The notes beneath the pieces are model-generated. The model did not search any database and was not told where the DNA came from. It was given only the letters and a program-made list of their open reading frames with translations. 64,000 nt of DNA from Streptomyces ferrugineus (GTDB lineage: Bacteria; Actinomycetota; Actinomycetes; Streptomycetales; Streptomycetaceae): assembly GCF_015160855.1 (NCBI RefSeq), contig NZ_CP063373.1, forward strand, positions 2,790,001 through 2,854,000, given 5' to 3'. Within the stretch, counting starts at the first letter, position 1, and each line of letters begins with the position of its first letter. Below, piece after piece: positions 1 through 64,000 of the stretch. Position numbers and translations under genes: made by a program.

Positions 1-374
1 GCGGCGTCATGGACGACGCCCGCGGCGCCGTAGACGAACAGGACCGCGAACACCAGCCAGACGCGGTCCGGTGAGTCGACGGCGAACAGGGTCGGCAGCA
101 GCGCGGCCAGGAGCAGGTTCATGCCGATCAGCAGGGGCTTGCGGCGGACGCGGTCGGCGAGCGTGCCGAGCAGCGGGCCGGCCAGGGTGGGCGCCCACAT
201 GGCGAGCAGGCACAGCGCGGCCAGACCGTCGGAGCCGGTGAGGTCCTTCACCCATACGCCGGAGGCCAGCCACAGCGCCGAGGTGCCGAAGCCGGAGACC
301 ACGACTCCGGCGAGGTAGAGGCCGGCGTTGCGGTGGCGCAGCACGCGCGGGAGTGCCCAGGTGGTGGTCGTCAT
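1..374 (-). CDS. MFS transporter, N-terminal part (runs off window)
   Basis: Reading leftward from an ATG at 374 gives a protein starting MTTTTWALPRVLRHRNAGLY, followed by hydrophobic segments and a DRVRRKPLL stretch. That stretch is the basic loop between helices 2 and 3 typical of major facilitator superfamily permeases. Only about 124 residues are in the window, enough for three to four membrane helices, so the substrate cannot be told. It is probably a drug/metabolite exporter of the inner membrane. The gene is divergent from the DUF6010 gene, with about 200 bp between them. Confidence 0.75.
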   Translation of the reverse strand, partial: MTTTTWALPRVLRHRNAGLYLAGVVVSGFGTSALWLASGVWVKDLTGSDGLAALCLLAMWAPTLAGPLLGTLADRVRRKPLLIGMNLLLAALLPTLFAVDSPDRVWLVFAVLFVYGAAGVVHDA

Positions 375-575
375 GCCTGGCCACTGTGCGGCTGAGGCGG
401 GGGCGTGCGGATCGGGAAAGTGCCTTAGAAGGCGCGCATGGCGCACCGTGCGCCGTAAGGCCGGGGCGCCCGGCGGGAATCCGTTGGAAGCTGTCGATTC
501 AGCCACTGGGTCAGGTAAGGGGCTGGTCATAGCGTGGTGAGCCGTCCGAGCGGCCCTCAGGAAATGGCATTGCCC

Positions 576-1076
576 ATGCAATACGTCGCGCCCATCGGCG
601 TCGGTCTCCTCTACGCCCTCCTGATGTCCCTGATCCCGCAACCGCACCGGCGGCGCTTCAACGCGATCATGGTGGCCGGAGCGGGCGCCGCCTATCTGAG
701 CGGCGGCGGGCTGGGCGGCTGGGAGTTCGCGTTCACCGCGGTGGCCACCTGTTTGGCCTATCGCGGCCTGGAGTCCTGGACCTTCATCGGCGCCGCCTGG
801 CTGCTGCACACCGCGTGGGACGTCGTCCACCACATCAAGGGCAACCCGATCATCCCCTTCCTCCACACCTCCTCGCTGGGGTGCGCGATCTGTGACCCGG
901 TGATCGCACTGTGGTGCTTCGCGGGTGGAAAGACGCCGCGGGAGCTGCTGGAGTGGGTGCGGGGAGCGAGGGAGCGGAAGGAGCCGCGAGGTCCGTCCCG
1001 CGCCGGCGATGAGTTTCGCCTCCGCCGCCGGTCAACCCCTCAGGAACAGACCCTTGAGGAGCCGGCCCATGACTGA
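576..1076 (+). CDS. DUF6010 family membrane protein
   Basis: A protein of about 166 aa with three to four hydrophobic helices (for example YVAPIGVGLLYALLMSLI) and the motif HTAWDVVHH in the middle, which I recognise from the uncharacterised DUF6010 family. The function is unknown. A start at 576 begins directly at the conserved hydrophobic segment and has AGGA 13-16 nt upstream; ATG 564 and GTG 534 are alternatives. The C-terminal 45 residues are charged and low in complexity, and the stop overlaps the next start by 8 bp, so the two genes are translationally coupled. Confidence 0.6.
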   Translation: MQYVAPIGVGLLYALLMSLIPQPHRRRFNAIMVAGAGAAYLSGGGLGGWEFAFTAVATCLAYRGLESWTFIGAAWLLHTAWDVVHHIKGNPIIPFLHTSSLGCAICDPVIALWCFAGGKTPRELLEWVRGARERKEPRGPSRAGDEFRLRRRSTPQEQTLEEPAHD

Positions 1077-1656
1077 CACCACCCTCGACCTCGAACCGCA
1101 GACCCGCGTCATCGCCCGTCTGGCGGCCGCCGTCCGCGACGATCAGCTCGCGGACGGCACCCCGTGCCCGGAGTACACGGTGCGCAACCTGCTGGGGCAC
1201 CTGCTCGGACTGGCCGTCGCCTTCCGCGACGCGGGGCGCAAGGACCTGGGCCCCACGACGGACACCAGCCCGGAGGCCGCCCTGCCGGACATCGGGCCGG
1301 GCTGGCGCGAGGAGTTGCCCAAGGTCCTCGCGGAACTGGCCGAGGCGTGGCGCGACCCGGCCGCCTGGACCGGCGAGACCCGCGCGGGCGGCGTGCCGCT
1401 GACGGGCGCGGAGGCGGGCGTCGTCGCCACGGACGAGCTGGTGATCCACGGCTGGGACCTGGCCCGCGCGACCGGCCTGCCGTACGCCCCCGCCCCGGCC
1501 GCCCTGCGGCTGTCGTACGGCATGCTCCTCGCGGCCGCCGACGACCCCAGCCGCGGTGGCGGCATCTTCGGTCCGGTCGTCCCCGTCCCGGACGACGCGC
1601 CGCTGCTGGACCGGGCGGTGGGGTTGAGCGGGCGGGATCCGCGGTGGCGGGCGTAG
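1069..1656 (+). CDS. TIGR03086-type mycothiol/DinB-fold metal-binding protein
   Basis: A 195-aa protein with the layout of the mycothiol-dependent maleylpyruvate isomerase/DinB superfamily. The first helix bears CPEYTVRNLLGHLLG, whose His is the usual first metal ligand, and a later helix reads ELVIHGWDLARATG, with the HxWDLA pattern that supplies the second ligand in TIGR03086 proteins. The family consists of small cytoplasmic helical bundles thought to bind Zn or Ni, with mostly unknown substrates. The start overlaps the end of the DUF6010 gene. Confidence 0.75.
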   Translation: MTDTTLDLEPQTRVIARLAAAVRDDQLADGTPCPEYTVRNLLGHLLGLAVAFRDAGRKDLGPTTDTSPEAALPDIGPGWREELPKVLAELAEAWRDPAAWTGETRAGGVPLTGAEAGVVATDELVIHGWDLARATGLPYAPAPAALRLSYGMLLAAADDPSRGGGIFGPVVPVPDDAPLLDRAVGLSGRDPRWRA

Positions 1657-1713
1657 GCCGGCCGGGACCTGTTTCACGAGCCGTGATCAGCGGAGGGAAG
1701 GGAAGCGCCCATC

Positions 1714-2364
1714 ATGTCACTCGCCCGTGTCCACAACTTCTCCATCTCGCTCGACGGCTTCGGCACCGGTGAGGGTCCGAGCCGCAAGGCGCCGTTCGGC
1801 CACGCCGGCGAAAGGCTGCACGAGTGGATGTTCGCCACCCGGTGGTGGCACCGGATGACCGGCGGGTCCGGCGGGTCGGGCGGTGTCGACGACGCCTTCG
1901 CGCGGCAGTTCGCGCCCGGGATCGGCGCCGAGATCATGGGCGCCGGGAAGTTCGGCTACCCCGGATGGCACGAGGACCCGGAGTGGAAGGGATGGTGGGG
2001 ACCCAACCCGCCGTTCCACACGCCGACCTTCATCCTCACCCATCACCCGCGCCCGTCGATCGAGATGGAGGGCGGTACGACGTTCCACTTCCTCGACACC
2101 TCGCCCGCCGAGGCGCTCAGGACGGCCCGTGAGGCCGCGGGCGGCGAGGACGTACGCATCGGCGGAGGGCCCACCGTGGTCCGCGACTTCCTCGCCGCCG
2201 GCCTCATCGACCACATGCACGTCGTGGTGGTCCCGATCCTGCTCGGCCGAGGCGTACGCCTCTGGGACGAACTGGCGGGCCTGGAGAAGGACTACGAGGT
2301 CGAGGCCACGTCCGCGCCCAGCGGAGTCACACATCTGACCTTCACGCGCACCCACCGCGGCTGA
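1714..2364 (+). CDS. Dihydrofolate reductase-like (RibD C-terminal domain) protein
   Basis: A 216-aa protein of the RibD-C/DHFR-like family. It starts with VHNFSISLDGFGTG, the usual first strand and 'S.DG' loop. The C-terminal half contains EDVRIGGGPTVVRDFLAAGL and HVVVVPILLGRGVRLWD, the NADPH-binding 'GG..l...l..aGLiDe' pattern and the P..LG.G strand. Such stand-alone proteins are common in actinobacteria, and few have a known substrate. A GGAGGGAAGGGAAG ribosome binding site lies upstream of ATG 1714. It appears to be a single-gene unit. Confidence 0.8.
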   Translation: MSLARVHNFSISLDGFGTGEGPSRKAPFGHAGERLHEWMFATRWWHRMTGGSGGSGGVDDAFARQFAPGIGAEIMGAGKFGYPGWHEDPEWKGWWGPNPPFHTPTFILTHHPRPSIEMEGGTTFHFLDTSPAEALRTAREAAGGEDVRIGGGPTVVRDFLAAGLIDHMHVVVVPILLGRGVRLWDELAGLEKDYEVEATSAPSGVTHLTFTRTHRG

Positions 2365-2428
2365 GGCAACCTCAACTTCCTCTGCCAGAAGCATTGACGA
2401 AACATGCGCCCCCTCCTACCTTCATCGC

Positions 2429-2485
2429 GTCGTACTTCGTACGTCATATATGAGACGCGATACGTGAGATCCCATACGCGAGAGC
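2429..2485. promoter_or_regulatory. Palindrome-rich leader of the GntR operon (probable autoregulatory operator)
   Basis: The 148-bp gap before the GntR gene is less GC-rich than its surroundings. It holds a CGTAC-TTC-GTACG inverted repeat (2431-2443), the perfect palindrome TCATATATGA (2444-2453), and a repeated GATACGTGAGAT/CATACGCGAGA block up to about 2482. FadR/FCD-type GntR regulators usually bind short palindromes upstream of their own operon, so this is the likely operator/promoter. I infer the role; the repeats are seen directly. Confidence 0.5.
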
Positions 2486-2512
2486 CATCCCGCGAAGATC
2501 CGAGAGGCGCGC

Positions 2513-3181
2513 ATGACCTCTGTGCCCACGCCGATCCCCTCGCGCACGCAGTTTGTGCTGGAGGAGATCAAACGCCGCATCCTCACCGGGCAGTTGACGC
2601 CTGGTCAGGCCCTGGTGGAGACCGAGCTCGCCGCGCAGTTCGGGGTGTCGAAGACCCCGGTGCGCGAGGCGCTGAAGACGCTCGCCGGGACCGGCCTCGT
2701 CGTGATGAGCCAGTACAAGGGCGTCACGGTGCGCATGGTGGACGCGGACATGGCGCACGAGGTCTACGACGTGCGGCTGCTCCTCGAACCCGAGGCGCTC
2801 AAGCGTGCCGTACGGCGCGGCGCCTCCCTCGACGCCGCCCGTGACGCGCTGACCCGCGCCGACGCCGCCACCGACACCGCCGAACGCTCCCTCGCCAACC
2901 GGGAGTTCCACCGCGCCCTGTATCTGCCGTGCGGCAACCCGCTGCTCGGCCGGATGCTCGACGAGGTCCGCGACCAGGCCGCCCTTGTCTCGGCCGTCGC
3001 CTGGGCCGCCTCGCCCTCCTGGGAGCGGGAGGCCGGCGAGCACCGGGAGATCCTGCGGCTGGCGCTCGAAGGAGATGCGGACGGCGCCGCCCGCGCCCTG
3101 CACGCCCACATCGCGTCGTTCGTGCGACGGGCCTTCCCGGACGCGGGAGTCGAGGCCCAGGGAGAGGACGGTCCGGCATGA
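2513..3181 (+). CDS. GntR-family (FCD domain) transcriptional regulator
   Basis: A 222-aa regulator. Residues of about 8-75 form the GntR winged helix (QFVLEEIKRRILTGQLTPGQ, then ELAAQFGVSKTPVREALKTL). The remainder is an FCD all-helical effector domain with the usual metal-ligand pattern: an Asp in EVYDVRLLLEP and later His residues in REFHRALYLP, EHREIL and HIASFVRR. FCD regulators generally sense sugar acids or other organic acids. The gene overlaps the DapA-family gene by ATGA and probably represses that operon until a pectin- or arabinose-derived acid appears. The start at ATG 2513 has GAGAGG upstream. Confidence 0.88.
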   Translation: MTSVPTPIPSRTQFVLEEIKRRILTGQLTPGQALVETELAAQFGVSKTPVREALKTLAGTGLVVMSQYKGVTVRMVDADMAHEVYDVRLLLEPEALKRAVRRGASLDAARDALTRADAATDTAERSLANREFHRALYLPCGNPLLGRMLDEVRDQAALVSAVAWAASPSWEREAGEHREILRLALEGDADGAARALHAHIASFVRRAFPDAGVEAQGEDGPA

Positions 3182-4086
3182 CAACGACGTTCGAGCCCCA
3201 GCGGACGGCCCTGGCCGACGTGGTGGCGATCCCGGTGACCCCGTTCGCCGAGGACGGGACGATCGACCAGGCCGCACATCGGGCCCTGCTGCGTCGTCTG
3301 CTCGACGGGGGCGTCAGCACGCTCACCCCCAACGGCAACACCGGCGAGTTCTACGCCCTCACCCCCGAAGAGCGCCGCCTCGTCACCGAGTTGACCGTCG
3401 ACGAGGCCGGCGACCGGTCCGTGATCCTCGTGGGCGTCGGGCACGACATCCCCACCGCCGTCGCCTCCGCCCGGCACGCCCGCGAACTCGGCGCCCAGAT
3501 GGTGATGGTCCACCAGCCGGTCCACCCGTACGTCGCCCAGCGCGGCTGGGTCGACTACCACCGCGCCATCGCCGAGTCCGTGCCCGAGCTCGGCGTCGTG
3601 CCGTACATCCGCAACGCCCAGCTCAGCGGCGCGCGCCTGGCCGAACTCGCCGACCACTGCCCGAACGTCATCGGCGTGAAGTACGCCGTCCCGGACGCCG
3701 CCAAGTTCGCCGCCTTCGCCCGCGACGCCGGCCTCGAGCGGTTCGTGTGGGTCGCCGGGCTCGCCGAGCCGTACGCGCCCTCGTACTTCTCGGCGGGCGC
3801 CACCGGCTTCACCTCGGGCCTCGTGAACGTCGCCCCGTCCGTTTCGCTGAACATGATCGAAGCGCTTCGATCCGGGGACTACCCCGGCGCGATGAAGGTC
3901 TGGGAGCAGATCCGCCGCTTCGAGGAGCTGCGCGCCGCGAACGGCTCCGCCGACAACGTCACCGTCGTCAAGGAGGCCCTCGCCTCCCTCGGCCTGTGCC
4001 GCCGCGACGTCCGCCCGCCGAGCAGGGAGCTGCCCGAGGACGAGCGCGCCGAGGTCGCCGCGATAGCCGCCGGGTGGTCGATATGA
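3178..4086 (+). CDS. DapA (dihydrodipicolinate synthase) family sugar-acid lyase/dehydratase
   Basis: A 302-aa TIM-barrel class I aldolase. It carries the family's GNTGE motif (TPNGNTGEFYALTPEER), the Schiff-base lysine in NVIGVKYAVPD, and a Tyr in VVPYIRNAQ where DapA has YNxP. Lacking a normal YNxP, it is unlikely to make lysine. DapA relatives next to IlvD/Edd dehydratases commonly act on 2-keto-3-deoxy sugar acids, either cleaving them or dehydrating them to 2-ketoglutarate semialdehyde. I infer the dehydratase role from the neighbours and from a semialdehyde dehydrogenase gene at 40 kb. It overlaps both neighbours by ATGA. Confidence 0.8.
   Translation: MTTTFEPQRTALADVVAIPVTPFAEDGTIDQAAHRALLRRLLDGGVSTLTPNGNTGEFYALTPEERRLVTELTVDEAGDRSVILVGVGHDIPTAVASARHARELGAQMVMVHQPVHPYVAQRGWVDYHRAIAESVPELGVVPYIRNAQLSGARLAELADHCPNVIGVKYAVPDAAKFAAFARDAGLERFVWVAGLAEPYAPSYFSAGATGFTSGLVNVAPSVSLNMIEALRSGDYPGAMKVWEQIRRFEELRAANGSADNVTVVKEALASLGLCRRDVRPPSRELPEDERAEVAAIAAGWSI
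3855..3872. promoter_or_regulatory. 18-bp perfect palindrome with AAGCGCTT core inside the DapA-family gene
   Basis: GATCGAAGCGCTTCGATC is a perfect palindrome inside the coding sequence (codons for an MIEALRS stretch). It shares the AAGCGCTT core with sites at 5862 and 12615. Cores of this kind are typical half-site pairs for LacI-family repressors. Inside a gene it could be a secondary operator or chance. Confidence 0.35.
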
Positions 4087-5819
4087 CCGGCAGAGAGCGC
4101 AAGCGCCCCGAGGAACTGCGCAGCCATCAGTGGTACGGCACCGAGGGCCAGCTGCGCACCTGGTCGCACAACGCCCGCATGCGCCAGCTCGGCTACGAGG
4201 CGGAGGAGTACCGGGGCCGCCCGGTGATCGCCGTCCTCAACACCTGGTCCGACATCAACCCCTGCCACGTCCATCTGCGCGAGCGGGCCGAGGCGGTCAA
4301 GCGGGGGGTGTGGCAGGCCGGGGGCTTCCCGCTCGAGTTCCCGGTCGCCACGCTCTCGGAGACGTACCAGAAGCCGACCCCGATGCTCTACCGCAACCTC
4401 CTCGCGATGGAGACGGAGGAGCTGCTGCGGTCGTATCCGATCGACGCGGCGGTGCTGCTCGGCGGCTGCGACAAGTCGACGCCGGCGCTGCTCATGGGCG
4501 CGGCCTCGGCCGACGTACCGTCGATCTTCGTGCCCGCCGGGCCGATGCTGCCGGGGCACTGGCGCGGTGAGACCCTCGGGTCCGGCACCGACATGTGGAA
4601 GTACTGGGACGAGCACCGCGCGGGCAACCTGACCGACTGCGAACTGCGGGAGCTCCAGGGCGGATTGGCGCGTTCACCGGGTCACTGCATGACCATGGGC
4701 ACCGCGTCCACGATGACCGCGGCGGCGGAGGCCCTCGGCATGACCCTGCCGGGCGCCTCCTCGATCCCGGCCGTCGACTCGGGGCACGAGCGGATGGCCG
4801 CCGCCTCCGGGCGCCGCGCCGTGGAGCTCGCCTGGACCGCCCTCAGGCCCTCCGAGATCCTCAGCCGTGCGGCCTTCGAGGACGCCGTCACCACCGTCCT
4901 CGGGCTCTGCGGCTCCACCAACGCGGTGATCCACCTGATCGCCATGGCGGGACGCTCTCAAGTGCCGCTCTCCCTCGACGACTTCGACCGCATCGCGCGC
5001 ACCGTGCCGGTGCTCGCGAACGTCCGGCCCGGCGGACAGACGTACCTCATGGAGGACTTCCACTTCGCCGGCGGCCTGCCCGCCTTCCTCTCACGGATCA
5101 CCGACCTGCTGCACCTGGACCGGCCGACGGTCAACGGCACCCTGGGTGAGCAGATCGAGGGCGCCGTCGTCCACAACGACGACGTCATCCGCACCCGCGA
5201 CAACCCGGTCGCCGGCGAGGGCGGGGTCGCCGTGCTGCGCGGTAACCTCTGCCCGGACGGCGCGGTCATCAAGCACATCGCCGCCGAGCGGCACCTGCTC
5301 AAGCACACCGGTCCGGCCGTCGTCTTCGACGACTACAAGACCATGCAGCGCACCATCAACGACCCCTCGCTCGGCATCACCGCCGACAGCGTGCTGGTGC
5401 TGCGCAACGCCGGGCCCAAGGGCGGTCCGGGCATGCCCGAGTACGGCATGCTGCCGATCCCCGACCAGCTGCTGAAGCAGGGCGTACGGGACATGGTGCG
5501 GATCTCCGACGCCCGGATGAGCGGCACGAGCTACGGCGCCTGCGCGCTGCACGTGGCGCCCGAGTCGTACGTCGGCGGCCCGCTCGCCCTCGTGCGCACC
5601 GGGGACCCGATCACCCTGGACGTCGAGGCGCGCACCCTCCAACTCAACGTCGATGACGAGGAGTTGGAGCGGCGCAGAGCCGAGTGGACACCGCCGCCCG
5701 CACGGTACGAGCGGGGCTACGGCGCGCTCTACAACGAACAGATCACCCAGGCCGACACCGGCTGCGACTTCGAGTTCCTCGCCCGGTCGGGCAGGGTCGC
5801 GGATCCCCACGCGGGCTGA
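4083..5819 (+). CDS. IlvD/Edd family sugar-acid dehydratase (L-arabinonate dehydratase-like)
   Basis: A 578-aa dehydratase of the IlvD/Edd superfamily. The three iron-sulfur cysteines are visible at about C61 (SDINPCHVHL), C129 (LGGCDKSTPA) and C202 (GHCMTMGTASTM). The N-terminal RSHQWYG and the DARMSGTSYG motif fit the sugar-acid branch (L-arabinonate, xylonate, gluconate) better than dihydroxyacid dehydratase. It would convert an aldonic acid to the 2-keto-3-deoxy acid in the cytoplasm and pass it to the DapA-family enzyme encoded just upstream, with which it overlaps by ATGA. L-arabinonate from pectic arabinan is my preferred substrate, by context only. Confidence 0.85.
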   Translation: MTGRERKRPEELRSHQWYGTEGQLRTWSHNARMRQLGYEAEEYRGRPVIAVLNTWSDINPCHVHLRERAEAVKRGVWQAGGFPLEFPVATLSETYQKPTPMLYRNLLAMETEELLRSYPIDAAVLLGGCDKSTPALLMGAASADVPSIFVPAGPMLPGHWRGETLGSGTDMWKYWDEHRAGNLTDCELRELQGGLARSPGHCMTMGTASTMTAAAEALGMTLPGASSIPAVDSGHERMAAASGRRAVELAWTALRPSEILSRAAFEDAVTTVLGLCGSTNAVIHLIAMAGRSQVPLSLDDFDRIARTVPVLANVRPGGQTYLMEDFHFAGGLPAFLSRITDLLHLDRPTVNGTLGEQIEGAVVHNDDVIRTRDNPVAGEGGVAVLRGNLCPDGAVIKHIAAERHLLKHTGPAVVFDDYKTMQRTINDPSLGITADSVLVLRNAGPKGGPGMPEYGMLPIPDQLLKQGVRDMVRISDARMSGTSYGACALHVAPESYVGGPLALVRTGDPITLDVEARTLQLNVDDEELERRRAEWTPPPARYERGYGALYNEQITQADTGCDFEFLARSGRVADPHAG

Positions 5820-5859
5820 CCGGCAGTACGACACGACCTCGCACACCCCTGCACACGGA

Positions 5860-5871
5860 GAAAGCGCTTCC
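5860..5871. promoter_or_regulatory. LacI-type operator candidate upstream of the sugar ABC permease operon
   Basis: GAAAGCGCTTCC lies 56 bp before the first permease gene, with the palindromic core AAGCGCTT at 5862-5869. It falls in the 107-bp gap between the dehydratase and the permeases, where a separate promoter is expected. The match to the cores at 3855 and 12613 supports a shared regulator, but no LacI gene lies in the window. Confidence 0.45.
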
Positions 5872-5926
5872 CGCACGACGCACGCAAGCACCACGCACGC
5901 ACGACGCACACGAACGGAGAACAGTC

Positions 5927-6859
5927 ATGGCCCAAGCCGCAGCCGTGGCGAAACCGCCCGCGCCACCCCGGCGGCGCCGTGCCTCCGCCACACCGCGCAG
6001 GCTCCCGTATCTGCTGATCGCCCCGGCCGCCCTGCTCATGCTGGGCTTCATCGCCTACCCGGTCATCAGCGTCTTCTACTACAGCCTGCAGGAGTACAAC
6101 CCCACCAAGCCGTGGCGGAACGGCTTCGCGGGCTTCGACAACTTCGTCCAGGCCTTCACCGACGACCCGCTGTTCTGGGACTCGCTGCTCTTCAGCGCCA
6201 AGTGGGTGTTCGTCGAGGTCGGGCTGCAGCTGCTGTTCGGTCTGGCGCTGGCGCTGATCGTCAACCAGACCTTCGTGGGCCGGGGACTCGGGCGGGCCAT
6301 GGTGTTCTCCCCGTGGGCCGTCTCCGGCGTGCTGACCTCCGCGATCTGGGTGCTGCTCTACAACTCCCAGACCGGCGTCACCCGCTACCTCGCCGACATG
6401 GGCATCGGCTCCTACGGCACCAGCTGGCTGTCGGACACCGGCACCGTGTTCTGGGCCGCGATCGTCGCCGACCTGTGGCGCGGCGTGCCCTTCTTCGCGA
6501 TCCTCATCCTCGCCGACCTCCAGTCCGTCTCGAAGGACCTGTACGAGGCCGCCGAGGTCGACGGGGCCAGCCGGATCAAGCAGTTCTGGCACATCACCCT
6601 GCCGCACCTGAAGGACGCGATCATCCTCTCCACGCTGCTGCGCGCGGTGTGGGAGTTCAACAACGTCGACCTGCTCTACACCCTGACCGGCGGCGGACCC
6701 GCGGGTGTGACCACGACGCTGCCGCTGTACGTCGCCAACACCACCGTCGACGCCCACGACTTCGGCTACGCGTCGGCCCTGACCACGGTGGCGTTCGTGA
6801 TTCTGCTCTTCTGCTCGATCGTCTATCTGCGACTGAGCAAGTTCGGAGGCGAGAAGTGA
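5927..6859 (+). CDS. Sugar ABC transporter permease (MalF/UgpA type)
   Basis: A 310-aa inner-membrane permease with about six helices, starting after a basic, proline-rich N-terminus. The cytoplasmic EAA loop reads EAAEVDGASRIKQFWHITLP, the contact site for the transport ATPase in CUT1 sugar importers. It pairs with the next gene, which overlaps by GTGA, and with the binding lipoprotein encoded at 14.6 kb. No ATPase gene is nearby; streptomycetes commonly use one shared ATPase (MsiK) for such permeases. The cargo is probably oligogalacturonide or arabino-oligosaccharide, judged from the neighbours. ATG 5927 is preceded by GAACGGAGA. Confidence 0.9.
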   Translation: MAQAAAVAKPPAPPRRRRASATPRRLPYLLIAPAALLMLGFIAYPVISVFYYSLQEYNPTKPWRNGFAGFDNFVQAFTDDPLFWDSLLFSAKWVFVEVGLQLLFGLALALIVNQTFVGRGLGRAMVFSPWAVSGVLTSAIWVLLYNSQTGVTRYLADMGIGSYGTSWLSDTGTVFWAAIVADLWRGVPFFAILILADLQSVSKDLYEAAEVDGASRIKQFWHITLPHLKDAIILSTLLRAVWEFNNVDLLYTLTGGGPAGVTTTLPLYVANTTVDAHDFGYASALTTVAFVILLFCSIVYLRLSKFGGEK

Positions 6860-7755
6860 TCACCAAGGAGGCCACCGAGGTCGCTCCCGTGCCCGCGACC
6901 GTCGTCCCCGAACCGCCCCGGCCGGCGAAGAAGCGGCGCCGCGCCTGGGACGAGGCCCCCCGCTGGCAGATCTACCTGCCGCTGGGCATCTACCTCGTCT
7001 TCACCCTGATCCCGTTCTACTGGATCCTGCTCTTCTCGCTGCGCCCGGCCGGCTCGACCTCGCTCGTGCCCTGGCCGATGACCTTCGACCACTTCGAGAA
7101 GGTGTGGACGGACCGTAGCTTCGGCACCTACTTCCAGAACAGCGTGCTCGTCGGTGTCGCGACCCTGTTCATGACGACCCTGGTCGCACTGGCCGGCGGC
7201 TACGCGCTCGCCCGGTTCAACTTCAAGGTCAAGCAGCTCTTCATGCTGGCCCTGCTGTGCTCCCAGTTCGTGCCCGGCGCGCTGCTGTTGGTCCCGCTGT
7301 TCGAGATCTTCGCCGAGCTGCAGATGATCAACTCCCTCGGCAGCGTCATCCTCGCCGAGACGGTCTTCCAGCTGCCGCTGTCGATCATCCTGATCAGCAA
7401 CTTCATCAAGAACGTGCCGTACTCCCTGGAGGAGGCCGCCTGGGTCGACGGCTGCGGCCGGATGAAGGCCTTCCGGATCGTCGTCCTGCCGCTGCTGCGG
7501 CCCGGTCTGATCGCCGTCGGCTCCTTCGCCTTCGTGCACTCCTGGAACCACTTCCTGTTCGCCCTGATGTTCCTCAACAACCAGGAGAAGCAGACCATCC
7601 CGGTCGGCCTCAACACCCTGATGGGCGCCGACAGCGTCGACCTCGGCGCGCTCGCGGCCGGCGGCATCATCGCGGCCGTACCCGTGGTGATCGTGTTCGC
7701 CTTCATCCAGAAGTGGCTGATCACCGGCTTCAGCGCGGGGGCGGTGAAGGGATGA
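6856..7755 (+). CDS. Sugar ABC transporter permease (MalG/UgpE type)
   Basis: A 299-aa partner permease. It has a charged cytoplasmic N-terminus of about 45 residues, helix 1 (LPLGIYLVFTLIPFYWILLF), a conserved LARFNF segment and the EAA loop EEAAWVDGCGRMKAFRIVVLP. The GTG start at 6856 overlaps the stop of the first permease, and the stop overlaps the pectate lyase start (ATGA), so permeases and lyase are co-translated. The two permeases should form the heterodimeric channel of a CUT1-type importer. Confidence 0.9.
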   Translation: MITKEATEVAPVPATVVPEPPRPAKKRRRAWDEAPRWQIYLPLGIYLVFTLIPFYWILLFSLRPAGSTSLVPWPMTFDHFEKVWTDRSFGTYFQNSVLVGVATLFMTTLVALAGGYALARFNFKVKQLFMLALLCSQFVPGALLLVPLFEIFAELQMINSLGSVILAETVFQLPLSIILISNFIKNVPYSLEEAAWVDGCGRMKAFRIVVLPLLRPGLIAVGSFAFVHSWNHFLFALMFLNNQEKQTIPVGLNTLMGADSVDLGALAAGGIIAAVPVVIVFAFIQKWLITGFSAGAVKG

Positions 7756-9047
7756 GACTCCGTCACGTCATAGCCGCCACCGCCCTGCTGGGACTGCTCG
7801 GCGTCCCGGCCCACGCCGACGAGGGCCGTGACATCAGCCGCGACGCCCTGCCCGCGAACGACGGCTGGGCGGCGGCCGACGGTGGTACCACGGGGGGTTC
7901 CACCGCCGACGACGCCCACGTCTTCACCGTACGCGACCGCAGTGAGCTGGTCCGCGCCCTCGACGGCGGCAGCGACACCCCGAAGATCATCAGGATCGCC
8001 GGGACCATCGACGCCAACACCGACGACGACGGCGACCGCCTCACCTGCGCCGACTACGCCACCGACGGCTACAGCCCCAAGCAGTATCTGGCCGCCTACG
8101 ACCCCCGCACCTGGGGCTCGGCCAAGCCCAGCGGCCCGCAGGAGGAGGCGCGCAAGGCGTCGGCCGCCCGGCAGGCCGAGCGGGTCCAGCTGGCCGTCGG
8201 CTCCAACACCACCATCGTCGGACTCGGCGACGACGCCGTCCTCAAGGGCGGCAGCCTCCAGGTCAAGGGCGCGAACAACGTCATCATCCGCAACCTCGAA
8301 CTCCGCGACGCCTACGACTGCTTCCCCGTCTGGCAGCCCAACTCCGGCGGCCTCGGCGACTGGAAGACGGCGTACGACAACATCTGGCTGCGCGGCGCCA
8401 CCCACGTCTGGATCGACCACGTCACCGTCAGCGACAAGGGCCACCCGGACGAGAAGGAGCCCACCTACTTCGCCCGCAACTACCTCCGCCACGACGGCCT
8501 GCTGGACATCACCAACGCCTCCGACCTGATCACCGTCTCCTGGAGCCGGTTCGCCGACCACGACAAGGCGATGCTCATCGGCAACGGCGACACGGCGACG
8601 GGGGACCGCGGCAAGCTGCGCGTCACCCTGCACCACAACGAGTTCGAGTCCCTCGTCCAGCGCGCCCCGCGCGTCCGCTTCGGACAGGTGCACCTCTACA
8701 ACAACCGGTACGTCGTCCCGGCCGACGCCCACGACTACCGCTACTCCATCGGTGTCGGCGCCGAATCGCGGATCCACGCCGAGAACAACGCCTTCCACAC
8801 CCCCGGCCACATCGAGGTCGCCGACCTGGTCAAGAGCTGGAACGGCACCGCGCTGCACCAGACCGGCACGCTCTTCAACGGCTACCCGGTCGACCTGCTC
8901 TCGATCCACAACGCCTACAACTCCGGCAGCGAGCGTGATCTCACGGCCGACGTCGGCTGGACACCTACCCTGCACGGAAAGATCGACAGCGCCGGGACGG
9001 CCGACCGAGAGGTGGCACGCGGCGCGGGCGCAGGGAGGATCCCATGA
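7752..9047 (+). CDS. Secreted pectate lyase, family PL1
   Basis: A 431-aa protein with a Sec signal peptide (about 1-22, ending VPAHA) and a right-handed beta-helix PL1 domain. It has the Ca-binding WIDHVTVSDKG strand, the HDGLLDITNASDLITVSWSRF pattern and the catalytic-arginine motif RAPRVR (RxPxxR). It cleaves polygalacturonate outside the cell by beta-elimination. It is unusual for a secreted lyase to sit between transporter and cytoplasmic enzyme genes with ATGA overlaps on both sides. It is clearly paralogous to the PL1 at 16956, sharing the DYATDGY/YDFQQYLADYDP type of insert near residue 95. Confidence 0.9.
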   Translation: MRLRHVIAATALLGLLGVPAHADEGRDISRDALPANDGWAAADGGTTGGSTADDAHVFTVRDRSELVRALDGGSDTPKIIRIAGTIDANTDDDGDRLTCADYATDGYSPKQYLAAYDPRTWGSAKPSGPQEEARKASAARQAERVQLAVGSNTTIVGLGDDAVLKGGSLQVKGANNVIIRNLELRDAYDCFPVWQPNSGGLGDWKTAYDNIWLRGATHVWIDHVTVSDKGHPDEKEPTYFARNYLRHDGLLDITNASDLITVSWSRFADHDKAMLIGNGDTATGDRGKLRVTLHHNEFESLVQRAPRVRFGQVHLYNNRYVVPADAHDYRYSIGVGAESRIHAENNAFHTPGHIEVADLVKSWNGTALHQTGTLFNGYPVDLLSIHNAYNSGSERDLTADVGWTPTLHGKIDSAGTADREVARGAGAGRIP

Positions 9048-10201
9048 GCACTGCCGTACCCATCGTCCTGGCGGGCGCGCGCGGCCACGGCCGCTGGCAC
9101 CTGGAGAACATCCGGCGGCTCCAGGACAAGGGCATCGTCCGCCTCGCGGGCATCTGCGAGCTGACCCCGCTGACGGACAGGGAGCTCCCGGAGGGCCTGG
9201 GCGAGCCCGAGCAGTCCGCCGACTTCGGAGCCCTCCTCGACTCCACCGGCGCCCGGATCGCGGTGATCTGCACACCGATCCCGACCCACACCGACCTGGC
9301 CCTGACGGCCGCCCGCAGGGGCGTGCACATCCTGCTGGAGAAGCCGCCCGCCCCCTCGTACGGCGAGTTCCGGCGCATGGCCGACGGGGTCGCCGAGGCC
9401 GGCGTCGTCTGCCAGATCGGCTTCCAGTCGCTGGGCTCGCACGCCGTGCCGGCGATCCGGACGCTGATTTCCGAGGGTGCCATCGGGGAACTCGTCGGGG
9501 TCGGCGGCGCCGGGGCCTGGGCGCGGGCCGAGGAGTACTACCGGCGGGCGCCCTGGGCGGGCAAGCGCAGGCTGAACGGCGTCGACGTGATCGACGGGGC
9601 GCTGACCAACCCGCTCGCGCACGCCGTCGCCACCGCCCTCGCGCTGGGCGGCACCGTGCGCGCCGAGGACGTCACCGCCATCGAGACCGAGCTGCTGCGC
9701 GCCAACGACATCGAGTCCGACGACACCTCCTGCGTCCGCGTCACCACCGCGCAGGGCCGCCCGGTCGTCGTCGCCGCGACGCTGTGCGCCGAGGACCCCG
9801 ACGACCCGTATGTCGTCGTCCACGGCGAACGCGGCCGCATCACCTTCTGGTACAAGCAGGACCGCGTACTGCTCCAGCGCGCGGACCACGGCCCCGAGGA
9901 GTTCGAGTACGGCCGCACCGACCTGCTCGAGAACCTCGTCGACCACCTCACCGACGGCACCGGCCTGCTGGTCCCCCCGGACACGACCGGCGCCTTCATG
10001 AAGGTCGTCGAGGCCATCCGCCTGGCCCCCGACCCGGCCCGACTGCCGGACCACGCCTGGCAGCTGCTGCCCGACGAGCGGCGCCGCGTCGTGCCCGGCA
10101 TCGACGGCCTGGTCGCGGCCGCCGCCGACACCCTCGCCCTCTACTCCGAGCTGGGCGCCCCCTGGGCCCTCCCGGCGAGAACGAAAGAGGTGAGCACCTG
10201 A
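9044..10201 (+). CDS. Gfo/Idh/MocA family oxidoreductase
   Basis: A 385-aa cytoplasmic NAD(P)-dependent enzyme. The N-terminal Rossmann strand reads IVLAGARGHGRWHLENI, followed by the family's EKPPAPSYGEF motif (the EKP lysine). The C-terminal half is the alpha/beta substrate domain. Substrates in this superfamily are sugars, inositols and sugar acids. The gene overlaps the lyase upstream by ATGA and the DUF6807 gene downstream by one base (TGATG), so it belongs to the pectin operon. It might oxidise or epimerise a released sugar, possibly the step leading to an aldonic acid; that is inference. Confidence 0.85.
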   Translation: MSTAVPIVLAGARGHGRWHLENIRRLQDKGIVRLAGICELTPLTDRELPEGLGEPEQSADFGALLDSTGARIAVICTPIPTHTDLALTAARRGVHILLEKPPAPSYGEFRRMADGVAEAGVVCQIGFQSLGSHAVPAIRTLISEGAIGELVGVGGAGAWARAEEYYRRAPWAGKRRLNGVDVIDGALTNPLAHAVATALALGGTVRAEDVTAIETELLRANDIESDDTSCVRVTTAQGRPVVVAATLCAEDPDDPYVVVHGERGRITFWYKQDRVLLQRADHGPEEFEYGRTDLLENLVDHLTDGTGLLVPPDTTGAFMKVVEAIRLAPDPARLPDHAWQLLPDERRRVVPGIDGLVAAAADTLALYSELGAPWALPARTKEVST

Positions 10202-11046
10202 TGACCCCCCACGACACCGCGGTGCTGCGCGTCGCGGGCCGCCCCGTCGGCCGGTACGTCACCCGGCCCGAACTGCCGGCCCGGCTCTCCCCACGCCCGT
10301 ACCTGCACCCCGTCACCACCCTGGCCGGCACGGCGGTCACCGAGCTCAGCCCCGCCGACCACACACACCACCTCGGCGTCGGTGTCGCCGTTCCCGACGT
10401 CGAGGGGCACAACTTCTGGGGCGGACGCACCTTCGTCCGTGACCAGGGCCCGACCGAGCTGGACAACCACGGCGCCCAGCGGCACACGGCCTTCCAGCTG
10501 CGCGACCCCGACGGCTTCGTGGAGGAGCTGCGTTGGGTCGCCTCGGGAGCCGAGCTGCTGCGCGAGCGCCGCACGGTCGCGGCCACCGAACTCACCGGCT
10601 TCGCCTGGGCGTTGGACTTCACCTTTTCCCTCACCAACGTCACCCCGCAGGCGCTGTCGATCGGCAGCCCCGCCACCAACGGCCGCCCCGGCGCCGCCTA
10701 CGGCGGCTTCTTCTGGCGCGCGCGCAAGGAAGCCGAGGCCGCGGAGGTGTTCACCGTCGACCGCGAGGGCGAGCGGGAGATCCACGGCACCCGCGCCCCC
10801 TGGGTGGCCCTCACGGGCTCCACCTGGACCCTGATCTTCGCCGGGGCCACCGAAGAGACCCGCCAGGACCCGTGGTTCGTGCGCGCGGGGGAGTACCCCG
10901 GCGTCGGCTCCTCTCTCGCCTCCGAGGACCGGCTGCCGATCCCGCCCGGCGAGACCGCCGTACGCCGGATCGTCACCGTCGTCGCCGACGGCCGCGTCAG
11001 CCGGCTCGAAGCGGCCGCCCTGGTCCGCAAGGCGGTGAGCCCATGA
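10201..11046 (+). CDS. DUF6807 (PmoA-like) family protein
   Basis: A 281-aa beta-rich protein with no signal peptide. Recognisable blocks are the N-terminal RPYLHPVTTLAG, the DHTHHLGVGVAVPDVEGHNFWGG histidine/glycine block, and a C-terminal RIVTVVADG. These match the DUF6807/PmoA-like family, which frequently sits beside Gfo/Idh/MocA oxidoreductases in actinobacterial and planctomycete sugar loci. Its biochemical role is not established, though the HxHH cluster suggests a metal or carbohydrate site. It is coupled to the genes on both sides (TGATG and ATGA). Confidence 0.75.
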   Translation: MTPHDTAVLRVAGRPVGRYVTRPELPARLSPRPYLHPVTTLAGTAVTELSPADHTHHLGVGVAVPDVEGHNFWGGRTFVRDQGPTELDNHGAQRHTAFQLRDPDGFVEELRWVASGAELLRERRTVAATELTGFAWALDFTFSLTNVTPQALSIGSPATNGRPGAAYGGFFWRARKEAEAAEVFTVDREGEREIHGTRAPWVALTGSTWTLIFAGATEETRQDPWFVRAGEYPGVGSSLASEDRLPIPPGETAVRRIVTVVADGRVSRLEAAALVRKAVSP

Positions 11047-12560
11047 CCGCCGAGACCACGGGGACCTACACCAACCCCGTCCTCGACGCCGACTGGTCCG
11101 ACCCGGACGTCGTCCGCGTCGGCGACGACTTCTACCTGACCGCCTCCAGCTTCGGCCGCGCCCCCGGACTTCCCCTGCTGCACTCCCGGGACCTGGTCAA
11201 CTGGACGCTGGTCGGCCACGCCGTCGAACGCCTGGAACCGGCGGAGGAGTTCGTGGCCCCCCGGCACGACTGCGGCATCTGGGCCCCGTCCCTCCGCCAC
11301 CACGACGACCGCTTCTGGATCTTCTGGGGCGACCCCGACCAGGGCATCTTCCAGGTCAACGCCCCCGAGATCCGTGGCCCTTGGACCAGGCCACACCTGG
11401 TGAAGGAGGGCAAGGGCCTGATCGACCCCTGTCCCCTGTGGGACGACGAGACCGGCGAGGCCTACCTCGTGCACGCCTGGGCCAAGTCCCGCTCCGGGGT
11501 CAAGAACCGCCTCACCGGCCACCGGATGCACCCCGACGGCACCGAACTCCTCGACGAGGGCAAGCTGATCGTCGACGGCGACCTGATACCGGGCTGGTTC
11601 ACCCTGGAAGGCCCCAAGCTCTACCAGCACGACGGCTGGTTCTGGATCCTCGCGCCCGCAGGGAGCGTGGAGACCGGCTGGCAGGGCGCCTTCCGCTCGC
11701 GCGAGTTCTTCGGGCCGTACGAGGAGAAGATCGTCCTCGAACAGAAGGACACCGACGTCAACGGGCCGCACCAGGGCGGCTGGGTGCGCACCCCGTCCGG
11801 TGCGGACTGGTTCCTGCACTTCCAGCAGCGGGGCGCGTACGGCCGGGTCGTGCACCTCCAGCCGATGCGCTGGGGAGCCGACGGCTGGCCGGTGCTCGGG
11901 GACGACGGCGCCCCCGTCGCCGTACATCCCAGGCCCGACCTGCCGGCGCAGCCGGCCGCCGCACCCGCCACCGACGACCACTTCCCCGGCGGACGGTACG
12001 GCCGCCAGTGGCAGTGGACGGCCAACCCGCAGGACGGCTGGGCCACCCAGCACTCCGGCGACGGTCTGCGGCTGGCCTGCGTCCGCTCGGCCGACGCGCA
12101 CGACCTGCGCAGACTGCCGAACGTCCTCACCCAGCGGCTGCCGGGCACGCCCTGCGCCGTCGAGGTCGAGCTGCGGCTCGACAGCGATGAGCCCGGGGCG
12201 CGGGCGGGGCTCGCGGTGCTCGGGGACGCGTTCGGCTGGATCGGGCTCCAGCGGGGCGCGGACGGGGCGGCGCATGTCGTACACCGGTTCGCGGAGGCGG
12301 TCGCGGAGAGGGAACGCGACGCCGCTCATCCGCGGCTCGCGCCCGAAGGGCGGGTGCGGCTGCGGATCGAGATCGGGTCCGGGGCGCGGTGCCGGTTCTT
12401 CTACGACGCCGGGGACGGGCCGCGTCCGTCCGGGCCGGTGTTCGCCGCCACGCCCTGGCGGTGGGTCGGCGCCCTGCTGGGGTTGTTCGGTCTCGCCCCC
12501 GCCGGTCAGGGCCATGCCGGGGCGGCGACCTTCACGCAGTTCAGGATCAGCAGCTTGTAA
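11043..12560 (+). CDS. Cytoplasmic glycoside hydrolase family 43 with C-terminal beta-sandwich
   Basis: A 505-aa protein without a signal peptide. Residues of about 10-310 are a GH43 five-bladed propeller: the catalytic base Asp in DADWSDPDVV (about D20), a pKa-modulating Asp in LIDPCPLWDD, and the acid Glu in FTLEGPKLYQHDGW. Residues of about 325-505 form the GH43 C-terminal (DUF1349-like) sandwich. The family covers beta-xylosidases, arabinofuranosidases and arabinanases. As the last gene of a pectin operon it most likely trims imported arabino- or xylo-oligosaccharides. It overlaps the DUF6807 gene by ATGA, and 36 bp separate it from the next gene. Confidence 0.88.
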   Translation: MTAETTGTYTNPVLDADWSDPDVVRVGDDFYLTASSFGRAPGLPLLHSRDLVNWTLVGHAVERLEPAEEFVAPRHDCGIWAPSLRHHDDRFWIFWGDPDQGIFQVNAPEIRGPWTRPHLVKEGKGLIDPCPLWDDETGEAYLVHAWAKSRSGVKNRLTGHRMHPDGTELLDEGKLIVDGDLIPGWFTLEGPKLYQHDGWFWILAPAGSVETGWQGAFRSREFFGPYEEKIVLEQKDTDVNGPHQGGWVRTPSGADWFLHFQQRGAYGRVVHLQPMRWGADGWPVLGDDGAPVAVHPRPDLPAQPAAAPATDDHFPGGRYGRQWQWTANPQDGWATQHSGDGLRLACVRSADAHDLRRLPNVLTQRLPGTPCAVEVELRLDSDEPGARAGLAVLGDAFGWIGLQRGADGAAHVVHRFAEAVAERERDAAHPRLAPEGRVRLRIEIGSGARCRFFYDAGDGPRPSGPVFAATPWRWVGALLGLFGLAPAGQGHAGAATFTQFRISSL

Positions 12561-12596
12561 CACATCCCCTCATTGGTACCGCTTTTGGGAGCCGCA

Positions 12597-14582
12597 ATGA
12601 CGCACCTCAATAGCAAGCGCTTGCCGGGATCCGGTAGAACCGTGGCCGCCGTCATGGGCCTGGTGGCCGCCCTGGGCCTCGGGTCGATCGGCGAGGCACA
12701 GGGCGCCACCCCGGCGTCGCCCACCATGACGACGGCCACGCCGTGGACCGACCGGGCCCACGGCTTCGCCTCCCTCGACGGCGGCACCACCGGCGGGGCC
12801 GGCGGCAAGGTCGTCACCGTCACCGACCAGGCCTCACTGGCCAGGTACGCGGCGGCCGAGGAGCCGTACATCATCCGCGTGGCCGGATCGATCGAGGTGG
12901 CGCCCTTCGGCTCGGACATCGTCGTCGGGTCGGACAAGACCATCGTCGGCGTCGGCGACACCGGGGAGATCGTCCACGGCGAGCTGCACCTCAACCCGGG
13001 CACCAGCAACGTCATCATCCGCAACCTGACGATCCGCGACTCCTACGTCGAGGGCGACTGGGACGGCAAGACCAACGACTTCGACGCGATCCAGATGGAC
13101 ACCGTCGACCACGTCTGGATCGACCACAACCGCTTCACGCACATGGGCGACGGGCTGCTCGACATCCGCAAGGACAGCCAGTACATCACCGTCTCCCACA
13201 ACCAGTTCACCCACCACAACAAGGCGCTGGGGATAGGCTGGACGTCCAACGCGCTGACGCAGATCACCATCGACCACAACTGGTTCCAGGGCACCAAGCA
13301 GCGCAACCCGTCGGCCGACAACTGTGCCTACGCCCACCTGTACAACAACTACTTCACCGACCAGGTGCGCGACGACGACCCGGTGTGGACGTACGGCAGT
13401 TGGGCGCGCGGCCGGACCAAGATGGTCCTGGAGAACAGTTATTTCGACGGCGTCCGGCATCCCTACCAGGCCGACGCGACGGCCGAACTGGTCGAGCGCG
13501 GGTCGATCCTGAAGAACACCACCGGGCGGCACGACGAGTGGGGCGACGCCTTCGACCCCCGGGAGTTCTACCGGTACCGGCTGGACCCGGCCGCCGCCGT
13601 GCCGGCACTCGTCTCGCGGTTCTCCGGCCCGCAGAAGCGGCTCGGTGACTCTGTGACGCTGCGCGTCCCAGGCGATTACCCGACCGTGCAGGCCGCCGTG
13701 GACGCCGTGCCCCGCGGCAACGCGAGCACGGTGGTGATCGCGGTCGCGCCGGGCACCTACCGGGAGAAGGTCCACATCCCCTCGAACAAGCCGAACATCG
13801 TGCTGCAGGGGACTGGACAAGATCGGTCCGACACCGTCATCGTCTACGACACGCCCGCCGAGTACGGCGGTTCGAGCGGCAGCGCCACCGTGCGGATCGA
13901 CGCGAACGACGTCACCGCGCGCAACCTCACCTTCAGCAACGACTTCGACGAGGCCGCACACGAGCTGAAGGGCGAGCAGGCGCTCGCGATGAAGACGAAC
14001 GGCGACCGGATCGTCTTCGAGAACACCGGCTTCCTGGGCAACCAGGACACCCTGATGACCAACAGCCCCTCGCTGACCACCGTCAGCCGGGTCTACATCC
14101 GCGACTCGTACATCGAGGGCGACGTCGACTTCATCTACGGCCGCGCGACCACCGTCATCGAGCGCTCCGTGATCCGCGCGCTCAGCCGCGGCTCGACCAC
14201 CAACAACGGCTACATCACCGCGGCCTCGACCTGGAAGGACAACCCCTACGGCTTCCTGATCACCGACTCCAGGATCGTGAGCGACGCGCCGGACGGCTCC
14301 TTCCACCTGGGTCGGCCGTGGCACCCCGGTGGTGACCCCGACGCGATCGCCCAGGTGCTGATCCGGAACACCGAGCTGCCGGCCGCGATCAAGGCCTCGC
14401 CCTGGACCGACATGAGCGGGTTCTCGTGGAAGGACGCGCGGCTCACCGAATACCGGAACTACGGGCCGGGGGCGGCCGTCACCGCGGACCGGCCGCAGAT
14501 GAGCGACGAGGAGGCGCGGACCCACACCGTCGCCGACTACCTCCAGGGCACGGACAACTGGGCGCCGTACGCCCGTCACTGA
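12597..14582 (+). CDS. Secreted bifunctional pectate lyase (PL1) - pectin methylesterase (CE8) fusion
   Basis: A 661-aa protein. A signal peptide (about 1-36) is followed by a PL1 beta-helix (about 45-345) and directly by a CE8 beta-helix (about 352-655). The PL1 part has DHVWIDHNRFTHMGDGLLDI and KQRNPSADNCAYAHLYNNYF; the catalytic Arg of the RxP motif is kept but the third position is Asp, a known PL1 sub-type. The CE8 part has GTYREKV, NQDTLM, EGDVDFIYGRAT and HLGRPWHPG, carrying the catalytic Asp pair and Arg. One chain would de-esterify pectin and then cleave it. No frameshift separates the halves. ATG 12597 is preceded by TTGGGAG. Confidence 0.9.
   Translation: MTHLNSKRLPGSGRTVAAVMGLVAALGLGSIGEAQGATPASPTMTTATPWTDRAHGFASLDGGTTGGAGGKVVTVTDQASLARYAAAEEPYIIRVAGSIEVAPFGSDIVVGSDKTIVGVGDTGEIVHGELHLNPGTSNVIIRNLTIRDSYVEGDWDGKTNDFDAIQMDTVDHVWIDHNRFTHMGDGLLDIRKDSQYITVSHNQFTHHNKALGIGWTSNALTQITIDHNWFQGTKQRNPSADNCAYAHLYNNYFTDQVRDDDPVWTYGSWARGRTKMVLENSYFDGVRHPYQADATAELVERGSILKNTTGRHDEWGDAFDPREFYRYRLDPAAAVPALVSRFSGPQKRLGDSVTLRVPGDYPTVQAAVDAVPRGNASTVVIAVAPGTYREKVHIPSNKPNIVLQGTGQDRSDTVIVYDTPAEYGGSSGSATVRIDANDVTARNLTFSNDFDEAAHELKGEQALAMKTNGDRIVFENTGFLGNQDTLMTNSPSLTTVSRVYIRDSYIEGDVDFIYGRATTVIERSVIRALSRGSTTNNGYITAASTWKDNPYGFLITDSRIVSDAPDGSFHLGRPWHPGGDPDAIAQVLIRNTELPAAIKASPWTDMSGFSWKDARLTEYRNYGPGAAVTADRPQMSDEEARTHTVADYLQGTDNWAPYARH
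12613..12624. promoter_or_regulatory. Palindrome GCAAGCGCTTGC overlapping the start of the PL1-CE8 gene
   Basis: A perfect 12-bp palindrome with the AAGCGCTT core seen at 5862 and 3855, lying in codons 6-9 of the fusion enzyme gene. A LacI-type repressor bound here would block transcription through the start region. Alternatively the true start could be the Met at about 12654, but that would remove the basic part of the signal peptide. Confidence 0.4.
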
Positions 14583-14632
14583 CCCCCACAACTTCACATC
14601 TCCGCTGGATCCAGAACGAAGAGAGCCGACCA

Positions 14633-15973
14633 ATGAAGATCAGCATCCGTAGAAGCAGGCGCGCTGCCACGGCCGTCGCCCTCGGGTCCGTCCTCGCCCT
14701 GACCGCCACCGCCTGCGGTGACGACGGCAGCGGCGCGAGCGGTGAAGAAGGCAGCGGCAAGGGAGAGATCGTCTTCTGGGACAACAACGGCGGTGTCCGC
14801 ACCGACATCTGGAAGGAGATCATCGCCGACTTCGAGAAGGCGAACCCGGACATCGACGTCGAGTACGTCGGCATCCCCTCCACCGACTACCAGTCCAAGG
14901 TCGACACCGCCATCCGGGGCGGCGGCCTGCCGGACGTCGGCGGGGTCGGCGCGGCGATGCTCGCCGGGTTCGCCGCCCAGGACGCGCTGGAGCCGCTGGA
15001 CGACCGGCTCGCCAAGTCGTCCCTCAACGGCAAGCTGAACGAGGGCATGGTCGAGTCGGTGAAGGTCGCCGGCGGCTCGGACGAGCACATGTACACGATC
15101 CCGACCTCCGCGAACAACGGCACGCTGTACTACCGCACCGACCTGTTCGAGAAGGCGGGCCTGGACGAGCCGTCGTCCTGGGAGAAGTTCTACGAGGCGG
15201 CGGAGAAGCTCACCAACACCAAGAAGAACGAGTTCGGTTACACCATCCGCGGCGGCGCCGGCTCCATCGCCCAGGCGCTGGACGCGATGTACGGGCAGTC
15301 CGGCATCACGTCCTTCTGGGACGCCGGCGGCGAGAAGACCACGCTCAACGACGCGAAGAACGTCGAGGCGCTGGAGAAGTACGCCGCCCTCTACAAGAAG
15401 GTCACCCCGGCGGCCGACCTGAACAACGACTTCACCAAGATGGTCGCCCAGTGGGACTCCGGCACCATCGGGATGCTGAACCACAACCTGGGGTCGTACC
15501 AGGACCACGTGAAGGCCCTCACCACCGAGAAGTTCCGGGGCATCCCGCAGCCCACCGGGCCGGGCGGCAAGCGGGTCCAGGTCTCCAACCCGGTCGACGG
15601 ACTGGGCCTGTTCAAGAGCTCCAAGAACAAGGAGGCCGCCTGGAAGTTCATCGAGTTCGCCGTCTCCCACGAGTCGAACTCCAAGTGGAACGAGTCGGCC
15701 GGCGCGATCCCGTCCAACAAGGAGGCCGCGCAGGACGCGTGGATCTCCGAGGCCGAGCCGACGAAGCTGGCGGCCGCGGCGCTGAACGACGGTTCGACCG
15801 AGATCGTCCAGCTGCCGTACTACCTGCCCGACTGGAACACCATCTCCAAGGCCGACAACGAGCCCAACTTCCAGAAGGTGCTGAACGGTGACATGAGCGC
15901 CAAGGACTTCCTGGACACGATGGCCGAGCAGCTGAACGAGGCTCAGGCCGAGTGGAAGCAGCAGAAGGGCTAA
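14633..15973 (+). CDS. Sugar ABC transporter substrate-binding lipoprotein
   Basis: A 446-aa extracytoplasmic solute-binding protein (family 1). The lipoprotein signal has RRSRRAA basic residues and a lipobox ending at C28 (LTATAC). The mature protein begins with a GSG-rich linker and EIVFWDNNGG, then ANPDIDVEYVGIPSTDY, the usual first strand of sugar-binding proteins. C-terminal features include LYYRTDLFEKAGLDEPSSW and SNPVDGLGLFKSS. It is most likely the receptor for the two permeases encoded 7 kb upstream, since no other permease pair is nearby. Terminator-like DNA follows it. Confidence 0.9.
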   Translation: MKISIRRSRRAATAVALGSVLALTATACGDDGSGASGEEGSGKGEIVFWDNNGGVRTDIWKEIIADFEKANPDIDVEYVGIPSTDYQSKVDTAIRGGGLPDVGGVGAAMLAGFAAQDALEPLDDRLAKSSLNGKLNEGMVESVKVAGGSDEHMYTIPTSANNGTLYYRTDLFEKAGLDEPSSWEKFYEAAEKLTNTKKNEFGYTIRGGAGSIAQALDAMYGQSGITSFWDAGGEKTTLNDAKNVEALEKYAALYKKVTPAADLNNDFTKMVAQWDSGTIGMLNHNLGSYQDHVKALTTEKFRGIPQPTGPGGKRVQVSNPVDGLGLFKSSKNKEAAWKFIEFAVSHESNSKWNESAGAIPSNKEAAQDAWISEAEPTKLAAAALNDGSTEIVQLPYYLPDWNTISKADNEPNFQKVLNGDMSAKDFLDTMAEQLNEAQAEWKQQKG

Positions 15974-15999
15974 GAGCTCGGTCGTTGTCTGACGGTGGC

Positions 16000-16058
16000 C
16001 GGCTGCGGGTTTCGTCGTGGCTGGTCGCGCAGTTCCCCGCGCCCCCAAGGGGGCGCGG
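16000..16058. terminator. Intergenic repeat ending in a strong hairpin (terminator)
   Basis: The sequence GTGGCTGGTCGCGCAGTTCC leads into the inverted repeat CCCGCGCCCCC/GGGGGCGCGGG (16035-16045 and 16048-16058). The same block occurs at 29661-29703 after the NCS2 permease gene. It is one of the short repeated terminator elements common in Streptomyces intergenic DNA and should end transcription of the binding-protein gene. Confidence 0.65.
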
Positions 16059-16120
16059 GTCACCCCCCTCATGTGAAAGGCACCGCTATCCAAGTAACAC
16101 CTTGAGAAAGGCACACCCTC

Positions 16121-16918
16121 GTGTCCCTCACCCGTAGACAGGTCACCACCATGGCCGCCCTCGCCGCCGTCCCCCTCTCCCTCGCGGCCACCGGTACCGC
16201 TCAAGCCGCCAGAGGCCAACGCACCCTCTACATCGCCGGCGACTCCACCGCCGCCCAGAAGTACGCCGACGCCGCCCCCGAGACCGGCTGGGGCATGGCG
16301 CTCCCCTTCTTCCTGCACAAGGACCGGCCCGTAGCCAACCACGCCGTGAACGGGCGTAGTTCGAAGAGCTTCTTCGACGAAGGCCGGCTCGATGTCATCC
16401 TCGGGCGGATTCGCCCCGGTGACCTTCTGATCATCCAGTTCGGGCACAACGACTCGAAGGCCACCGACCCCGCCCGTTACACCGAGCCCTGGTCGACGTA
16501 CCAGGACTACCTGCGCCTCTACATCGACGGCGCCCGCTCCCGCGGCGCGCGGCCTGTGCTCGCGACCTCCGTGGAGCGCAGGAGGTTCGACTCGGCGGGC
16601 AACGCCAGGCCGTCCCACGGCGACTACCCGGCGGCGATGCGCGTGCTCGCCGAGCAGGAGCGCGTGACGCTGCTCGACATCCAGGCCCTCTCCCTCGCGC
16701 TGTGGCAGGAACTCGGCGTCGAGGAGACGAAGAAGTACTTCAACTGGACCGCGACCGAGCAGGACAACACGCACTTCAACCCGCCGGGCGCGATCGCCGT
16801 GGCGCGTCTCGTGGCGCGGGAGCTGCTGCGCACGCGCGTGCTGGCCCCGCAGGACCTGCACCGGCTCGACGAGGCGATCCCGGAGTCCTGGATCACCTGG
16901 CCCGAAGCCGCCGCGTAA
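16121..16918 (+). CDS. Secreted rhamnogalacturonan acetylesterase-like SGNH hydrolase (CE12)
   Basis: A 265-aa protein starting at GTG 16121 with a signal peptide (about 1-29, ending GTAQA). The SGNH blocks are in order: the catalytic Ser in YIAGDSTAA, the Gly of the NGRSSKSF block, the Asn in QFGHNDSKA, and the C-terminal Asp/His pair in DNTHFNPPG. The GDST and GHND forms and the length match CE12 rhamnogalacturonan acetylesterases. It would remove acetyl groups from pectin outside the cell so that lyases can act. It sits just before a pectate lyase gene. Confidence 0.88.
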   Translation: MSLTRRQVTTMAALAAVPLSLAATGTAQAARGQRTLYIAGDSTAAQKYADAAPETGWGMALPFFLHKDRPVANHAVNGRSSKSFFDEGRLDVILGRIRPGDLLIIQFGHNDSKATDPARYTEPWSTYQDYLRLYIDGARSRGARPVLATSVERRRFDSAGNARPSHGDYPAAMRVLAEQERVTLLDIQALSLALWQELGVEETKKYFNWTATEQDNTHFNPPGAIAVARLVARELLRTRVLAPQDLHRLDEAIPESWITWPEAAA

Positions 16919-16955
16919 CCCACACCCCTCTTACCGCAGAGAAGAGAGCCGCACA

Positions 16956-18269
16956 ATGAACGCACAGCCATGGCATGAGCATGCCATGAGAAGAGCCGTC
17001 GTCCTCGCCGGCTGCACCGCCCTCGTCCTCGCCGTCACCGGCACCGGGGCGGCCCAGGCCGGGTCCCGTGACCTCGGGCGCGAGGTCCTCGCCGCGAACG
17101 ACGGCTGGGCCTCCGAGGGCGCGGGCACGACCGGCGGCTCGGCCGCCGACGCCGAGCACGTCTACACCGTGACCACCTGGGAGGAGTTCAGGGCCGCCCT
17201 GAAGGCGGGCGGCGACGCACCCAAGATCATCAAGGTCAAGGGCATGATCGACGCCGTCTCGGAGGGCTGTGACGCCTTCGCGGCCGAGGGCTACGACTTC
17301 CAGCAGTACCTCGCCGACTACGACCCCGCCGTCTGGGGGAACGACATCCCGGTCAGCGGCGAGCAGGAGGACCTGCGGGACGCCTCCGCGAACAACCAGG
17401 ACAAGGCCATCAAGGCGAACGTCCCCTCCAACACCACCATCGTCGGCGTCGGCAAGTACTCCGGGATCCTCGGCGGCAGCCTCCAGATCAAGGGCGTCGA
17501 CAACGTCATCCTGCGCAACCTGACCATCGAGGCCCCGATCGACTGCTTCCCGCAGTGGGACCCGACCGACGACAACAACACCGGCGCCTGGAACTCCGAG
17601 TACGACGGCGTCGTCGTCTACGGCTCCACCCACGTCTGGGTCGACCACAACACGCTCACCGACGGCCGCTACCCCGACAGCTCCTTGCCGTCCTACTTCG
17701 GCAAGGTCTACCAGCAGCACGACGGCCTGCTCGACATCGTGCGCGGCGCCGACTACGTCACCGTGTCGTGGAACTCCTTCGAGGACCACGACAAGACCAT
17801 GCTGATCGGCAACAGCGACAGCGCCGCGGCGACCGACAGCGGCAAGCTCAACGTCACGCTCCACCACAACCGCTTCGAGGGCATCGTGGAGCGGGCGCCG
17901 CGCGTGCGGTTCGGGCAGGTCGACTCCTACAACAACCACTTCGTGGTGACCAAGGACCAGAAGTTCGGCTACGTCTTCGGCATCGGTATCTCCTCGCACC
18001 TGTACGCCACGCACAACGCCTTCACGCTGGCCCCCGGCGTCAGCGTCGGCAAGACGCTGAAGAAGTGGAAGGAGTCGCCGCTCACCGCCGAGAACAACTA
18101 CGTCAACGGCAGGCTCACCGACCTGATCGCCGTGCACAACGCGGAGATCCCCGAGGAGACCCTCCAATCCGGCGCCGGCTGGACACCGACCCTGCGCACC
18201 CAGGTCCACCCGCCGCAGTCGATCCCGTGGCTGGTCGACCACCGCGCGGGCGCCGGCCGCGTGTGCTGA
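16956..18269 (+). CDS. Secreted pectate lyase, family PL1
   Basis: A 437-aa protein with a beta-helix PL1 domain: HVWVDHNTLTDG, HDGLLDIVRGADYVTVSWNSF and the catalytic RAPRVR motif followed by FGQVDSYNNHF. The signal peptide core is RRAVVLAGCTALVLAVTG. I place the start at ATG 16956, which has GAAGAGAG 9 nt upstream. ATG 16986 is in frame but has no ribosome site and lies at the edge of a perfect inverted repeat (16969-16988). It is close in sequence to the PL1 at 7752, so the two are duplicates that diverged. Confidence 0.9.
   Translation: MNAQPWHEHAMRRAVVLAGCTALVLAVTGTGAAQAGSRDLGREVLAANDGWASEGAGTTGGSAADAEHVYTVTTWEEFRAALKAGGDAPKIIKVKGMIDAVSEGCDAFAAEGYDFQQYLADYDPAVWGNDIPVSGEQEDLRDASANNQDKAIKANVPSNTTIVGVGKYSGILGGSLQIKGVDNVILRNLTIEAPIDCFPQWDPTDDNNTGAWNSEYDGVVVYGSTHVWVDHNTLTDGRYPDSSLPSYFGKVYQQHDGLLDIVRGADYVTVSWNSFEDHDKTMLIGNSDSAAATDSGKLNVTLHHNRFEGIVERAPRVRFGQVDSYNNHFVVTKDQKFGYVFGIGISSHLYATHNAFTLAPGVSVGKTLKKWKESPLTAENNYVNGRLTDLIAVHNAEIPEETLQSGAGWTPTLRTQVHPPQSIPWLVDHRAGAGRVC
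16969..16988. promoter_or_regulatory. Perfect inverted repeat CATGGCATG-AG-CATGCCATG at the start of a pectate lyase gene
   Basis: Two 9-bp arms separated by 2 bp, 13 nt downstream of the initiating ATG. In the mRNA this would form a tight hairpin just inside the coding region and place a second in-frame ATG on its 3' arm. It may be a translational control structure or a protein-binding site; the function is unknown. Confidence 0.4.
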
Positions 18270-18284
18270 CGTAACCGCGCCACC

Positions 18285-18315
18285 GGGCCGGGGCGGACCT
18301 CCGTCGCCCCGGCCC
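18285..18315 (+). terminator. GC-rich hairpin terminator after the PL1 gene
   Basis: A perfect 11-bp stem, GGGCCGGGGCG (18285-18295) with CGCCCCGGCCC (18305-18315), and a 9-nt loop, placed 16 bp after the lyase stop and before the first pectinesterase. There is no T-run, as is usual for streptomycete terminators. Confidence 0.6.
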
Positions 18316-18382
18316 CGCACCCCCACGGCGAGGAAGTACCTCCGATCCCCCAGGACGACCCGCACTGCGAAGGAGCACCCAC

Positions 18383-19513
18383 ATGGCCTCGCCCGGCCCC
18401 CGACTTCCCCTGTCCAGAAGGGGCTTCCTGCTCGCGACCGCCGGTACCGGCGCCGCCCTCGGCCTCGCGGCGACCCCCGCGCGAGCCGCCGTCTCCTCCC
18501 GCCCGTTCGGCCGCTACGGCTCCCCGGCCGCGCGCCTGAACGAGCGGACCCGGTACGTCGACCGGCACGGCCGGGGCGACTTCACCTCCGTCCAGGACGC
18601 GGTGACCGCGGCGAGCGGCAGCGGCTGGACGCTCGTCATCGCGCCGGGCATCTACCGGGAGACGGTCATGGCAGACCGCTCCCGCACCGAGATGACCTGG
18701 CTCGGCGCCGGGGACGGCCCGCGCGACGTCGTCATCGTCTACGACAACGCGGCCGGCACCCCGAAGCCCGACGGCTCCGGCAACTACGGCACCACCGGCT
18801 CGGCCACCACCACAGTCCGGGGAGACGGCTTCACCGCTCACCGGATCACCTTCGCCAACGACTTCCTGCGCGAAGAGCACCCTGGGATCAGCGGCACCCA
18901 GGCCGTCGCCATCAAGGTGCAGGGCGACCGTTCCGCCTTCCATCACTGCCGCTTCCTCGGCCACCAGGACACCCTGTACGCCGACTCCAACGCCTCCACC
19001 CTCTTCGCCCGCCAGTACTTCTCCCACTGCTACGTCGAGGGCGACGTCGACTTCGTCTTCGGCCGGGCCACGGCCGTCTACGAGCACTGCCACTTCCGCA
19101 CGCTCAACCGCACCGACCTCTCCTCCGCCCCCTACGGCTTCGTCTTCGCCCCCTCCACCGAGGGCGCCAACCCGCACGGCTACCTGGTGTCGAAGAGCCG
19201 CGTGACGAGCGAGGCCCCCGACGCCTACTACAAGGTCGCCCGCCCCTGGGTACCCAGCTCCAGCACCACCGCCCACCCGATGCTCACCGTCCGGGAGACC
19301 TGGCTGGGCCCCGGCATCGACGCGGTCGCGCCCTACGCCAACATGCGCGCCGAGCACCCCTGGCAGGACCAGCGCTTCGCCGAGTACGGCAACTTCGGCC
19401 CGGGCGCCGAGATCACCGTCCCCGAGAACCGGCCCCAGCTCACGGACGAGGAGGCCGCGGCGCACACCCGCGAGACCTACCTCGGCGACTGGGCGCCGTG
19501 GAAGGACTGCTGA
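18383..19513 (+). CDS. Secreted pectin methylesterase (CE8), Tat-type signal
   Basis: A 376-aa protein. The N-terminus carries LSRRGFLLATAGTGAALG, a twin-arginine-type signal, with cleavage likely after ATPARA. The CE8 beta-helix motifs follow: GIYRETV, GHQDTLYAD, EGDVDFVFGRATAVYEHC (catalytic Asp) and KVARPWVPSS (substrate Arg). It hydrolyses methyl esters of homogalacturonan and so prepares substrate for the pectate lyases. The next gene begins 1 bp after its stop and is a clear paralogue. A good GAAGGAG site precedes ATG 18383. Confidence 0.9.
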   Translation: MASPGPRLPLSRRGFLLATAGTGAALGLAATPARAAVSSRPFGRYGSPAARLNERTRYVDRHGRGDFTSVQDAVTAASGSGWTLVIAPGIYRETVMADRSRTEMTWLGAGDGPRDVVIVYDNAAGTPKPDGSGNYGTTGSATTTVRGDGFTAHRITFANDFLREEHPGISGTQAVAIKVQGDRSAFHHCRFLGHQDTLYADSNASTLFARQYFSHCYVEGDVDFVFGRATAVYEHCHFRTLNRTDLSSAPYGFVFAPSTEGANPHGYLVSKSRVTSEAPDAYYKVARPWVPSSSTTAHPMLTVRETWLGPGIDAVAPYANMRAEHPWQDQRFAEYGNFGPGAEITVPENRPQLTDEEAAAHTRETYLGDWAPWKDC

Positions 19514-19514
19514 G

Positions 19515-20546
19515 ATGCGGCGGCGCACGCTGCTCGCCGGAATGACCGGCATCGCCGGCGGCCTGGTGGCCGCCGGCACCCCCGCCTTCGCCGGCGCCCG
19601 CCGTCGCGTCCTGCGCGTCCGCCCCGGCGACTCCGTCCAGGCGGCCGTGGACGCGGTGGAGGGGCCCGGCTGGACGATCGTCGTGCACCCGGGGACGTAT
19701 CGCGAGGTGGTGAGAGTCCCGGCGGAGAAGTCGGGGTTGACCCTGCGCGGCGCCACCCGCGACCCGCGCGACACCGTGATCGTGTACGACAACGCCAACG
19801 GCACCAAGAAGCCCGACGGCACCACGTACGGCACCGCGGGCTCCGCCACCTTCACCTCGGCCGCCCCCGGGCTGACCGTCCGCGACCTGACCCTGGCCAA
19901 CGACTGGCTGCGCGCCGACCACCCCGACATCACCGGCACCCAGGCGGTGGCCGCGTACATCACCGGTGACCGGTCGGCCTTCGAGAACGTCCGTCTCCTC
20001 GCCCACCAGGACACCCTCTTCGTAGACACGACCGCGCTCGACGCCTTCGACCGGCAGTACTTCCACCACTGCTACATCGAAGGCGACGTCGACTTCGTCT
20101 TCGGCCGGGCCACGGCCGTCTTCGACGACTGCCACTTCCACACGCTGCAACGGGACGTGACCTTCACGCCCAAGGGCATGGTCTTCGCCCCGTCCACCGC
20201 CCGCGCCAACCCCTACGGCATCCTCGCCGTCCGCTCCCGCGTCACCTCCGGCGCCGAGGACGCGGCGTACAAGCTGGCGCGGCCCTGGGTGCCGTCGTAC
20301 GAGACCACCGCCTGGCCGTCCCTCGTCGTGCGCGACACCCGGATCGGGCCGGGGATCGATCCGGTGGCGCCGTACACCAACATGCGGGAGGCCCACCCCT
20401 GGCAGACCATGCGGTTCCGGGAGTACCGGAACAGCGGGCCGGGTGCCGTGATCACGGTGCCGGAGAACCGGCCGCAACTCACCGCGTCCGAGGCGGCGTC
20501 GCACACCAAGCGCACGTACCTCGGCGACTGGTGTCCCCGAGCGTAG
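19515..20546 (+). CDS. Secreted pectin methylesterase (CE8), tandem paralogue
   Basis: A 343-aa protein with signal MRRRTLLAGMTGIAGGLVAA, again with basic Arg residues before the hydrophobic core and a predicted cut after TPAFA. Its CE8 motifs are GTYREVV, AHQDTLFVD, EGDVDFVFGRATAVFDDC and KLARPWVPSY. Long stretches match the preceding CE8 protein (YDNANGT.KPDG, NMR..HPWQ, ITVPENRPQLT), which indicates tandem duplication followed by divergence. The 1-bp spacing means the two are co-transcribed and translationally coupled. Confidence 0.9.
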   Translation: MRRRTLLAGMTGIAGGLVAAGTPAFAGARRRVLRVRPGDSVQAAVDAVEGPGWTIVVHPGTYREVVRVPAEKSGLTLRGATRDPRDTVIVYDNANGTKKPDGTTYGTAGSATFTSAAPGLTVRDLTLANDWLRADHPDITGTQAVAAYITGDRSAFENVRLLAHQDTLFVDTTALDAFDRQYFHHCYIEGDVDFVFGRATAVFDDCHFHTLQRDVTFTPKGMVFAPSTARANPYGILAVRSRVTSGAEDAAYKLARPWVPSYETTAWPSLVVRDTRIGPGIDPVAPYTNMREAHPWQTMRFREYRNSGPGAVITVPENRPQLTASEAASHTKRTYLGDWCPRA

Positions 20547-20667
20547 GGCGGCCGTAGCCTTCGGCACGCGGGAGCCCGCATGACCACCACTGACACCCAG
20601 GCGGGGGCGAACCGGCCACGCGTGGCGCAGCCCCACGCACCCGCAGCCGCGTACGGCGGGAAGGGGA

Positions 20668-20767
20668 CGTGTCGGGGGGTGTCCGCCCGCAGCGGCCGGC
20701 GTCCGAAGAGGCGCACCACCCTGCCCGACAGCGACCGCCGGACCGAGGACGGACACCCCCCGACACG
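20668..20767. repeat. 18-bp perfect inverted repeat around a 64-bp loop in a 347-bp gene-free gap
   Basis: CGTGTCGGGGGGTGTCCG (20668-20685) is the exact reverse complement of CGGACACCCCCCGACACG (20750-20767). The gap between the second pectinesterase and the PL9 gene (20547-20893) holds no convincing gene; open frames there have no recognisable start, codon pattern or homology. The element may be a terminator, a structured regulatory RNA or a small non-autonomous repeat. The last 130 bp before the PL9 gene look like an ordinary leader, with GAAAGGA near the start. Confidence 0.55.
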
Positions 20768-20893
20768 GCCCCGACCCACCCGCCGAACCCAGGGCGCTAG
20801 GCGCACCCCCACCGAACCCGCGCAGGCGCCGCAGGCATCAACGCGCACCCCTCACCCACCAACCCCCACAGCACGACGAAAGGACCGCACTCC

Positions 20894-22006
20894 ATGTCTC
20901 GTCGTACCGCTCTCACCGCCGTGGCCGCCCTCGCCCTGGGCGCCGGTCTCGCCGCCCTCCCCACCCAGGCCCAGGCCGCGACCGTGGTCGTCAGCAACTC
21001 GACCGACCTGTCCAACGCCATCAGGAACGCCACGCCCGGCACCGTCATCCAGGTCCGCGGCGGCACCTACTACCCGACGGCCACCCTGCAGTCCACGGCC
21101 AACGGCACCTCCTCGTCACCGATCACGCTCACCGCGTACGGCTCGGAGACCGTCAAGATCGACGGATCCTCGCTGCCCTCCGGCTCCTGGATCTTCAAGC
21201 TGACCGCCGACTACTGGAACGTCTCCAGGATCACGTTCCAGAACTCCCCGGACAGCGCCGTCGTCTGCCAGTCCTGCACCGGCACCGTCTGGAACAACAT
21301 CAAGACCATCAACGGCGGCGACTCCGGCTTCACGCTCACCGGCGACGGGACCGTGAACAACACCGTGCGCAACCTGGACAGTTACGGCCACTACGACCGC
21401 GCCACCCACGGCGAGAACGCCGACGGAATCGCCGTGAAGTACGGCTCCGGCAGCGGCAACCTGATCACCGGCGCCCGCCTGTACAACAACTCGGACGACG
21501 GGCTGGACCACTGGTCGTTCTCCTCCCCGGTCACCGTCGAGCACACCTGGGCCTTCGGCAACGGCAAGAACCGCTGGTCCGACTCCGCCTTCGCGGGCGA
21601 CGGCAACGGCTACAAGCTGGGCGGCGACGGCGAGACCGTGGCCCACGTCGTCAACAACTCCGCCGCCTGGGACAACACCGGCAACGGCTTCACCGAGAAC
21701 AGCAACAGGGGCGCCATCGTCATCAACCGGACCACCGCCTACGCCAACGGCAACAAGGGGTACTACTTCGCGACCGGTGCGGCAAAGCTGGGCCGGAACC
21801 TCGCCGTGAGCAACACCGGTGGCTCCGTGGCGAAGAGCTCCTCGGTCACCTCGTACATGAACAACTGGGACTCCGGTGTCTCCACCCCGGCCTTCCGCTC
21901 CACGGATGCCTCGACCACCTACAACGCCCGCCAGTCCGACGGCTCGCTGCCCGTGACCACGTTCCTGACCACGGGCAGCACCACCATCGGCGCGACGATG
22001 GACTGA
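20894..22006 (+). CDS. Secreted pectate lyase-like beta-helix protein (PL9 family)
   Basis: A 370-aa protein with a signal peptide (about 1-29, ending AQA) and a parallel beta-helix. The core ENADGIAVKYGSGSGNLITG followed by LYNNSDDGLDHW is the PL9 signature (NADG.A.K ... NSDDG.D), and a Lys nearby (GYKLGGDG) fits the catalytic lysine used by PL9 in place of Arg. PL9 enzymes cut polygalacturonate in a Ca-dependent way, some with exo or rhamnogalacturonan action. Its closest relative here is the protein at 24414. It ends 7 bp from the convergent GH43 gene. Confidence 0.82.
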   Translation: MSRRTALTAVAALALGAGLAALPTQAQAATVVVSNSTDLSNAIRNATPGTVIQVRGGTYYPTATLQSTANGTSSSPITLTAYGSETVKIDGSSLPSGSWIFKLTADYWNVSRITFQNSPDSAVVCQSCTGTVWNNIKTINGGDSGFTLTGDGTVNNTVRNLDSYGHYDRATHGENADGIAVKYGSGSGNLITGARLYNNSDDGLDHWSFSSPVTVEHTWAFGNGKNRWSDSAFAGDGNGYKLGGDGETVAHVVNNSAAWDNTGNGFTENSNRGAIVINRTTAYANGNKGYYFATGAAKLGRNLAVSNTGGSVAKSSSVTSYMNNWDSGVSTPAFRSTDASTTYNARQSDGSLPVTTFLTTGSTTIGATMD

Positions 22007-22013
22007 GACACGC

Positions 22014-24212
22014 CTAGCGGCGCACGGGCTTGATGCCCTCCAAGGTCGGGACCACCGGCAGAATCGTGCCGTCGGCCGCGAACTCAAGGCGGTCGATGGT
22101 CGTCTCCCGGTGCATGCCGTCACCGCCCGGTCTGCCGGGGCCGTTCAGGGCGAAGCGGTGGTAGACGGCGTACCAGTCGTCGGTGCCGGGGGTGTTCACC
22201 ACGGAGTGGTGGCCCGTGCCGAGGATCCCGTACTCGGGACGCTTGGACAGGATCGTCCCCTTCTTGGTCCACGGGCCGAGCGGGGACGGTCCCGTCGCGT
22301 AGGCGACGTGGTAGTTCTCGCTGCGGGTGTCGTCCTCGGACCACATGAAGTAGTACGTGCCCTTCCGCTTGATCACGAAGGCGCCCTCGCGGAAGTTGTC
22401 CGGGGTGATGTCCCGCACCTTCGACGCGTCGAACGACACCATGTCGTCGTTCAGCGGGACGACATAGCCGTGCCCGTTGCCCCAGTACAGGTACGCCTGG
22501 CCGTCGTCGTCCGTGAAGACGGCGGGGTCGATCATCTGGCCCGGAAGCGAACCGCCCTTCGCCACCAGAGGCTTGCCCAGGGCGTCCTCGAACGGGCCGG
22601 CCGGGGAGTCGGCCACCGCCACGCCGATCTGCTGCTCGGCGCAGAAGTAGAAGTAGTACTTGCCGTCGCGCTCGGCGATCGCGGGTGCCCAGGCGTACTT
22701 GTCGGCCCAGGAGACGTCCGGACCGAGATCCAGGATGACCCCGTGGTCCTTCCAGTGGACCAGGTCCTTGGACGAGTACGCCTTGAACCGCGTCCCGCTC
22801 CAGCCCTGGAAGCCGTCGGTCGTCGGGTAGATCCAGTACTCGCCGTTCAGGTAGTGCACATCCGGGTCGGCGTTGAGGCCGGGCAGCATCGGGCTGCGGG
22901 TGCGCACGGCCTCGACGGTCCAGGTGCGCTTCGTCCCGTCCGGCGCCGTCACCGTGTACTTCTGCGGCTCGCGGAAGTCGCGGCGGGTGCCGGAGCGCGG
23001 GCTGACGGTCGCGCCCTCACCGGCCCACAGCTTCGGGGCCAGGCGCGCGAGGTCGGCGCCCGGCCGCATGGGCAGTACGACCTTGGAGGCGCTCTCGGTG
23101 ACGATCGCGTACCCCTTCTGGTCCTTCGCCGTCGCGTCCACGAGGGAGTCGGGGCTCGCGGGGTACGCGGCCAGCAGCCGGTCGTACTCCTCCTGCGTCA
23201 CCGGGATCACCGTGCCGTGCCGGGGGCTGGCGGGCAACTGGTAGTCGGTCGACGGGGTCCACTCGCCCGAGTCGAGGTCGGTCGTCTCGAAGGGGACGTA
23301 ACCGCGGCCGCCGTACTCGTCGATGAACAGGTACCACTTGTCCTCGGTGTTGGACTTGAAGACCGTCGGCCCCTCACCGCGCTCCATCGCACCGCTGCCG
23401 ATGCAGTCCGCGACGAAGTCGTACGACGTGTCGGTCAGGCTCGTCGACTTCTCGGCGGTGATGAACTTCGAGCACGGGCTGGAGGAGCTCGGGTCCCGCT
23501 CGTCCTTGGTGTAGCGGTAGTAGGCGTCCTCGTGCTTCACCACCGTCGAGTCGATGACCGAGTAGCCGGGGTCGCTCCAGACCTTCGGCTCGCTGAAGGT
23601 GCGGAAGTCCTTCGTCGTCGCGTACAGCATCTTGTTGTACGTCGATCCGGTGTGGTCGGGATCGTCGGCGGCGTACAGCTTCGACGCCCAGAAGACGACG
23701 TACTCACCGCGCGAGTCGTCCCAGTAGGCCTCCGGTGCCCAGGTGTTGCCCGCGTTGTCCGGGGCGACCTTCACCAGGCGCTGGTCGGTCCAGTGGACCA
23801 GGTCGGTGGACTCCCAGACCATGATCGACTTGCTGCCGTGCCGCTGGACCTCGTCCCAACTGCCGCTGCTGTTCTGATACATGCGTAGATCGGTGGCGAT
23901 CAGATAGAACTTGTCGCCCTTCGGAGAGCGGATCACGAACGGGTCGCGCAGCCCCTTCTCGCCGATGGTGGAGGTGAGCACCGGCTTGCCCTGGTTCAGC
24001 TCCCGCCAGTGCAGCGGGTCGTTGCCGCGGCTGAGGGCGTAGCGGATCTGCTCGCCGTCGGCGGTGCCCTCGCCGGTGAAGTAGGCGAAGAGATAGCCGG
24101 CGTACCTGGGCTGCTTCACGGGTGGTGCTCCTGAGTGGGCGGAACCGGGCGGGGCGGTGACCAGGGCCAGCAGTAGCGAGAGACAGGCGACGAGGAGGAT
24201 TCGTGTACGCAT
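22014..24212 (-). CDS. Secreted double-domain glycoside hydrolase family 43 protein
   Basis: A 732-aa protein with a signal peptide (about 1-25). Two GH43 propellers are seen. The first (about 35-330) has EKGLRDPFVIRSPKG, VIDSTVVKHEDAYY and ERGEGPTVF. The second (about 430-715) has GLNADPDVHYLNGEYW, MIDPAVFTDDDGQAYLYWG and FREGAFVIKRKG. Each domain keeps a plausible Asp/Asp/Glu triad. The linker contains an Ig-like VTAPDGTKRTWTVEA segment. Likely an extracellular arabinanase/arabinofuranosidase acting on pectin side chains. It is the only minus-strand gene inside the pectin cluster proper, convergent with one PL9 gene and divergent from the other. Confidence 0.85.
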   Translation of the reverse strand: MRTRILLVACLSLLLALVTAPPGSAHSGAPPVKQPRYAGYLFAYFTGEGTADGEQIRYALSRGNDPLHWRELNQGKPVLTSTIGEKGLRDPFVIRSPKGDKFYLIATDLRMYQNSSGSWDEVQRHGSKSIMVWESTDLVHWTDQRLVKVAPDNAGNTWAPEAYWDDSRGEYVVFWASKLYAADDPDHTGSTYNKMLYATTKDFRTFSEPKVWSDPGYSVIDSTVVKHEDAYYRYTKDERDPSSSSPCSKFITAEKSTSLTDTSYDFVADCIGSGAMERGEGPTVFKSNTEDKWYLFIDEYGGRGYVPFETTDLDSGEWTPSTDYQLPASPRHGTVIPVTQEEYDRLLAAYPASPDSLVDATAKDQKGYAIVTESASKVVLPMRPGADLARLAPKLWAGEGATVSPRSGTRRDFREPQKYTVTAPDGTKRTWTVEAVRTRSPMLPGLNADPDVHYLNGEYWIYPTTDGFQGWSGTRFKAYSSKDLVHWKDHGVILDLGPDVSWADKYAWAPAIAERDGKYYFYFCAEQQIGVAVADSPAGPFEDALGKPLVAKGGSLPGQMIDPAVFTDDDGQAYLYWGNGHGYVVPLNDDMVSFDASKVRDITPDNFREGAFVIKRKGTYYFMWSEDDTRSENYHVAYATGPSPLGPWTKKGTILSKRPEYGILGTGHHSVVNTPGTDDWYAVYHRFALNGPGRPGGDGMHRETTIDRLEFAADGTILPVVPTLEGIKPVRR

Positions 24213-24413
24213 GTCACTCCTGTGTGAGTGTGGGGGTTTCTGTTGGGTGGTGTGCGCGCCATCGGAGTGTCACCAGTGGGAAACAGCACGTCAATCGGTG
24301 GGCGAGCGATGAGGGGCAGCGAAAGTTTCGCTCGCTTTCGTCGAGGCGCGGCAACCTCGCTCCGCCACGGCGACGACTCCAGGGCGTCACGTCCCCAAGG
24401 AAAGGAACGCTCC

Positions 24414-25568
24414 GTGCGTCACAGCACCGGACGCCACCGCCGGACCCGCACCCTCTCCATCGCCGCGGCGATCGCCGTCGCCTCCGGGGCGGGCGGCGTC
24501 TACCTCGGCCTGACCGACGGCGGCGCCGAGGCGGCCTCGGCGACGGTCACCGTGTCCAGCACCGCCGAGCTGGAGTCGGCCGTGGCGGGCGCGACCGCCG
24601 GTACGACCATCCAGGTCCGCGGCGGCACGTACACCCCGTCGGCGACGCTCAAGTCCACGGCCAACGGCACCGGTTCGGCCCGGATCACGCTGCAGGCGTA
24701 CGGCGGCGAGAAGGTGCGGATCGACGGGTCCAGGCTGCCGGACGGCTCCTGGCTGGCCGGGATCCACGGCGACTACTGGACCGTCCAGAACCTCACCTTC
24801 GTCAACTCACCGGCCCAGGGCTTCGTCGCCACCTCGTCCGTGGGCGGCGTCTTCAAGAACCTGGTCACCGCGAACAACGGGGACTCCGGGTTCACGCTGC
24901 GCGGCGACGACACGACGGACAACCTGGTGCAGAACCTGGACAGCTACGGCAACTACGACCCGGCGGGGCACGGGCAGAACGCCGACGGGATCGCCGTGAA
25001 GTTCGGCTCCGGAACCGGCAACAAGGTCATCGGGGCCCGCCTGTACAACAATTCCGATGACGGGATCGACCTCTGGCAGTTCTCCTCGCCGGTCACCATC
25101 GAGCACACCTGGGCCTTCGGCAACGGCGAGAACCGCTGGGGCGACCCCTCCTTCGAGGGCAACGGCAACGGCTTCAAGCTCGGCGGCGGGGGCGCCTCGG
25201 TGGCCCATGTCGTCAACGACAACGCCGCCTGGGACAACACCCTGCACGGCTTCACCGAGAACTCCAACACCGGCGCGATCGCCCTCAACCGCAACACCGC
25301 CTACGCCAACGCCGAGACCGGGTTCTACTTCGCCACCGGCAAGGCGCGGCTGGGACGGAATCTCGCGGTGGGAAACAAGAAGGGGCCCGCGAAGCCGGGG
25401 GCCTCGGCCCGCTCGTCCGCGAACAGCTGGGACGGCGGGGTGGCCACCCCGCCCTTCCGGTCGACCGACGCCGCCACGGCGTACGGGGCGCGGAAGACGG
25501 ACGGCTCCCTCCCCACGACGGCCTTCCTCACCACGGGTTCCACGACCATCGGCTCGACCATGAACTAG
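24414..25568 (+). CDS. Secreted pectate lyase-like beta-helix protein (PL9 family), second copy
   Basis: A 384-aa protein beginning at GTG 24414 after a strong AAGGAAAGGA site. The signal region is basic (RHRRTRTLSIAAAIAVASG). The helix core QNADGIAVKFGSGTGNKVIG plus LYNNSDDGIDLW and GFKLGGGG repeats the PL9 signature of the gene at 20894, and both proteins end with the same TAFLTTGSTTIGSTM-type tail. The pair are paralogues separated by the inverted GH43 gene. The 201-bp gap to the divergent GH43 gene must hold both promoters; I see no clear operator there. Confidence 0.82.
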   Translation: MRHSTGRHRRTRTLSIAAAIAVASGAGGVYLGLTDGGAEAASATVTVSSTAELESAVAGATAGTTIQVRGGTYTPSATLKSTANGTGSARITLQAYGGEKVRIDGSRLPDGSWLAGIHGDYWTVQNLTFVNSPAQGFVATSSVGGVFKNLVTANNGDSGFTLRGDDTTDNLVQNLDSYGNYDPAGHGQNADGIAVKFGSGTGNKVIGARLYNNSDDGIDLWQFSSPVTIEHTWAFGNGENRWGDPSFEGNGNGFKLGGGGASVAHVVNDNAAWDNTLHGFTENSNTGAIALNRNTAYANAETGFYFATGKARLGRNLAVGNKKGPAKPGASARSSANSWDGGVATPPFRSTDAATAYGARKTDGSLPTTAFLTTGSTTIGSTMN

Positions 25569-25576
25569 CCCTCGGC

Positions 25577-25623
25577 GCACGGAAGAACGCCCCGCCGGTC
25601 GTCACCGGCGGGGCGTTCCGTGC
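25577..25623. terminator. Strong bidirectional hairpin terminator between convergent PL9 and PL3 genes
   Basis: The 15-bp perfect stem GAACGCCCCGCCGGT (25585-25599) and ACCGGCGGGGCGTTC (25604-25618) has a CGTC loop, with further GCACGG/CCGTGC pairing outside. It sits 16 bp after the PL9 stop and before the end of the convergent PL3 gene, so it can serve both. Confidence 0.85.
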
Positions 25624-25669
25624 TGCCGGTCGAGGGGGGCTCAGGCCGGCAGGTTCATCACCAGCGTAC

Positions 25670-26500
25670 TCACTGGTACGTGATGTCAGATGACGAGAAG
25701 TTGCAGGAGGTTCCGTCGGGGCCGGTGCCGATCTCCTTCGGCTCCTTGCCGCTGCTGTTGCCCTCGAAGCGGGTGCAGGTCTTGATCTTCTTGCCGCCGT
25801 CGCCGTGGATGCGGACCTTGCGCAGCGCCGCCGTGTCGCCGTAGTTGGAGTTGATGCCGACGATCGAGTTGCCGGGCGCGGTGACGTCCACGTCGTTGAT
25901 GATGATCGTGCGCTTGTACTGCGTGGAGCAGTTGCCGCAGGACCGCACCAGCTTGCCGAAGTTCTGCACCTGGAACTTGGAGACGACCAGCTTGCCCGCG
26001 CCGTTGAACTGGAGGACCTTGTCGTCGGCGTTCCTCGCGCCGCCGCCGTAGACCTTGTACACCGCCGACGACGACTTGCCCTTGAAGGTGGCCGCGTCCT
26101 CGCCGACGTCCAGCCACCACACGTTCTGCAGGGTGCAGGAGCCCTTGCAGTGGACGCCGTCCGCGGCCGGGCTGCCGATGACGACGTTCTTCAGGACCGC
26201 GCCGTCGGCCAGCTCGAAGATCGGGTCCTGGCCCTCCTCCTGGCCGCCGCCGCCCAGGTCTCCGGTGCCGTAGAACTTCGCCATCTTGCCGTCGTAGGTG
26301 CCCGACACGGGGATCGTCTTCGACACCGGCTTGCTGCCGTTCGCCGTCGGCCAGGACGCGGCGGCACCGGCGCTGGACATGAGCGTCGTGGTGACGATCG
26401 CGGCACCGGTGACGCCGAGGGCGGAGACTCCGGCGATCAGCGCCCGTCGCTTGGTGACCCTGCGGCGGTGGCTGACGCGCTGTTCGGCTCGTGCTGTCAT
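25670..26500 (-). CDS. Secreted pectate lyase, family PL3
   Basis: A 276-aa protein with a long basic N-terminus (RRRVTKRRALIAGVSALG, then a hydrophobic core and a cut near AGAAA). The mature part is PL3: DPIFELADGAVLKNVVIG, DGVHCKGSCTLQNVWW, DVGEDAATFKG and the Lys/Arg-rich VRSCGNCSTQYKRTI loop. Paired cysteines are typical of the family. PL3 lyases are Ca-dependent and cut low-ester pectin or pectate. The short single-domain form matches the usual 200-250 residue size. It is transcribed toward the PL9 gene. Confidence 0.9.
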   Translation of the reverse strand: MTARAEQRVSHRRRVTKRRALIAGVSALGVTGAAIVTTTLMSSAGAAASWPTANGSKPVSKTIPVSGTYDGKMAKFYGTGDLGGGGQEEGQDPIFELADGAVLKNVVIGSPAADGVHCKGSCTLQNVWWLDVGEDAATFKGKSSSAVYKVYGGGARNADDKVLQFNGAGKLVVSKFQVQNFGKLVRSCGNCSTQYKRTIIINDVDVTAPGNSIVGINSNYGDTAALRKVRIHGDGGKKIKTCTRFEGNSSGKEPKEIGTGPDGTSCNFSSSDITYQ

Positions 26501-26581
26501 TACCCGATTCCTTGAGTGGGGGACCTTGTGACTCCTGGTCGCCCCCGGTGAAGGATGGGTTGCCGCGTCCTCGGGATTTTT

Positions 26582-27430
26582 CTACGAATCCCCTTCGTCC
26601 GTGTCGGAGTTGTCGTCCTGGCCCGCGAAGTCGCCCGCCACGGAGAGCTGTTCGCCGCCTGCCGTGGCCGTCATCGCGTAGCTGTCGTCCTTGGCGTCCC
26701 GGCCGCCGCGCTCATGGTCGTACTGCCCCGCGAACACCCACTCGCCCGCGCGGACCGTACGGCCCTCCTTGAGCACCCAGGTGTAGACGACGAAGCCGTC
26801 CTTCTCCTCGACCGTGAGGGCGAAGTCGTCCTCCGGCAGTGAGCGCCAGGCGCCGGTCGAGGTGACCCCGCCGGTCTGGGCGACCTTCAACCGCACGGTG
26901 AGCGCGGTGAGTTGCTCGCTGGTCTTGAGCGTCAGATTGCTCTGCGCCCAGAAGTCGTTGCTGTGCGGGTCCACCGAGCCGTCCGACCACAGCGGACCGT
27001 CCTCCTCGCCCCCGGCGGCGGGCGGCGCGCTCGGCTTCGGCGCCGGCGGCTTCGTGGTCCGCCCGGACTCCGGGGTCCGCTGCGGCGTCGGGTCCGCCGG
27101 CGGGGCGGGCGGCACCGGCGCGCGGCTCGTCGCGTCCGGCGACGGGGTGGGCGTCGGCGAGGTGGCCACCGACTGCTGCGGGGTGTCCTCCTTCACGGCG
27201 GACGCCACCGCGTAGCCGCCGACCGCGAGCACACCGGCCACCGCGGCGGTGGCGGTCACCACCCGGACCCAGCCGTACACCGGCGGCCGCGTCGCCCGGT
27301 GGTCGGGGCGGGCCTGTTCGGCCATGCCGCGCTCGACGCGGGCCAGGATCCGCGCGCGGTCGGGCTCGTGCGCCTCGGCCGCCTCGTGCAGCCGGGCGCG
27401 CAGATCGTCGTGCACGTCCCGCCGCATCAT
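26582..27430 (-). CDS. Single-pass membrane protein, candidate anti-sigma factor/sensor
   Basis: A 282-aa protein: a charged cytoplasmic N-terminus (about 1-52), one membrane helix (VVTATAAVAGVLAVGGYAVA), a Pro/Thr/Ser-rich linker (about 80-145), and a beta-rich outer domain (about 148-270) with FWAQSNLTLKTSEQLTALTV and GEWVFAGQYDH. The outer domain resembles carbohydrate-binding-like domains, but I cannot assign a family. It overlaps the ECF sigma gene (start 27430, sigma stop 27427), a layout typical of sigma/anti-sigma pairs. The RsgI-like role, a polysaccharide sensor for nearby pectinases, is inference. No zinc-finger motif is visible. Confidence 0.6.
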   Translation of the reverse strand: MMRRDVHDDLRARLHEAAEAHEPDRARILARVERGMAEQARPDHRATRPPVYGWVRVVTATAAVAGVLAVGGYAVASAVKEDTPQQSVATSPTPTPSPDATSRAPVPPAPPADPTPQRTPESGRTTKPPAPKPSAPPAAGGEEDGPLWSDGSVDPHSNDFWAQSNLTLKTSEQLTALTVRLKVAQTGGVTSTGAWRSLPEDDFALTVEEKDGFVVYTWVLKEGRTVRAGEWVFAGQYDHERGGRDAKDDSYAMTATAGGEQLSVAGDFAGQDDNSDTDEGDS

Positions 27431-27996
27431 CGGTCCCTTCCTTCGGCGTGCCCGGTGCGCGCCATCGCCGCGGCGTGCACCTTCAGCGGCGCCTGCCGGG
27501 TGCCGAGCAGCCGTTGCAGCTCGGCCATCCCCTTCGACGTCTGGCTCTTCACCGTACCGACCGAGATGCCCAGGGCGAGCGCGGTGTCCTTCTCGGACAG
27601 GTCGAAGGCGTGCCGCAGCACCACACAGGCGCGTTTGCGGAACGGAAGTCTACGCAACGCCTCCTGGACGTCGACGACGCCCGCCACGTCCGGGTTCTCG
27701 GTCTTCTCCTCGCGCTGCGACCAGAACAGGGCGACCCGCCGCCGCTCCCGGACCGCGCTGCGGATCCTGGTGCGGGCCAGATTGGCCACGACCCCGCGGG
27801 CGTACGCCACCGGATGGTCGGCCGCGCGCACCCGGTCCCAGCGGTGCCACAGCGCCAGCAGCGCGTCCGCGGCCAGATCGTCGGCGGCGTCCGCCTCACC
27901 CGTCAGCAGATGGGCCAGGCGCGAGAGTTCGGCGTAGTGGCGCTCGAAGAAGGCATGGAACTCCACGGAGGAGGCGTCATCGACGACTCTGCCCAC
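27427..27996 (-). CDS. ECF RNA polymerase sigma factor, SigE-type
   Basis: A 189-aa sigma-70 family protein. Region 2 is at about 10-80 (FFERHYAELSRLAHLLTG, then DDLAADALLALWHRW, with the -10 recognition helix after it). Region 4 is at about 115-165 (EALRRLPFRKRACVVLRHAFDLSE, TALALGISVGTVKSQTSKG). The length and lack of extra domains fit the actinobacterial SigE subgroup. The downstream overlapping membrane protein is its probable partner. The targets are not visible, though the adjacent PL3 and PL9 genes are candidates. Confidence 0.9.
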   Translation of the reverse strand: MGRVVDDASSVEFHAFFERHYAELSRLAHLLTGEADAADDLAADALLALWHRWDRVRAADHPVAYARGVVANLARTRIRSAVRERRRVALFWSQREEKTENPDVAGVVDVQEALRRLPFRKRACVVLRHAFDLSEKDTALALGISVGTVKSQTSKGMAELQRLLGTRQAPLKVHAAAMARTGHAEGRDR

Positions 27997-28167
27997 GGGC
28001 GACCTCTCCAGCCTGGTGAGTGGCGTGTGAATGACATGTGATCGTCCGGAGATCGTCCGGTCGAGATCCGGAAGCGTAGCAGTGATCGATTACGTGTTTC
28101 GTACGGGGCTTCGAACGTGGTGTGGCGGGCCGTACGTTGAGCAGCGCTGATTCCGTAACACGGAGAA

Positions 28168-28182
28168 AACCTGAAACAGGTT
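28168..28182. promoter_or_regulatory. Inverted repeat AACCTG-AAA-CAGGTT before the NCS2 permease gene
   Basis: A perfect 6-bp inverted repeat with a 3-bp spacer, 61 bp upstream of the permease start in a 246-bp divergent gap shared with the ECF sigma gene. Its position suits an operator or small leader hairpin. I see no purine riboswitch fold. The rest of the gap shows no gene. Confidence 0.4.
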
Positions 28183-28242
28183 CAACGCAGGAACAATCCA
28201 GCCAGCATCCGCACACCGATCCATCAGGCAACAAGGAGCCAC

Positions 28243-29643
28243 GTGAACAGCGTCGACCGGTACTTCAAGATCTCGGAGCGGGGATCCACCTTCGCCCGTG
28301 AGATACGGGGCGGTTTCGCCACGTTCTTCACGATGGCCTACATCCTTGTCCTGAACCCCATCATCCTCGGCAGCGCGAAGGACAAGTTCGGCCATCAGCT
28401 CGACGCCGTCCAACTCACCACCGCCACCGCCCTGGTGGCCGCCGTCATGACGGTCATCATGGGCGTCGGCGGCAACCTCCCGCTCGCGCTCGCCGCCGGC
28501 CTCGGCCTCAACGCCGTCGTCGCCTTCCAGATCGCCCCGCTGATGTCGTGGGACGACGCGATGGGCCTGATCGTCCTCGAGGGCCTGCTGATCTGTGTGC
28601 TGGTGGTGACCGGGCTGCGCGAGGCGGTCATGCACGCCATCCCGCAACCGCTCAAGCAGGCCATCAGTGTCGGCATCGGCCTGTTCATCGCCTTCATCGG
28701 CTTCGTCGACGCCGGGTTCGTCAGCCGGATCCCGGACGCCGCGAACACCACCGTGCCGGTTCAGATGGGCGGCACCGGGCAGCTCACCGGGTGGCCGATC
28801 CTCGTGTTCTGCCTCGGAGTCCTGCTGACGATCGCGCTGCTCGCCCGCAAGGTGAAGGGCGCCATCCTCATCAGCATCGTGGCCATGACCATCGTGGCGA
28901 TGATCATCAACTCGATCGCCGACATCAAGGTCTGGGGCCTGACCACACCCGCGTGGCCCGACAAGATCGTCGACACCCCCGACTTCGGACTCCTCGGCGA
29001 CTTCAGCCTGTTCGGCGCGTTCGGCCAGACCACGGCCATCACCGTCGTCCTGCTGATCTTCACGCTGGTGCTGTCCGACTTCTTCGACACCATGGGCACG
29101 GTCGTCGGCATCAGCGCGGAGGCCGGCCTGCTCGACGAGCGGGGCAAGGTGCCGAACCTCGGCCGGGTGCTGCTGATCGACGGCGCCGCGGCGGTCGCGG
29201 GCGGCGCGGCCTCGTCCTCCTCCGCCACGTCCTACATCGAGTCGGCGGCGGGCGTCGGCGAGGGCTCGCGCACCGGCTTCTCCAACCTGATCACCGGCGG
29301 CCTCTTCGCCCTGGCGCTGTTCCTGACCCCGCTGCTCACCATCGTCCCGCTCCAGGCGGCCGCCCCCGCCCTGGTCGCCGTCGGCTTCCTGATGATGACC
29401 CAGGTCAAGTACATCGACTGGGACAAGTACGAGATAGCCATCCCGGCGTTCCTCACCATCGCCGTGATGCCGTTCACGTACTCGATCACCAACGGGATCG
29501 GGGCGGGTTTTCTTGCCTATGTAGTGATCAAGCTGGTGCTGGGCAAGGCGAAGGACATCCACTGGCTGCTGTGGGGGACGTCGGCCCTGTTCGTCGTGTA
29601 CTTCGCCATCGACCCGATCGAGCAGGTTCTAGGGGTGAAGTGA
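28243..29643 (+). CDS. NCS2 family purine-type permease (AzgA-like)
   Basis: A 466-aa polytopic membrane protein with about 12-14 helices. It begins EIRGGFATFFTMAYILVLNP, the characteristic AzgA-subfamily N-terminus, and later has NAVVAFQI, SDFFDTMGTVVGISAEAG and ASSSSATSYIESAAGVGEGSRTG, the conserved NCS2 transport motifs. It should import adenine, guanine or hypoxanthine with protons. GTG 28243 follows CAAGGAG. It stands alone: divergent from the sigma factor, and followed by a terminator repeat into which the composite element has inserted. Confidence 0.92.
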   Translation: MNSVDRYFKISERGSTFAREIRGGFATFFTMAYILVLNPIILGSAKDKFGHQLDAVQLTTATALVAAVMTVIMGVGGNLPLALAAGLGLNAVVAFQIAPLMSWDDAMGLIVLEGLLICVLVVTGLREAVMHAIPQPLKQAISVGIGLFIAFIGFVDAGFVSRIPDAANTTVPVQMGGTGQLTGWPILVFCLGVLLTIALLARKVKGAILISIVAMTIVAMIINSIADIKVWGLTTPAWPDKIVDTPDFGLLGDFSLFGAFGQTTAITVVLLIFTLVLSDFFDTMGTVVGISAEAGLLDERGKVPNLGRVLLIDGAAAVAGGAASSSSATSYIESAAGVGEGSRTGFSNLITGGLFALALFLTPLLTIVPLQAAAPALVAVGFLMMTQVKYIDWDKYEIAIPAFLTIAVMPFTYSITNGIGAGFLAYVVIKLVLGKAKDIHWLLWGTSALFVVYFAIDPIEQVLGVK

Positions 29644-29660
29644 GGAACGCTGCGCGATCG

Positions 29661-29706
29661 GCTGCGGGTTGTCCGTGGCTGGTCGCGCAGTTCCCCGCGC
29701 CCCTTA
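29661..29706. repeat. Intergenic terminator repeat, split by the insertion
   Basis: GTGGCTGGTCGCGCAGTTCC followed by CCGCGCCCCTTA repeats the block at 16016-16045. At 16 kb the C-run is followed by its complementary G-run. Here the complementary arm (TAAGGGGCGC) lies 4.4 kb away at 34137-34146, after the inserted DNA. Rejoined, the arms would read GCGCCCCTTAAGGGGCGC, a perfect palindrome. Confidence 0.65.
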
Positions 29707-30722
29707 CTGACTTCAGTTCGTCGGGGTGAATCTTTGCGAAGACCCTGATGGGTGTGGGGGGCGGCTGTATCCGTGTGGTGTGAGACATGCGGATGGGGGC
29801 GGGCTGACCCCTGCGGGACGGTGGTCGTGAGGCTCTGGCTTCCCGCGGCCCGGGGGGATCGCGTGGCCGGCTGTCCCCGCGCGGTCCGGAGAGACTGGCC
29901 GCGTACCTCGATGAGGACGCGGCCGCCCACAACTGGGTGGAGGACCAGGTGTGGACCACATCGAGGGTGGCCACGCCGATCGGCAGGAAGTCCCCTACAG
30001 CGTCTCCGGCGCCACGCGGCTGATGCACCGGCCTTGGCTTCAGCCCGCAGGTCCCTGCACGCAGGTCGCCGAGCGCGACGAGCGGGCCGTGACCTCGTGG
30101 AAGGAGGCGACCTGGACGGAGGTAGAAGGGCGCGGTCGCGCCCTGCGCCCCGGGCGGCCTGCGGGTGCCGCAACCGCTTCGAGGACGAAGCAGGGTTCAC
30201 CCGGAAGCCGCCACCGGGACGAACCCTGCAGCCGGCGAGGGCGCACCCCGGTCGTGACCGTCAGCGGGCGCCGCTCAGGGCGCCTGTCGGCGGCCGGGCT
30301 GATCGCGACACGGCCGCTCGCGCACCCGGCCGTGTCACCGGCTGCGCACCCACCGCCCATGCAGCAGCACACACCGCAGCATGGGCGAGCGGGACTTCAT
30401 CGCGCTCATCGACGGCGCCCACCAGCTCGTCAAGGCACCGATCGTGCTGTTTTGGGACCGTCTGAACACCCACGCCTCCCACGCCATGCGCGAACTGACC
30501 GCCGAGCGGGAGCGGTTGACGGTGTTCCCGCTCCCCGCCTACCCGCCCGGTCTCAACCCGTCGAGCGGAGATGGGCACACGTCAAGCGGAGCCTGGCCAA
30601 CCTCGCCGTGCTCACGCTCGACCGGCTCGAAGCCCTCGCCCGTAACCGGCTCAAGCGCCTTCAGCACCGGCCTGACTCTCAACGGACCCACATCACCTTG
30701 ACGAGCCGAAGCCAACCACGCC
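29707..30722 (+). mobile_element. IS630-family element, left copy, transposase pseudogene
   Basis: Pieces of an IS630 transposase appear in different frames on the plus strand: a helix-turn-helix part with YLDEDAAAHNWVEDQVW and SGATRLMHR, then GERDFIALIDGAHQLVK, VLFWDRLNTHASHAMRE (second catalytic Asp) and VFPLPAYPPGLNP, and in another frame VERRWAHVKRSLANLAV (catalytic Glu). Frameshifts separate them, so no functional enzyme is made. The terminal repeats are 29707-29727 (CTGACTTCAGTTCGTCGGGG...) and 30693-30715 (TCACCTTGACGAGCCGAAGC...), which match at about 17 of 23 positions. Relative to the right copy it lacks 35 bp near 30668 and one C near 29993. Confidence 0.82.
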
Positions 30723-31262
30723 ATGGTCTTGGGCGTCGATGACTTCCTCATGCTCGTCTGTTGCCGGCAGTCCGAGGCCGCCTCCGGCGCGCCCATGGCG
30801 GCGGGCCCCGGCGGCGGTCAGTGGCGTGTACTTCGCGCGGAGAGCCGTAAACCACCGCCGAGTGAAGGCGTTGCAGTCGAGGACAGCCGCAAGATACAGC
30901 CAACCTTCTGCTGTGGCTATATAAGTGATATCGCCGACGAGCTTTTCACCTGGTGCGTCGGCGGTAAAGTTCCGGCCGGCGAAGTCCGGTACCGAACGCG
31001 GCGCACCCTGCGTGAGGTTGAAGCGTCTCGGCTTCGGCTGGCAGGGCTCCAGGCCCAGCTCACGCATGAGGTGGCGGACCAACTCCAGGACCGCGGCAAT
31101 GTCCCAGCGGCGCAACTGGGCGTGAACGCGTCGGTAGCCGTAGGTGCTGTCGGCATGTCACTTCCATCTCCAGTTCACGGTTGCGCCGTTCGAGCTCCTT
31201 GAGGCGCGCCCGCCCCTCAGCGGGATCTGGACTGCTTCTTCACGGAACTCCGGCGAGTACAT
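30723..31262 (-). pseudogene. IS3-family transposase remnant
   Basis: On the minus strand, decayed pieces of an IS3 orfA/orfB pair are visible. They are MYSPEFREEAVQI near 31262, KELERRNRELEMEV near 31200, TYGYRRVHAQLRRWD near 31160-31110 and GEKLVGDITYIATAEGWLYL near 30930, the first catalytic Asp block of the integrase core. The later catalytic Asp and Glu regions are missing, and frames change between pieces. It is dead DNA trapped between the IS630 copies. Bases 31263-31635 (about 370 bp) hold no gene that I can support; they are the old IS3 end plus the leader of the next gene. Confidence 0.7.
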
Positions 31263-31635
31263 GCTCGGTGGCGCCACTTCATCCTCGTTTCCTGTTCAGG
31301 GCAACCCTGTTGGGACCTGTAGCAGACCCTGCTTCTGAACCTGAGGAGCGGAGCTTCCGGCAGCATGCGCCCGCGGACGGTCAGCATCCCGATCTCCACG
31401 CGGCAACAAGCACCCTGCAACGTTGTAGGTGCCCCCACATGGCGAAGGCACCCCAGACTGTGCCGTCGGATGCCGCAAGGCCGGTGCATGGCGAGTTGCA
31501 CAGTCAGCAGCCGGATCCGTGGCGACGAGCGCGTCAGCACAGAACCAAGGCAACGAACTCAACGGGGGGCACCGTGCACATCACCAGGCGAACCTGCCGG
31601 CACGCCCTCCCGGAAGACTCGACCTAAGGAGTGCC

Positions 31636-33081
31636 GTGTTCAGAACGAGAGCAAGACCCCAGACGGACTCCATACCGTCCGCCGGTCCGCACCCACGGAG
31701 CCGGCGGCGGCCGGCCGCCGCGCTGACAGCCTGGATGATGGGGCTCGTCGTCGCCGCGGCGACGATCCTCGTGGCGACGCCCGCGTCGGCCGCGCCGTCC
31801 ACCCCGGACTTCGGGCGGGCCATCGACGCGTATGCCGCCAACGACCCCCAGGACACCTGTGATCCGGCCGTCAAGCCGGGCACTGTGGGTCTCCGGGACC
31901 TGCTCAACGATGCGTACGGCTCTCACACTTCCTACTTCACCCGCGCCTGCGACAGCGGTGGCACGAGTGAGCACAAGGAAGGCCGTGCGCTGGACTACAT
32001 GCTCAACTACTACGACTCCGGTGAGCGCGCCATCGCCGAGGACATCCTCACCTGGCTGCTGAAGACGGACAAGTACGGCAACAAGCACGCCAACGCCCGG
32101 CGGCTCGGGGTCATGTACCTGATCTGGAACGACCGGATCTGGTCGTCGAGCCAAGCCGACGACGGGTGGCGGGAGTACAACGGCGACAATCCGCACAGGG
32201 ACCACATCCACGTCAGTCTCAGCTGGGCTGGTGCCCTCAAGCAGACAAGCTGGTGGACGTGGGAGGAGCCCGGAAGGACCACCCACAGCGTGACGGGTGA
32301 CTCGTTCTCCGACCTGGTGGCGACGAAGTCCGACGGCACGATGTGGCTGTATTCGAACAACTTCCTGCGTGACGACGGTACTCCGTATGGCAGTGCCCGT
32401 CAGATCGGCCAGGGCTGGAACAACTTCAACCGCATCATCGCGGCGGATGCGACCGGGGATGGGTTCACCGACCTGGTGGCGACGAAGTCCGACGGCACGA
32501 TGTGGCTGTATTCCAACAACTTCGTTCGTGACGACGGTACTCCGTATGGCAGTGCCCGTCAGATCGGCCAGGGCTGGAACAACTTCAACCGCATCATCGC
32601 GGCCGATGCGACCGGGGATGGGTTCACCGACCTGGTGGCGACGAAGTCCGACGGCACGATGTGGCTGTATTCCAACAACTTCGTCCGTGACGACGGTACT
32701 CCGTATGGCAGTGCCCGTCAGATCGGCCAGGGCTGGAACAACTTCAACCGCATCATCGCGGCGGACGCGACCGGGGATGGGTTCACCGACCTGGTGGCGA
32801 CGAAGTCCGACGGCACGATGTGGCTGTATTCCAACAACTTTGTTCGTGACGACGGTACTCCGTATGGCAGTGCCCGTCAGATCGGCCAGGGCTGGAACAA
32901 CTTCAACCGCATCATCGCGGCGGACGCGACCGGGGATGGGTTCACCGACCTGGTGGCGACGAAGTCCGACGGCACGATGTGGCTGTATTCCAACAACTTC
33001 GTCCGTGACGACGGTACTCCGTATGGCAGTGCCCGTCAGATCGGCCACGGCTGGAACAACTTCAACCGCATCACCGCCTGA
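31636..33081 (+). CDS. Secreted M15-like zinc hydrolase domain with five FG-GAP/VCBS-type repeats
   Basis: A 481-aa protein starting at GTG 31636, 5 bp after AAGGAG. The signal peptide is long (about 1-53, RSRRRPAAALTAWMMGLVVA, ending ASA). Residues of about 60-210 look like an M15/VanY-type zinc site: H-x6-D in SEHKEGRALDYML and HxH in RDHIHVSLSW. From about residue 224 come five copies of a 53-aa unit (DLVATKSDGTMWLYSNNF ... GWNNFNRIIAADATGDG), probably beta-propeller blades. It may cut or bind cell-wall peptides. It is the only intact gene inside the inserted element, and it ends 4 bp before the right IS630 copy, so its 3' end could have been trimmed. Confidence 0.75.
   Translation: MFRTRARPQTDSIPSAGPHPRSRRRPAAALTAWMMGLVVAAATILVATPASAAPSTPDFGRAIDAYAANDPQDTCDPAVKPGTVGLRDLLNDAYGSHTSYFTRACDSGGTSEHKEGRALDYMLNYYDSGERAIAEDILTWLLKTDKYGNKHANARRLGVMYLIWNDRIWSSSQADDGWREYNGDNPHRDHIHVSLSWAGALKQTSWWTWEEPGRTTHSVTGDSFSDLVATKSDGTMWLYSNNFLRDDGTPYGSARQIGQGWNNFNRIIAADATGDGFTDLVATKSDGTMWLYSNNFVRDDGTPYGSARQIGQGWNNFNRIIAADATGDGFTDLVATKSDGTMWLYSNNFVRDDGTPYGSARQIGQGWNNFNRIIAADATGDGFTDLVATKSDGTMWLYSNNFVRDDGTPYGSARQIGQGWNNFNRIIAADATGDGFTDLVATKSDGTMWLYSNNFVRDDGTPYGSARQIGHGWNNFNRITA
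32305..33081 (+). repeat. Five tandem 159-bp coding repeats
   Basis: Units begin at 32305, 32464, 32623, 32782 and 32941, each exactly 159 bp apart; the last is cut at 141 bp by the stop codon. Differences between copies are only scattered single bases (for example TTCGTTCGT against TTTGTTCGT), including silent positions. Such DNA-level identity points to very recent amplification or ongoing gene conversion. Confidence 0.95.
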
Positions 33082-33084
33082 GTG

Positions 33085-34136
33085 GGCGTGGTTGGCTTCG
33101 GCTCGTCAAGGTGATGTGGGTCCGTTGAGAGTCAGGCCGGTGCCGGCTATGAAGCCGTCGAGGGTGTCGGGCCGGTGCTGAAGGCGCTTGAGCCGGTTAC
33201 GGGCGAGGGCTTCGAGCCGGTCGAGCGTGAGCACGGCGAGGTTGGCCAGGCTCCGCTTGACGTGTGCCCATCTCCGCTCGACGGGTTGAGACCGGGCGGG
33301 TAGGCGGGGAGCGGGAACACCGTCAACCGCTCCCGCTCGGCGGTCAGTTCGCGCATGGCGTGGGAGGCGTGGGTGTTCAGACGGTCCCAAAACAGCACGA
33401 TCGGTGCCTTGACGAGCTGGTGGGCGCCGTCGATGAGCGCGATGAAGTCCCGCTCGCCCATGCTGCGGTGTGTGCTGCTGCATGGGCGGTGGGTGCGCAG
33501 CCGGTGACACGGCCGGGTGCGCGAGCGGCCGTGTCGCGATCAGCCCGGCCGCCGACAGGCGCCCTGAGCGGCGCCCGCTGACGGTCACGACCGGGGTGCG
33601 CCCTCGCCGGCTGCAGGGTTCGTCCCGGTGGCGGCTTCCGGGTGAACCCTGCTTCGTCCTCGAAGCAGTTGCGGCACCCGCAGGCCGCCCGGGGCGCAGG
33701 GCGCGACCGCGCCCTTCTACCTCCGTCCAGGTCGCCTCCTTCCACGAGGTCACGGCCCGCTCGTCGCGCTCGGCGACCTGCGTGCAGGGACCTGCGGGCT
33801 GAAGCCAAGGCCGGTGCATCAGCCGCGTGGCGCCGGAGACGCTGCAGGGGGACTTCCTGCCGATCGGCGTGGCCACCCTCGATGTGGTCCACACCTGGTC
33901 CTCCACCCAGTTGTGGGCGGCCGCGTCCTCATCGAGGTACGCGGCCAGTCTCTCCGGACCGCGCGGGGACAGCCGGCCACGCGATCCCCCCGGGCCGCGG
34001 GAAGCCAGAGCCTCACGACCACCGTCCCGCAGGGGTCAGCCCGCCCCCATCCGCATGTCTCACACCACACGGATACAGCCGCCCCCCACACCCATCAGGG
34101 TCTTCGCAAAGATTCACCCCGACGAACTGAAGTCAG
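33085..34136 (-). mobile_element. IS630-family element, right copy (inverted), transposase pseudogene
   Basis: The reverse complement matches the left copy almost base for base and has the same transposase fragments (FWDRLNTHASHAM; VERRWAHVK in another frame), so both carry the same older frameshifts. It has 35 bp more near 33130-33165, bracketed by the direct repeat GCACCGGCC, and one extra C near 33848. Its inner terminal repeat is 33092-33114 and its outer one 34116-34136. It is inactive. Confidence 0.82.
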
Positions 34137-34145
34137 TAAGGGGCG

Positions 34146-35588
34146 CTACCTGAGCGCCGCTCGCATCATCGCCTTGGCCACCGGTGCCGCCAGCCCGTTG
34201 CCGCTGACCTCCGAACGCGCCGCGTCCGACTGCTCGACGAGCACCGCCACCGCGACCTCCTTGCCGTCGGCCTTGCCGTAGGACGTGAACCAGGCGTACG
34301 GGGTCTTGCTGTTGTTCTCGCCGTGCTGGGCCGTGCCGGTCTTGCCGCCGACCGTCGCGCCGGAGATCTGGGCGTTCGTGCCCGTGCCGTCCGCCACGAC
34401 CGTCCGCATCGCCGACTGGAGCTGCTCGGCCGTGTCGGAGCTGACGATCTCCTCGGTGTCGGCCTGGTCGTCGTAGTTCTCCAGCACATCCCCACCGCTG
34501 TTGGTGATCTGAGACACCATGTGCGGCGAGACCAGCTTGCCGCCGTTGACTATGGCGGCGGACACCATGGCCATCTGCAGCGGGGTCGCGGTGACGTCGA
34601 ACTGGCCGATGCCGGACAGGGCGGTCTGCGCCTTGTCCATGTCGGAGGGGTACACGCTGGTGTACGCCCGCACCGGCACATCCTGCGCGTCGTCGTTGAA
34701 GCCGAACTTCTCGGCCATCTCCCTGACCTTGTCCTGGCCCAGGTCGACGGCCATCTTCCCGAAGACGTTGTTGCACGAGTACTGCAGCGCGACCCGGATC
34801 GAGGCGTTCTCGCAGGGGGCGGACGGGTTCTCGTTGCCCAGGGTGTCGCTCGACTGCGGCAGCGGATACGGGTCCGGGCTCTCGGTGCGCTCGTCCACCG
34901 ACGAGTACAGCCCGTCCTCCAGCGCGGCCGCCGCCACGACCAGCTTGAACGTCGAACCCGGCGGCAGCGGCTGGCGCAGCGCACGGTTCGTCATCGGCTT
35001 GTCGGCGTCCTTGGTCAGCTCCTCCCAGGCCGCCGAGTCACCCGTGGTGATCCGCGACGGGTCGTACGACGGAGTGGAGACCACCGCCAGGATCCTCCCG
35101 GTCGTGGGGTCGATCGCGACGGCGGCGCCCTTCTTCTCGCCGAGCGCGTCGTACGCCGCCTTCTGCACATCCGGGTCGATCGTCGTGATCACATTGCCCG
35201 GATCGGCCCGCTTGTTGGTGACCGTGTCCAGCACGCTCTTCAGGCGGTTGTCGGTCCCGTCGAGCAGGTCCCGGTAGACGCCCTCCAGCTGAGTGGCCCC
35301 GAACGCCTGTGAGCTGTAGCCGGTCACGGCCGCGTACAGCGAGCCGTCCGTGTACGTCCGCTTGTACGCGAGATCGCCGCTCTCGGTGCGCGCGGAGCCG
35401 GTGACCGACCTGCCGCCCACGACGATGTTGCCGAGCGGCTCGCTGTACAGCGCGATCGTGTTCCGCCGGTTGTCCTTGTCGTCCGCGAGCGCCCGGCCAT
35501 CGTAGAACTGCACCCAGGTCGCCCTGATCAACAGAGCGAACACCAGTAGCAGCGTGAAGACGGACGCCCGCCTGATCGTCTTGTTCAT
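34146..35588 (-). CDS. Penicillin-binding protein (PbpA/FtsI-type transpeptidase)
   Basis: A 480-aa protein with an N-terminal signal anchor (VFTLLLVFALLIRATWV), an N-terminal dimerisation part, and a C-terminal transpeptidase domain. The catalytic motifs are all present: SxxK in PGSTFKLVV, SxN in QYSCNNVFG, and KTG in VGGKTGTAQHG. It cross-links peptidoglycan outside the membrane. The stop codon directly abuts the terminator arm next to the inserted element (34137-34146), so the gene is intact. It is transcribed away from the RR gene, with 55 bp between them. Confidence 0.92.
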   Translation of the reverse strand: MNKTIRRASVFTLLLVFALLIRATWVQFYDGRALADDKDNRRNTIALYSEPLGNIVVGGRSVTGSARTESGDLAYKRTYTDGSLYAAVTGYSSQAFGATQLEGVYRDLLDGTDNRLKSVLDTVTNKRADPGNVITTIDPDVQKAAYDALGEKKGAAVAIDPTTGRILAVVSTPSYDPSRITTGDSAAWEELTKDADKPMTNRALRQPLPPGSTFKLVVAAAALEDGLYSSVDERTESPDPYPLPQSSDTLGNENPSAPCENASIRVALQYSCNNVFGKMAVDLGQDKVREMAEKFGFNDDAQDVPVRAYTSVYPSDMDKAQTALSGIGQFDVTATPLQMAMVSAAIVNGGKLVSPHMVSQITNSGGDVLENYDDQADTEEIVSSDTAEQLQSAMRTVVADGTGTNAQISGATVGGKTGTAQHGENNSKTPYAWFTSYGKADGKEVAVAVLVEQSDAARSEVSGNGLAAPVAKAMMRAALR

Positions 35589-35643
35589 CCCACTCGTCAG
35601 GACGATCAGGATGCGGGCGAACGTTCCCTTGCGCCCCGTTTTC

Positions 35644-36306
35644 TCATCGAGCGTTCATGAAGCCCGCCTCGTAGGCGGCGATCACCGCCTGGGTGCGGTC
35701 CCGTGTGCCGGTCTTCGCCAGCACCGCCGCCACATGCGACTTCACGGTGGCCGGGCCGACGTCCATCCGCCGTGCGATCTCCGCGTTGGTCAGCCCCTGC
35801 GCCATCAGCCGCAGCACGTCGCTCTCGCGGGCCGTGAGCCGCGCCACCCAGGGCGGCGGCGTGGGATTCGCGCGCGCGTGCTCGGCCGCGAGGGCGCGTA
35901 CGGCCGACGGGAACAGCAGGGTGTCGGTGTGCGACACCAGCCGTACGGCCTGGACCAGCGCGTCCGCGTCCGCCCGCTTCAGCAGGAACCCGGTGGCTCC
36001 GGCGCGCAGGGCGTCGTACACATACGAGTCGTTCTCGAAGGTGGTGACGACGACGATCCGGGGCGGTTCGTCGAGCGTGGCGAGGATCTGCTCGGTGGCC
36101 CGGATGCCGTCGATCTCGGGCATGCGTACGTCCATCAGGACCACGTCGGGCCGCAGCTCCCGCACCACCGACACGGCCTGCGCCCCGGTCGCCGCCTCGC
36201 CGACCACCTCCAGGTCCGGCTCGGCGGAGAGGATGGCGCGCAGCGCGGAGCGCACCATGCGCTCGTCGTCGGCGAGCACGATCCGGACGGGCTGCTGGGT
36301 CGTCAT
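35644..36306 (-). CDS. NarL/LuxR-type response regulator
   Basis: A 220-aa regulator. The receiver domain (about 7-125) has DDERMVRSAL, the phosphoacceptor D59 in VVLMDVRMPEIDG, and the Thr/Lys switch residues (VVTTFEND, FLLKRADAD). A LuxR-type HTH (about 155-215) has LTARESDVLRLMAQGLTNAE and VKSHVAAVLAKTG. Its start (ATG 36306) overlaps the stop of the histidine kinase gene by 4 bp, so the two form a standard NarL-type pair. The regulon is unknown. Confidence 0.93.
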   Translation of the reverse strand: MTTQQPVRIVLADDERMVRSALRAILSAEPDLEVVGEAATGAQAVSVVRELRPDVVLMDVRMPEIDGIRATEQILATLDEPPRIVVVTTFENDSYVYDALRAGATGFLLKRADADALVQAVRLVSHTDTLLFPSAVRALAAEHARANPTPPPWVARLTARESDVLRLMAQGLTNAEIARRMDVGPATVKSHVAAVLAKTGTRDRTQAVIAAYEAGFMNAR

Positions 36307-37559
36307 GCGGGTCCCTTCATGGGCAGTCGTACGTGCAGCCGCCACACCCCCTGTACGGCACCGGCCTGTGCCGTCCCGCCCAGCAGCCGCGCCCGGTCGG
36401 CGATGCCGCGCAGGCCGTGGCCGCCGCCGGGCCGGCAGGCGGGGGTGTGCTCCAGGGGGTTCTCGACGGTGATCTCCAGATGCCCGTCGGCGATCTCGAT
36501 CCGCAGCGCCACGTTCGTCCGGCCGCCGGCGTGCTTGAGGACGTTGCTCAGCCCCTCCTGCACGATGCGGTAGGCCTCGCGGGAGAGGACGGGCGGCAGG
36601 GCCTCGGGGTCGGCGTCGACGGCGGCGGTCACCCGCAGGCCGCAGGCGCGGGTGCGGCGCAGCAGTCCGCCGAGGTCGGCGCGGAGGGTGGGCGCGGGGG
36701 CGGTGCCGGGGCCGTCGCCGTCCCTCAACACGCCGAGCACGGCGTCGAGTTCGCCGACCGTGCGCCGGGTCGTGTCCTCGATCGCGGCGAGCGCCTCGCG
36801 GACGAACTCCGGGTCGGTGTCCAGGACCCGGCGGGCCGCGCTCGCCTGGAGGGTGACGGCGCTGAGGGCGTGGCCCACGGAGTCGTGCAGCTCGCGCGCG
36901 AGCCGGTTGCGCACGGCGAGGTCGGCGGCGCGCGCCTCGGCCGCCGCGAGCCGGTCCTCCGGCGTCGGCCCGAGCAGCGCGGGCGCCCAGCGGGCGAGGA
37001 GCGCTCCGGAGACGGCCGCGCAGCCCGCCAGCGCGACCAGCGTCGCCAGGCCCGCGACCGGCGCGAGTGCCAGCACCCAGGCGTGGTCGAGGGACTCGGG
37101 GAGTTCGACCAGCTCCGCCCCGCCCAGCCACACCAGCAGCGGCAGCGCGGCCAGGAACCCGGCGAACGGCGGCACCGCCAGCGACATCCCCGAGATGATC
37201 CCGCCGAACCCGAGATGCAGCGTGAACCAGGCCGCAGTCCGTCCCTTCGCCGCCCGCGTCCGGGCCGGCCCGTGGGCGAGCAGACCGGCGTCCACCCCGC
37301 ACAGCGACCGCACCGCACCCGCCTCCAGGGCCCGGGTCAGCGGGAACAGGGCGGCGGTCAGAGCGGCCAGGGGCAGGCCGACGGCGAAGGAGAGGAGTTG
37401 CAGGGGCAGGTCGTGGAAGACGTAGCGGGAGTCGGTGGCGGGGCCGACGACGAGCTGGCCGACGAAGACGTACGGCATGGCGAGCGCGCCGCCGAGGATC
37501 AGATGGATCCAGCGCCGGCGCGCCCGCCGTCCGAAGAGAAGACGGACGAACTCGCTCAC
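36303..37559 (-). CDS. Sensor histidine kinase (HisKA_3 type)
   Basis: A 418-aa membrane kinase starting at GTG 37559. About four to five helices occupy the first 230 residues. The dimerisation/phosphoacceptor helix has RELHDSVGHALSAVTLQASA, and the ATPase domain has IVQEGLSNVLKHAGG (N box) and GGGHGLRGIADRARLLGG (G boxes). No periplasmic sensor loop of note is seen, so sensing is probably within the membrane. It is coupled by GTGA overlap to the membrane protein gene upstream, and it phosphorylates the NarL-type regulator. Confidence 0.92.
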   Translation of the reverse strand: MSEFVRLLFGRRARRRWIHLILGGALAMPYVFVGQLVVGPATDSRYVFHDLPLQLLSFAVGLPLAALTAALFPLTRALEAGAVRSLCGVDAGLLAHGPARTRAAKGRTAAWFTLHLGFGGIISGMSLAVPPFAGFLAALPLLVWLGGAELVELPESLDHAWVLALAPVAGLATLVALAGCAAVSGALLARWAPALLGPTPEDRLAAAEARAADLAVRNRLARELHDSVGHALSAVTLQASAARRVLDTDPEFVREALAAIEDTTRRTVGELDAVLGVLRDGDGPGTAPAPTLRADLGGLLRRTRACGLRVTAAVDADPEALPPVLSREAYRIVQEGLSNVLKHAGGRTNVALRIEIADGHLEITVENPLEHTPACRPGGGHGLRGIADRARLLGGTAQAGAVQGVWRLHVRLPMKGPA

Positions 37560-38554
37560 GCCGTACGACGCTTCCGGCTCGCGGAGCGCTCCGCGAGGAA
37601 GTGGACGCCGAGGCAGGCGACGAGGATGCCGACGATCATCTGGCCAGCGTAGGCGAGGTTCATCGCCGGCGTCGGGCCGTCGCCCACGCCCGTCAGCGGC
37701 GCCAGCGACAGCCAGCCCGCCCAGCAGACCACCGCGGCCGAGCCGACCCAGGCGAGCGCGAGCGGCAGTTTGACGGGCAGGGTCCGGCCGCGCCGGAAGG
37801 CGAGCAGGACACCGCCGGTGACGGCCATGGCGAGGAAGACGGCCGACAGGGCCGCCATGATGTGGAAGCCGCTCGTCCGGTCGGCGACGAGCGTCTCGTC
37901 GAGCCCGGCGGTGGCACCGCACGCCCACAGCACCTGGGCGGTCAGGGGCGGCACCGCGAGGACCGCCGCCGCGGCCGCGACCGCGCGCTGCGCCGCCCCG
38001 ATGGCACCGACCGGAAGCTCCCAGACCCGCCCCTGCCACAGCCGCCCCCAGCGGTCGCGGGCGTACAGCGCGAACAGGGCGCCGAGGGTGACTCCCTGCA
38101 CGATGAACCCCGTGTAGACGACCCCGAAGACCCAGGAGTCGAGGAACGGCTCCCCGTCAGCGCCGACGGTGTCGGCCGTCCCGCCGAGCGCGGTGGCGAG
38201 GAGCTGGAGCGGAAACCCGGCCATGATCGGCGCGAGCAGCCCGGTGGCCACCCATGCGGGGAGGCCGAGCAGCCACGCGGGCACGCGCAGCCCCCACGGC
38301 CGGGTCAGCACCAGCGCGAGCACGATCACCGCGCCGTCCATCAGGACCGTGACACCGTTGGCGACGGCCATGCTCCCCCGGTGCTCCAGCAGCGTGCTGC
38401 CCGGCGGGATCCCGAGGTGACTCCCGGCGATCCAGGCGGCCTTGAGCGCGAGATACGGCACACAGGAGGCGATCGCGACGGCGCGCAGCAGCCGACGGGA
38501 CCGCCCGGCCGCGACGGTGGGCGCCGGCTGCGGGGGAGCGAGTGTCTGCGTCAT
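37556..38554 (-). CDS. Integral membrane protein, partner of the two-component system
   Basis: A 332-aa protein with about eight hydrophobic segments (for example AVAIASCVPYLALKAAWIAG, VTVLMDGAVIVLALVLT, IVGILVACLGVHFLAE). No recognisable family motif is seen. It overlaps the histidine kinase gene by GTGA and is first in the operon, so it may be the sensed component or an accessory to the kinase. Function unknown. Confidence 0.7.
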   Translation of the reverse strand: MTQTLAPPQPAPTVAAGRSRRLLRAVAIASCVPYLALKAAWIAGSHLGIPPGSTLLEHRGSMAVANGVTVLMDGAVIVLALVLTRPWGLRVPAWLLGLPAWVATGLLAPIMAGFPLQLLATALGGTADTVGADGEPFLDSWVFGVVYTGFIVQGVTLGALFALYARDRWGRLWQGRVWELPVGAIGAAQRAVAAAAAVLAVPPLTAQVLWACGATAGLDETLVADRTSGFHIMAALSAVFLAMAVTGGVLLAFRRGRTLPVKLPLALAWVGSAAVVCWAGWLSLAPLTGVGDGPTPAMNLAYAGQMIVGILVACLGVHFLAERSASRKRRTA

Positions 38555-38634
38555 GCCTCCACGCTCCCGCGCGAGGGCAGCCGCCCACCTCCTGCGCGAC
38601 GGTGATCCGTCTCCGCCGCACGGGGGAGGCCCGC

Positions 38635-39105
38635 TCAGCCCTCCAGCGCCAGGACCAGCTCGTCGATCTCCTCGCCGCGCGCGTTGGCGAAGCCCCTCGC
38701 CTGCGCGGTCACCCGGAACCCGCACTTGCGCAACACCCGCAGCGAGCCCTCGTTGTCCGCCGCCGCCCGGGCGTACAGCGGGCGCTCGGGCACCTCGGCG
38801 AGCAGTCCCCGCAGCGCGGCCGTGGCGACACCGCGGCCCCAGTAGGCGCGGTCGATCCAGTAGGTGACCTCCCGCTCGCCCGGCTCCCCGTACACGGCCG
38901 CGCTACCCACCACGTCGCCGTCGGCCAGGATCGTGCGCGGGACGTCCGAGGAGGACCGGATCCGTTTCCAGTGCGCGTCGAAGGCGTCCCGGTCGGCCGG
39001 GTCCTCGGGGGTGAAGGCCGCCATGCGCAGGGCCTCCGGGTCGTTCAGCTGTCGGAAGAAGACATGCAGATCGCTGTCGTGCACCTCGCGGAGTTCCACA
39101 TCCAT
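38635..39105 (-). CDS. GNAT family N-acetyltransferase (RimJ/RimL-like)
   Basis: A 156-aa acetyltransferase. The acetyl-CoA loop reads YWGRGVATAALRGLL, preceded by the strand VTYWIDRAYW, and the C-terminal strand GSLRVLRKCGFRVTAQARG is the usual RimJ-like ending. Substrate not predictable. It sits between the two-component operon and the IclR gene, all on the minus strand, with only 4 bp to the IclR stop. Confidence 0.85.
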   Translation of the reverse strand: MDVELREVHDSDLHVFFRQLNDPEALRMAAFTPEDPADRDAFDAHWKRIRSSSDVPRTILADGDVVGSAAVYGEPGEREVTYWIDRAYWGRGVATAALRGLLAEVPERPLYARAAADNEGSLRVLRKCGFRVTAQARGFANARGEEIDELVLALEG

Positions 39106-39109
39106 GGGG

Positions 39110-39883
39110 TCAGAGCCTACGAGTGGCCAGCGTCAGCCGGTCCCGCGCGTCGAACAGGGCGTCCTTCACCATCTGTTCGTGCGCGGGGGTCAGCCGGGCC
39201 ACCGGGACCGAGCAGCTGATCGCGTCGCGGGCCGGGGTGCGGTACGGGATCGCGACGCCGAAGCAGCGCAGACCGAGGGTGTTCTCCTCGCGGTCCACGG
39301 CGAAGCCCTGCTCGCGGACCTGGTGGAGCTCCTCGATGAGCTTCTCGCGGTCGGTGATCGTGTTCTCGGTCAGCGCGGGCAGGGTCTCCGGGAGCATCTT
39401 GCGGACCTGCTCGTCCGTGTACGTGCTCAGCAGCGCCTTGCCCAGCGACGTCGAATGCGCCGGCAGCCGGCGGCCGACCCGGGTGAAGGGGCGCAGGTAG
39501 TGCTGGGACTGGCGGGTGGCGAGATAGACGACGTTCGTGCCGTCGAGCCGCGCCAGGTGAATGGTCTCGGTGGTGTCGTCGGAGAGCCGGTCGAGCGTGG
39601 GCCGCGCCGCCGCGACCACCTCGTCGCCGTCGATGTACGACGTGCCGACCAGCAGCGCCCGTACGCCGATGCCGTACCGCGTGCCCGTCGCGTCCGTCTC
39701 CACCCAGCCCAGTTCGACCAGCGTGCGCAGCAGCATGTAGAGACTGGACTTGGGGTATCCGACGGCCTCCTGGACCGACGCGAGGGAGTGCATGCCGGGG
39801 CGCCCGGCGAAGTATTCGAGCAGTTCAACCGTCCGTACCGCGGACTTGACCTGCGCCCCGCCGCCCGTCTCGCCAGCCGACAT
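39110..39883 (-). CDS. IclR-family transcriptional regulator
   Basis: A 257-aa regulator. The winged helix (about 15-75) has RTVELLEYFAG and VGYPKSSLYMLLRTLVELGW. The effector domain (about 90-250) has LGKALLSTYTDEQVRKMLP, GFAVDREENTLGLRCFGVAI and a DAISCSVP strand. It is divergent from the ketoglutarate-semialdehyde dehydrogenase gene, the usual arrangement for a repressor of that gene. IclR members such as KdgR control pectin and sugar-acid catabolism, which would tie it to the first third of the window; this is inference. I chose ATG 39883 because AAGGGG/AAGGG precedes it; ATG 39943 is possible. Confidence 0.85.
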   Translation of the reverse strand: MSAGETGGGAQVKSAVRTVELLEYFAGRPGMHSLASVQEAVGYPKSSLYMLLRTLVELGWVETDATGTRYGIGVRALLVGTSYIDGDEVVAAARPTLDRLSDDTTETIHLARLDGTNVVYLATRQSQHYLRPFTRVGRRLPAHSTSLGKALLSTYTDEQVRKMLPETLPALTENTITDREKLIEELHQVREQGFAVDREENTLGLRCFGVAIPYRTPARDAISCSVPVARLTPAHEQMVKDALFDARDRLTLATRRL

Positions 39884-40022
39884 CGCCCTTGACCCCTTCG
39901 TTCGACGAGGACCTGAAGATATAGTCTCCACAGCATTCATCATCAGAGACAGCGTTCAGTATATCGAACGAGCCTGGTGAGTGACCCCGTACTGCGGCAA
40001 TACATGTGTGGAGGGACCCGCG

Positions 40023-41552
40023 GTGGCAGCAGCACCAGTCTGGAGTGTCGACCCCCGAACCGGGAAGCAGCGTGAACAGGTTGCGGTGGAGGCCACAGCC
40101 CAGGAGGTGGACGCCGCCGTCCGCGCCGCTCACGACGCGCGTGCCTCGCTCGCCGACCGCACGGTCCGCGCCGCCTTCCTGCGCACCGCCGCCGACCGGC
40201 TCCAGGGCGCCAAGGACCAGCTCGTCGAGGCCGCCGACGCCGAGACCGCGCTCGGCCCGGTCCGCCTCACCGGCGAACTCGCCCGCACCTGCTACCAGCT
40301 CAGGGCCTTCGCGGACATCGTCGACGAGGGCGCCTTCCTGGACGTCGTCATCAACCACCCCGACGACACCGCGACCCCGCCGATCCCGGACCTGCGCCGC
40401 TACAAGGTGCCCCTCGGCGTCGTCGCCGTCTACTCGGCCTCCAACTTCCCCTTCGCCTTCTCCGTCGCCGGCGGCGACACCGCGAGCGCGCTGGCCGCGG
40501 GCTGCCCGGTCGTCGTCAAGGCCCACCCCGACCACCCCGCGCTGTCGGAGCTGGTCGCGGCCGTCCTGCGGCGGGCCGCCGCCGAGCACGGCATCCCCGA
40601 GGGAGCCGTCGGCCTCGTCCACGGCTTCGAGGCCGGCATCGAGCTGATCAAGCACCCGCTGGTCAGCGCGGCCGGCTTCACCGGTTCGGTCCGCGGTGGC
40701 CGCGCCCTGTTCGACGCGGCCGCCGCCCGCCCGGTCCCGATCCCCTTCCACGGTGAGCTGGGCTCCCTGAACCCCGTGGTGATCACCGAGGCCGCGGCCA
40801 CCGAGCGCGGCGAGACGATCGGCACCGGGCTGGCCGGCTCGATGACGCTGGGCGTCGGACAGTTCTGTGTGAAGCCGGGCCTGGTGCTGGTGCCGTCCGG
40901 CGCCGCCGGTGACGGCCTGGTCAAGTCCCTCACGGACGCCGTCAGCGACACCGACGCCGGGGTCCTGCTCGACCACCGCATGCGGGACAACTTCATCGCC
41001 GGGGTCGCCGAGCGCGCCGGACTGCCGGACGTGGAGACGCCGGTGACGCCGGGTGCGGGCAGTGAGCACACGGTCAGCGCCGGGTTCCTGACGGTCGCCG
41101 CCGACAAGCTGGCCGCCGAGGGGGCCTACGACCTGCTCCTGGAGGAGTGCTTCGGCCCGGTGACGGTGGTCGTGCGCTACGACGACGACGCGCAGGCGCG
41201 GGCCGTGCTGTCCCGGCTGCCGGGCAACCTCACCGCGACGGTCCATCTCTCGACCGCGGAGGCGGCGGGCGAGGGCCGGGGCGGGGAGATCCTGGCGGAA
41301 CTGACGCCGCTGGCCGGGCGCGTGCTGGTCAACGGGTGGCCGACGGGGGTCGCCGTCGCGCCGGCCCAGCACCACGGCGGGCCCTACCCGGCGACGACCT
41401 CGACGTCCACGTCGGTGGGCGGTACGGCGATCGAGCGGTGGATGCGGCCGGTCGTCTATCAGGGGGCGCCCGAGGCGTTGCTGCCGGTGGAGCTGCGGGA
41501 CGAGAACGCGCTGGGGCTGCCCCGCAGGTTCAACGGGCGTTTGGAGCGGTAG
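40023..41552 (+). CDS. Aldehyde dehydrogenase, 2-ketoglutarate semialdehyde dehydrogenase type
   Basis: A 509-aa NAD(P)-dependent enzyme. The catalytic Glu is in FHGELGSLNPVV and the catalytic Cys in GVGQFCVKPG; the cofactor-anchoring SASNFPFAFS and GFTGSVRGG motifs are the forms seen in 2-ketoglutarate semialdehyde dehydrogenases. It would convert the semialdehyde from arabinonate, glucarate or hydroxyproline breakdown to 2-ketoglutarate. Start GTG 40023 is 7 nt after GGAGGG; GTG 39981 is an in-frame alternative adding 14 residues. It is divergent from the IclR gene. It could complete the pathway encoded at 3-6 kb. Confidence 0.87.
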   Translation: MAAAPVWSVDPRTGKQREQVAVEATAQEVDAAVRAAHDARASLADRTVRAAFLRTAADRLQGAKDQLVEAADAETALGPVRLTGELARTCYQLRAFADIVDEGAFLDVVINHPDDTATPPIPDLRRYKVPLGVVAVYSASNFPFAFSVAGGDTASALAAGCPVVVKAHPDHPALSELVAAVLRRAAAEHGIPEGAVGLVHGFEAGIELIKHPLVSAAGFTGSVRGGRALFDAAAARPVPIPFHGELGSLNPVVITEAAATERGETIGTGLAGSMTLGVGQFCVKPGLVLVPSGAAGDGLVKSLTDAVSDTDAGVLLDHRMRDNFIAGVAERAGLPDVETPVTPGAGSEHTVSAGFLTVAADKLAAEGAYDLLLEECFGPVTVVVRYDDDAQARAVLSRLPGNLTATVHLSTAEAAGEGRGGEILAELTPLAGRVLVNGWPTGVAVAPAQHHGGPYPATTSTSTSVGGTAIERWMRPVVYQGAPEALLPVELRDENALGLPRRFNGRLER

Positions 41553-41694
41553 CGCTCCGCGGGTTCGCCGTAGGGGTGCGGGTGCGCCGGCGACTGCCGG
41601 TTGTGTGTGGTTGATCGCGCCCACGCGGCGGAGCCGCATATCGATACAGCCCCGCGCCCCTTGGTTGGCACACTTCGCCTGAGACACTGTGGCG

Positions 41695-42303
41695 ATGGAC
41701 GTCGAACTCCCCGAACTGCCTTTCCTGCTCCGCACATACGGCCCCGACGGGCACTGGGCCTACGAGGACGGCATGCTCTCCGGATGGGCCGGGCCCCGGC
41801 AGGACCGTTTTGTGCCGCCCACCGACGAGGGGCTCGACCCGGCCTCCGACGCGCCGCGGCTTCTCGGCGCGCCCGAGGGTGACTTCCAGCTCATCGCCCG
41901 GGTCACCGTCGGGTTCGCCGCCGCCTTCGACGCCGGGGTGCTCTACGTCCATGTCGGGGAGCGGGCCTGGGCCAAGCTCTGCCTGGAGTACTCGCCGGAC
42001 GTGCCCACCGTGTGCACGGTGGTCACCCGGGGGCACTCCGACGACGCCAACTCCTTCACCGTGGAGGGCAGTTCGGTCTGGCTGCGGGTGAGCCGGACCG
42101 GGCGGGCCTTCGCCTTCCACGCCTCCCGGGACGGTGAGCGCTGGACCTTCGTCCGGCTGTTCACGCTGGGGGAGGAGAAAGATGCGGACGCGGCCCTGGT
42201 CGGCTTCATGACGCAGTCGCCGATGGGGGAGGGGTGCGTGGTGACCTACGACCACCTCGAGTTCAGGCCGCACTGGCCGAAGGACCTGCGGGACGGGAGC
42301 TGA
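41695..42303 (+). CDS. DUF1349 domain protein (concanavalin-like sandwich)
   Basis: A protein of about 202 aa without a signal peptide. The pattern FQLIARVTVGFAAAFDAGVL, WAKLCLEYSPD, SVWLRVSRTGRAFAFHASRDG and a C-terminal FMTQSPMGEG is that of DUF1349/YesU-like proteins, small beta-sandwiches related to laminin-G/GH43 C-terminal domains. They are thought to bind carbohydrates, with no proven reaction. ATG 41695 or GTG 41689 may be the start. A diverged form of the terminator repeat lies between it and the dehydrogenase gene (41580-41670). Confidence 0.75.
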   Translation: MDVELPELPFLLRTYGPDGHWAYEDGMLSGWAGPRQDRFVPPTDEGLDPASDAPRLLGAPEGDFQLIARVTVGFAAAFDAGVLYVHVGERAWAKLCLEYSPDVPTVCTVVTRGHSDDANSFTVEGSSVWLRVSRTGRAFAFHASRDGERWTFVRLFTLGEEKDADAALVGFMTQSPMGEGCVVTYDHLEFRPHWPKDLRDGS

Positions 42304-42357
42304 GCGGGAGCCGGCCGGCTCGGAACCGGAGCGGGGCGGGGGCACGTCCTCCGTTGC

Positions 42358-42855
42358 ATGATCAGTGACCGACTGACCGCACGTCGTGTGATTCGCACCG
42401 TCCTGCCCGCCGAGGTCGAGCGCGTCGTCGCGCTGCACGCGCGCGCCCGGGCGACCTACTGCTCCGACGGGCTCCCGCAGGACGGCACCGACTGGTCCGC
42501 CGCCTGGCGCGGCGCCATCGCGCGACCGGACGGACGGGTGCTGTGCGCCGTCGAGGAGGGCCGCATCGTCGGCCTGGCCTCCTTCCGCACCCCGGAGGGC
42601 GCCCCGGCGGAAACGGTCCAGCTGTTCCAGTTCCACGTCGACCCCGGCCACTGGCGCTCCGGCGTCGGCACCGCCCTGCACACGGCCTGTGTCGAGGAGT
42701 GGAGGGCCGACGGCAGGCGCACCGCCGTCCTCGACGTGCACGTCGACAACCGGCGCGCCCAGGCCTTCTACGCCCGGCAGGGCTGGATCCCGGACCCGGA
42801 GAACCCGCCCGCCGAGGGCGACCACCATGTCTTCCTGCGCCTCTCCGTGACCTGA
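42358..42855 (+). CDS. GNAT family N-acetyltransferase
   Basis: A 165-aa protein. The central GNAT strand and acetyl-CoA loop read LFQFHVDPGHWRSGVGTALH, followed by AVLDVHVDNRRAQAFYARQG, the standard motif B. Substrate unknown. It stands between the DUF1349 and FrnE-like genes as a single unit. Confidence 0.85.
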   Translation: MISDRLTARRVIRTVLPAEVERVVALHARARATYCSDGLPQDGTDWSAAWRGAIARPDGRVLCAVEEGRIVGLASFRTPEGAPAETVQLFQFHVDPGHWRSGVGTALHTACVEEWRADGRRTAVLDVHVDNRRAQAFYARQGWIPDPENPPAEGDHHVFLRLSVT

Positions 42856-42954
42856 AAGTGAGCCCGACCGGGGAATGAACCCTGCTGGTTGAACGTTCAC
42901 GCACTAAGCGGAGGGAGTCTCCGAACCCGTACGAGTGGAGAGAAGGCCACAGAC

Positions 42955-43671
42955 ATGCGCGTCGAGATCTGGAGCGACATCGCCTGCCCCTGGTGCTACG
43001 TGGGCAAGGCCCGCTTCGAGAAGGCGCTCGAGGCCTTCCCGCACCGCGAGCAGGTCGAGGTGGTGCACCGTTCCTTCGAGCTGGACCCCGGGCGCGCCAA
43101 GGGCGACATCCAGCCCGTGATCACCATGCTCACCAAGAAGTACGGCATGAGCGCCGCGCAGGCCCAGGCCGGTGAGGAGAACCTCGGCGCGCAGGCCGCC
43201 GCGGAGGGCCTGGAGTACCGCACCGAGGGCCGCGACCACGGCAACACCTTCGACCTGCACCGCCTGCTGCACCTCGCCAAGGAGCAGGGCAGGCAGGACG
43301 AGCTGATCCAGATCCTCTACCGGGCGAACTTCGCCGAGGAGCGGTCCCTGTTCACCGAGGGCGACCATCGGCTGGTGGAGCTGGCCGTCGAGGCCGGGCT
43401 CGACGCCGACGACGTCCGGGGGGTCCTCGCCGACCCCACCGCCTACGCCGACGACGTCCGCGCCGACGAGCGCGAGGCCGCCCAGCTCGGCGCCAACGGC
43501 GTCCCCTTCTTCGTCCTGGACCGCAAGTACGGCGTCTCCGGCGCCCAGCCCGCCGAGGTCTTCGAGCAGGCGCTGACGCAGGCCTGGGGCGAGCGGTCGC
43601 CGCTTCGGATCGTCGACCAGGGGGACGCGGACGCCTGCGGCCCCGACGGGTGTGCGGTGCCGCAGCGCTGA
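42955..43671 (+). CDS. DsbA family oxidoreductase, FrnE-like
   Basis: A 238-aa thioredoxin-fold protein with an N-terminal active site CPWC (SDIACPWCYVGKARFE) and a helical insertion typical of FrnE/2-hydroxychromene isomerase-type DsbA proteins. The cis-Pro loop reads NGVPFFVLDRKYGVSGAQP. There is no signal peptide, so it acts in the cytoplasm, probably in polyketide-type isomerisation or redox repair. The C-terminus adds DACGPDGCAVP with two more cysteines. Starts at ATG 42955 after GAGAGAAGG. Confidence 0.88.
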   Translation: MRVEIWSDIACPWCYVGKARFEKALEAFPHREQVEVVHRSFELDPGRAKGDIQPVITMLTKKYGMSAAQAQAGEENLGAQAAAEGLEYRTEGRDHGNTFDLHRLLHLAKEQGRQDELIQILYRANFAEERSLFTEGDHRLVELAVEAGLDADDVRGVLADPTAYADDVRADEREAAQLGANGVPFFVLDRKYGVSGAQPAEVFEQALTQAWGERSPLRIVDQGDADACGPDGCAVPQR

Positions 43672-43778
43672 ACCGCCGCGCGAACGCGCAGGTCGAAGCC
43701 GATCTATAAGCGTTCCTTAGTGGTCTCACGTAAAAAATCGCAATGGACTGATACGTGTTCAGGGCCCACAGTGGAGCC

Positions 43779-44831
43779 ATGGAGACCTTCGAGAGCCTCG
43801 TCCGCGCCGAGTTCGCCCCGAAGAACGTCTATCTCAACACCGCGAGCAACGGCCTGCTGCCGGCCCGCACCGTCACCGCCCTGGACCGGGCCGTGCGGAT
43901 GCGGGCCGAGGGCGTCCCGCTCGGCCCGCTGTACGAGGACGTGGAGGCCGTCCGCGCCTCCTTCGCCCGGCTGGCCGGCGTCCCCGCCGAGCGGGTCGCG
44001 ACCGGGGCCTCGGTCGCCGAGTACGGCGGACTGATCGCCGCGTCCCTGCCCGCCGGCGCCGAAGTCCTCACCGCCGAGGCCGACTTCGCCTCCCTCGTGA
44101 ACCCCTTCCACATGCGCGCCGACCTCAAGGTCCGCGCCGTCCCGCTGGAGCGCCTCGCCGAGTCCGTGCGCCCGGACACCGCGCTCGTCGCGGTCAGCGC
44201 CGCACAGTCCGCCGACGGCCGGATCGCCGACCTGCCCGCGGTGCGCGAGGCGGCCCGCGCGCACGGGGCCCGCACCTACGTCGACGCCTCCCAGTCGGCC
44301 GGCTGGCTGCCGCTGGAGGCCGGCGCGGACGACTTCGTCGCCGCCGTCGGCTTCAAGTGGCTGCTGGGCCCGCACGGCGTCGCCTTCTGCGTCGTCCCGG
44401 AGGACTTCGGCGGGCTGACGCCGCTGCTCGCCGGCTGGGTCGCCGGGGAGGTCCCCTGGGACAGCTGCTACGGCCCCGTCGAGCACCTCGCCGGCTCCGC
44501 CCGCCGCTTCGACATCAGCCCCGCCCTCTTCACCCACGCCGGGCTGCGCGCCTCCCTGGAGCTGATCGAGGAACTCGGCGTGTCCGCCATCCAGGCCCAC
44601 GACCTCGCCCTCGCCGACCGCTTCCGCACCGGCCTCGCCACCCTCGGCCACGAACCCGTGCCCGCACCCGGCTCGGCCATCGTCTCCGTGCCCGGCCTCG
44701 GCGAGCGCCAGCCCGAGCTCAGCGAGGCCGGAATCGAGGTCTCCGACCGGGCCGGCAACCTGCGTGCCGCCTTCCACCTCTACAACACCCCGGAGGATGT
44801 CGACCGGTTGCTGAACGCCCTGTCTGCCTGA
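43779..44831 (+). CDS. Class V aminotransferase/cysteine desulfurase-like PLP enzyme
   Basis: A 350-aa fold-type I PLP enzyme. The N-terminus VYLNTASNGLLP is the typical start of the family. The PLP-binding parts are TYVDASQSAGWLPLE (Asp and Gln contacts) and the Schiff-base Lys in AAVGFKWLLGPHG. The C-terminal RAAFHLYNTPEDVDRLL is also typical. The reaction is not predictable; EgtE-like C-S lyase or desulfurase activity is possible. Single-gene unit ahead of the ECF sigma gene. Confidence 0.85.
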   Translation: METFESLVRAEFAPKNVYLNTASNGLLPARTVTALDRAVRMRAEGVPLGPLYEDVEAVRASFARLAGVPAERVATGASVAEYGGLIAASLPAGAEVLTAEADFASLVNPFHMRADLKVRAVPLERLAESVRPDTALVAVSAAQSADGRIADLPAVREAARAHGARTYVDASQSAGWLPLEAGADDFVAAVGFKWLLGPHGVAFCVVPEDFGGLTPLLAGWVAGEVPWDSCYGPVEHLAGSARRFDISPALFTHAGLRASLELIEELGVSAIQAHDLALADRFRTGLATLGHEPVPAPGSAIVSVPGLGERQPELSEAGIEVSDRAGNLRAAFHLYNTPEDVDRLLNALSA

Positions 44832-44877
44832 ACCACTGGCGCGGGCCCGCCGGGAACGCTAGGAAGGGCACCCAGGG

Positions 44878-45492
44878 GTGGTGGTACCGGTGGAGTCCAC
44901 GGGCGACACGTCCGTCGAGCCGCCCGCCGATGCGGAGGTGCACCGGCGGCTGGTGTACGGCGACGAGTCCGCGCTGGCCGAGGTGTACGCGGCGTACGGC
45001 GGGCTGGTGCGGCGGGTCGCCGTGCGCGTCACCCGCTCGGCGGCCGCCGCCGAGGACGTGGCGCAGGAGGTCTTCGCCCACCTGTGGAGCCGGCCGTACA
45101 CCTTCGACGCCAGCCGTGGCTCGTTGCGCACCTGGCTCTCCGTGCTCGCCCACCGGCGGGCCGTGGACTGGGTGCGCAGCGAGACCCGGCACCGCAAGGC
45201 CGCCGCCGACGACTCCGACCTCCAGGCCATCCCGGACGCCGGACCCGGCCCCGACGAGACGGTCGTCGACCGGGAGCGCTCCCTCCTGCTGCACTCCGCC
45301 CTCGCCGAACTGCCGCAGCCCCAACGCGAGGTCGTCCACCTCGCCTACTTCGCCGGCCGCACCTACCGGCAGGCCGCCGTGGAGCTGGGGATCCCCGAGG
45401 GCACCGCCAAGACCCGGCTGCGCAGCGCCCTGCGCGCCCTGGCGGAGACTCTGGCCGACCCGCCGGATCCGGCGCTCGAAAGGGGCGCATGA
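44878..45492 (+). CDS. ECF RNA polymerase sigma factor, SigK-like
   Basis: A 204-aa sigma factor. Region 2: ALAEVYAAYGGLVRRVAVRV, AAAEDVAQEVFAHLWSRP and LRTWLSVLAHRRAVDWVR. Region 4: LHSALAELPQPQREVVHLAYFAG and RQAAVELGIPEGTAKTRLRS. The GTAKTRLR ending matches the SigK/SigL-type ECFs usually held by zinc-finger anti-sigma factors. The next gene, 58 bp downstream, encodes such a protein. Three in-frame GTG codons (44878, 44881, 44890) make the exact start uncertain. Confidence 0.9.
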   Translation: MVVPVESTGDTSVEPPADAEVHRRLVYGDESALAEVYAAYGGLVRRVAVRVTRSAAAAEDVAQEVFAHLWSRPYTFDASRGSLRTWLSVLAHRRAVDWVRSETRHRKAAADDSDLQAIPDAGPGPDETVVDRERSLLLHSALAELPQPQREVVHLAYFAGRTYRQAAVELGIPEGTAKTRLRSALRALAETLADPPDPALERGA

Positions 45493-45550
45493 TGGCGAGA
45501 GGTGTAGCGGGGTACTCGCAGGGCAATCGGCACAGGGGAGGAGGCGCGCG

Positions 45551-46552
45551 GTGACCGACGAGCACGAGGCCGTACGTGATCTGCTGGCCGCCTGGGCCTT
45601 CGGCGCCCTCGACCCGGCCGAGGAGGAGACGGTCCGGTCGCACCTGGCCGGGTGCGAGAGCTGCGCGGCGGAGGCGGCGCGGCTGCGCGAGACCGTACGA
45701 CTGCTGGACGGGCCGCCGCCGACGGCCCCCGCGGGCCGGAACGACGGCGCCCTGTCCCTCGCCCTGCGCACCCGCCCCGCCACCCCTCGCATCGCCGCGC
45801 ACGCCGCCCCCTACGCCGCCGCCGTCGCCGGGCTCAGGGCGCTGCTGCCCGAGCTGGCGGACCGCTGGGCCACGCCGGTCGTGCACGACTGGGACGCACA
45901 CGCCACCCTCGCCCACCTGCTCGCCGCCGACGAGCACCTGGCCGGCCGGCTCGGCGTCGACGCACGCGTGCCGCCCTCGCCGATCGAGGAGGGCACACCC
46001 TGGGAGGACGCCTGGAACCGCCGTACCGCCGATGTCATCGCCCATGAGCACGGCCGTACGCCCGGGGAGACCGTGGCCGACTGGGAGGCGCAGGCGCACG
46101 CGCTGCTCGGCACGCCCGAGGCCCGGGACGCCGAACTCGCCGCGCGGGCCGTGCTGCTGATGGGGATGCGGCTGCCCGTCGCCGACCACTTCCTGGTGCG
46201 CGCCTTCGAGACCTGGATCCACACCGACGACATCGGCCGCGCCCTCGGCCTCGCCGTCCCCCCACCGCCCGAGGAGCACCTGGGGCAGCTCGTCCGCCTC
46301 GCCGTGCGCGTCCTCGGCCTGGCCCTGGGACCCACCGCGCCCCCGGTGCTGTTCTCGGTCACCGGGGGCGCGGAGTGGGTGCTGGGCTCCGAGGACGAGC
46401 CCGTACAGGCCGAACTGGCCCTGGAGCCGGTCGACTTCTGCCTGCTGGTCGGCGGGCGGTACGCCCCCGAGACCGTGCCCCGGGGACAGACGGGCGACGC
46501 GGCCGCCGTACGGAACGTACTGGAGCGGGCCGCGTCGCTGTCGTGGCTGTGA
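45551..46552 (+). CDS. Zinc-finger anti-sigma domain fused to a mycothiol-dependent isomerase-like domain
   Basis: A 333-aa protein beginning at GTG 45551. Residues 1-50 form a ZAS/zf-HC2 domain: RDLLAAWAFGALDPAEEETV followed by SHLAGCESCAAEAARL, with H-x3-C-x2-C ligands. Residues of about 85-330 resemble a mycothiol-dependent maleylpyruvate isomerase (MDMPI) protein: VVHDWDAHATLAHLLAADEH, ADHFLVRAFETWIHTDDIG and a C-terminal SCP-like part. It probably binds the ECF sigma factor encoded just upstream through the zinc finger. The enzymatic or thiol-sensing role of the second domain is unknown. Confidence 0.8.
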   Translation: MTDEHEAVRDLLAAWAFGALDPAEEETVRSHLAGCESCAAEAARLRETVRLLDGPPPTAPAGRNDGALSLALRTRPATPRIAAHAAPYAAAVAGLRALLPELADRWATPVVHDWDAHATLAHLLAADEHLAGRLGVDARVPPSPIEEGTPWEDAWNRRTADVIAHEHGRTPGETVADWEAQAHALLGTPEARDAELAARAVLLMGMRLPVADHFLVRAFETWIHTDDIGRALGLAVPPPPEEHLGQLVRLAVRVLGLALGPTAPPVLFSVTGGAEWVLGSEDEPVQAELALEPVDFCLLVGGRYAPETVPRGQTGDAAAVRNVLERAASLSWL

Positions 46553-46575
46553 AGCTCAGTTCACCGGTGTGAGGC

Positions 46576-47463
46576 TCACTTCACGGGGGTGAAGTCCCTC
46601 GCGCCGATGAACTCCGGCCGCCGTACCGGAGCCGCGAAGGGCTCCACGGCCGCGTTCTCCACGCTGTTGAACACGATGAACACGTTGCTGCGCGGGAACG
46701 GCGTGATGTTGTCGCCGGAGCCGTGCATGCAGTTGCAGTCGAACCAGGTCGCCGAACCGGCCTTGCCCGTGAAGAGCTTGATGCCGTACTCGGAGGCCAT
46801 CTTGGTCAGCGCCTCGTCCGACGGCGTGCCCGCGTCCTGCATCTGGAGGGACTTCTTGTAGTTGTCCTTCGGCGTGGCCCCCGCACACCCGAGGAAGGTC
46901 CGGTGCGAGCCGGGCATGATCATGAGCCCGCCGTTGGTGTCGTAGTTCTCGGTCAGCGCGATCGAGACGGACACCGTCCGCATGTTCGGCAGACCGTCCT
47001 CGGCGTGCCAGGTCTCGAAGTCGGAGTGCCAGTAGAAGCCACTCGCCCCGAAGCCGGGCTTGACGTTGATCCGCGACTGGTGGACGTACACGTCCGAGCC
47101 GAGGATCTGCCGCGCCCGGCCGACCACGCGCTCGTCGCGCACCAGAGCGGCGAACACCTCGCTGATCCGGTGCACCTCGAAGACGGACCGGATCTCCTTG
47201 GACTTCGGCTCGATGATCGAGCGCTCGTCCGCGCGGATCGCCGGGTCGGTGACCAGCCGCTCCAACTCCTGCGCGTAGACCGCGACCTCGTCCTCGGTGA
47301 TGAGCTGGTCGATGGCGAGGAAGCCGTCGCGCTCGAAGGACTGCAGGTCACCGGCCGCGATCGGGCCCGGCGTGTCGGGGGAGCCCCACACGACGGGGTC
47401 CTGGCGCGGGGTGGCCACCTCGGTGGCGCCGCGGCTGGGGTAGAGATCGGTGACGGTGGTCAT
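46576..47463 (-). CDS. ectD: Ectoine hydroxylase
   Basis: A 295-aa non-haem Fe(II)/2-oxoglutarate dioxygenase. The iron motif is in GFYWHSDFETWHAEDG (HxD) with the distal His in IMPGSHRTFLG, and RSNVFIVFN carries the 2-oxoglutarate Arg. The F/W-rich FYWHSDFETWH run is the ectoine hydroxylase signature. It converts ectoine to 5-hydroxyectoine in the cytoplasm for osmotic and heat protection. It is last in ectABCD, 7 bp after ectC. ATG 47463 is chosen because the upstream extension is Arg/Cys-rich and lies inside ectC. Confidence 0.96.
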   Translation of the reverse strand: MTTVTDLYPSRGATEVATPRQDPVVWGSPDTPGPIAAGDLQSFERDGFLAIDQLITEDEVAVYAQELERLVTDPAIRADERSIIEPKSKEIRSVFEVHRISEVFAALVRDERVVGRARQILGSDVYVHQSRINVKPGFGASGFYWHSDFETWHAEDGLPNMRTVSVSIALTENYDTNGGLMIMPGSHRTFLGCAGATPKDNYKKSLQMQDAGTPSDEALTKMASEYGIKLFTGKAGSATWFDCNCMHGSGDNITPFPRSNVFIVFNSVENAAVEPFAAPVRRPEFIGARDFTPVK

Positions 47464-47470
47464 GGGTTTC

Positions 47471-47875
47471 TCACACCTCCTCGGGCTCGGTGAGCAGCGG
47501 GTACACACCGTTCTCGTCGTGGTCCTCGCGGCCGGTCACGGGCGGGTTGAAGACACAGAGGCAGCGGAAGTCCTCCTTGATCCGCAGCGTGTGCCTCTCG
47601 TGACCGTCCAGGAGGTACATGGTCCCGGGCGTGATCGCGTACGTCCGCCCGGTCTCGTGGTCGGTCAGCTCGGCCTCGCCCTCGACGCAGACGACGGCCT
47701 CGATGTGGTTCGCGTACCACATCGACGTCTCCGTACCCGCGTACAGGACCGTCTCGTGCAGGGAGAAGCCGACCTTCTCCTTCGCGAGGACGATGCGCTT
47801 GCTCTCCCAGGTGCCGGACGCCGATTTCACATGGCGCTCGGTGCCTTCGATGTCCTTGAACGAACGGACGATCAC
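47471..47875 (-). CDS. ectC: L-ectoine synthase
   Basis: A 134-aa cupin that starts [20 protein letters not shown] and has [40 protein letters not shown] and [15 protein letters not shown], the conserved ectoine synthase sequence with its metal-binding Glu/Tyr/His. It cyclises N-gamma-acetyl-diaminobutyrate to ectoine. GTG start at 47875; 40 bp after ectB, 7 bp before ectD. Confidence 0.97.
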
Positions 47876-47915
47876 GGTGCTGCGATGCCTCCTAGGTGGT
47901 GGTTTTCCTGTTCGG

Positions 47916-49187
47916 TCAGGCGGTCTCGGTGACGGCGCGGGCGAGGATGCGAAGCCCCTCGTCCAGCTCGTCGGGGGTGATGGTCAGGGCGGGGAGCAGC
48001 TTGAGGACCTCGCTCTCCGGGCCGGACGTCTCCACGAGCAGTCCGAGCTCGAAGGCGCGCTGCGCGACCCGGCCGGCCCGGTCCTTGTCGTGGAACTCCA
48101 GGCCCCACACCAGCCCGCGGCCCCGGTACTCCTTGACGTCGGCGAGGTTCTCCTCGCAGATGGCGATCAGGCCCTGCTCGACCTGCTCACCGCGCGCCCG
48201 GGTCTGCTTCTCCATCGCGCTGCCGTCGGCCCAGTACGTCTCCAGGGCGGCGGTGGCGGTGACGAAGGCGGGGTTGTTGCCGCGGAAGGTGCCGTTGTGC
48301 TCGCCCGGCTCCCAGACGTCCAGCTCGGGCTTGAACAGGCACAGCGACATGGGCAGTCCGTAGCCGCTGATGGACTTGGACACCGTGACGATGTCCGGGG
48401 TGATGCCGGCCTCCTCGAACGAGAAGAAGGCACCGGTGCGCCCGCAGCCCATCTGGATGTCGTCGACGATGAGCAGCATGTCCTGACGCTCGCACAGCTC
48501 GGCCAGCGCGCGCAGCCACTCGGGGCGCGCGACGTTGATGCCGCCCTCGCCCTGCACGCTCTCGACGATCACGGCGGCGGGCTTGTTCAGCCCGGAGCCC
48601 TGGTCCTCCAGGAGCCGCTCGAACCACAGGAAGTCCGGGACCGTGCCGTCGAAGTAGTTGTCGAACGGCATGGGCGTGCCGTGCACCAGCGGGATGCCGG
48701 CGCCGGCGCGCTTGAAGGCGTTGCCGGTGACGGCGAGGGAGCCCAGGGACATGCCGTGGAAGGCGTTGGTGAACGAGACGATGGCCTCGCGCCCCTTCAC
48801 CTTCCGGGCGAGCTTGAGCGCGGACTCGACGGCGTTGGTGCCGGTCGGGCCCGGGAACATGACCTTGTACGGCAGGTCACGCGGGCGCAGCACCAGGTCC
48901 TGGAAGGTCTGCAGGAAGGCCCGCTTGGCGCTGGTGGACATGTCGAGCCCGTGCGTGACGCCGTCACGCTCCAGGTAGTCGATCAGGGCCCGTTTCAGGA
49001 CCGGGTTGTTGTGGCCGTAGTTCAGTGAACCGGCGCCGGCGAAGAAGTCCAGGTACTCGTGGCCGTCCTCGTCGTACATGCGGCTGCCACGCGCACGGTC
49101 GAAGACGGTGGGCCAGCCGCGGCAGTAGCTGCGCACCTCGGACTCCAGGGTCTCGAAGACGCTGAGGTCGGGCTGGGTGATGGTCAC
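47916..49187 (-). CDS. ectB: Diaminobutyrate--2-oxoglutarate transaminase
   Basis: A 423-aa class III PLP aminotransferase. Motifs are [52 protein letters not shown] and the Schiff-base Lys in [14 protein letters not shown]. It makes L-2,4-diaminobutyrate from aspartate semialdehyde with glutamate as donor, the first ectoine step. GTG 49187 follows GAGGAG. It is 29 bp after ectA. Confidence 0.97.
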
Positions 49188-49216
49188 GACGAATCGCTCC
49201 TCGATGCGTGGGGAGT

Positions 49217-49723
49217 TCAGAGAGAGAGGGGACCGATGCGGTACAGGACTTCGGGGTCGTGCGGTCCGTCCGGGAACAGGCCGGCGGGGAAGAGCACCTC
49301 GCGCTCCAGAGCGGCGCCGTGCCGCTCCGCGAAGGAGCCGAACAGCCGCTCGGAAGCGGTGTTGCCGGGCGTGATGGTGGTCTCGACGCCGGTGACGCCG
49401 TACTCGCCGCAGACCCGTGCGACGAGCCCGTCGAGCAGCGCGGCGGCGATGCCGCGGCCGCGGTGGGCGTCGTCCACGGCGACCTGCCAGACGAGCAGGG
49501 TGCGCGGGCGGTCCGGCCGTACGTACCCGGTGACGAAGCCGATCGGCTCTCCGCGCTCGTCGCGGGCGACGGCCGATGTGCCGGCGAAGTCGCGGCACCA
49601 CAGCAGATAGCTGTACGACGAGTTGAGGTCGAGGGCTTCGGAGTCTCTGGCTATCCGCCACAGCGCGGCCCCGTCGGCCACCGCCGGACGGTCGATTTGC
49701 AGGTCTGCTTGTGCGGCAGTCAT
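49217..49723 (-). CDS. ectA: L-2,4-diaminobutyrate N-gamma-acetyltransferase
   Basis: A 168-aa GNAT enzyme. It has LDLNSSYSYLLWCRDFAGTS, the EctA-specific substrate region, and VAVDDAHRGRGIAAALLDGL, the acetyl-CoA loop, then TITPGNTASERLFGSFA. It acetylates diaminobutyrate for ectoine synthesis. First gene of the operon. I take ATG 49723, because an in-frame start 26 codons upstream would add a poorly coding, AT-rich stretch. No clear Shine-Dalgarno sequence precedes 49723. Confidence 0.95.
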   Translation of the reverse strand: MTAAQADLQIDRPAVADGAALWRIARDSEALDLNSSYSYLLWCRDFAGTSAVARDERGEPIGFVTGYVRPDRPRTLLVWQVAVDDAHRGRGIAAALLDGLVARVCGEYGVTGVETTITPGNTASERLFGSFAERHGAALEREVLFPAGLFPDGPHDPEVLYRIGPLSL

Positions 49724-50029
49724 GCGAATTGAATTTACCGAGGGAAAATTGAAATTGCATGGCCGTGTGGGGTTACGCGTGAGGGCCGGATGTGTTATCA
49801 CGCGGGCGTGAAGGACGCTGCCTGGAGCCTGCGATACGCCCCTTTTGCCCCCTTAATACCGTACAAATCGGGCACGATGTGGAACGCGTCACAGCAATGT
49901 AACTCTTACGAGACCCGCCCGAATTGATCCGGTTGATGTTCGCGGAATCTTTGTGTTTAGGTTCGGAGAAAGCGGGCAGAAGAGTATGGGAAGCTGTCCT
50001 CGATAAAGAATTCCAGAATTACCTTGAAT
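49724..50029 (-). promoter_or_regulatory. AT-rich control region of the ectoine operon (306-bp gene-free gap)
   Basis: This gap is markedly richer in A/T than the rest of the window. Near ectA it has the direct repeats AATTTCAATT and AAATTCAATT (reading toward the gene, about 49730-49760). Further out it has two GAATTC palindromes (about 50007 and 50025). It must hold the salt- or heat-responsive promoter of ectABCD. I cannot place -35/-10 boxes firmly. No gene is seen in it. Confidence 0.5.
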
Positions 50030-50563
50030 TCAGGCTCCGGTAACGCCGTCGATGCGCTCTCGCAGAATGTCGGCGTGGCCGTTGTGCCGGGCGTACTCCT
50101 CGATCATATGAATCAACACCCACCGCAGGCTGACCTCGACACCGGCCATCGGCCCGTCCACGATCCGCCCCACCCCTTCCAACGCCCGCCCCGCACAGAC
50201 CTCCCGCCCCCGGGCGACCTCCCGCCGCCACACGTCGAGCGCCTCGCGGATCCCACGCCCGCCCTGGAGCCGGTACCCGCTCCCGTTCCCGGCGCCGTAC
50301 ACGGGGGGCACGTCGAGCCCGCCCACCACCCGCTGGAACCAGTTCCGCTCACACTCCGCGAGATGCTGCACCAGCCCGAGCAGGGTCAGCTCCGACGGCT
50401 CCGCGGAGGCCCGCCGCACCTGCGCGTCGTCCAGTCCCGCGCACTTCAGCTCCAAGGTGGCGCGGTGGAAGTCGAGCCAGCTCTCGACCATGGGGCGCTC
50501 GTCACCGGTCAGGAGGGGGATGGGGCGTCCGTCCGGGAGGGTCTGAGGTGTGTTGGTGGTCAT
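50030..50563 (-). CDS. DinB/DUF664 family protein
   Basis: A 177-aa four-helix protein. The metal-ligand histidines fit the positions [31 protein letters not shown] and the late [20 protein letters not shown], a clear DinB/DUF664 pattern. These proteins bind a divalent metal, and some use mycothiol; the reaction is unknown. ATG 50563. It is transcribed toward the ectoine operon. Confidence 0.85.
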
Positions 50564-50611
50564 AGGGGGAGCGGACCGCCGCGCACCAATAAGCGCCGGG
50601 CGGTTGCATTT

Positions 50612-50703
50612 CAGCCCGTCCGGCGTTTGAGGACGAGGCCGTTCAGGCCGACGGGGGTCAAGGGGGCGGAGCCCCCTGGCGGGGTCGAAGGGGCGGAGCC
50701 CCT
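50612..50703. terminator. Streptomyces intergenic repeat with two stacked terminator hairpins
   Basis: CAGCCCGTCCGGCGTTTGAG, a short sequence repeated widely in Streptomyces intergenic DNA, is followed by AGGGGGC-GGA-GCCCCCT (50661-50677) and AGGGGC-GGA-GCCCCT (50689-50703). It lies between the aminotransferase end and the DinB gene start, so it stops transcription from the aminotransferase gene. Confidence 0.7.
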
Positions 50704-50745
50704 GGGGGATGGGACGGGTAAGGGCGGCGGGGGCGAGAAAAGCCG

Positions 50746-51846
50746 CTACCGCCACCCCGCGTCCACCGCCCCCAACGCCCCCTCCACATCCACACCCAGC
50801 CCCTTGTCCGCCAGCGCCCCGCCCAGCGCCGCCACGCACCCCCGCACGGCCCCCACCGTCGCATCCGCCCCGTAGTGATTGACCCGGATCATCTCCTTGG
50901 CCAGCGCCCCACCCCCGGCAGCCAGCGGCAACGCCGGGTCGGACGCCAGCGCCCGGGCCACCACCTCCGACGCCGTCACCCCCGTCGGCACCCTCAGCGT
51001 CGTAGCGACCGGCGCCGCCTCCCGGGCGTCGTACACATACGGCTCCAGGCCCCCGCCCAGCGCCACCGCACCGGCCCGGGTCGACAGCGCCGCGGCCCGG
51101 TGGCGGGCCATCACCGTCTCCGGCCCGTCCCCCTCGATCCGCTCCACGCACGCCTCCAGCGCCAGCATCTCCAGCTGCGCCGGCGCGTGCGGCAGCGCCG
51201 CGCGCCCGCCGTCGATCCACCGCTCCTTCCAGTCGAGCAGCGACAGATACGACCGCCGCGGCGCCCGCGGATTCCCCGCCATCCGCGCCCACGCCCGCTC
51301 GCTCACCGACACCGCCGACACCCCGGCCGGCCCGCCCATCGCCTTCTGCGCCCCGATCACGCACAGGTCCACACCCCACGCGTCCGGCAGCACCGGCTCG
51401 GCCCCGATCGACGCCACCGCGTCCAGGTAGAACAGCGCCCCGTGCGCCCGCACCACCTCGCCGATCTCCGCGACGGGATTGGTGTTGCCGGTCGCCGCCT
51501 CCGCGTGCACCAGGGAGACGAAGTCGATCCCGGGGTGCTCGGCGAAGGCGTCCCGGATCCGGTCCGCCGTGACCGCCGTGTGGAAGGGGACCGTCAGATC
51601 GATCACCGTCGCGCCGCAGTCCCGCAGCCAGTTCCCGAACGTCTGCCCGTACGGGCCGGTGATCACGTTCAGCGCGGTCGTGCCGGGCCCGGCCGTCCCC
51701 CGGATCGCCCCCTCCAGCGGCAGCAGCGCCTCGCCCTGCATGATCACGACGTCCTGCGCGGTCCCCAGCAACCGCGCCACCCGGTCCTCGATCGCGGCGA
51801 AACGGGCGGCGCTCAGCGGGGCCAGGTCCAGGAAGGGGTGGGTCAC
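50746..51846 (-). CDS. Class V aminotransferase (alanine-glyoxylate/pyridoxamine-pyruvate type)
   Basis: A 366-aa fold-type I PLP enzyme. It has [68 protein letters not shown] and the Schiff-base Lys in [13 protein letters not shown], matching the alanine-glyoxylate/serine-pyruvate group. The GTG 51846 start removes an Arg-rich upstream extension that is not conserved. It is divergent from the amino-acid ABC transporter operon and might share its control. Substrate not proven. Confidence 0.82.
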
Positions 51847-51952
51847 GACGGGGCTCGCTCTCTTCGCTCTGGGTCGTCGTGACGAGCGTAACCGGGGGCT
51901 CCGAGCCGCTCTCGGCTGCCGACTTCTTAGGTCGAACGCCCCTTGAGCCATC

Positions 51953-51988
51953 GGTTTGGTTTGAGTACCCCAAACCTTTCCTTATAAT
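51953..51988 (+). promoter_or_regulatory. Consensus-like promoter with overlapping inverted repeat
   Basis: TTGAGT (51961-51966) and TATAAT (51983-51988) with 16-bp spacing form an unusually consensus-like vegetative promoter for this GC-rich genome. An inverted repeat GGTTTGG-N10-CCAAACC (51953-51959, 51970-51976) straddles the -35 box, so a repressor bound there would shut off the operon. A GGAGG site precedes the GTG at 52022. Confidence 0.7.
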
Positions 51989-52021
51989 CGGAACCCAAAG
52001 TTCCCTCACAGGAGGCTCCCC

Positions 52022-52867
52022 GTGAAGACGACCCTCGGGCGCCGGACCCGCGTTCTGGCCGCCACCACCGCGACGGCCGGGCTGGTGCTCGTGGCCGGCT
52101 GCTCCTCCGACGGCGACGGCGGCAGCGGCACGAAGACCGCGGCCGGCGGTGTCGAGCTCGTCAAGGCGGGCCAGCTCACCACCTGCACCCACCTGCCCTA
52201 TCCGCCGTTCCAGTCGGAGATCGACGGCAAGGTGCAGGGCTTCGACGTCTCCCTCATCGACCTGGTCGCCGAGGACCTGGGCGTGAAGCAGGTCATCGTC
52301 GACCAGCCCTTCGAGAACTTCAAGACCGGTGGCTCCCTGAACGCCGGCCAGTGCGACCTCGCCGCCGCCGGCATGACCATCACCGAGGAGCGCAAGAAGA
52401 ACGTCGACTTCTCGGACCCGTACTTCGAGGCCACCCAGGCTGTCCTGACCGACAAGAAGAGCGGCATCTCCTCCTTCGCGGACCTCAAGGGCAAGAAGGT
52501 CGGCGCCCAGGCGCAGACGACCGGCGAGGACTACGCCAAGAGCAAGGACCTGGACCCGGTCTCCTTCGAGTCGTCCGACGCCGTCCTCAACGGCCTGCGC
52601 ACCGGCCAGGTCCAGGCGGTCGTCATCGACTACCCGGTCGTCCAGGGCTGGCTGAAGGACAAGGCCAACGCGGACGCCTTCGAGGTCGCCGACAACGTCA
52701 ACACCGGCGAGCAGTACGGCGTCACCGTGAAGAAGGGCAACGACAAGCTCCGCGAGGCCATCAACAAGGCGCTCGCGGACGCGAAGGCCGACGGCACGTA
52801 CAAGAAGGTGTACGAGCGGTGGATCGGCCCGTACGACGAGTCGGCCGCGTCGCCCGCCGCCTCATGA
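52022..52867 (+). CDS. Polar amino-acid ABC transporter substrate-binding lipoprotein
   Basis: A 281-aa family 3 solute-binding protein. Signal with lipobox ending at C27 (VAGC), then [38 protein letters not shown] and [20 protein letters not shown], the standard amino-acid-binding sequence. Probably glutamine, glutamate or another polar amino acid. It heads a three-gene importer operon with overlapping stops and starts. GTG start at 52022. Confidence 0.92.
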
Positions 52868-53697
52868 CGGACACGGACGCAGCGGTCCAGCCGAAGAAGA
52901 AGGGCCTGACCCGACGGCAGAAGCGCAGCCTGTCGCGTGGCATCCAGTACGTCGTCTTCGTCGCGGCCGTGATCGCCTTCGCGGTCGCGGCCGACTGGGA
53001 CCGGCTGCGGAACCAGTTCGCGCAGAAGGCCATCGCGGAGCAGATGTTCCCCGAGGTCATCACGCTCGCGCTGAAGAACACCGTGCTGTACACCGTGTCC
53101 GGCTTCGTCGTCGGACTGGTCCTCGGCATGGTCATCGCGCTGATGCGGCTGTCGTCGGTGGGGCCGTACCGCTGGCTCGCCGGCGTCTACATCGAGATCT
53201 TCCGCGGGCTGCCCGCCCTGCTGATCTTCATCTTCATCGGCGTGGCCGTACCGCTGGCCTTCCCGGGCACCGAGATCCCGGGCGGCACCTACGGCAAGGT
53301 CGCGCTCGCGCTCGGCCTGGTCGCCGCCGCGTACATGGCCGAGACCATCCGCGCGGGCATCCAGGCGGTGCCCAAGGGACAGATGGAGGCGGCGCGCTCG
53401 CTCGGCTTCTCGCCCGCCCGCGCCATGGTCTCGATCATCATCCCGCAGGCGTTTCGGATCATCCTCCCGCCGCTGACCAACGAACTCGTCCTGCTCTTCA
53501 AGGACTCCTCGCTGGTGCTGTTCCTCGGCGTGACACTGGAGGAGCGCGAACTGTCCAAGTTCGGCCGCGACCTGGCCAGCCAGACCGCCAACTCCACGCC
53601 GATCCTGGTGGCCGGCCTGTGCTACCTGCTGATCACGATCCCGCTCGGCTTCGTCGTACGCCGTATGGAGGCCAAGGCCCAGGAGGCCGTGAAGTGA
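52864..53697 (+). CDS. Amino-acid ABC transporter permease (HisM/GlnP type)
   Basis: A 277-aa inner-membrane permease with a basic cytoplasmic N-terminus of about 25 residues. It has [39 protein letters not shown] and the EAA loop [20 protein letters not shown], typical of polar amino-acid uptake permeases. Only one permease gene is present, so it likely acts as a homodimer. It overlaps the binding-protein gene by ATGA and the ATPase gene by GTGA. Confidence 0.92.
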
Positions 53698-54503
53698 CAG
53701 ACAAGACCCTTGGCTCCCGACCGGAGATCGAAGTACGCGACCTGCACAAGTCCTTCGGCGACAACCAGGTGCTGCGCGGCATCGACCTGGACATCCGGCA
53801 GGGCGAGGTCGTGTGCGTCATCGGCCCGTCCGGCTCCGGCAAGTCGACGCTGCTGCGCTGCGTGAACCTGCTGGAGGAGCCCACCGAGGGCCGGGTCTTC
53901 GTCGGCGGCACCGAGCTCACCGACCCGGACGTCGACATCGACGCCGTACGCCGCCGTATCGGCATGGTCTTCCAGCAGTTCAACCTGTTCCCGCACCTGA
54001 CGGTGACCGAGAACCTCACGCTGCCGCAGCGCCGGGTGCTGGGGCGCGACAAGGCCGCCGCCGCGAAGGTCGCCGCCGAGAACCTGGAGCGCGTCGGCCT
54101 GTCGGACAAGGCGTCGGCCTACCCGGCCTCCCTCTCCGGAGGCCAGCAGCAGCGCGTCGCCATCGCCCGCTCGCTCGCCATGGGCCCCGAGGTGATGCTC
54201 TTCGACGAGCCGACGTCCGCGCTCGACCCCGAGCTGGTGGGCGACGTCCTCGCCGTCATGCGCATGCTCGCCCAGGAGGGCATGACGATGATGGTCGTCA
54301 CGCACGAGATGACCTTCGCGCGCGAGGTCGCCGACCGGGTCGTCTTCATGGACGGCGGAGTGATCGTCGAGGACGGCGCCCCGGCCCAGGTCATCGGCAG
54401 CCCGCGGCACGAACGCACCCGCCACTTCCTCTCCCGCCTCCTCGACCCGGCGATGGCCGAGGTGGAGGAGGAGACCTCCGACCAGGTGGGCAAGGGCGGG
54501 TAG
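53694..54503 (+). CDS. Amino-acid ABC transporter ATP-binding protein (GlnQ type)
   Basis: A 269-aa ATPase. Walker A is [14 protein letters not shown], the Q loop [13 protein letters not shown], the signature [14 protein letters not shown], Walker [13 protein letters not shown] and the switch His VVTHEMTFA. It energises the permease encoded upstream. GTG start at 53694. The C-terminus has a short acidic tail. The amidohydrolase gene begins 20 bp downstream. Confidence 0.95.
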
Positions 54504-54523
54504 CCGGTCATTAGGGTGCGGTC

Positions 54524-55615
54524 ATGAGCGAACGCGCGGTGCTGCACGTGAAGGGCCGGATCCTCGTCGGACCGGACGACGTCCGGGACGAGCTGTGGGT
54601 CGTCGACGGGCGGATCTCCTACGACCGTCCCGTCGGCGCCCGCGACACCCGCACGGCCCAGGGCTGGGCCCTGCCCGGCCTCGTCGACGCGCACTGCCAT
54701 GTCGGCCTCGGCCCACACGGTCCGGTCGACGACGCCACCGCCGAGAAGCAGGCGCTGGCCGACCGTGAGGCCGGCACCCTGCTGATCCGCGACGCCGGTT
54801 CGCCCTCCGACACCCGCTGGGTCGACGACCGCGAGGACCTGCCGAAGATCATCAGGGCCGGCCGGCACATCGCCCGCACCCGCCGCTACATCCGCGGCTA
54901 CGCGCACGAGATCGAACCCGAGGACCTGGTCGCCTACGTCGCCCAGGAGGCCCGGCGCGGCGACGGCTGGGTCAAGCTGGTCGGCGACTGGATCGACCGC
55001 GACCTCGGGGACCTGGCGCCCACCTGGCCGCGAGAGGCGGTCGAGGCGGGCATCGCGGAGGCCCACCGCCTCGGCGCCCGCGTCACCGCGCACTGTTTCG
55101 CCGAGGATTCGTTGCGCGACCTGGTCGAGTCGGGCATCGACTGCATCGAGCACGCCACCGGCCTGACCGAGGACCTGATCCCGCTGTTCGCCGAGCGCGG
55201 GGTGGCCATCGTCCCCACCCTCGTCAACATCGCGACCTTCCCGCAGCTGGCCGACGGCGGCGAGTCCAAGTACCCCCGCTGGTCGGCCCATATGCGCCGG
55301 CTGTACGAACGCCGCTACGACACCGTCCGCTCCGCCTACGACGCCGGCATCCCGGTCTTCGTCGGCACGGACGCCGGCGGCACCCTGCCGCACGGCCTCG
55401 TGGCCGCCGAGGTGGCGGAACTGGTCACCGCCGGCATCCCCGCGACCGAGGCCCTCGCGGCGACGACCTGGGCCGCCCGGTCATGGCTCGGCCGACCCGG
55501 CCTGGAGGAGGGGGCCGCGGCCGACCTCGTGGTGTACGAGGCCGACCCGCGGGCCGACGTACGGGTGCTGGCGGCGCCTCGGCGGGTGGTCGTGAACGGG
55601 CGGGTCGTGAGTTGA
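54524..55615 (+). CDS. Amidohydrolase family protein
   Basis: A 363-aa metal-dependent hydrolase. The metal ligands appear in order: HxH-like DAHCHVGLG, the possible bridging Lys in GWVKLVGDW, His in VTAHCFAED, His in CIEHATGLT, and the catalytic Asp in FVGTDAGGTLPHG. The ending DPRADVRVLAAPRRVVVNGR is the small beta domain of the imidazolonepropionase/prolidase-like group. It may hydrolyse a cyclic amide or peptide taken up by the transporter encoded 20 bp upstream; that link rests on spacing only. Confidence 0.87.
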   Translation: MSERAVLHVKGRILVGPDDVRDELWVVDGRISYDRPVGARDTRTAQGWALPGLVDAHCHVGLGPHGPVDDATAEKQALADREAGTLLIRDAGSPSDTRWVDDREDLPKIIRAGRHIARTRRYIRGYAHEIEPEDLVAYVAQEARRGDGWVKLVGDWIDRDLGDLAPTWPREAVEAGIAEAHRLGARVTAHCFAEDSLRDLVESGIDCIEHATGLTEDLIPLFAERGVAIVPTLVNIATFPQLADGGESKYPRWSAHMRRLYERRYDTVRSAYDAGIPVFVGTDAGGTLPHGLVAAEVAELVTAGIPATEALAATTWAARSWLGRPGLEEGAAADLVVYEADPRADVRVLAAPRRVVVNGRVVS

Positions 55616-55771
55616 CCGTGTGACTGTGGAGAACGTGCGTGCCAGGCGGTTCGAAAACCTGCACGGGAAACACACGTAGGGGTGAACTCCCGTCAGGGTG
55701 CTGACCATGCGTTTGGCGTGCGCGATTCTTGGCGGGTCCCGAGCAAGTCTCCCCCGAGGGGTGTCCCCACC

Positions 55772-56680
55772 TTGAACGGCAACAACTTCCGCCTGCCCGC
55801 ACGCCGTCTCGCCGCCGTCGCGACGGCCACCGCCCTGACCGCCGGTCCCGCGGTCCTGGCCGCCGCGGGCACCGCGCACGCGACCGGTGACGAGGGCCGC
55901 GCGAGCGCCGCCGTGCTGCGCACCGCGCTCGACGTCTCCCTGCTCAACAAGACCGTGAACGTCCCGCTCGCGGTCTCCCTGAACGAGGTGCGGGCGCCGC
56001 GGAGCGCCGAACAGGCCACGCTGACCGCCCAGTTGAACGGAGTCGACGACGGCCGGTCCTTCAGCGTGCTGAACGCCGAGGTCGCCAAGTCGAGGGCCAC
56101 GGTCGAGGACGGCAAGGCCGAGGGCTACACCCACCTCGCCCACGCCAAGGTCCACGTCCCCGGCCTGCCGCTGCTCTCGCTGATCGAGGTCGGCCAGGTC
56201 ACCTCCAAGGCCACCTGCGAGGCCGGCAAGACGCCGACCGCGTCCTCCAACCTGCTCGGCGACGTCACTGTGCTGGGCAAGAAGGTCACGATGACCGCCG
56301 GCGGCACCACGAACGTCGAGGTGCCGGGCGTGGGCGACGTACGCCTTGACTACTCCAGGACGGAGCAGACCTCGCGTACGGCCGCCGCCACCGCCCTGGA
56401 ACTCAAGGTCTCCGTCAACCCGCTGAAGCTGAACGTCGCCGAGGTCGAGGGCACCCTGACCCTGGCGAAGGCGACCTGCGAGACCCCGGCCGCACCCGCA
56501 CAGCAGGCCGACCCGAGCGCCGAGCCGGCGGGCGATGTGCAGCCCCAGGGCGAGGCGGCCGACGACGGCCTCGCCGAGACCGGCGGCAGCTCCATGACGC
56601 CGTACGTCGCGGGCGGCGCGGTCGCCCTGCTGGTCGCGGGCGGCGGCGCGGTGGCGCTGGCGCGTCGGGGCAAGAGCTGA
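55772..56680 (+). CDS. SCO1860-family LAETG-anchored surface protein
   Basis: A protein of about 302 aa with a signal peptide (about 1-37, ending TAHA) and an all-beta mature domain with TALDVSLLNKTVNVPLAVSL. The C-terminus has a sortase signal: DGLAETGGSSMTPY, then a hydrophobic helix and ARRGKS. LAxTG is the class E sortase motif of streptomycetes. The family is named after S. coelicolor SCO1860; its role is unknown. The best start appears to be TTG 55772 with GAGGGG upstream; an in-frame upstream extension from ATG 55709 would bury the signal peptide. Confidence 0.82.
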   Translation: MNGNNFRLPARRLAAVATATALTAGPAVLAAAGTAHATGDEGRASAAVLRTALDVSLLNKTVNVPLAVSLNEVRAPRSAEQATLTAQLNGVDDGRSFSVLNAEVAKSRATVEDGKAEGYTHLAHAKVHVPGLPLLSLIEVGQVTSKATCEAGKTPTASSNLLGDVTVLGKKVTMTAGGTTNVEVPGVGDVRLDYSRTEQTSRTAAATALELKVSVNPLKLNVAEVEGTLTLAKATCETPAAPAQQADPSAEPAGDVQPQGEAADDGLAETGGSSMTPYVAGGAVALLVAGGGAVALARRGKS

Positions 56681-56684
56681 CCGA

Positions 56685-57110
56685 TCAGAGGTCGATCTCG
56701 GCCCAGACCGTCTTGCTCGGGCCCGGCTCGGTGTCGACGCCCCAGCGCGTGGCCAGGGCGTCGACCAGGAGAAGGCCACGGCCGGTGTCGGCGTCGGCGG
56801 CGGGCGTCGAGACACGCGGGAGGCGCTCGCCACGGGCGTCGGCCACCTCGACGCGGACCGTGTCCGGCCCGCAGCTCAGACGCAGGGCGATGTCACGGCC
56901 GGGCACTCGTGCGTGGAGTACGGCGTTGGCGGCCAGCTCGGCGACGATCAGCGCGGCGGTGTCGGAGACATCGGAGCCGTACCGGAATCCCCAGACGTCG
57001 AGTTGCCGCGCGGTGAACCGCCGGGCGAGCCGCGCGCCACGGCGGGTGGCACTGAGGCGCTGGCTGAACACACGTACGGTGACGGGGGATTGGGTGTGGG
57101 GTGCGGTCAT
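56685..57110 (-). CDS. RsbW-like ATP-binding protein (HATPase)
   Basis: A 141-aa single-domain GHKL ATPase. The N box reads LIVAELAANAVLHAR, the G1 box VEVADARGERLPRV, and the G2 box DTGRGLLLVDALATRWG. It resembles anti-sigma kinases of the RsbW/SpoIIAB class, many of which flank XRE-DUF397 regulators in streptomycetes. It is convergent with the SCO1860-family gene (4 bp apart) and divergent from the XRE regulator. Confidence 0.87.
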   Translation of the reverse strand: MTAPHTQSPVTVRVFSQRLSATRRGARLARRFTARQLDVWGFRYGSDVSDTAALIVAELAANAVLHARVPGRDIALRLSCGPDTVRVEVADARGERLPRVSTPAADADTGRGLLLVDALATRWGVDTEPGPSKTVWAEIDL

Positions 57111-57259
57111 GAGGCCAGCGTTCCGTCAGGGTCCGCGGTGCAGCCAGGCACGACGCTGGTACAGGTGCGTTGTACTGGTTTGTTCGATGGACAGGGCTGG
57201 TAACACCCCGTGACCCTGGGCGGGTTGGCGTGATCGGCGGGTACGGGAGGTGGCCAGGC

Positions 57260-58108
57260 GTGGTGGACGGCGAGGACGCGGGAGTCGGAGGCGGGGGCAG
57301 TGAACCAGAAGTGTCGGACAGCCTCAAGACGTTCGGCGCGGTGCACAAGGCGCTGCGGGAGACGGCGGGGCTCACGCAGGAGGAGTACGCCGAGGTCGTC
57401 GGCTACTCGGTGCATGCCGTGGCCAAGCTGGAGCAGGGCAGGCGCTTCCCGCAGCCGAAGTACATCCAGCGGGCGGGTGAGGTGCTGGAGGCACCCAGGG
57501 TGCTGCGGGCGGCGGCACGGAATCTGACGCGGAAGCAGGGGCTGGCGTCGTGGTTCCAGCAGTGGGCGGGGATCGAGGAGGAGGCGATCTCGCTCTACGC
57601 GTACGAGTGCCGGGCGATTCCGGGGTTGTTGCAGCCGGAGCCGTATGTGCGGGCGGTATTCCGCAGCAGCCTGCCGCCGCTGACCGACGACCAGTTGGAG
57701 CGACAGGTAGAGGCGCGGCTGGAGCGACAGCGGCTGCTGACGGGAAAGCAGAACGTGGCGTTCAGTTTCATCATTGAGCAGGCCGTTGTCGAGCGGCGAA
57801 CGGGCGGAGACGACGTCACGCGCGTCTTGATCGACCACCTGCTTCAGTGCGGCGAGCTTCGCAACATTCAGCTCCAGATCATGCCTTTGCGGCAGCCGGA
57901 TCATGCGGGTCTCGACGGCTCCATGTACCTCGCTGAGACTCCGGACCACCAGTGGTTCGGCTACTTCGAGGGTCAGCAGGGAAGCGCCCTGATCAGCGAC
58001 CCAAAAGACACCAGCGCCCTGCTTCAGCGCTATGGCAAGATGCGCTCGCAGGCTCTCAGCCACGAGGCAACCGTGAGCCTGCTGAAGCAGATGCGAGGAG
58101 CGCTATGA
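57260..58108 (+). CDS. XRE-type regulator with DUF5753 domain
   Basis: A 282-aa protein. The helix-turn-helix (about 18-75) reads LKTFGAVHKALRETAGLTQE and VVGYSVHAVAKLEQGRRFPQ. The DUF5753 ligand-like domain (about 105-275) has LYAYECRAIPGLLQPEPYV, VAFSFIIEQAVV and DGSMYLAETPDHQWFGYFEG. Start chosen at GTG 57260 because GGGAGG precedes it. It overlaps the first DUF397 gene by ATGA; such pairs act as linked regulator/antagonist modules in Streptomyces development and antibiotic control. Confidence 0.9.
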   Translation: MVDGEDAGVGGGGSEPEVSDSLKTFGAVHKALRETAGLTQEEYAEVVGYSVHAVAKLEQGRRFPQPKYIQRAGEVLEAPRVLRAAARNLTRKQGLASWFQQWAGIEEEAISLYAYECRAIPGLLQPEPYVRAVFRSSLPPLTDDQLERQVEARLERQRLLTGKQNVAFSFIIEQAVVERRTGGDDVTRVLIDHLLQCGELRNIQLQIMPLRQPDHAGLDGSMYLAETPDHQWFGYFEGQQGSALISDPKDTSALLQRYGKMRSQALSHEATVSLLKQMRGAL

Positions 58109-58284
58109 GCACCACCGAGTTGGCGTGGTTCAAAAGCAGCTACAGCGGCACACAGGGAGACAACTGCGTCGAAGTCGCGATGGCCGGCTCCGTCCACGTG
58201 CGTGACTCGAAGCAGCAGGAAGGCGGACAGATCGCCCTCTCTCCCACCGCTTGGGCAGCCTTCATCGACTACGCGGCGGCCTGA
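58105..58284 (+). CDS. DUF397 small protein (first copy)
   Basis: A 59-aa protein with the full DUF397 pattern: AWFKSSYSG, GDNCVEVA, HVRDSKQQEGG and LSPTAWAAFIDY. DUF397 proteins commonly bind or modulate the XRE regulator encoded just upstream, which overlaps this gene by ATGA. Cytoplasmic. Confidence 0.93.
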   Translation: MSTTELAWFKSSYSGTQGDNCVEVAMAGSVHVRDSKQQEGGQIALSPTAWAAFIDYAAA

Positions 58285-58303
58285 AACAGAGCCGAGGAGC
58301 GCC

Positions 58304-58510
58304 ATGAGTACTACCGAACTGGACTGGTTCAAGAGCAGCTACAGCGGCAGTGAGGGCGACAACTGCATCGAAGTCGCCGTGGACCAAGCCATCCACGTGC
58401 GCGACTCGAAGCAGCCGGCAGGGGGACAGCTCGCCCTGTCCCCCACCACCTGGTCGGCGTTCGTCGCCTACGCGGCCGACGCCCGCGCCATCGCCCGGTC
58501 CAGCGCCTGA
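58304..58510 (+). CDS. DUF397 small protein (second copy)
   Basis: A 68-aa paralogue of the previous protein, starting 19 bp after its stop with GAGGAG upstream: LDWFKSSYSG, GDNCIEVA, HVRDSKQPAGG, LSPTTWSAFVAY. The two copies are about 70 percent alike, a tandem duplication. Its last 43 bp overlap the 3' end of the convergent cobC gene. Confidence 0.9.
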   Translation: MSTTELDWFKSSYSGSEGDNCIEVAVDQAIHVRDSKQPAGGQLALSPTTWSAFVAYAADARAIARSSA

Positions 58511-59535
58511 AGGAAGGAGCTGGCTGTAGCCCGGTCCCGCACCGCCAGCCGCAGCCACTCCTCACCAAGGCCGGGGAAGGTGTCCCCGCGCCGGACGGCG
58601 AACCCCAGATCGCGCAGGTGACGTCTCACCGCGACGGCCCTCGGCAGCCGTACGAGGACGAAGGGGCCCTCGGCGGGTTCCACGACCCGGAGCCCGTCCG
58701 AGGCGAACTCGGTGAGTCCCGCCACGAGATGGGCCCGGTCGGCGGCGATGCGGTGGGCCGCGTGGGCCGCCTCCGCCAGGGCCCGGGGGGACACACAGGC
58801 CTCGGCGGCGGTGAGCGCCGGGGTGGAGACCGGCCACAGGGGCTGGGCGCGCTCCAGGTCGGAGATCGTGTCCGGGGCGGCCAGGATGTAGCCGATCCGT
58901 AGACCGGCCAGACCCCACGTCTTGGTCAGGCTGCGCAGCACCACCAGGCCGGGCACGTCCACGCGCTCCGCCAGCGCCTCCCGCTCACCCGGCACCGCGT
59001 CCATGAACGCCTCGTCCACCACCAACGTCCGCCCGGGCCGGGCGAGTTCAGTGACAGAGGCGGCCGGGTGCAGGACCGAGGTCGGGTTCGTCGGGTTGCC
59101 GATCACCACCAGGTCGGCGTCCTCGGGGACGGCCGCCGGGTCGAGGCGGAAGCCGTCCGCCTCCCGCAGCAGTACGCGGTCGACCGTGTGGCCGGCGTCC
59201 CGCAGGGCCGCCTCCGGCTCTGTGAACTGCGGGTGCACGACCACCGGCCGGCGCACTTTCAGCGCCCGCGCCAGCAGCACGAACGCCTCCGCCGCCCCCG
59301 CCGTCAGCAGCACCCGCTCCACCGGGAGGCCATGGCGGGCCGCCACCGCCGCCCGCGCGGGCCGCCCGTCCGGGTAGGCTGCCAGGGAGCCCAGCGACCC
59401 CGCGATGCGCTCGCGCAGCCACGCGGGCGGGGTGTCCGCGCGGACGTTCACGGCGAGGTCGACGAGCGCCGAGCCGTCGTCGCGGACCTCGGCGTCGCCG
59501 TGGTGGCGCAGGTCGTGCCCGCCCTCAGTGCGCAT
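58468..59535 (-). CDS. cobC: CobC-like PLP-dependent aminotransferase (threonine-phosphate decarboxylase type)
   Basis: A 355-aa class I/II aminotransferase-fold protein. It starts with LVDLAVNVRADTPPAWL, and has SLGSLAAYPDGRPARAAVAA, VIGNPTNPTSVLHPA, VVDEAFMDAVPGE and the PLP Lys in LRSLTKTWGLAGLRIGY. This matches the CobC/CobD-like enzymes encoded in cobalamin operons that supply the aminopropanol arm, although Mycobacterium-type homologues (Rv2231c) have less certain roles. It is last in the cob operon, overlapping cbiX by 11 bp, and convergent with the DUF397 gene. Confidence 0.85.
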   Translation of the reverse strand: MRTEGGHDLRHHGDAEVRDDGSALVDLAVNVRADTPPAWLRERIAGSLGSLAAYPDGRPARAAVAARHGLPVERVLLTAGAAEAFVLLARALKVRRPVVVHPQFTEPEAALRDAGHTVDRVLLREADGFRLDPAAVPEDADLVVIGNPTNPTSVLHPAASVTELARPGRTLVVDEAFMDAVPGEREALAERVDVPGLVVLRSLTKTWGLAGLRIGYILAAPDTISDLERAQPLWPVSTPALTAAEACVSPRALAEAAHAAHRIAADRAHLVAGLTEFASDGLRVVEPAEGPFVLVRLPRAVAVRRHLRDLGFAVRRGDTFPGLGEEWLRLAVRDRATASSFLQALDRAMARASAA

Positions 59536-60445
59536 GCGCGTGTCCGCCGTGATGATGGTGGTGGTGGCCGTCGTCGTCCGGGTGGAAGTGCGGCTGCTGC
59601 GGCATCCCCACCTTGTCCTCGAAGCCGGGCAGCGCGATGCGGTACACGCACGAGTCGCAGTTCATCCGCAGGTCGCCCTCGACGGCCTCCTTGTACCGCT
59701 CCATCACCAGGTCGAGCAGTTCCGGCTCCGGACCGATCACGTCCGCCGAACGCACCTCGACCTCGGGGTGCGCGTCCGCCCAGCCCTCCGTCTGCTGCCG
59801 CACCCGGTCCGGCAGGATGCCGGTGAACAGGAAGTAGGGCAGGACGACGATCCGCTGCGCCCCGAGCCTCGCGCACCGGTCCAGGCCGCTCGGCACGTCC
59901 GGCGCCGCCAGCGACACGAACGCCGTCTCCACGCCCGCGTAACCGCGCCCCTCCCACAGCAGCCGCGCCGCCTTGTGCACCTCGGCGTTGGCGTCGGGGT
60001 CCGTGGAACCCCGCCCGACCAGCAGCACGGTGACGTCGGCCCGGTCGCCGGGCGTGCGGCTGCCCTCGGTGCCGAGCGCCTCGTCGAGGCGGCGCTCCAG
60101 GACGGACAGCAGCGCCGGGTGCGGGCCCAGCGGGCGGCCGTAGGCGTACGAGATCCCGGGGTGCCGCTCCTTCTCGCGGGCCAGCGCGGCCGGGATGTCG
60201 CCCTTGGCGTGCCCGGCGGACACCAGCATCAGCGGCACGGCGGCGAACCGGCGTACGCCGCGCTCGACCAGCTCGGTGACGGCCTCGCCCAGCGGCGGCG
60301 GGGACAGCTCGATGAAGCCGCCCGCGACGGGCAGTTCGGGGTGGCGGTGCCCCAGCTCCCGTACGAAGTCGCGGAACGCCTCGGCTCCGGCATCGTCCCG
60401 GGTGCCATGACCGGCGATGAGCAGGGCGGGCGGCGGGGTGGTCAC
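59525..60445 (-). CDS. cbiX: Sirohydrochlorin chelatase (CbiX-type), two-domain with His-rich tail
   Basis: A 306-aa protein from GTG 60445. The first chelatase domain has LLIAGHGTRDDAG (metal-binding His) and VPLMLVSAGHAKGDIP. The second has VLLVGRGSTDPDAN and VLPYFLFTGILPDRVRQQ. The C-terminus is an extreme His tail (HPDDDGHHHHHHGGHAHAH), likely a cobalt store. It inserts cobalt into sirohydrochlorin in the early-insertion route, or Fe for sirohaem. It overlaps cobH by GTGA-type coupling and cobC by 11 bp. Confidence 0.9.
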   Translation of the reverse strand: MTTPPPALLIAGHGTRDDAGAEAFRDFVRELGHRHPELPVAGGFIELSPPPLGEAVTELVERGVRRFAAVPLMLVSAGHAKGDIPAALAREKERHPGISYAYGRPLGPHPALLSVLERRLDEALGTEGSRTPGDRADVTVLLVGRGSTDPDANAEVHKAARLLWEGRGYAGVETAFVSLAAPDVPSGLDRCARLGAQRIVVLPYFLFTGILPDRVRQQTEGWADAHPEVEVRSADVIGPEPELLDLVMERYKEAVEGDLRMNCDSCVYRIALPGFEDKVGMPQQPHFHPDDDGHHHHHHGGHAHAH

Positions 60446-61041
60446 AGTTTCTCCTCGGGATGGGAAGCGGGGTGGTACGGGTGGTACAGCAGGGCGTTGA
60501 GCGCGGCCGAGGCGACCGCCGAACCGCCCTTCTCGGACACGTTGCTCACGGCGGGCAGCCCGCTCTCGCGCAACGCGGCCTTGGACTCGACCGCGCCGAC
60601 GAAGCCGACGGGCAGGCCGATGACGAGAGCGGGGGCGGCGTCCAGGGTGAGCAGCTCCTCCAGGGCGGTCGGCGCGTTGCCGATCACCCACAGGGCGCCC
60701 GGGCCGACCTGCTCGTACGCGAGCCGGACGGCATGAGCCGAGCGGGTCAGCCCGGGACCGGCGACCGCGTCCCGCAGTCGGCAGACGGTCTCGCGGCGCG
60801 TGATGCCCGCCGCCACCATCTCCACGTCCACGACCACGGGCGCCCCGGAGTGCAGTGCCGTGTGCGCGGTGGCCAGTTCGCCCTCGTCCATGACGAGATC
60901 GGTCGCGTAGTCGAGGTCGGCGGCCGAGTGGATGACCCGCTCCACGACCGCCCGGGTCAGCGGCGGGAAGTGCGAGGTGTCCAGGCGGGCGCGCAGCCGC
61001 CGGTAGGACTCCTCCTCGATGGGGTGGACGACGCGCCTCAC
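60442..61041 (-). CDS. cobH: Precorrin-8X methylmutase
   Basis: A 199-aa protein. Conserved CobH/CbiC parts are HPIEEESYRRLRARLD, VVERVIHSAADLDYA (catalytic His), PVVVDVEMVAAGITRR, and IGLPVGFVGAVESKAALRES. It moves a methyl group from C-11 to C-12 to give hydrogenobyrinic acid or its cobalt form. GTG 61041 overlaps the stop of the cobJ-cbiG gene, and its stop overlaps cbiX. Confidence 0.95.
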   Translation of the reverse strand: MRRVVHPIEEESYRRLRARLDTSHFPPLTRAVVERVIHSAADLDYATDLVMDEGELATAHTALHSGAPVVVDVEMVAAGITRRETVCRLRDAVAGPGLTRSAHAVRLAYEQVGPGALWVIGNAPTALEELLTLDAAPALVIGLPVGFVGAVESKAALRESGLPAVSNVSEKGGSAVASAALNALLYHPYHPASHPEEKL

Positions 61042-62720
61042 CTCTGCCCCTCCTGCCAGCGGTAGCCGCGCGGCGTCACCATGCGCCCCGCGATGTCCCG
61101 GGTCGCGGTGTTGCCCACGGTCACGACCGTCATCATGTCGACCGACGCCGGGTCCAGGGCGCCCAGCGTCGTGAGCCGGCTGGACTCGTCCGGCCGCGAC
61201 GCGTTGCGTACGACCCCGACCGGTGTCGTCGGCGCGCGGTGCTCGGCGAGGATCGCGAGCGCCTTGGGAAGCTGCCAGTCGCGGCCGCGTGAACGCGGGT
61301 TGTAGAAGGTGACCACGATGTCCGCCTCGGCCGCCGCCCGCACCCGCCGCTCGATGACCTCCCAGGGTGTGTGGAGGTCGGAGAGGCTGATCGACACGTG
61401 GTCGTGCCCGAGCGGCGCACCGAGGATCGCGGCGGCGGCGAGCGCTGCCGTCACCCCCGGCACGCCGATCACGTCGATGTCGTCGGACGCCTCGGCGAGC
61501 GCCGGGGAGGCCATGGCGTACACGCCCGCGTCCCCACTGCCGATCAGCGCGACGGCCCGCCCCTCGCGGGCCTCCTCGACCGCCGTCCGCGCCCGCTCCT
61601 CCTCGGCGCCGAGCCCCGACTCAATGATCCGGGTGCCGGGCCGCAGCAGGTCGCGGATCTGGTCGACGTACTGGTCCAGCCCGACGAGCACCGAGGCCCG
61701 CCGCAGCTCCGCCTTCGCGCGCGGCGTCAGCAGGTCACGGGCGCCCGGCCCGAGGCCGACGACCGCGAGCCGTCCGCGCCCGGGCCGCCGTACGACGGCA
61801 CAGGTCGCCATGGCGGGGCTCGCGGTGGACTTGCGCTTGGGGACGAGGAGTTCACCGCCGCGCACCAGGGCGGCGGCCTCGGCGACCGAGGGGGTGCCCA
61901 CGGCGGCCAGCGGCGCGTCGGAGGGGTTGGGGACCGCCACGGCGGCCAGCTCGTCGGCCGGGTGGGTGACGAGGGGGACGCCGAGGCGGGCCGCCGCCTC
62001 GACGATTCCGGGCTCGCCGGCCTTGGCGTCGACGGTGGCGAGTTCGGCGAGGGAGGCGGGGGAGAGCCCGGCGTCGCCGAGCGCGCCCTCGATCAGTCCG
62101 AGGATCTCCTCCACGGGGGCGCCCTTGGAGGCGCCGACACCGACGACGAGCGACGGCGGACGCAGCACGACCTCGCGCTCGGCGGGCTCGACCAGCCGAT
62201 CCGTGAGCCGGATCGCGTACGCCCCCTCGCCGCCGACCCGGAGCGGCGGCAGGGGCCAGTCGACCTCCGCCTTCAGCGCCACCGGCTCCCCGTCGAGCAG
62301 CGCCCGCGAGACCCCGGCGACATCGCCCTCCACCGGGAGGCCGAGGGTGTCGAGGCCGGGCACGTCCACGGCGTCGGTCGCCGTCGTCACCACGGGCTCG
62401 GCGCCCAGCAACTCACCGACCTCCCGCGCGAGTTCATTGGCCCCGCCACCGTGCCCGCCGACCAGCGACACGGCGAACCGCCCGCCCTCGTCGACACACA
62501 CCACACCCGGGTCGGTCGCCTTGTCGCCCAGCAGCGGGGCGATCAGCCGTACGACCGCCCCCGTCGCCAGAAAGCACACGAGCTGCTCGCACTCCGCGAA
62601 CGCCCGCCGCACGGCGTCCCCGACGGGCCCGTCGTACACCCGCACACGGTCCGGCCACGCCACGGCCAGCCGGTCCCGCGCCGCAGCCCCCGCCGACGTG
62701 GCGGAAATGAGGCCGATCAC
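61038..62720 (-). CDS. cobJ: Bifunctional CbiG-CobJ fusion: cobalt-precorrin 5A hydrolase + precorrin-3B C17-methyltransferase
   Basis: A 560-aa protein from GTG 62720. The N-terminal half (about 1-310) is CbiG: FLATGAVVRLIAPLLGDKATDPG, SLVGGHGGGANELAREV, VVGVGASKGAPVEEI. The C-terminal half (about 318-560) is CobJ: LAVVGLGPGARDLLTPRA, VALIGSGDAGVYAMA, GVTAALAAAAILGAPLGHD and VTFYNPRSRGRDWQL. Fusion channels two consecutive ring-contraction steps. The presence of CbiG suggests an anaerobic-style, early-cobalt route even in an aerobe. It overlaps cobL by 4 bp. Confidence 0.93.
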   Translation of the reverse strand: MIGLISATSAGAAARDRLAVAWPDRVRVYDGPVGDAVRRAFAECEQLVCFLATGAVVRLIAPLLGDKATDPGVVCVDEGGRFAVSLVGGHGGGANELAREVGELLGAEPVVTTATDAVDVPGLDTLGLPVEGDVAGVSRALLDGEPVALKAEVDWPLPPLRVGGEGAYAIRLTDRLVEPAEREVVLRPPSLVVGVGASKGAPVEEILGLIEGALGDAGLSPASLAELATVDAKAGEPGIVEAAARLGVPLVTHPADELAAVAVPNPSDAPLAAVGTPSVAEAAALVRGGELLVPKRKSTASPAMATCAVVRRPGRGRLAVVGLGPGARDLLTPRAKAELRRASVLVGLDQYVDQIRDLLRPGTRIIESGLGAEEERARTAVEEAREGRAVALIGSGDAGVYAMASPALAEASDDIDVIGVPGVTAALAAAAILGAPLGHDHVSISLSDLHTPWEVIERRVRAAAEADIVVTFYNPRSRGRDWQLPKALAILAEHRAPTTPVGVVRNASRPDESSRLTTLGALDPASVDMMTVVTVGNTATRDIAGRMVTPRGYRWQEGQR

Positions 62721-63958
62721 TGGGCAACTCCCTCTCGATCCAGGGGGTTTCTGAGGCCCCACAACAGGAAAACCGGATTGGTCGCCGCCAGCCGGGTCAC
62801 GTCCCCCGGCAGCGGCGCGAGCCGGGACGACTGCAACAGCACCCCGTCGCAGTCGAACCCGGCGCCGGTCAGCGCCTCGCGCGTGGCCGGGACCCGGTCC
62901 AGCGCCGCCATGGCGACGACGACCGAGCGCCTGGCGCGCCGCGCGCACGCGGTGACGATGGCGGGCAGCTCGCGCCCCCCGCCCCCGACGAACACGGCGT
63001 CCGGATCGTCGAGGTCGGACAGCACCGTGGGCGCCGCCCCGTGCACCACGTGGACGTCGACGTCGTGCGCGACGGCGTTGGCACGGATCCGCTCCACCCC
63101 GTCCCGGGTCTTCTCGACCGCGGTGACGGCGGCACCGAGGCGCGCGCACTCCACGGCCACCGAACCGGAGCCCGCGCCGACGTCCCAGACCAGGTCGCCC
63201 AGGCGGGGCCCGAGACGGGCCAGCGCCAGCGCCCGCACCTCGAACTTGGTGATCATCGAGTCACGGTGCGCGAACTCGCCCTCGTCCAGCGCCCACGCGG
63301 TGGGCCCGGGGCCCGCCCCGGCGACCGTACGCACACCACCACCCGACGCCCGCGCCGGGTCCAGGCACAGCACGACGCTGACCGACGCGCCCCAGTCCCG
63401 GGCGGCGGCCTCCGCGGGCGTCACCCGCTCCACGCGCTCACCGGCGGAGCCCAGCGCCGAGGCGACCACGAGCACGCGCCCCTCGGCCCTGCGGACCAGC
63501 GCGGCACCCAGCTCGGCGGGCCCGGCACCCGGACCGGTCAGCACGGCCACCTTCGGACGCGCCCGGCAGACGTTCACGGCCGTGTGCAGATCCCGCCCGT
63601 GCGCGCTGACGACGACCGCGTCGTCCCAGGTCAGCCCGATCCGCGCGAACGCGGCGGCCAGGGAGGACACCCCCGGCCGCACATCCAGCCGCTCCGGCCC
63701 GAACCGCTCGGCCAGCACCCGCACGATCCCGAAGAACCCCGGGTCGCCGGAGGCCAGCACGACCACGCGCCGATCCTTCTCGACGTACTCCGCGATGACG
63801 TCGAGGGCGGGAGCCAGCGCCCCCAGCACGACCCGCTCGACGCCCTCGGCCGGCCGTACGGCATCCAGATGCCGCCGCCCGCCGACGACCAGCTCCGCCC
63901 CGCCGAGCACGTCCTCGTCGAGCGGCGCCCCCGTCCCCGTACCGACGACGGTGATCAC
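62717..63958 (-). CDS. cobL: Precorrin-6Y C5,15-methyltransferase (decarboxylating), CbiE-CbiT fusion
   Basis: A 413-aa protein from GTG 63958. The CbiE half (about 1-200) has ITVVGTGTGAPLDEDVLGGA, VVVLASGDPGFFGIVRVLAE and PGVSSLAAAFARIGL. The CbiT half (about 215-400) has GEFAHRDSMITKFEVRALAL, LVWDVGAGSGSVAVECARLG (SAM site) and DAVFVGGGGRELPAIV. It methylates C-5 and C-15 and decarboxylates the acetate side chain. It overlaps the gene upstream (TGA inside its GTG). Confidence 0.95.
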   Translation of the reverse strand: MITVVGTGTGAPLDEDVLGGAELVVGGRRHLDAVRPAEGVERVVLGALAPALDVIAEYVEKDRRVVVLASGDPGFFGIVRVLAERFGPERLDVRPGVSSLAAAFARIGLTWDDAVVVSAHGRDLHTAVNVCRARPKVAVLTGPGAGPAELGAALVRRAEGRVLVVASALGSAGERVERVTPAEAAARDWGASVSVVLCLDPARASGGGVRTVAGAGPGPTAWALDEGEFAHRDSMITKFEVRALALARLGPRLGDLVWDVGAGSGSVAVECARLGAAVTAVEKTRDGVERIRANAVAHDVDVHVVHGAAPTVLSDLDDPDAVFVGGGGRELPAIVTACARRARRSVVVAMAALDRVPATREALTGAGFDCDGVLLQSSRLAPLPGDVTRLAATNPVFLLWGLRNPLDREGVAQ

Positions 63959-64000
63959 GTACTGGCCCCCTTCTCGCGCAGCGCCCGGCGGGCCTCCGGG
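63955..64000 (-). CDS. 3' end of an upstream gene in the cobalamin operon (partial)
   Basis: Only 14 codons and the stop are inside the window, reading PEARRALREKGAST. The TGA overlaps the GTG of cobL in the GTGA manner seen throughout this operon, so the gene is almost certainly co-transcribed with it. The fragment is too short to assign. Confidence 0.55.
   Translation of the reverse strand, partial: PEARRALREKGAST

Follow-up and report, generated by a model that had tools for sequence, protein, structure and literature searches.

A decayed IS630-type composite element in the tip of an ancestral hairpin of Streptomyces ferrugineus and the TTAA preference of its relatives

In Streptomyces ferrugineus, a mobile element splits the palindrome GCGCCCCT-TA-AGGGGCGC exactly at its centre. 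This raises the question of whether its insertion sequence (IS) recognizes hairpin tips of an abundant terminator repeat as safe landing sites, as proposed in a preliminary description of the locus, or whether a simpler rule of target choice suffices. The locus was analyzed within a window of 64,000 nucleotides, by which we mean the whole stretch of DNA studied. The element measures 4,434 bp with one TA copy per end, and its coordinates, 29705-34138, are exact and include both TA copies (Table 1). The junctions, read directly, are ...GCAGTTCCCCGCGCCCCT/TA/CTGACTTCAGTTCGTC...GACGAACTGAAGTCAG/TA/AGGGGCGCTACC..., and rejoining the flanks on a single TA gives an 18-bp perfect palindrome, GCGCCCCTTAAGGGGCGC. 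Direct reading thus bore out the description of an insertion exactly at the palindrome centre.

Table 1. Features of the insertion locus in window coordinates
Feature	Position	Strand	Remarks
Left part of ancestral repeat, terminating in GCGCCCCT (half of tip hairpin)	29648..29704	+	Left limit approximate; same sequence in orthologous gap of L160, L074 and others
TA target duplication, left copy	29705..29706	.	Read directly
Left IS630-like copy, decayed	29705..30722	+	~130 internal bp of full-length IS missing, further 35 bp missing, frames broken, inner end altered
IS3-family transposase gene remnant, rve core cut short	30723..31300	-	Limits approximate
Passenger gene: secreted FG-GAP/tachylectin-like protein	31636..33081	+	Likely start GTG 31636 after AAGGAG
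Right IS630-like copy, inverted, decayed likewise	33085..34138	-	
TA target duplication, right copy	34137..34138	.	Read directly
AGGGGCGC, other half of tip hairpin	34139..34146	+	Touches TAG stop of PBP gene (34146-35588, minus strand)

The element is an IS630/Tc1-type composite of two inverted, decayed IS copies. DDE_3 passes the Pfam cut-off of 28.6 narrowly in both arms (28.9 bits) and TA is present at both outer ends, in agreement with the family and the TA duplication given in the preliminary description; HTH_33 in the left arm is below the cut-off. The ends had also been described as inverted repeats, and they are so as the outer ends of two inverted arms of ~1 kb, reaching beyond 10-bp repeats: of the 1062 aligned columns, which include flank, 1024 are identical, 36 are gaps, and 2 are substitutions. 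The decamer CTGACTTCAG is found twice in the window, without mismatch each time, whereas chance alone would give 2.4 matches when one mismatch is allowed; it is therefore the long arms, rather than the decamer, that provide the evidence for the ends. Alignment to the nearest relative breaks near query 109-116, where ~130 bp are absent inside both copies, and the left copy has lost 35 bp on top of this gap. The terminal inverted repeats of a single IS are clear in full-length relatives; the window copies have altered inner ends (GAAGCCAACC versus GAAGTCAGTA), and TA stands on both outer sides of the arms and on neither inner side. Past the IS end, the two inner ends have a further 8 bp in common (ACCACGCC), which shows that both arms derive from one copy. 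The stretch GAAGCCAACCACGCC, common to both arms (30708-30722 and 33085-33099), runs 8 bp past the expected IS end without a TA, presumably a trace of the origin of the second arm.

Two related IS copies flanking a passenger, with a target duplication around the whole, make this a composite transposon. Neither copy is functional at present, both having broken frames and being ~130 bp short, and their earlier state may have differed. The two arms are the sole DNA matches to this IS in the genome, which contains two further DDE_3 loci. Given its broken transposase frames, its altered inner ends, and the lack of other DNA matches to the IS in the genome, the element is probably stuck now.

Between the arms lie an IS3 remnant, scoring below cut-off with both rve (20.6 bits, cut-off 32.6) and NCBIfam transpos_IS3 (57.8 bits, cut-off 160), and a passenger gene whose product contains 4.9 tandem 159-bp repeats and matches Tachylectin (61.3 bits) and FG-GAP_3 (55.6 bits). 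The start site and the signal peptide of the passenger were read by eye, and the longest frame starts at 31429. The GC content is 64.0% in the passenger gene and 64.7% in the IS3-remnant stretch, compared with 70.7% in the window. No close copy of the passenger was found among 40 relatives; relatives of its protein occur in 19 of these 40 genomes, with 27-42% identity over parts. We suggest that the passenger gene was probably acquired from outside. Elsewhere in the window, a 199-bp tandem duplication at 58082-58476 (two copies, 80% matches) seems to take in the start of a small gene.

The rejoined stretch folds at −37.4 kcal/mol (z −4.5) into a stable hairpin, which sits between the convergent permease and PBP genes without a U-run. 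It is a putative terminator at most. On the PBP strand, the hairpin begins at the TAG stop and runs on into the repeat ...GGGGAACTGCGCGACCAGCC...; the sequence at the PBP stop of L160 and L074 is TAG-CGCCCCTTCAGGGGCGC. The repeat is abundant in that the genome has 32 copies of the strict core CGCGCCCC-N0-10-GGGGCGC (43 strand hits merged by hand), but CCCCTTAAGGGG, the version split by the element, is found nowhere else in it. Perfect palindromes that have arms of 8 bp and a TA at the centre are rare in themselves: 1.04 Mb of DNA from relatives contains one for 10,775 TAs, and the window, once the element is taken out, contains none for 631. A scan of the window against Rfam stayed empty at the gathering threshold, and ARAGORN found no tRNA.

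The preliminary description had proposed to look for the uninterrupted palindrome in relatives. From 109 loci of relatives, 19 had no match on both flanks of the permease/PBP gap, and the remaining 90 represent 79 distinct gap sequences. The hairpin GCGCCCC-loop-GGGGCGC is present in 16 of the 79 and absent in its strict form from 63. The first ten relatives included no empty site with the palindrome, although one (L038) has a related repeat; the wider set did reveal the hairpin. The gap of L160 (Streptomyces sp. GESEQ-35) reads TAG-CGCCCCTTCAGGGGCGCGGGGAACTGCGCGACCAGCCACGACGAACCCGCAGCCGATCGCGCAGCG and agrees with the joined site of the window at 65 of 69 positions, its tip being TTCA where the joined site has TTAA. 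None of the 16 hairpin gaps has a TTAA tip; TTCA is found in three, and GTCA, GAA, and others in the rest. Of the relatives found, the nearest by PBP gene is L093 (Streptomyces lanatus), whose gap is 4 nt long and lacks a hairpin, and for these two reasons the immediate pre-insertion site is not seen. Because the same hairpin is present in the gaps of relatives, it predates the element, and the palindrome around the element did not arise from the symmetry of the element itself.

The target choice of this IS was approached through its relatives, most of which are ~1,168 bp in full length with the same inverted ends. The end pattern, with at most one mismatch, has matches in 55 of 392 genomes, giving 121 ends, including the two of this element. 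A two-ended set of 30 rows was reduced to 25 by dropping L007, L012, L026, and L187, where TA is missing on one or both sides, and L011, which is the same insertion as L173; L004, L019, and L173 were scored by their outermost ends. TA is duplicated at these 25 sites, and the targets are TTAA (10), TTAG (6), TTAT (2), and others (7). TTAA makes up 8 of 761 background TAs in the same flanks, as against 10 of the 25 insertion sites (binomial 5e-14). Half-sites T/A are seen in 32 of 50 cases versus 9%, and a T precedes the TA at 55 of 90 ends (again including the two of this element) versus 2.8% of background. These relatives are ~69-89% identical to the IS of the window, and a preference of the latter for TTAA is thus inferred from theirs. 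TTAA itself is rare in GC-rich DNA, with 25 occurrences among the 10,775 TAs of the 1.04 Mb, which come from 80 loci of relatives; one of these 25 background sites, in L098, forms the tip of a hairpin related to this one (stem 7).

Composites built by related IS bear on how the element arrived. In L173 (916-4977), a full IS is followed by a cargo gene and then by a left end of 374 bp in inverted orientation, 99% identical to the first, with TA duplicates at the outer ends. L004 (1261-3770) and L019 (1260-3429), from two genomes of the same genus, share a region of IS plus cargo at different sites, each with an extra inverted end of ~25 bp and outer TA duplicates; the L019 cargo resembles the aminoglycoside nucleotidyltransferase ANT(9)/AadA (NCBIfam PRK13746.1, above cut-off). 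The cargo gene of L173 encodes 662 aa with a Walker-A-like motif, read by eye. Two overlapping frames (993-1826 and 1438-2070) together encode the L173 transposase at 993-2070, possibly by frameshifting. Inverted pairs of IS ends 2.6-5.2 kb apart in G032:C6, G068:C1, G089:C1, and G291:C16 suggest further composites.

Considering these data, we suggest, with a probability of roughly 0.85, that the composite inserted as a unit at the TA in the tip of a pre-existing hairpin, and that a TTAA preference suffices to account for the site. The two inverted IS630-family copies and their cargo would have moved together via the two outer ends, as is indicated by the presence of TA at the outer ends and at neither inner end, and would have entered the tip between the convergent permease and PBP genes with duplication of TA and without disrupting a gene. 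The tip would have become TTAA beforehand, a rare site in the GC-rich genome and apparently of the kind that the relatives of the IS prefer. Since TTAA is so rare in GC-rich DNA, a hairpin tip reading TTAA would simply be a good site, and the IS would not need to recognize either the repeat or the shape of the hairpin. The alternative that the IS recognizes a safe target in repeats of this family, or in hairpin tips of any kind, is improbable. It could explain an insertion exactly on the symmetry axis, a TA stands in the loop of 10 of the 32 repeat copies of the genome (counted by hand from the matches), and there is precedent in other IS families, as described in parts of PMC1525189 and PMC5678879. 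However, a comparison of 98 distinct outer flanks with up to 3 mismatches revealed the repeat within 20 nt of the two ends in the window alone and of none of the 96 other distinct IS ends. The pattern GCGCCCC-N0-4-TACTGAYNTC, which may miss ends with an altered first decamer, matched in the 392 genomes this element and 8 other sequences, all 8 from the 391 other genomes and with 9-15 mismatches in 25 nt to the IS end, so that they are no IS ends. Recurrent insertion into hairpins was likewise not seen: perfect tip stems are 1-5 bp at the 25 other two-ended sites, compared with 8 bp here, and none of the 25 lies in a tip with a stem above 5. The set used for stem length at first differed slightly (with L011, without L019, and with the inner end of L004), and a repeat on the 25 sites of the target count gave the same maximum of 5. 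A rough sum from small counts places ~1.8% of insertions in a tip with a stem of at least 7, with a chance of ~0.37 of at least one such case in 26; perfect centring with 8 bp, as here, is less frequent still (1 of 10,775 TAs), and a structural preference thus keeps some plausibility. The preliminary description had set copies at random TA sites against its proposal, and the copies do lie outside the repeat and the tips, yet they favor TTAA and are not random. The idea of hairpin tips as preferred safe landing sites is not supported for this IS.

It is also conceivable, though unlikely, that a lone IS landed in the tip and that the composite was built in place later by further insertions and an inverted duplication. 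The internal deletion and the altered inner end shared by the arms point to an origin from one copy, as this history would predict. It requires, however, loss of the original right end and the appearance in its stead of an inverted left end precisely at the other TA. The outer TA duplicates around the cargo elements L173 and L004/L019, the latter two with a common cargo at different sites, would instead favor insertion as a unit, although the build of these elements is partly different. Least probable is that the palindromic flank is an artefact, arising when an inverted duplication of one IS copy carried along 8-10 bp of flank and so gave the mirror image GCGCCCCTTA. The 8 bp shared past the IS end at the inner ends are what a ragged inverted duplication would give, and they may still stem from such an event. 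For the outer flank, this origin of the palindrome was rejected on the basis of the gaps in relatives, in which both hairpin halves, including the half touching the PBP stop, are adjacent at the orthologous place.

The element is a decayed IS630 composite of an ordinary kind that sits in an ancestral hairpin tip, and the one useful new fact, worth recording, is the TTAA preference of its IS relatives. The attractive idea of hairpin or terminator tips as safe harbors for transposons tested negative for this IS, and a preference for TTAA in a genome poor in TTAA offers a simpler rule. The results also point to several Streptomyces IS630 composites with different cargo genes. We raise, as a doubtful speculation, that the TTAA preference of this actinomycete IS630 branch amounts to built-in gene sparing in GC-rich chromosomes, with AT-rich hairpin tips as one class of safe site.

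As judged from titles and the beginnings of abstracts, a literature search revealed no TTAA-preferring Streptomyces IS, and among the papers listed on IS in terminators or stem-loops none dealt with an element of the IS630 type in terminators of Streptomyces. An IS630-associated composite transposon with the palindromic target CTAG was reportedly described by Tenzen and Ohtsubo in 1991. The element resembles IS630/Tc1-mariner members such as IS630 and ISY100 in its DDE_3 transposase, its TA target duplication, and the short inverted ends that are clear in its full-length relatives; it differs in the TTAA preference of its IS relatives and in the broken frames of the window copies. For ISY100 in vitro, 34 of 39 products were at TA with normal TA duplication, according to passages of PMC2170065. 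ISPsy8 and other REP-targeting IS are described, in sections of PMC1525189, as inserting at the symmetry axis of an extragenic-repeat hairpin, with several REPs broken, and an element in REP repeats, ISPpu9, is also in print (PMC8450116). The likeness is the insertion on the symmetry axis of a hairpin; the difference is that a single event is seen here and the IS relatives go elsewhere. IS1272, as far as the excerpted text of PMC5678879 describes it, replaces a stem-loop and leaves no duplication. Both IS1272 and this element have an inverted-repeat target, but here both stem halves are kept and the TA is duplicated.
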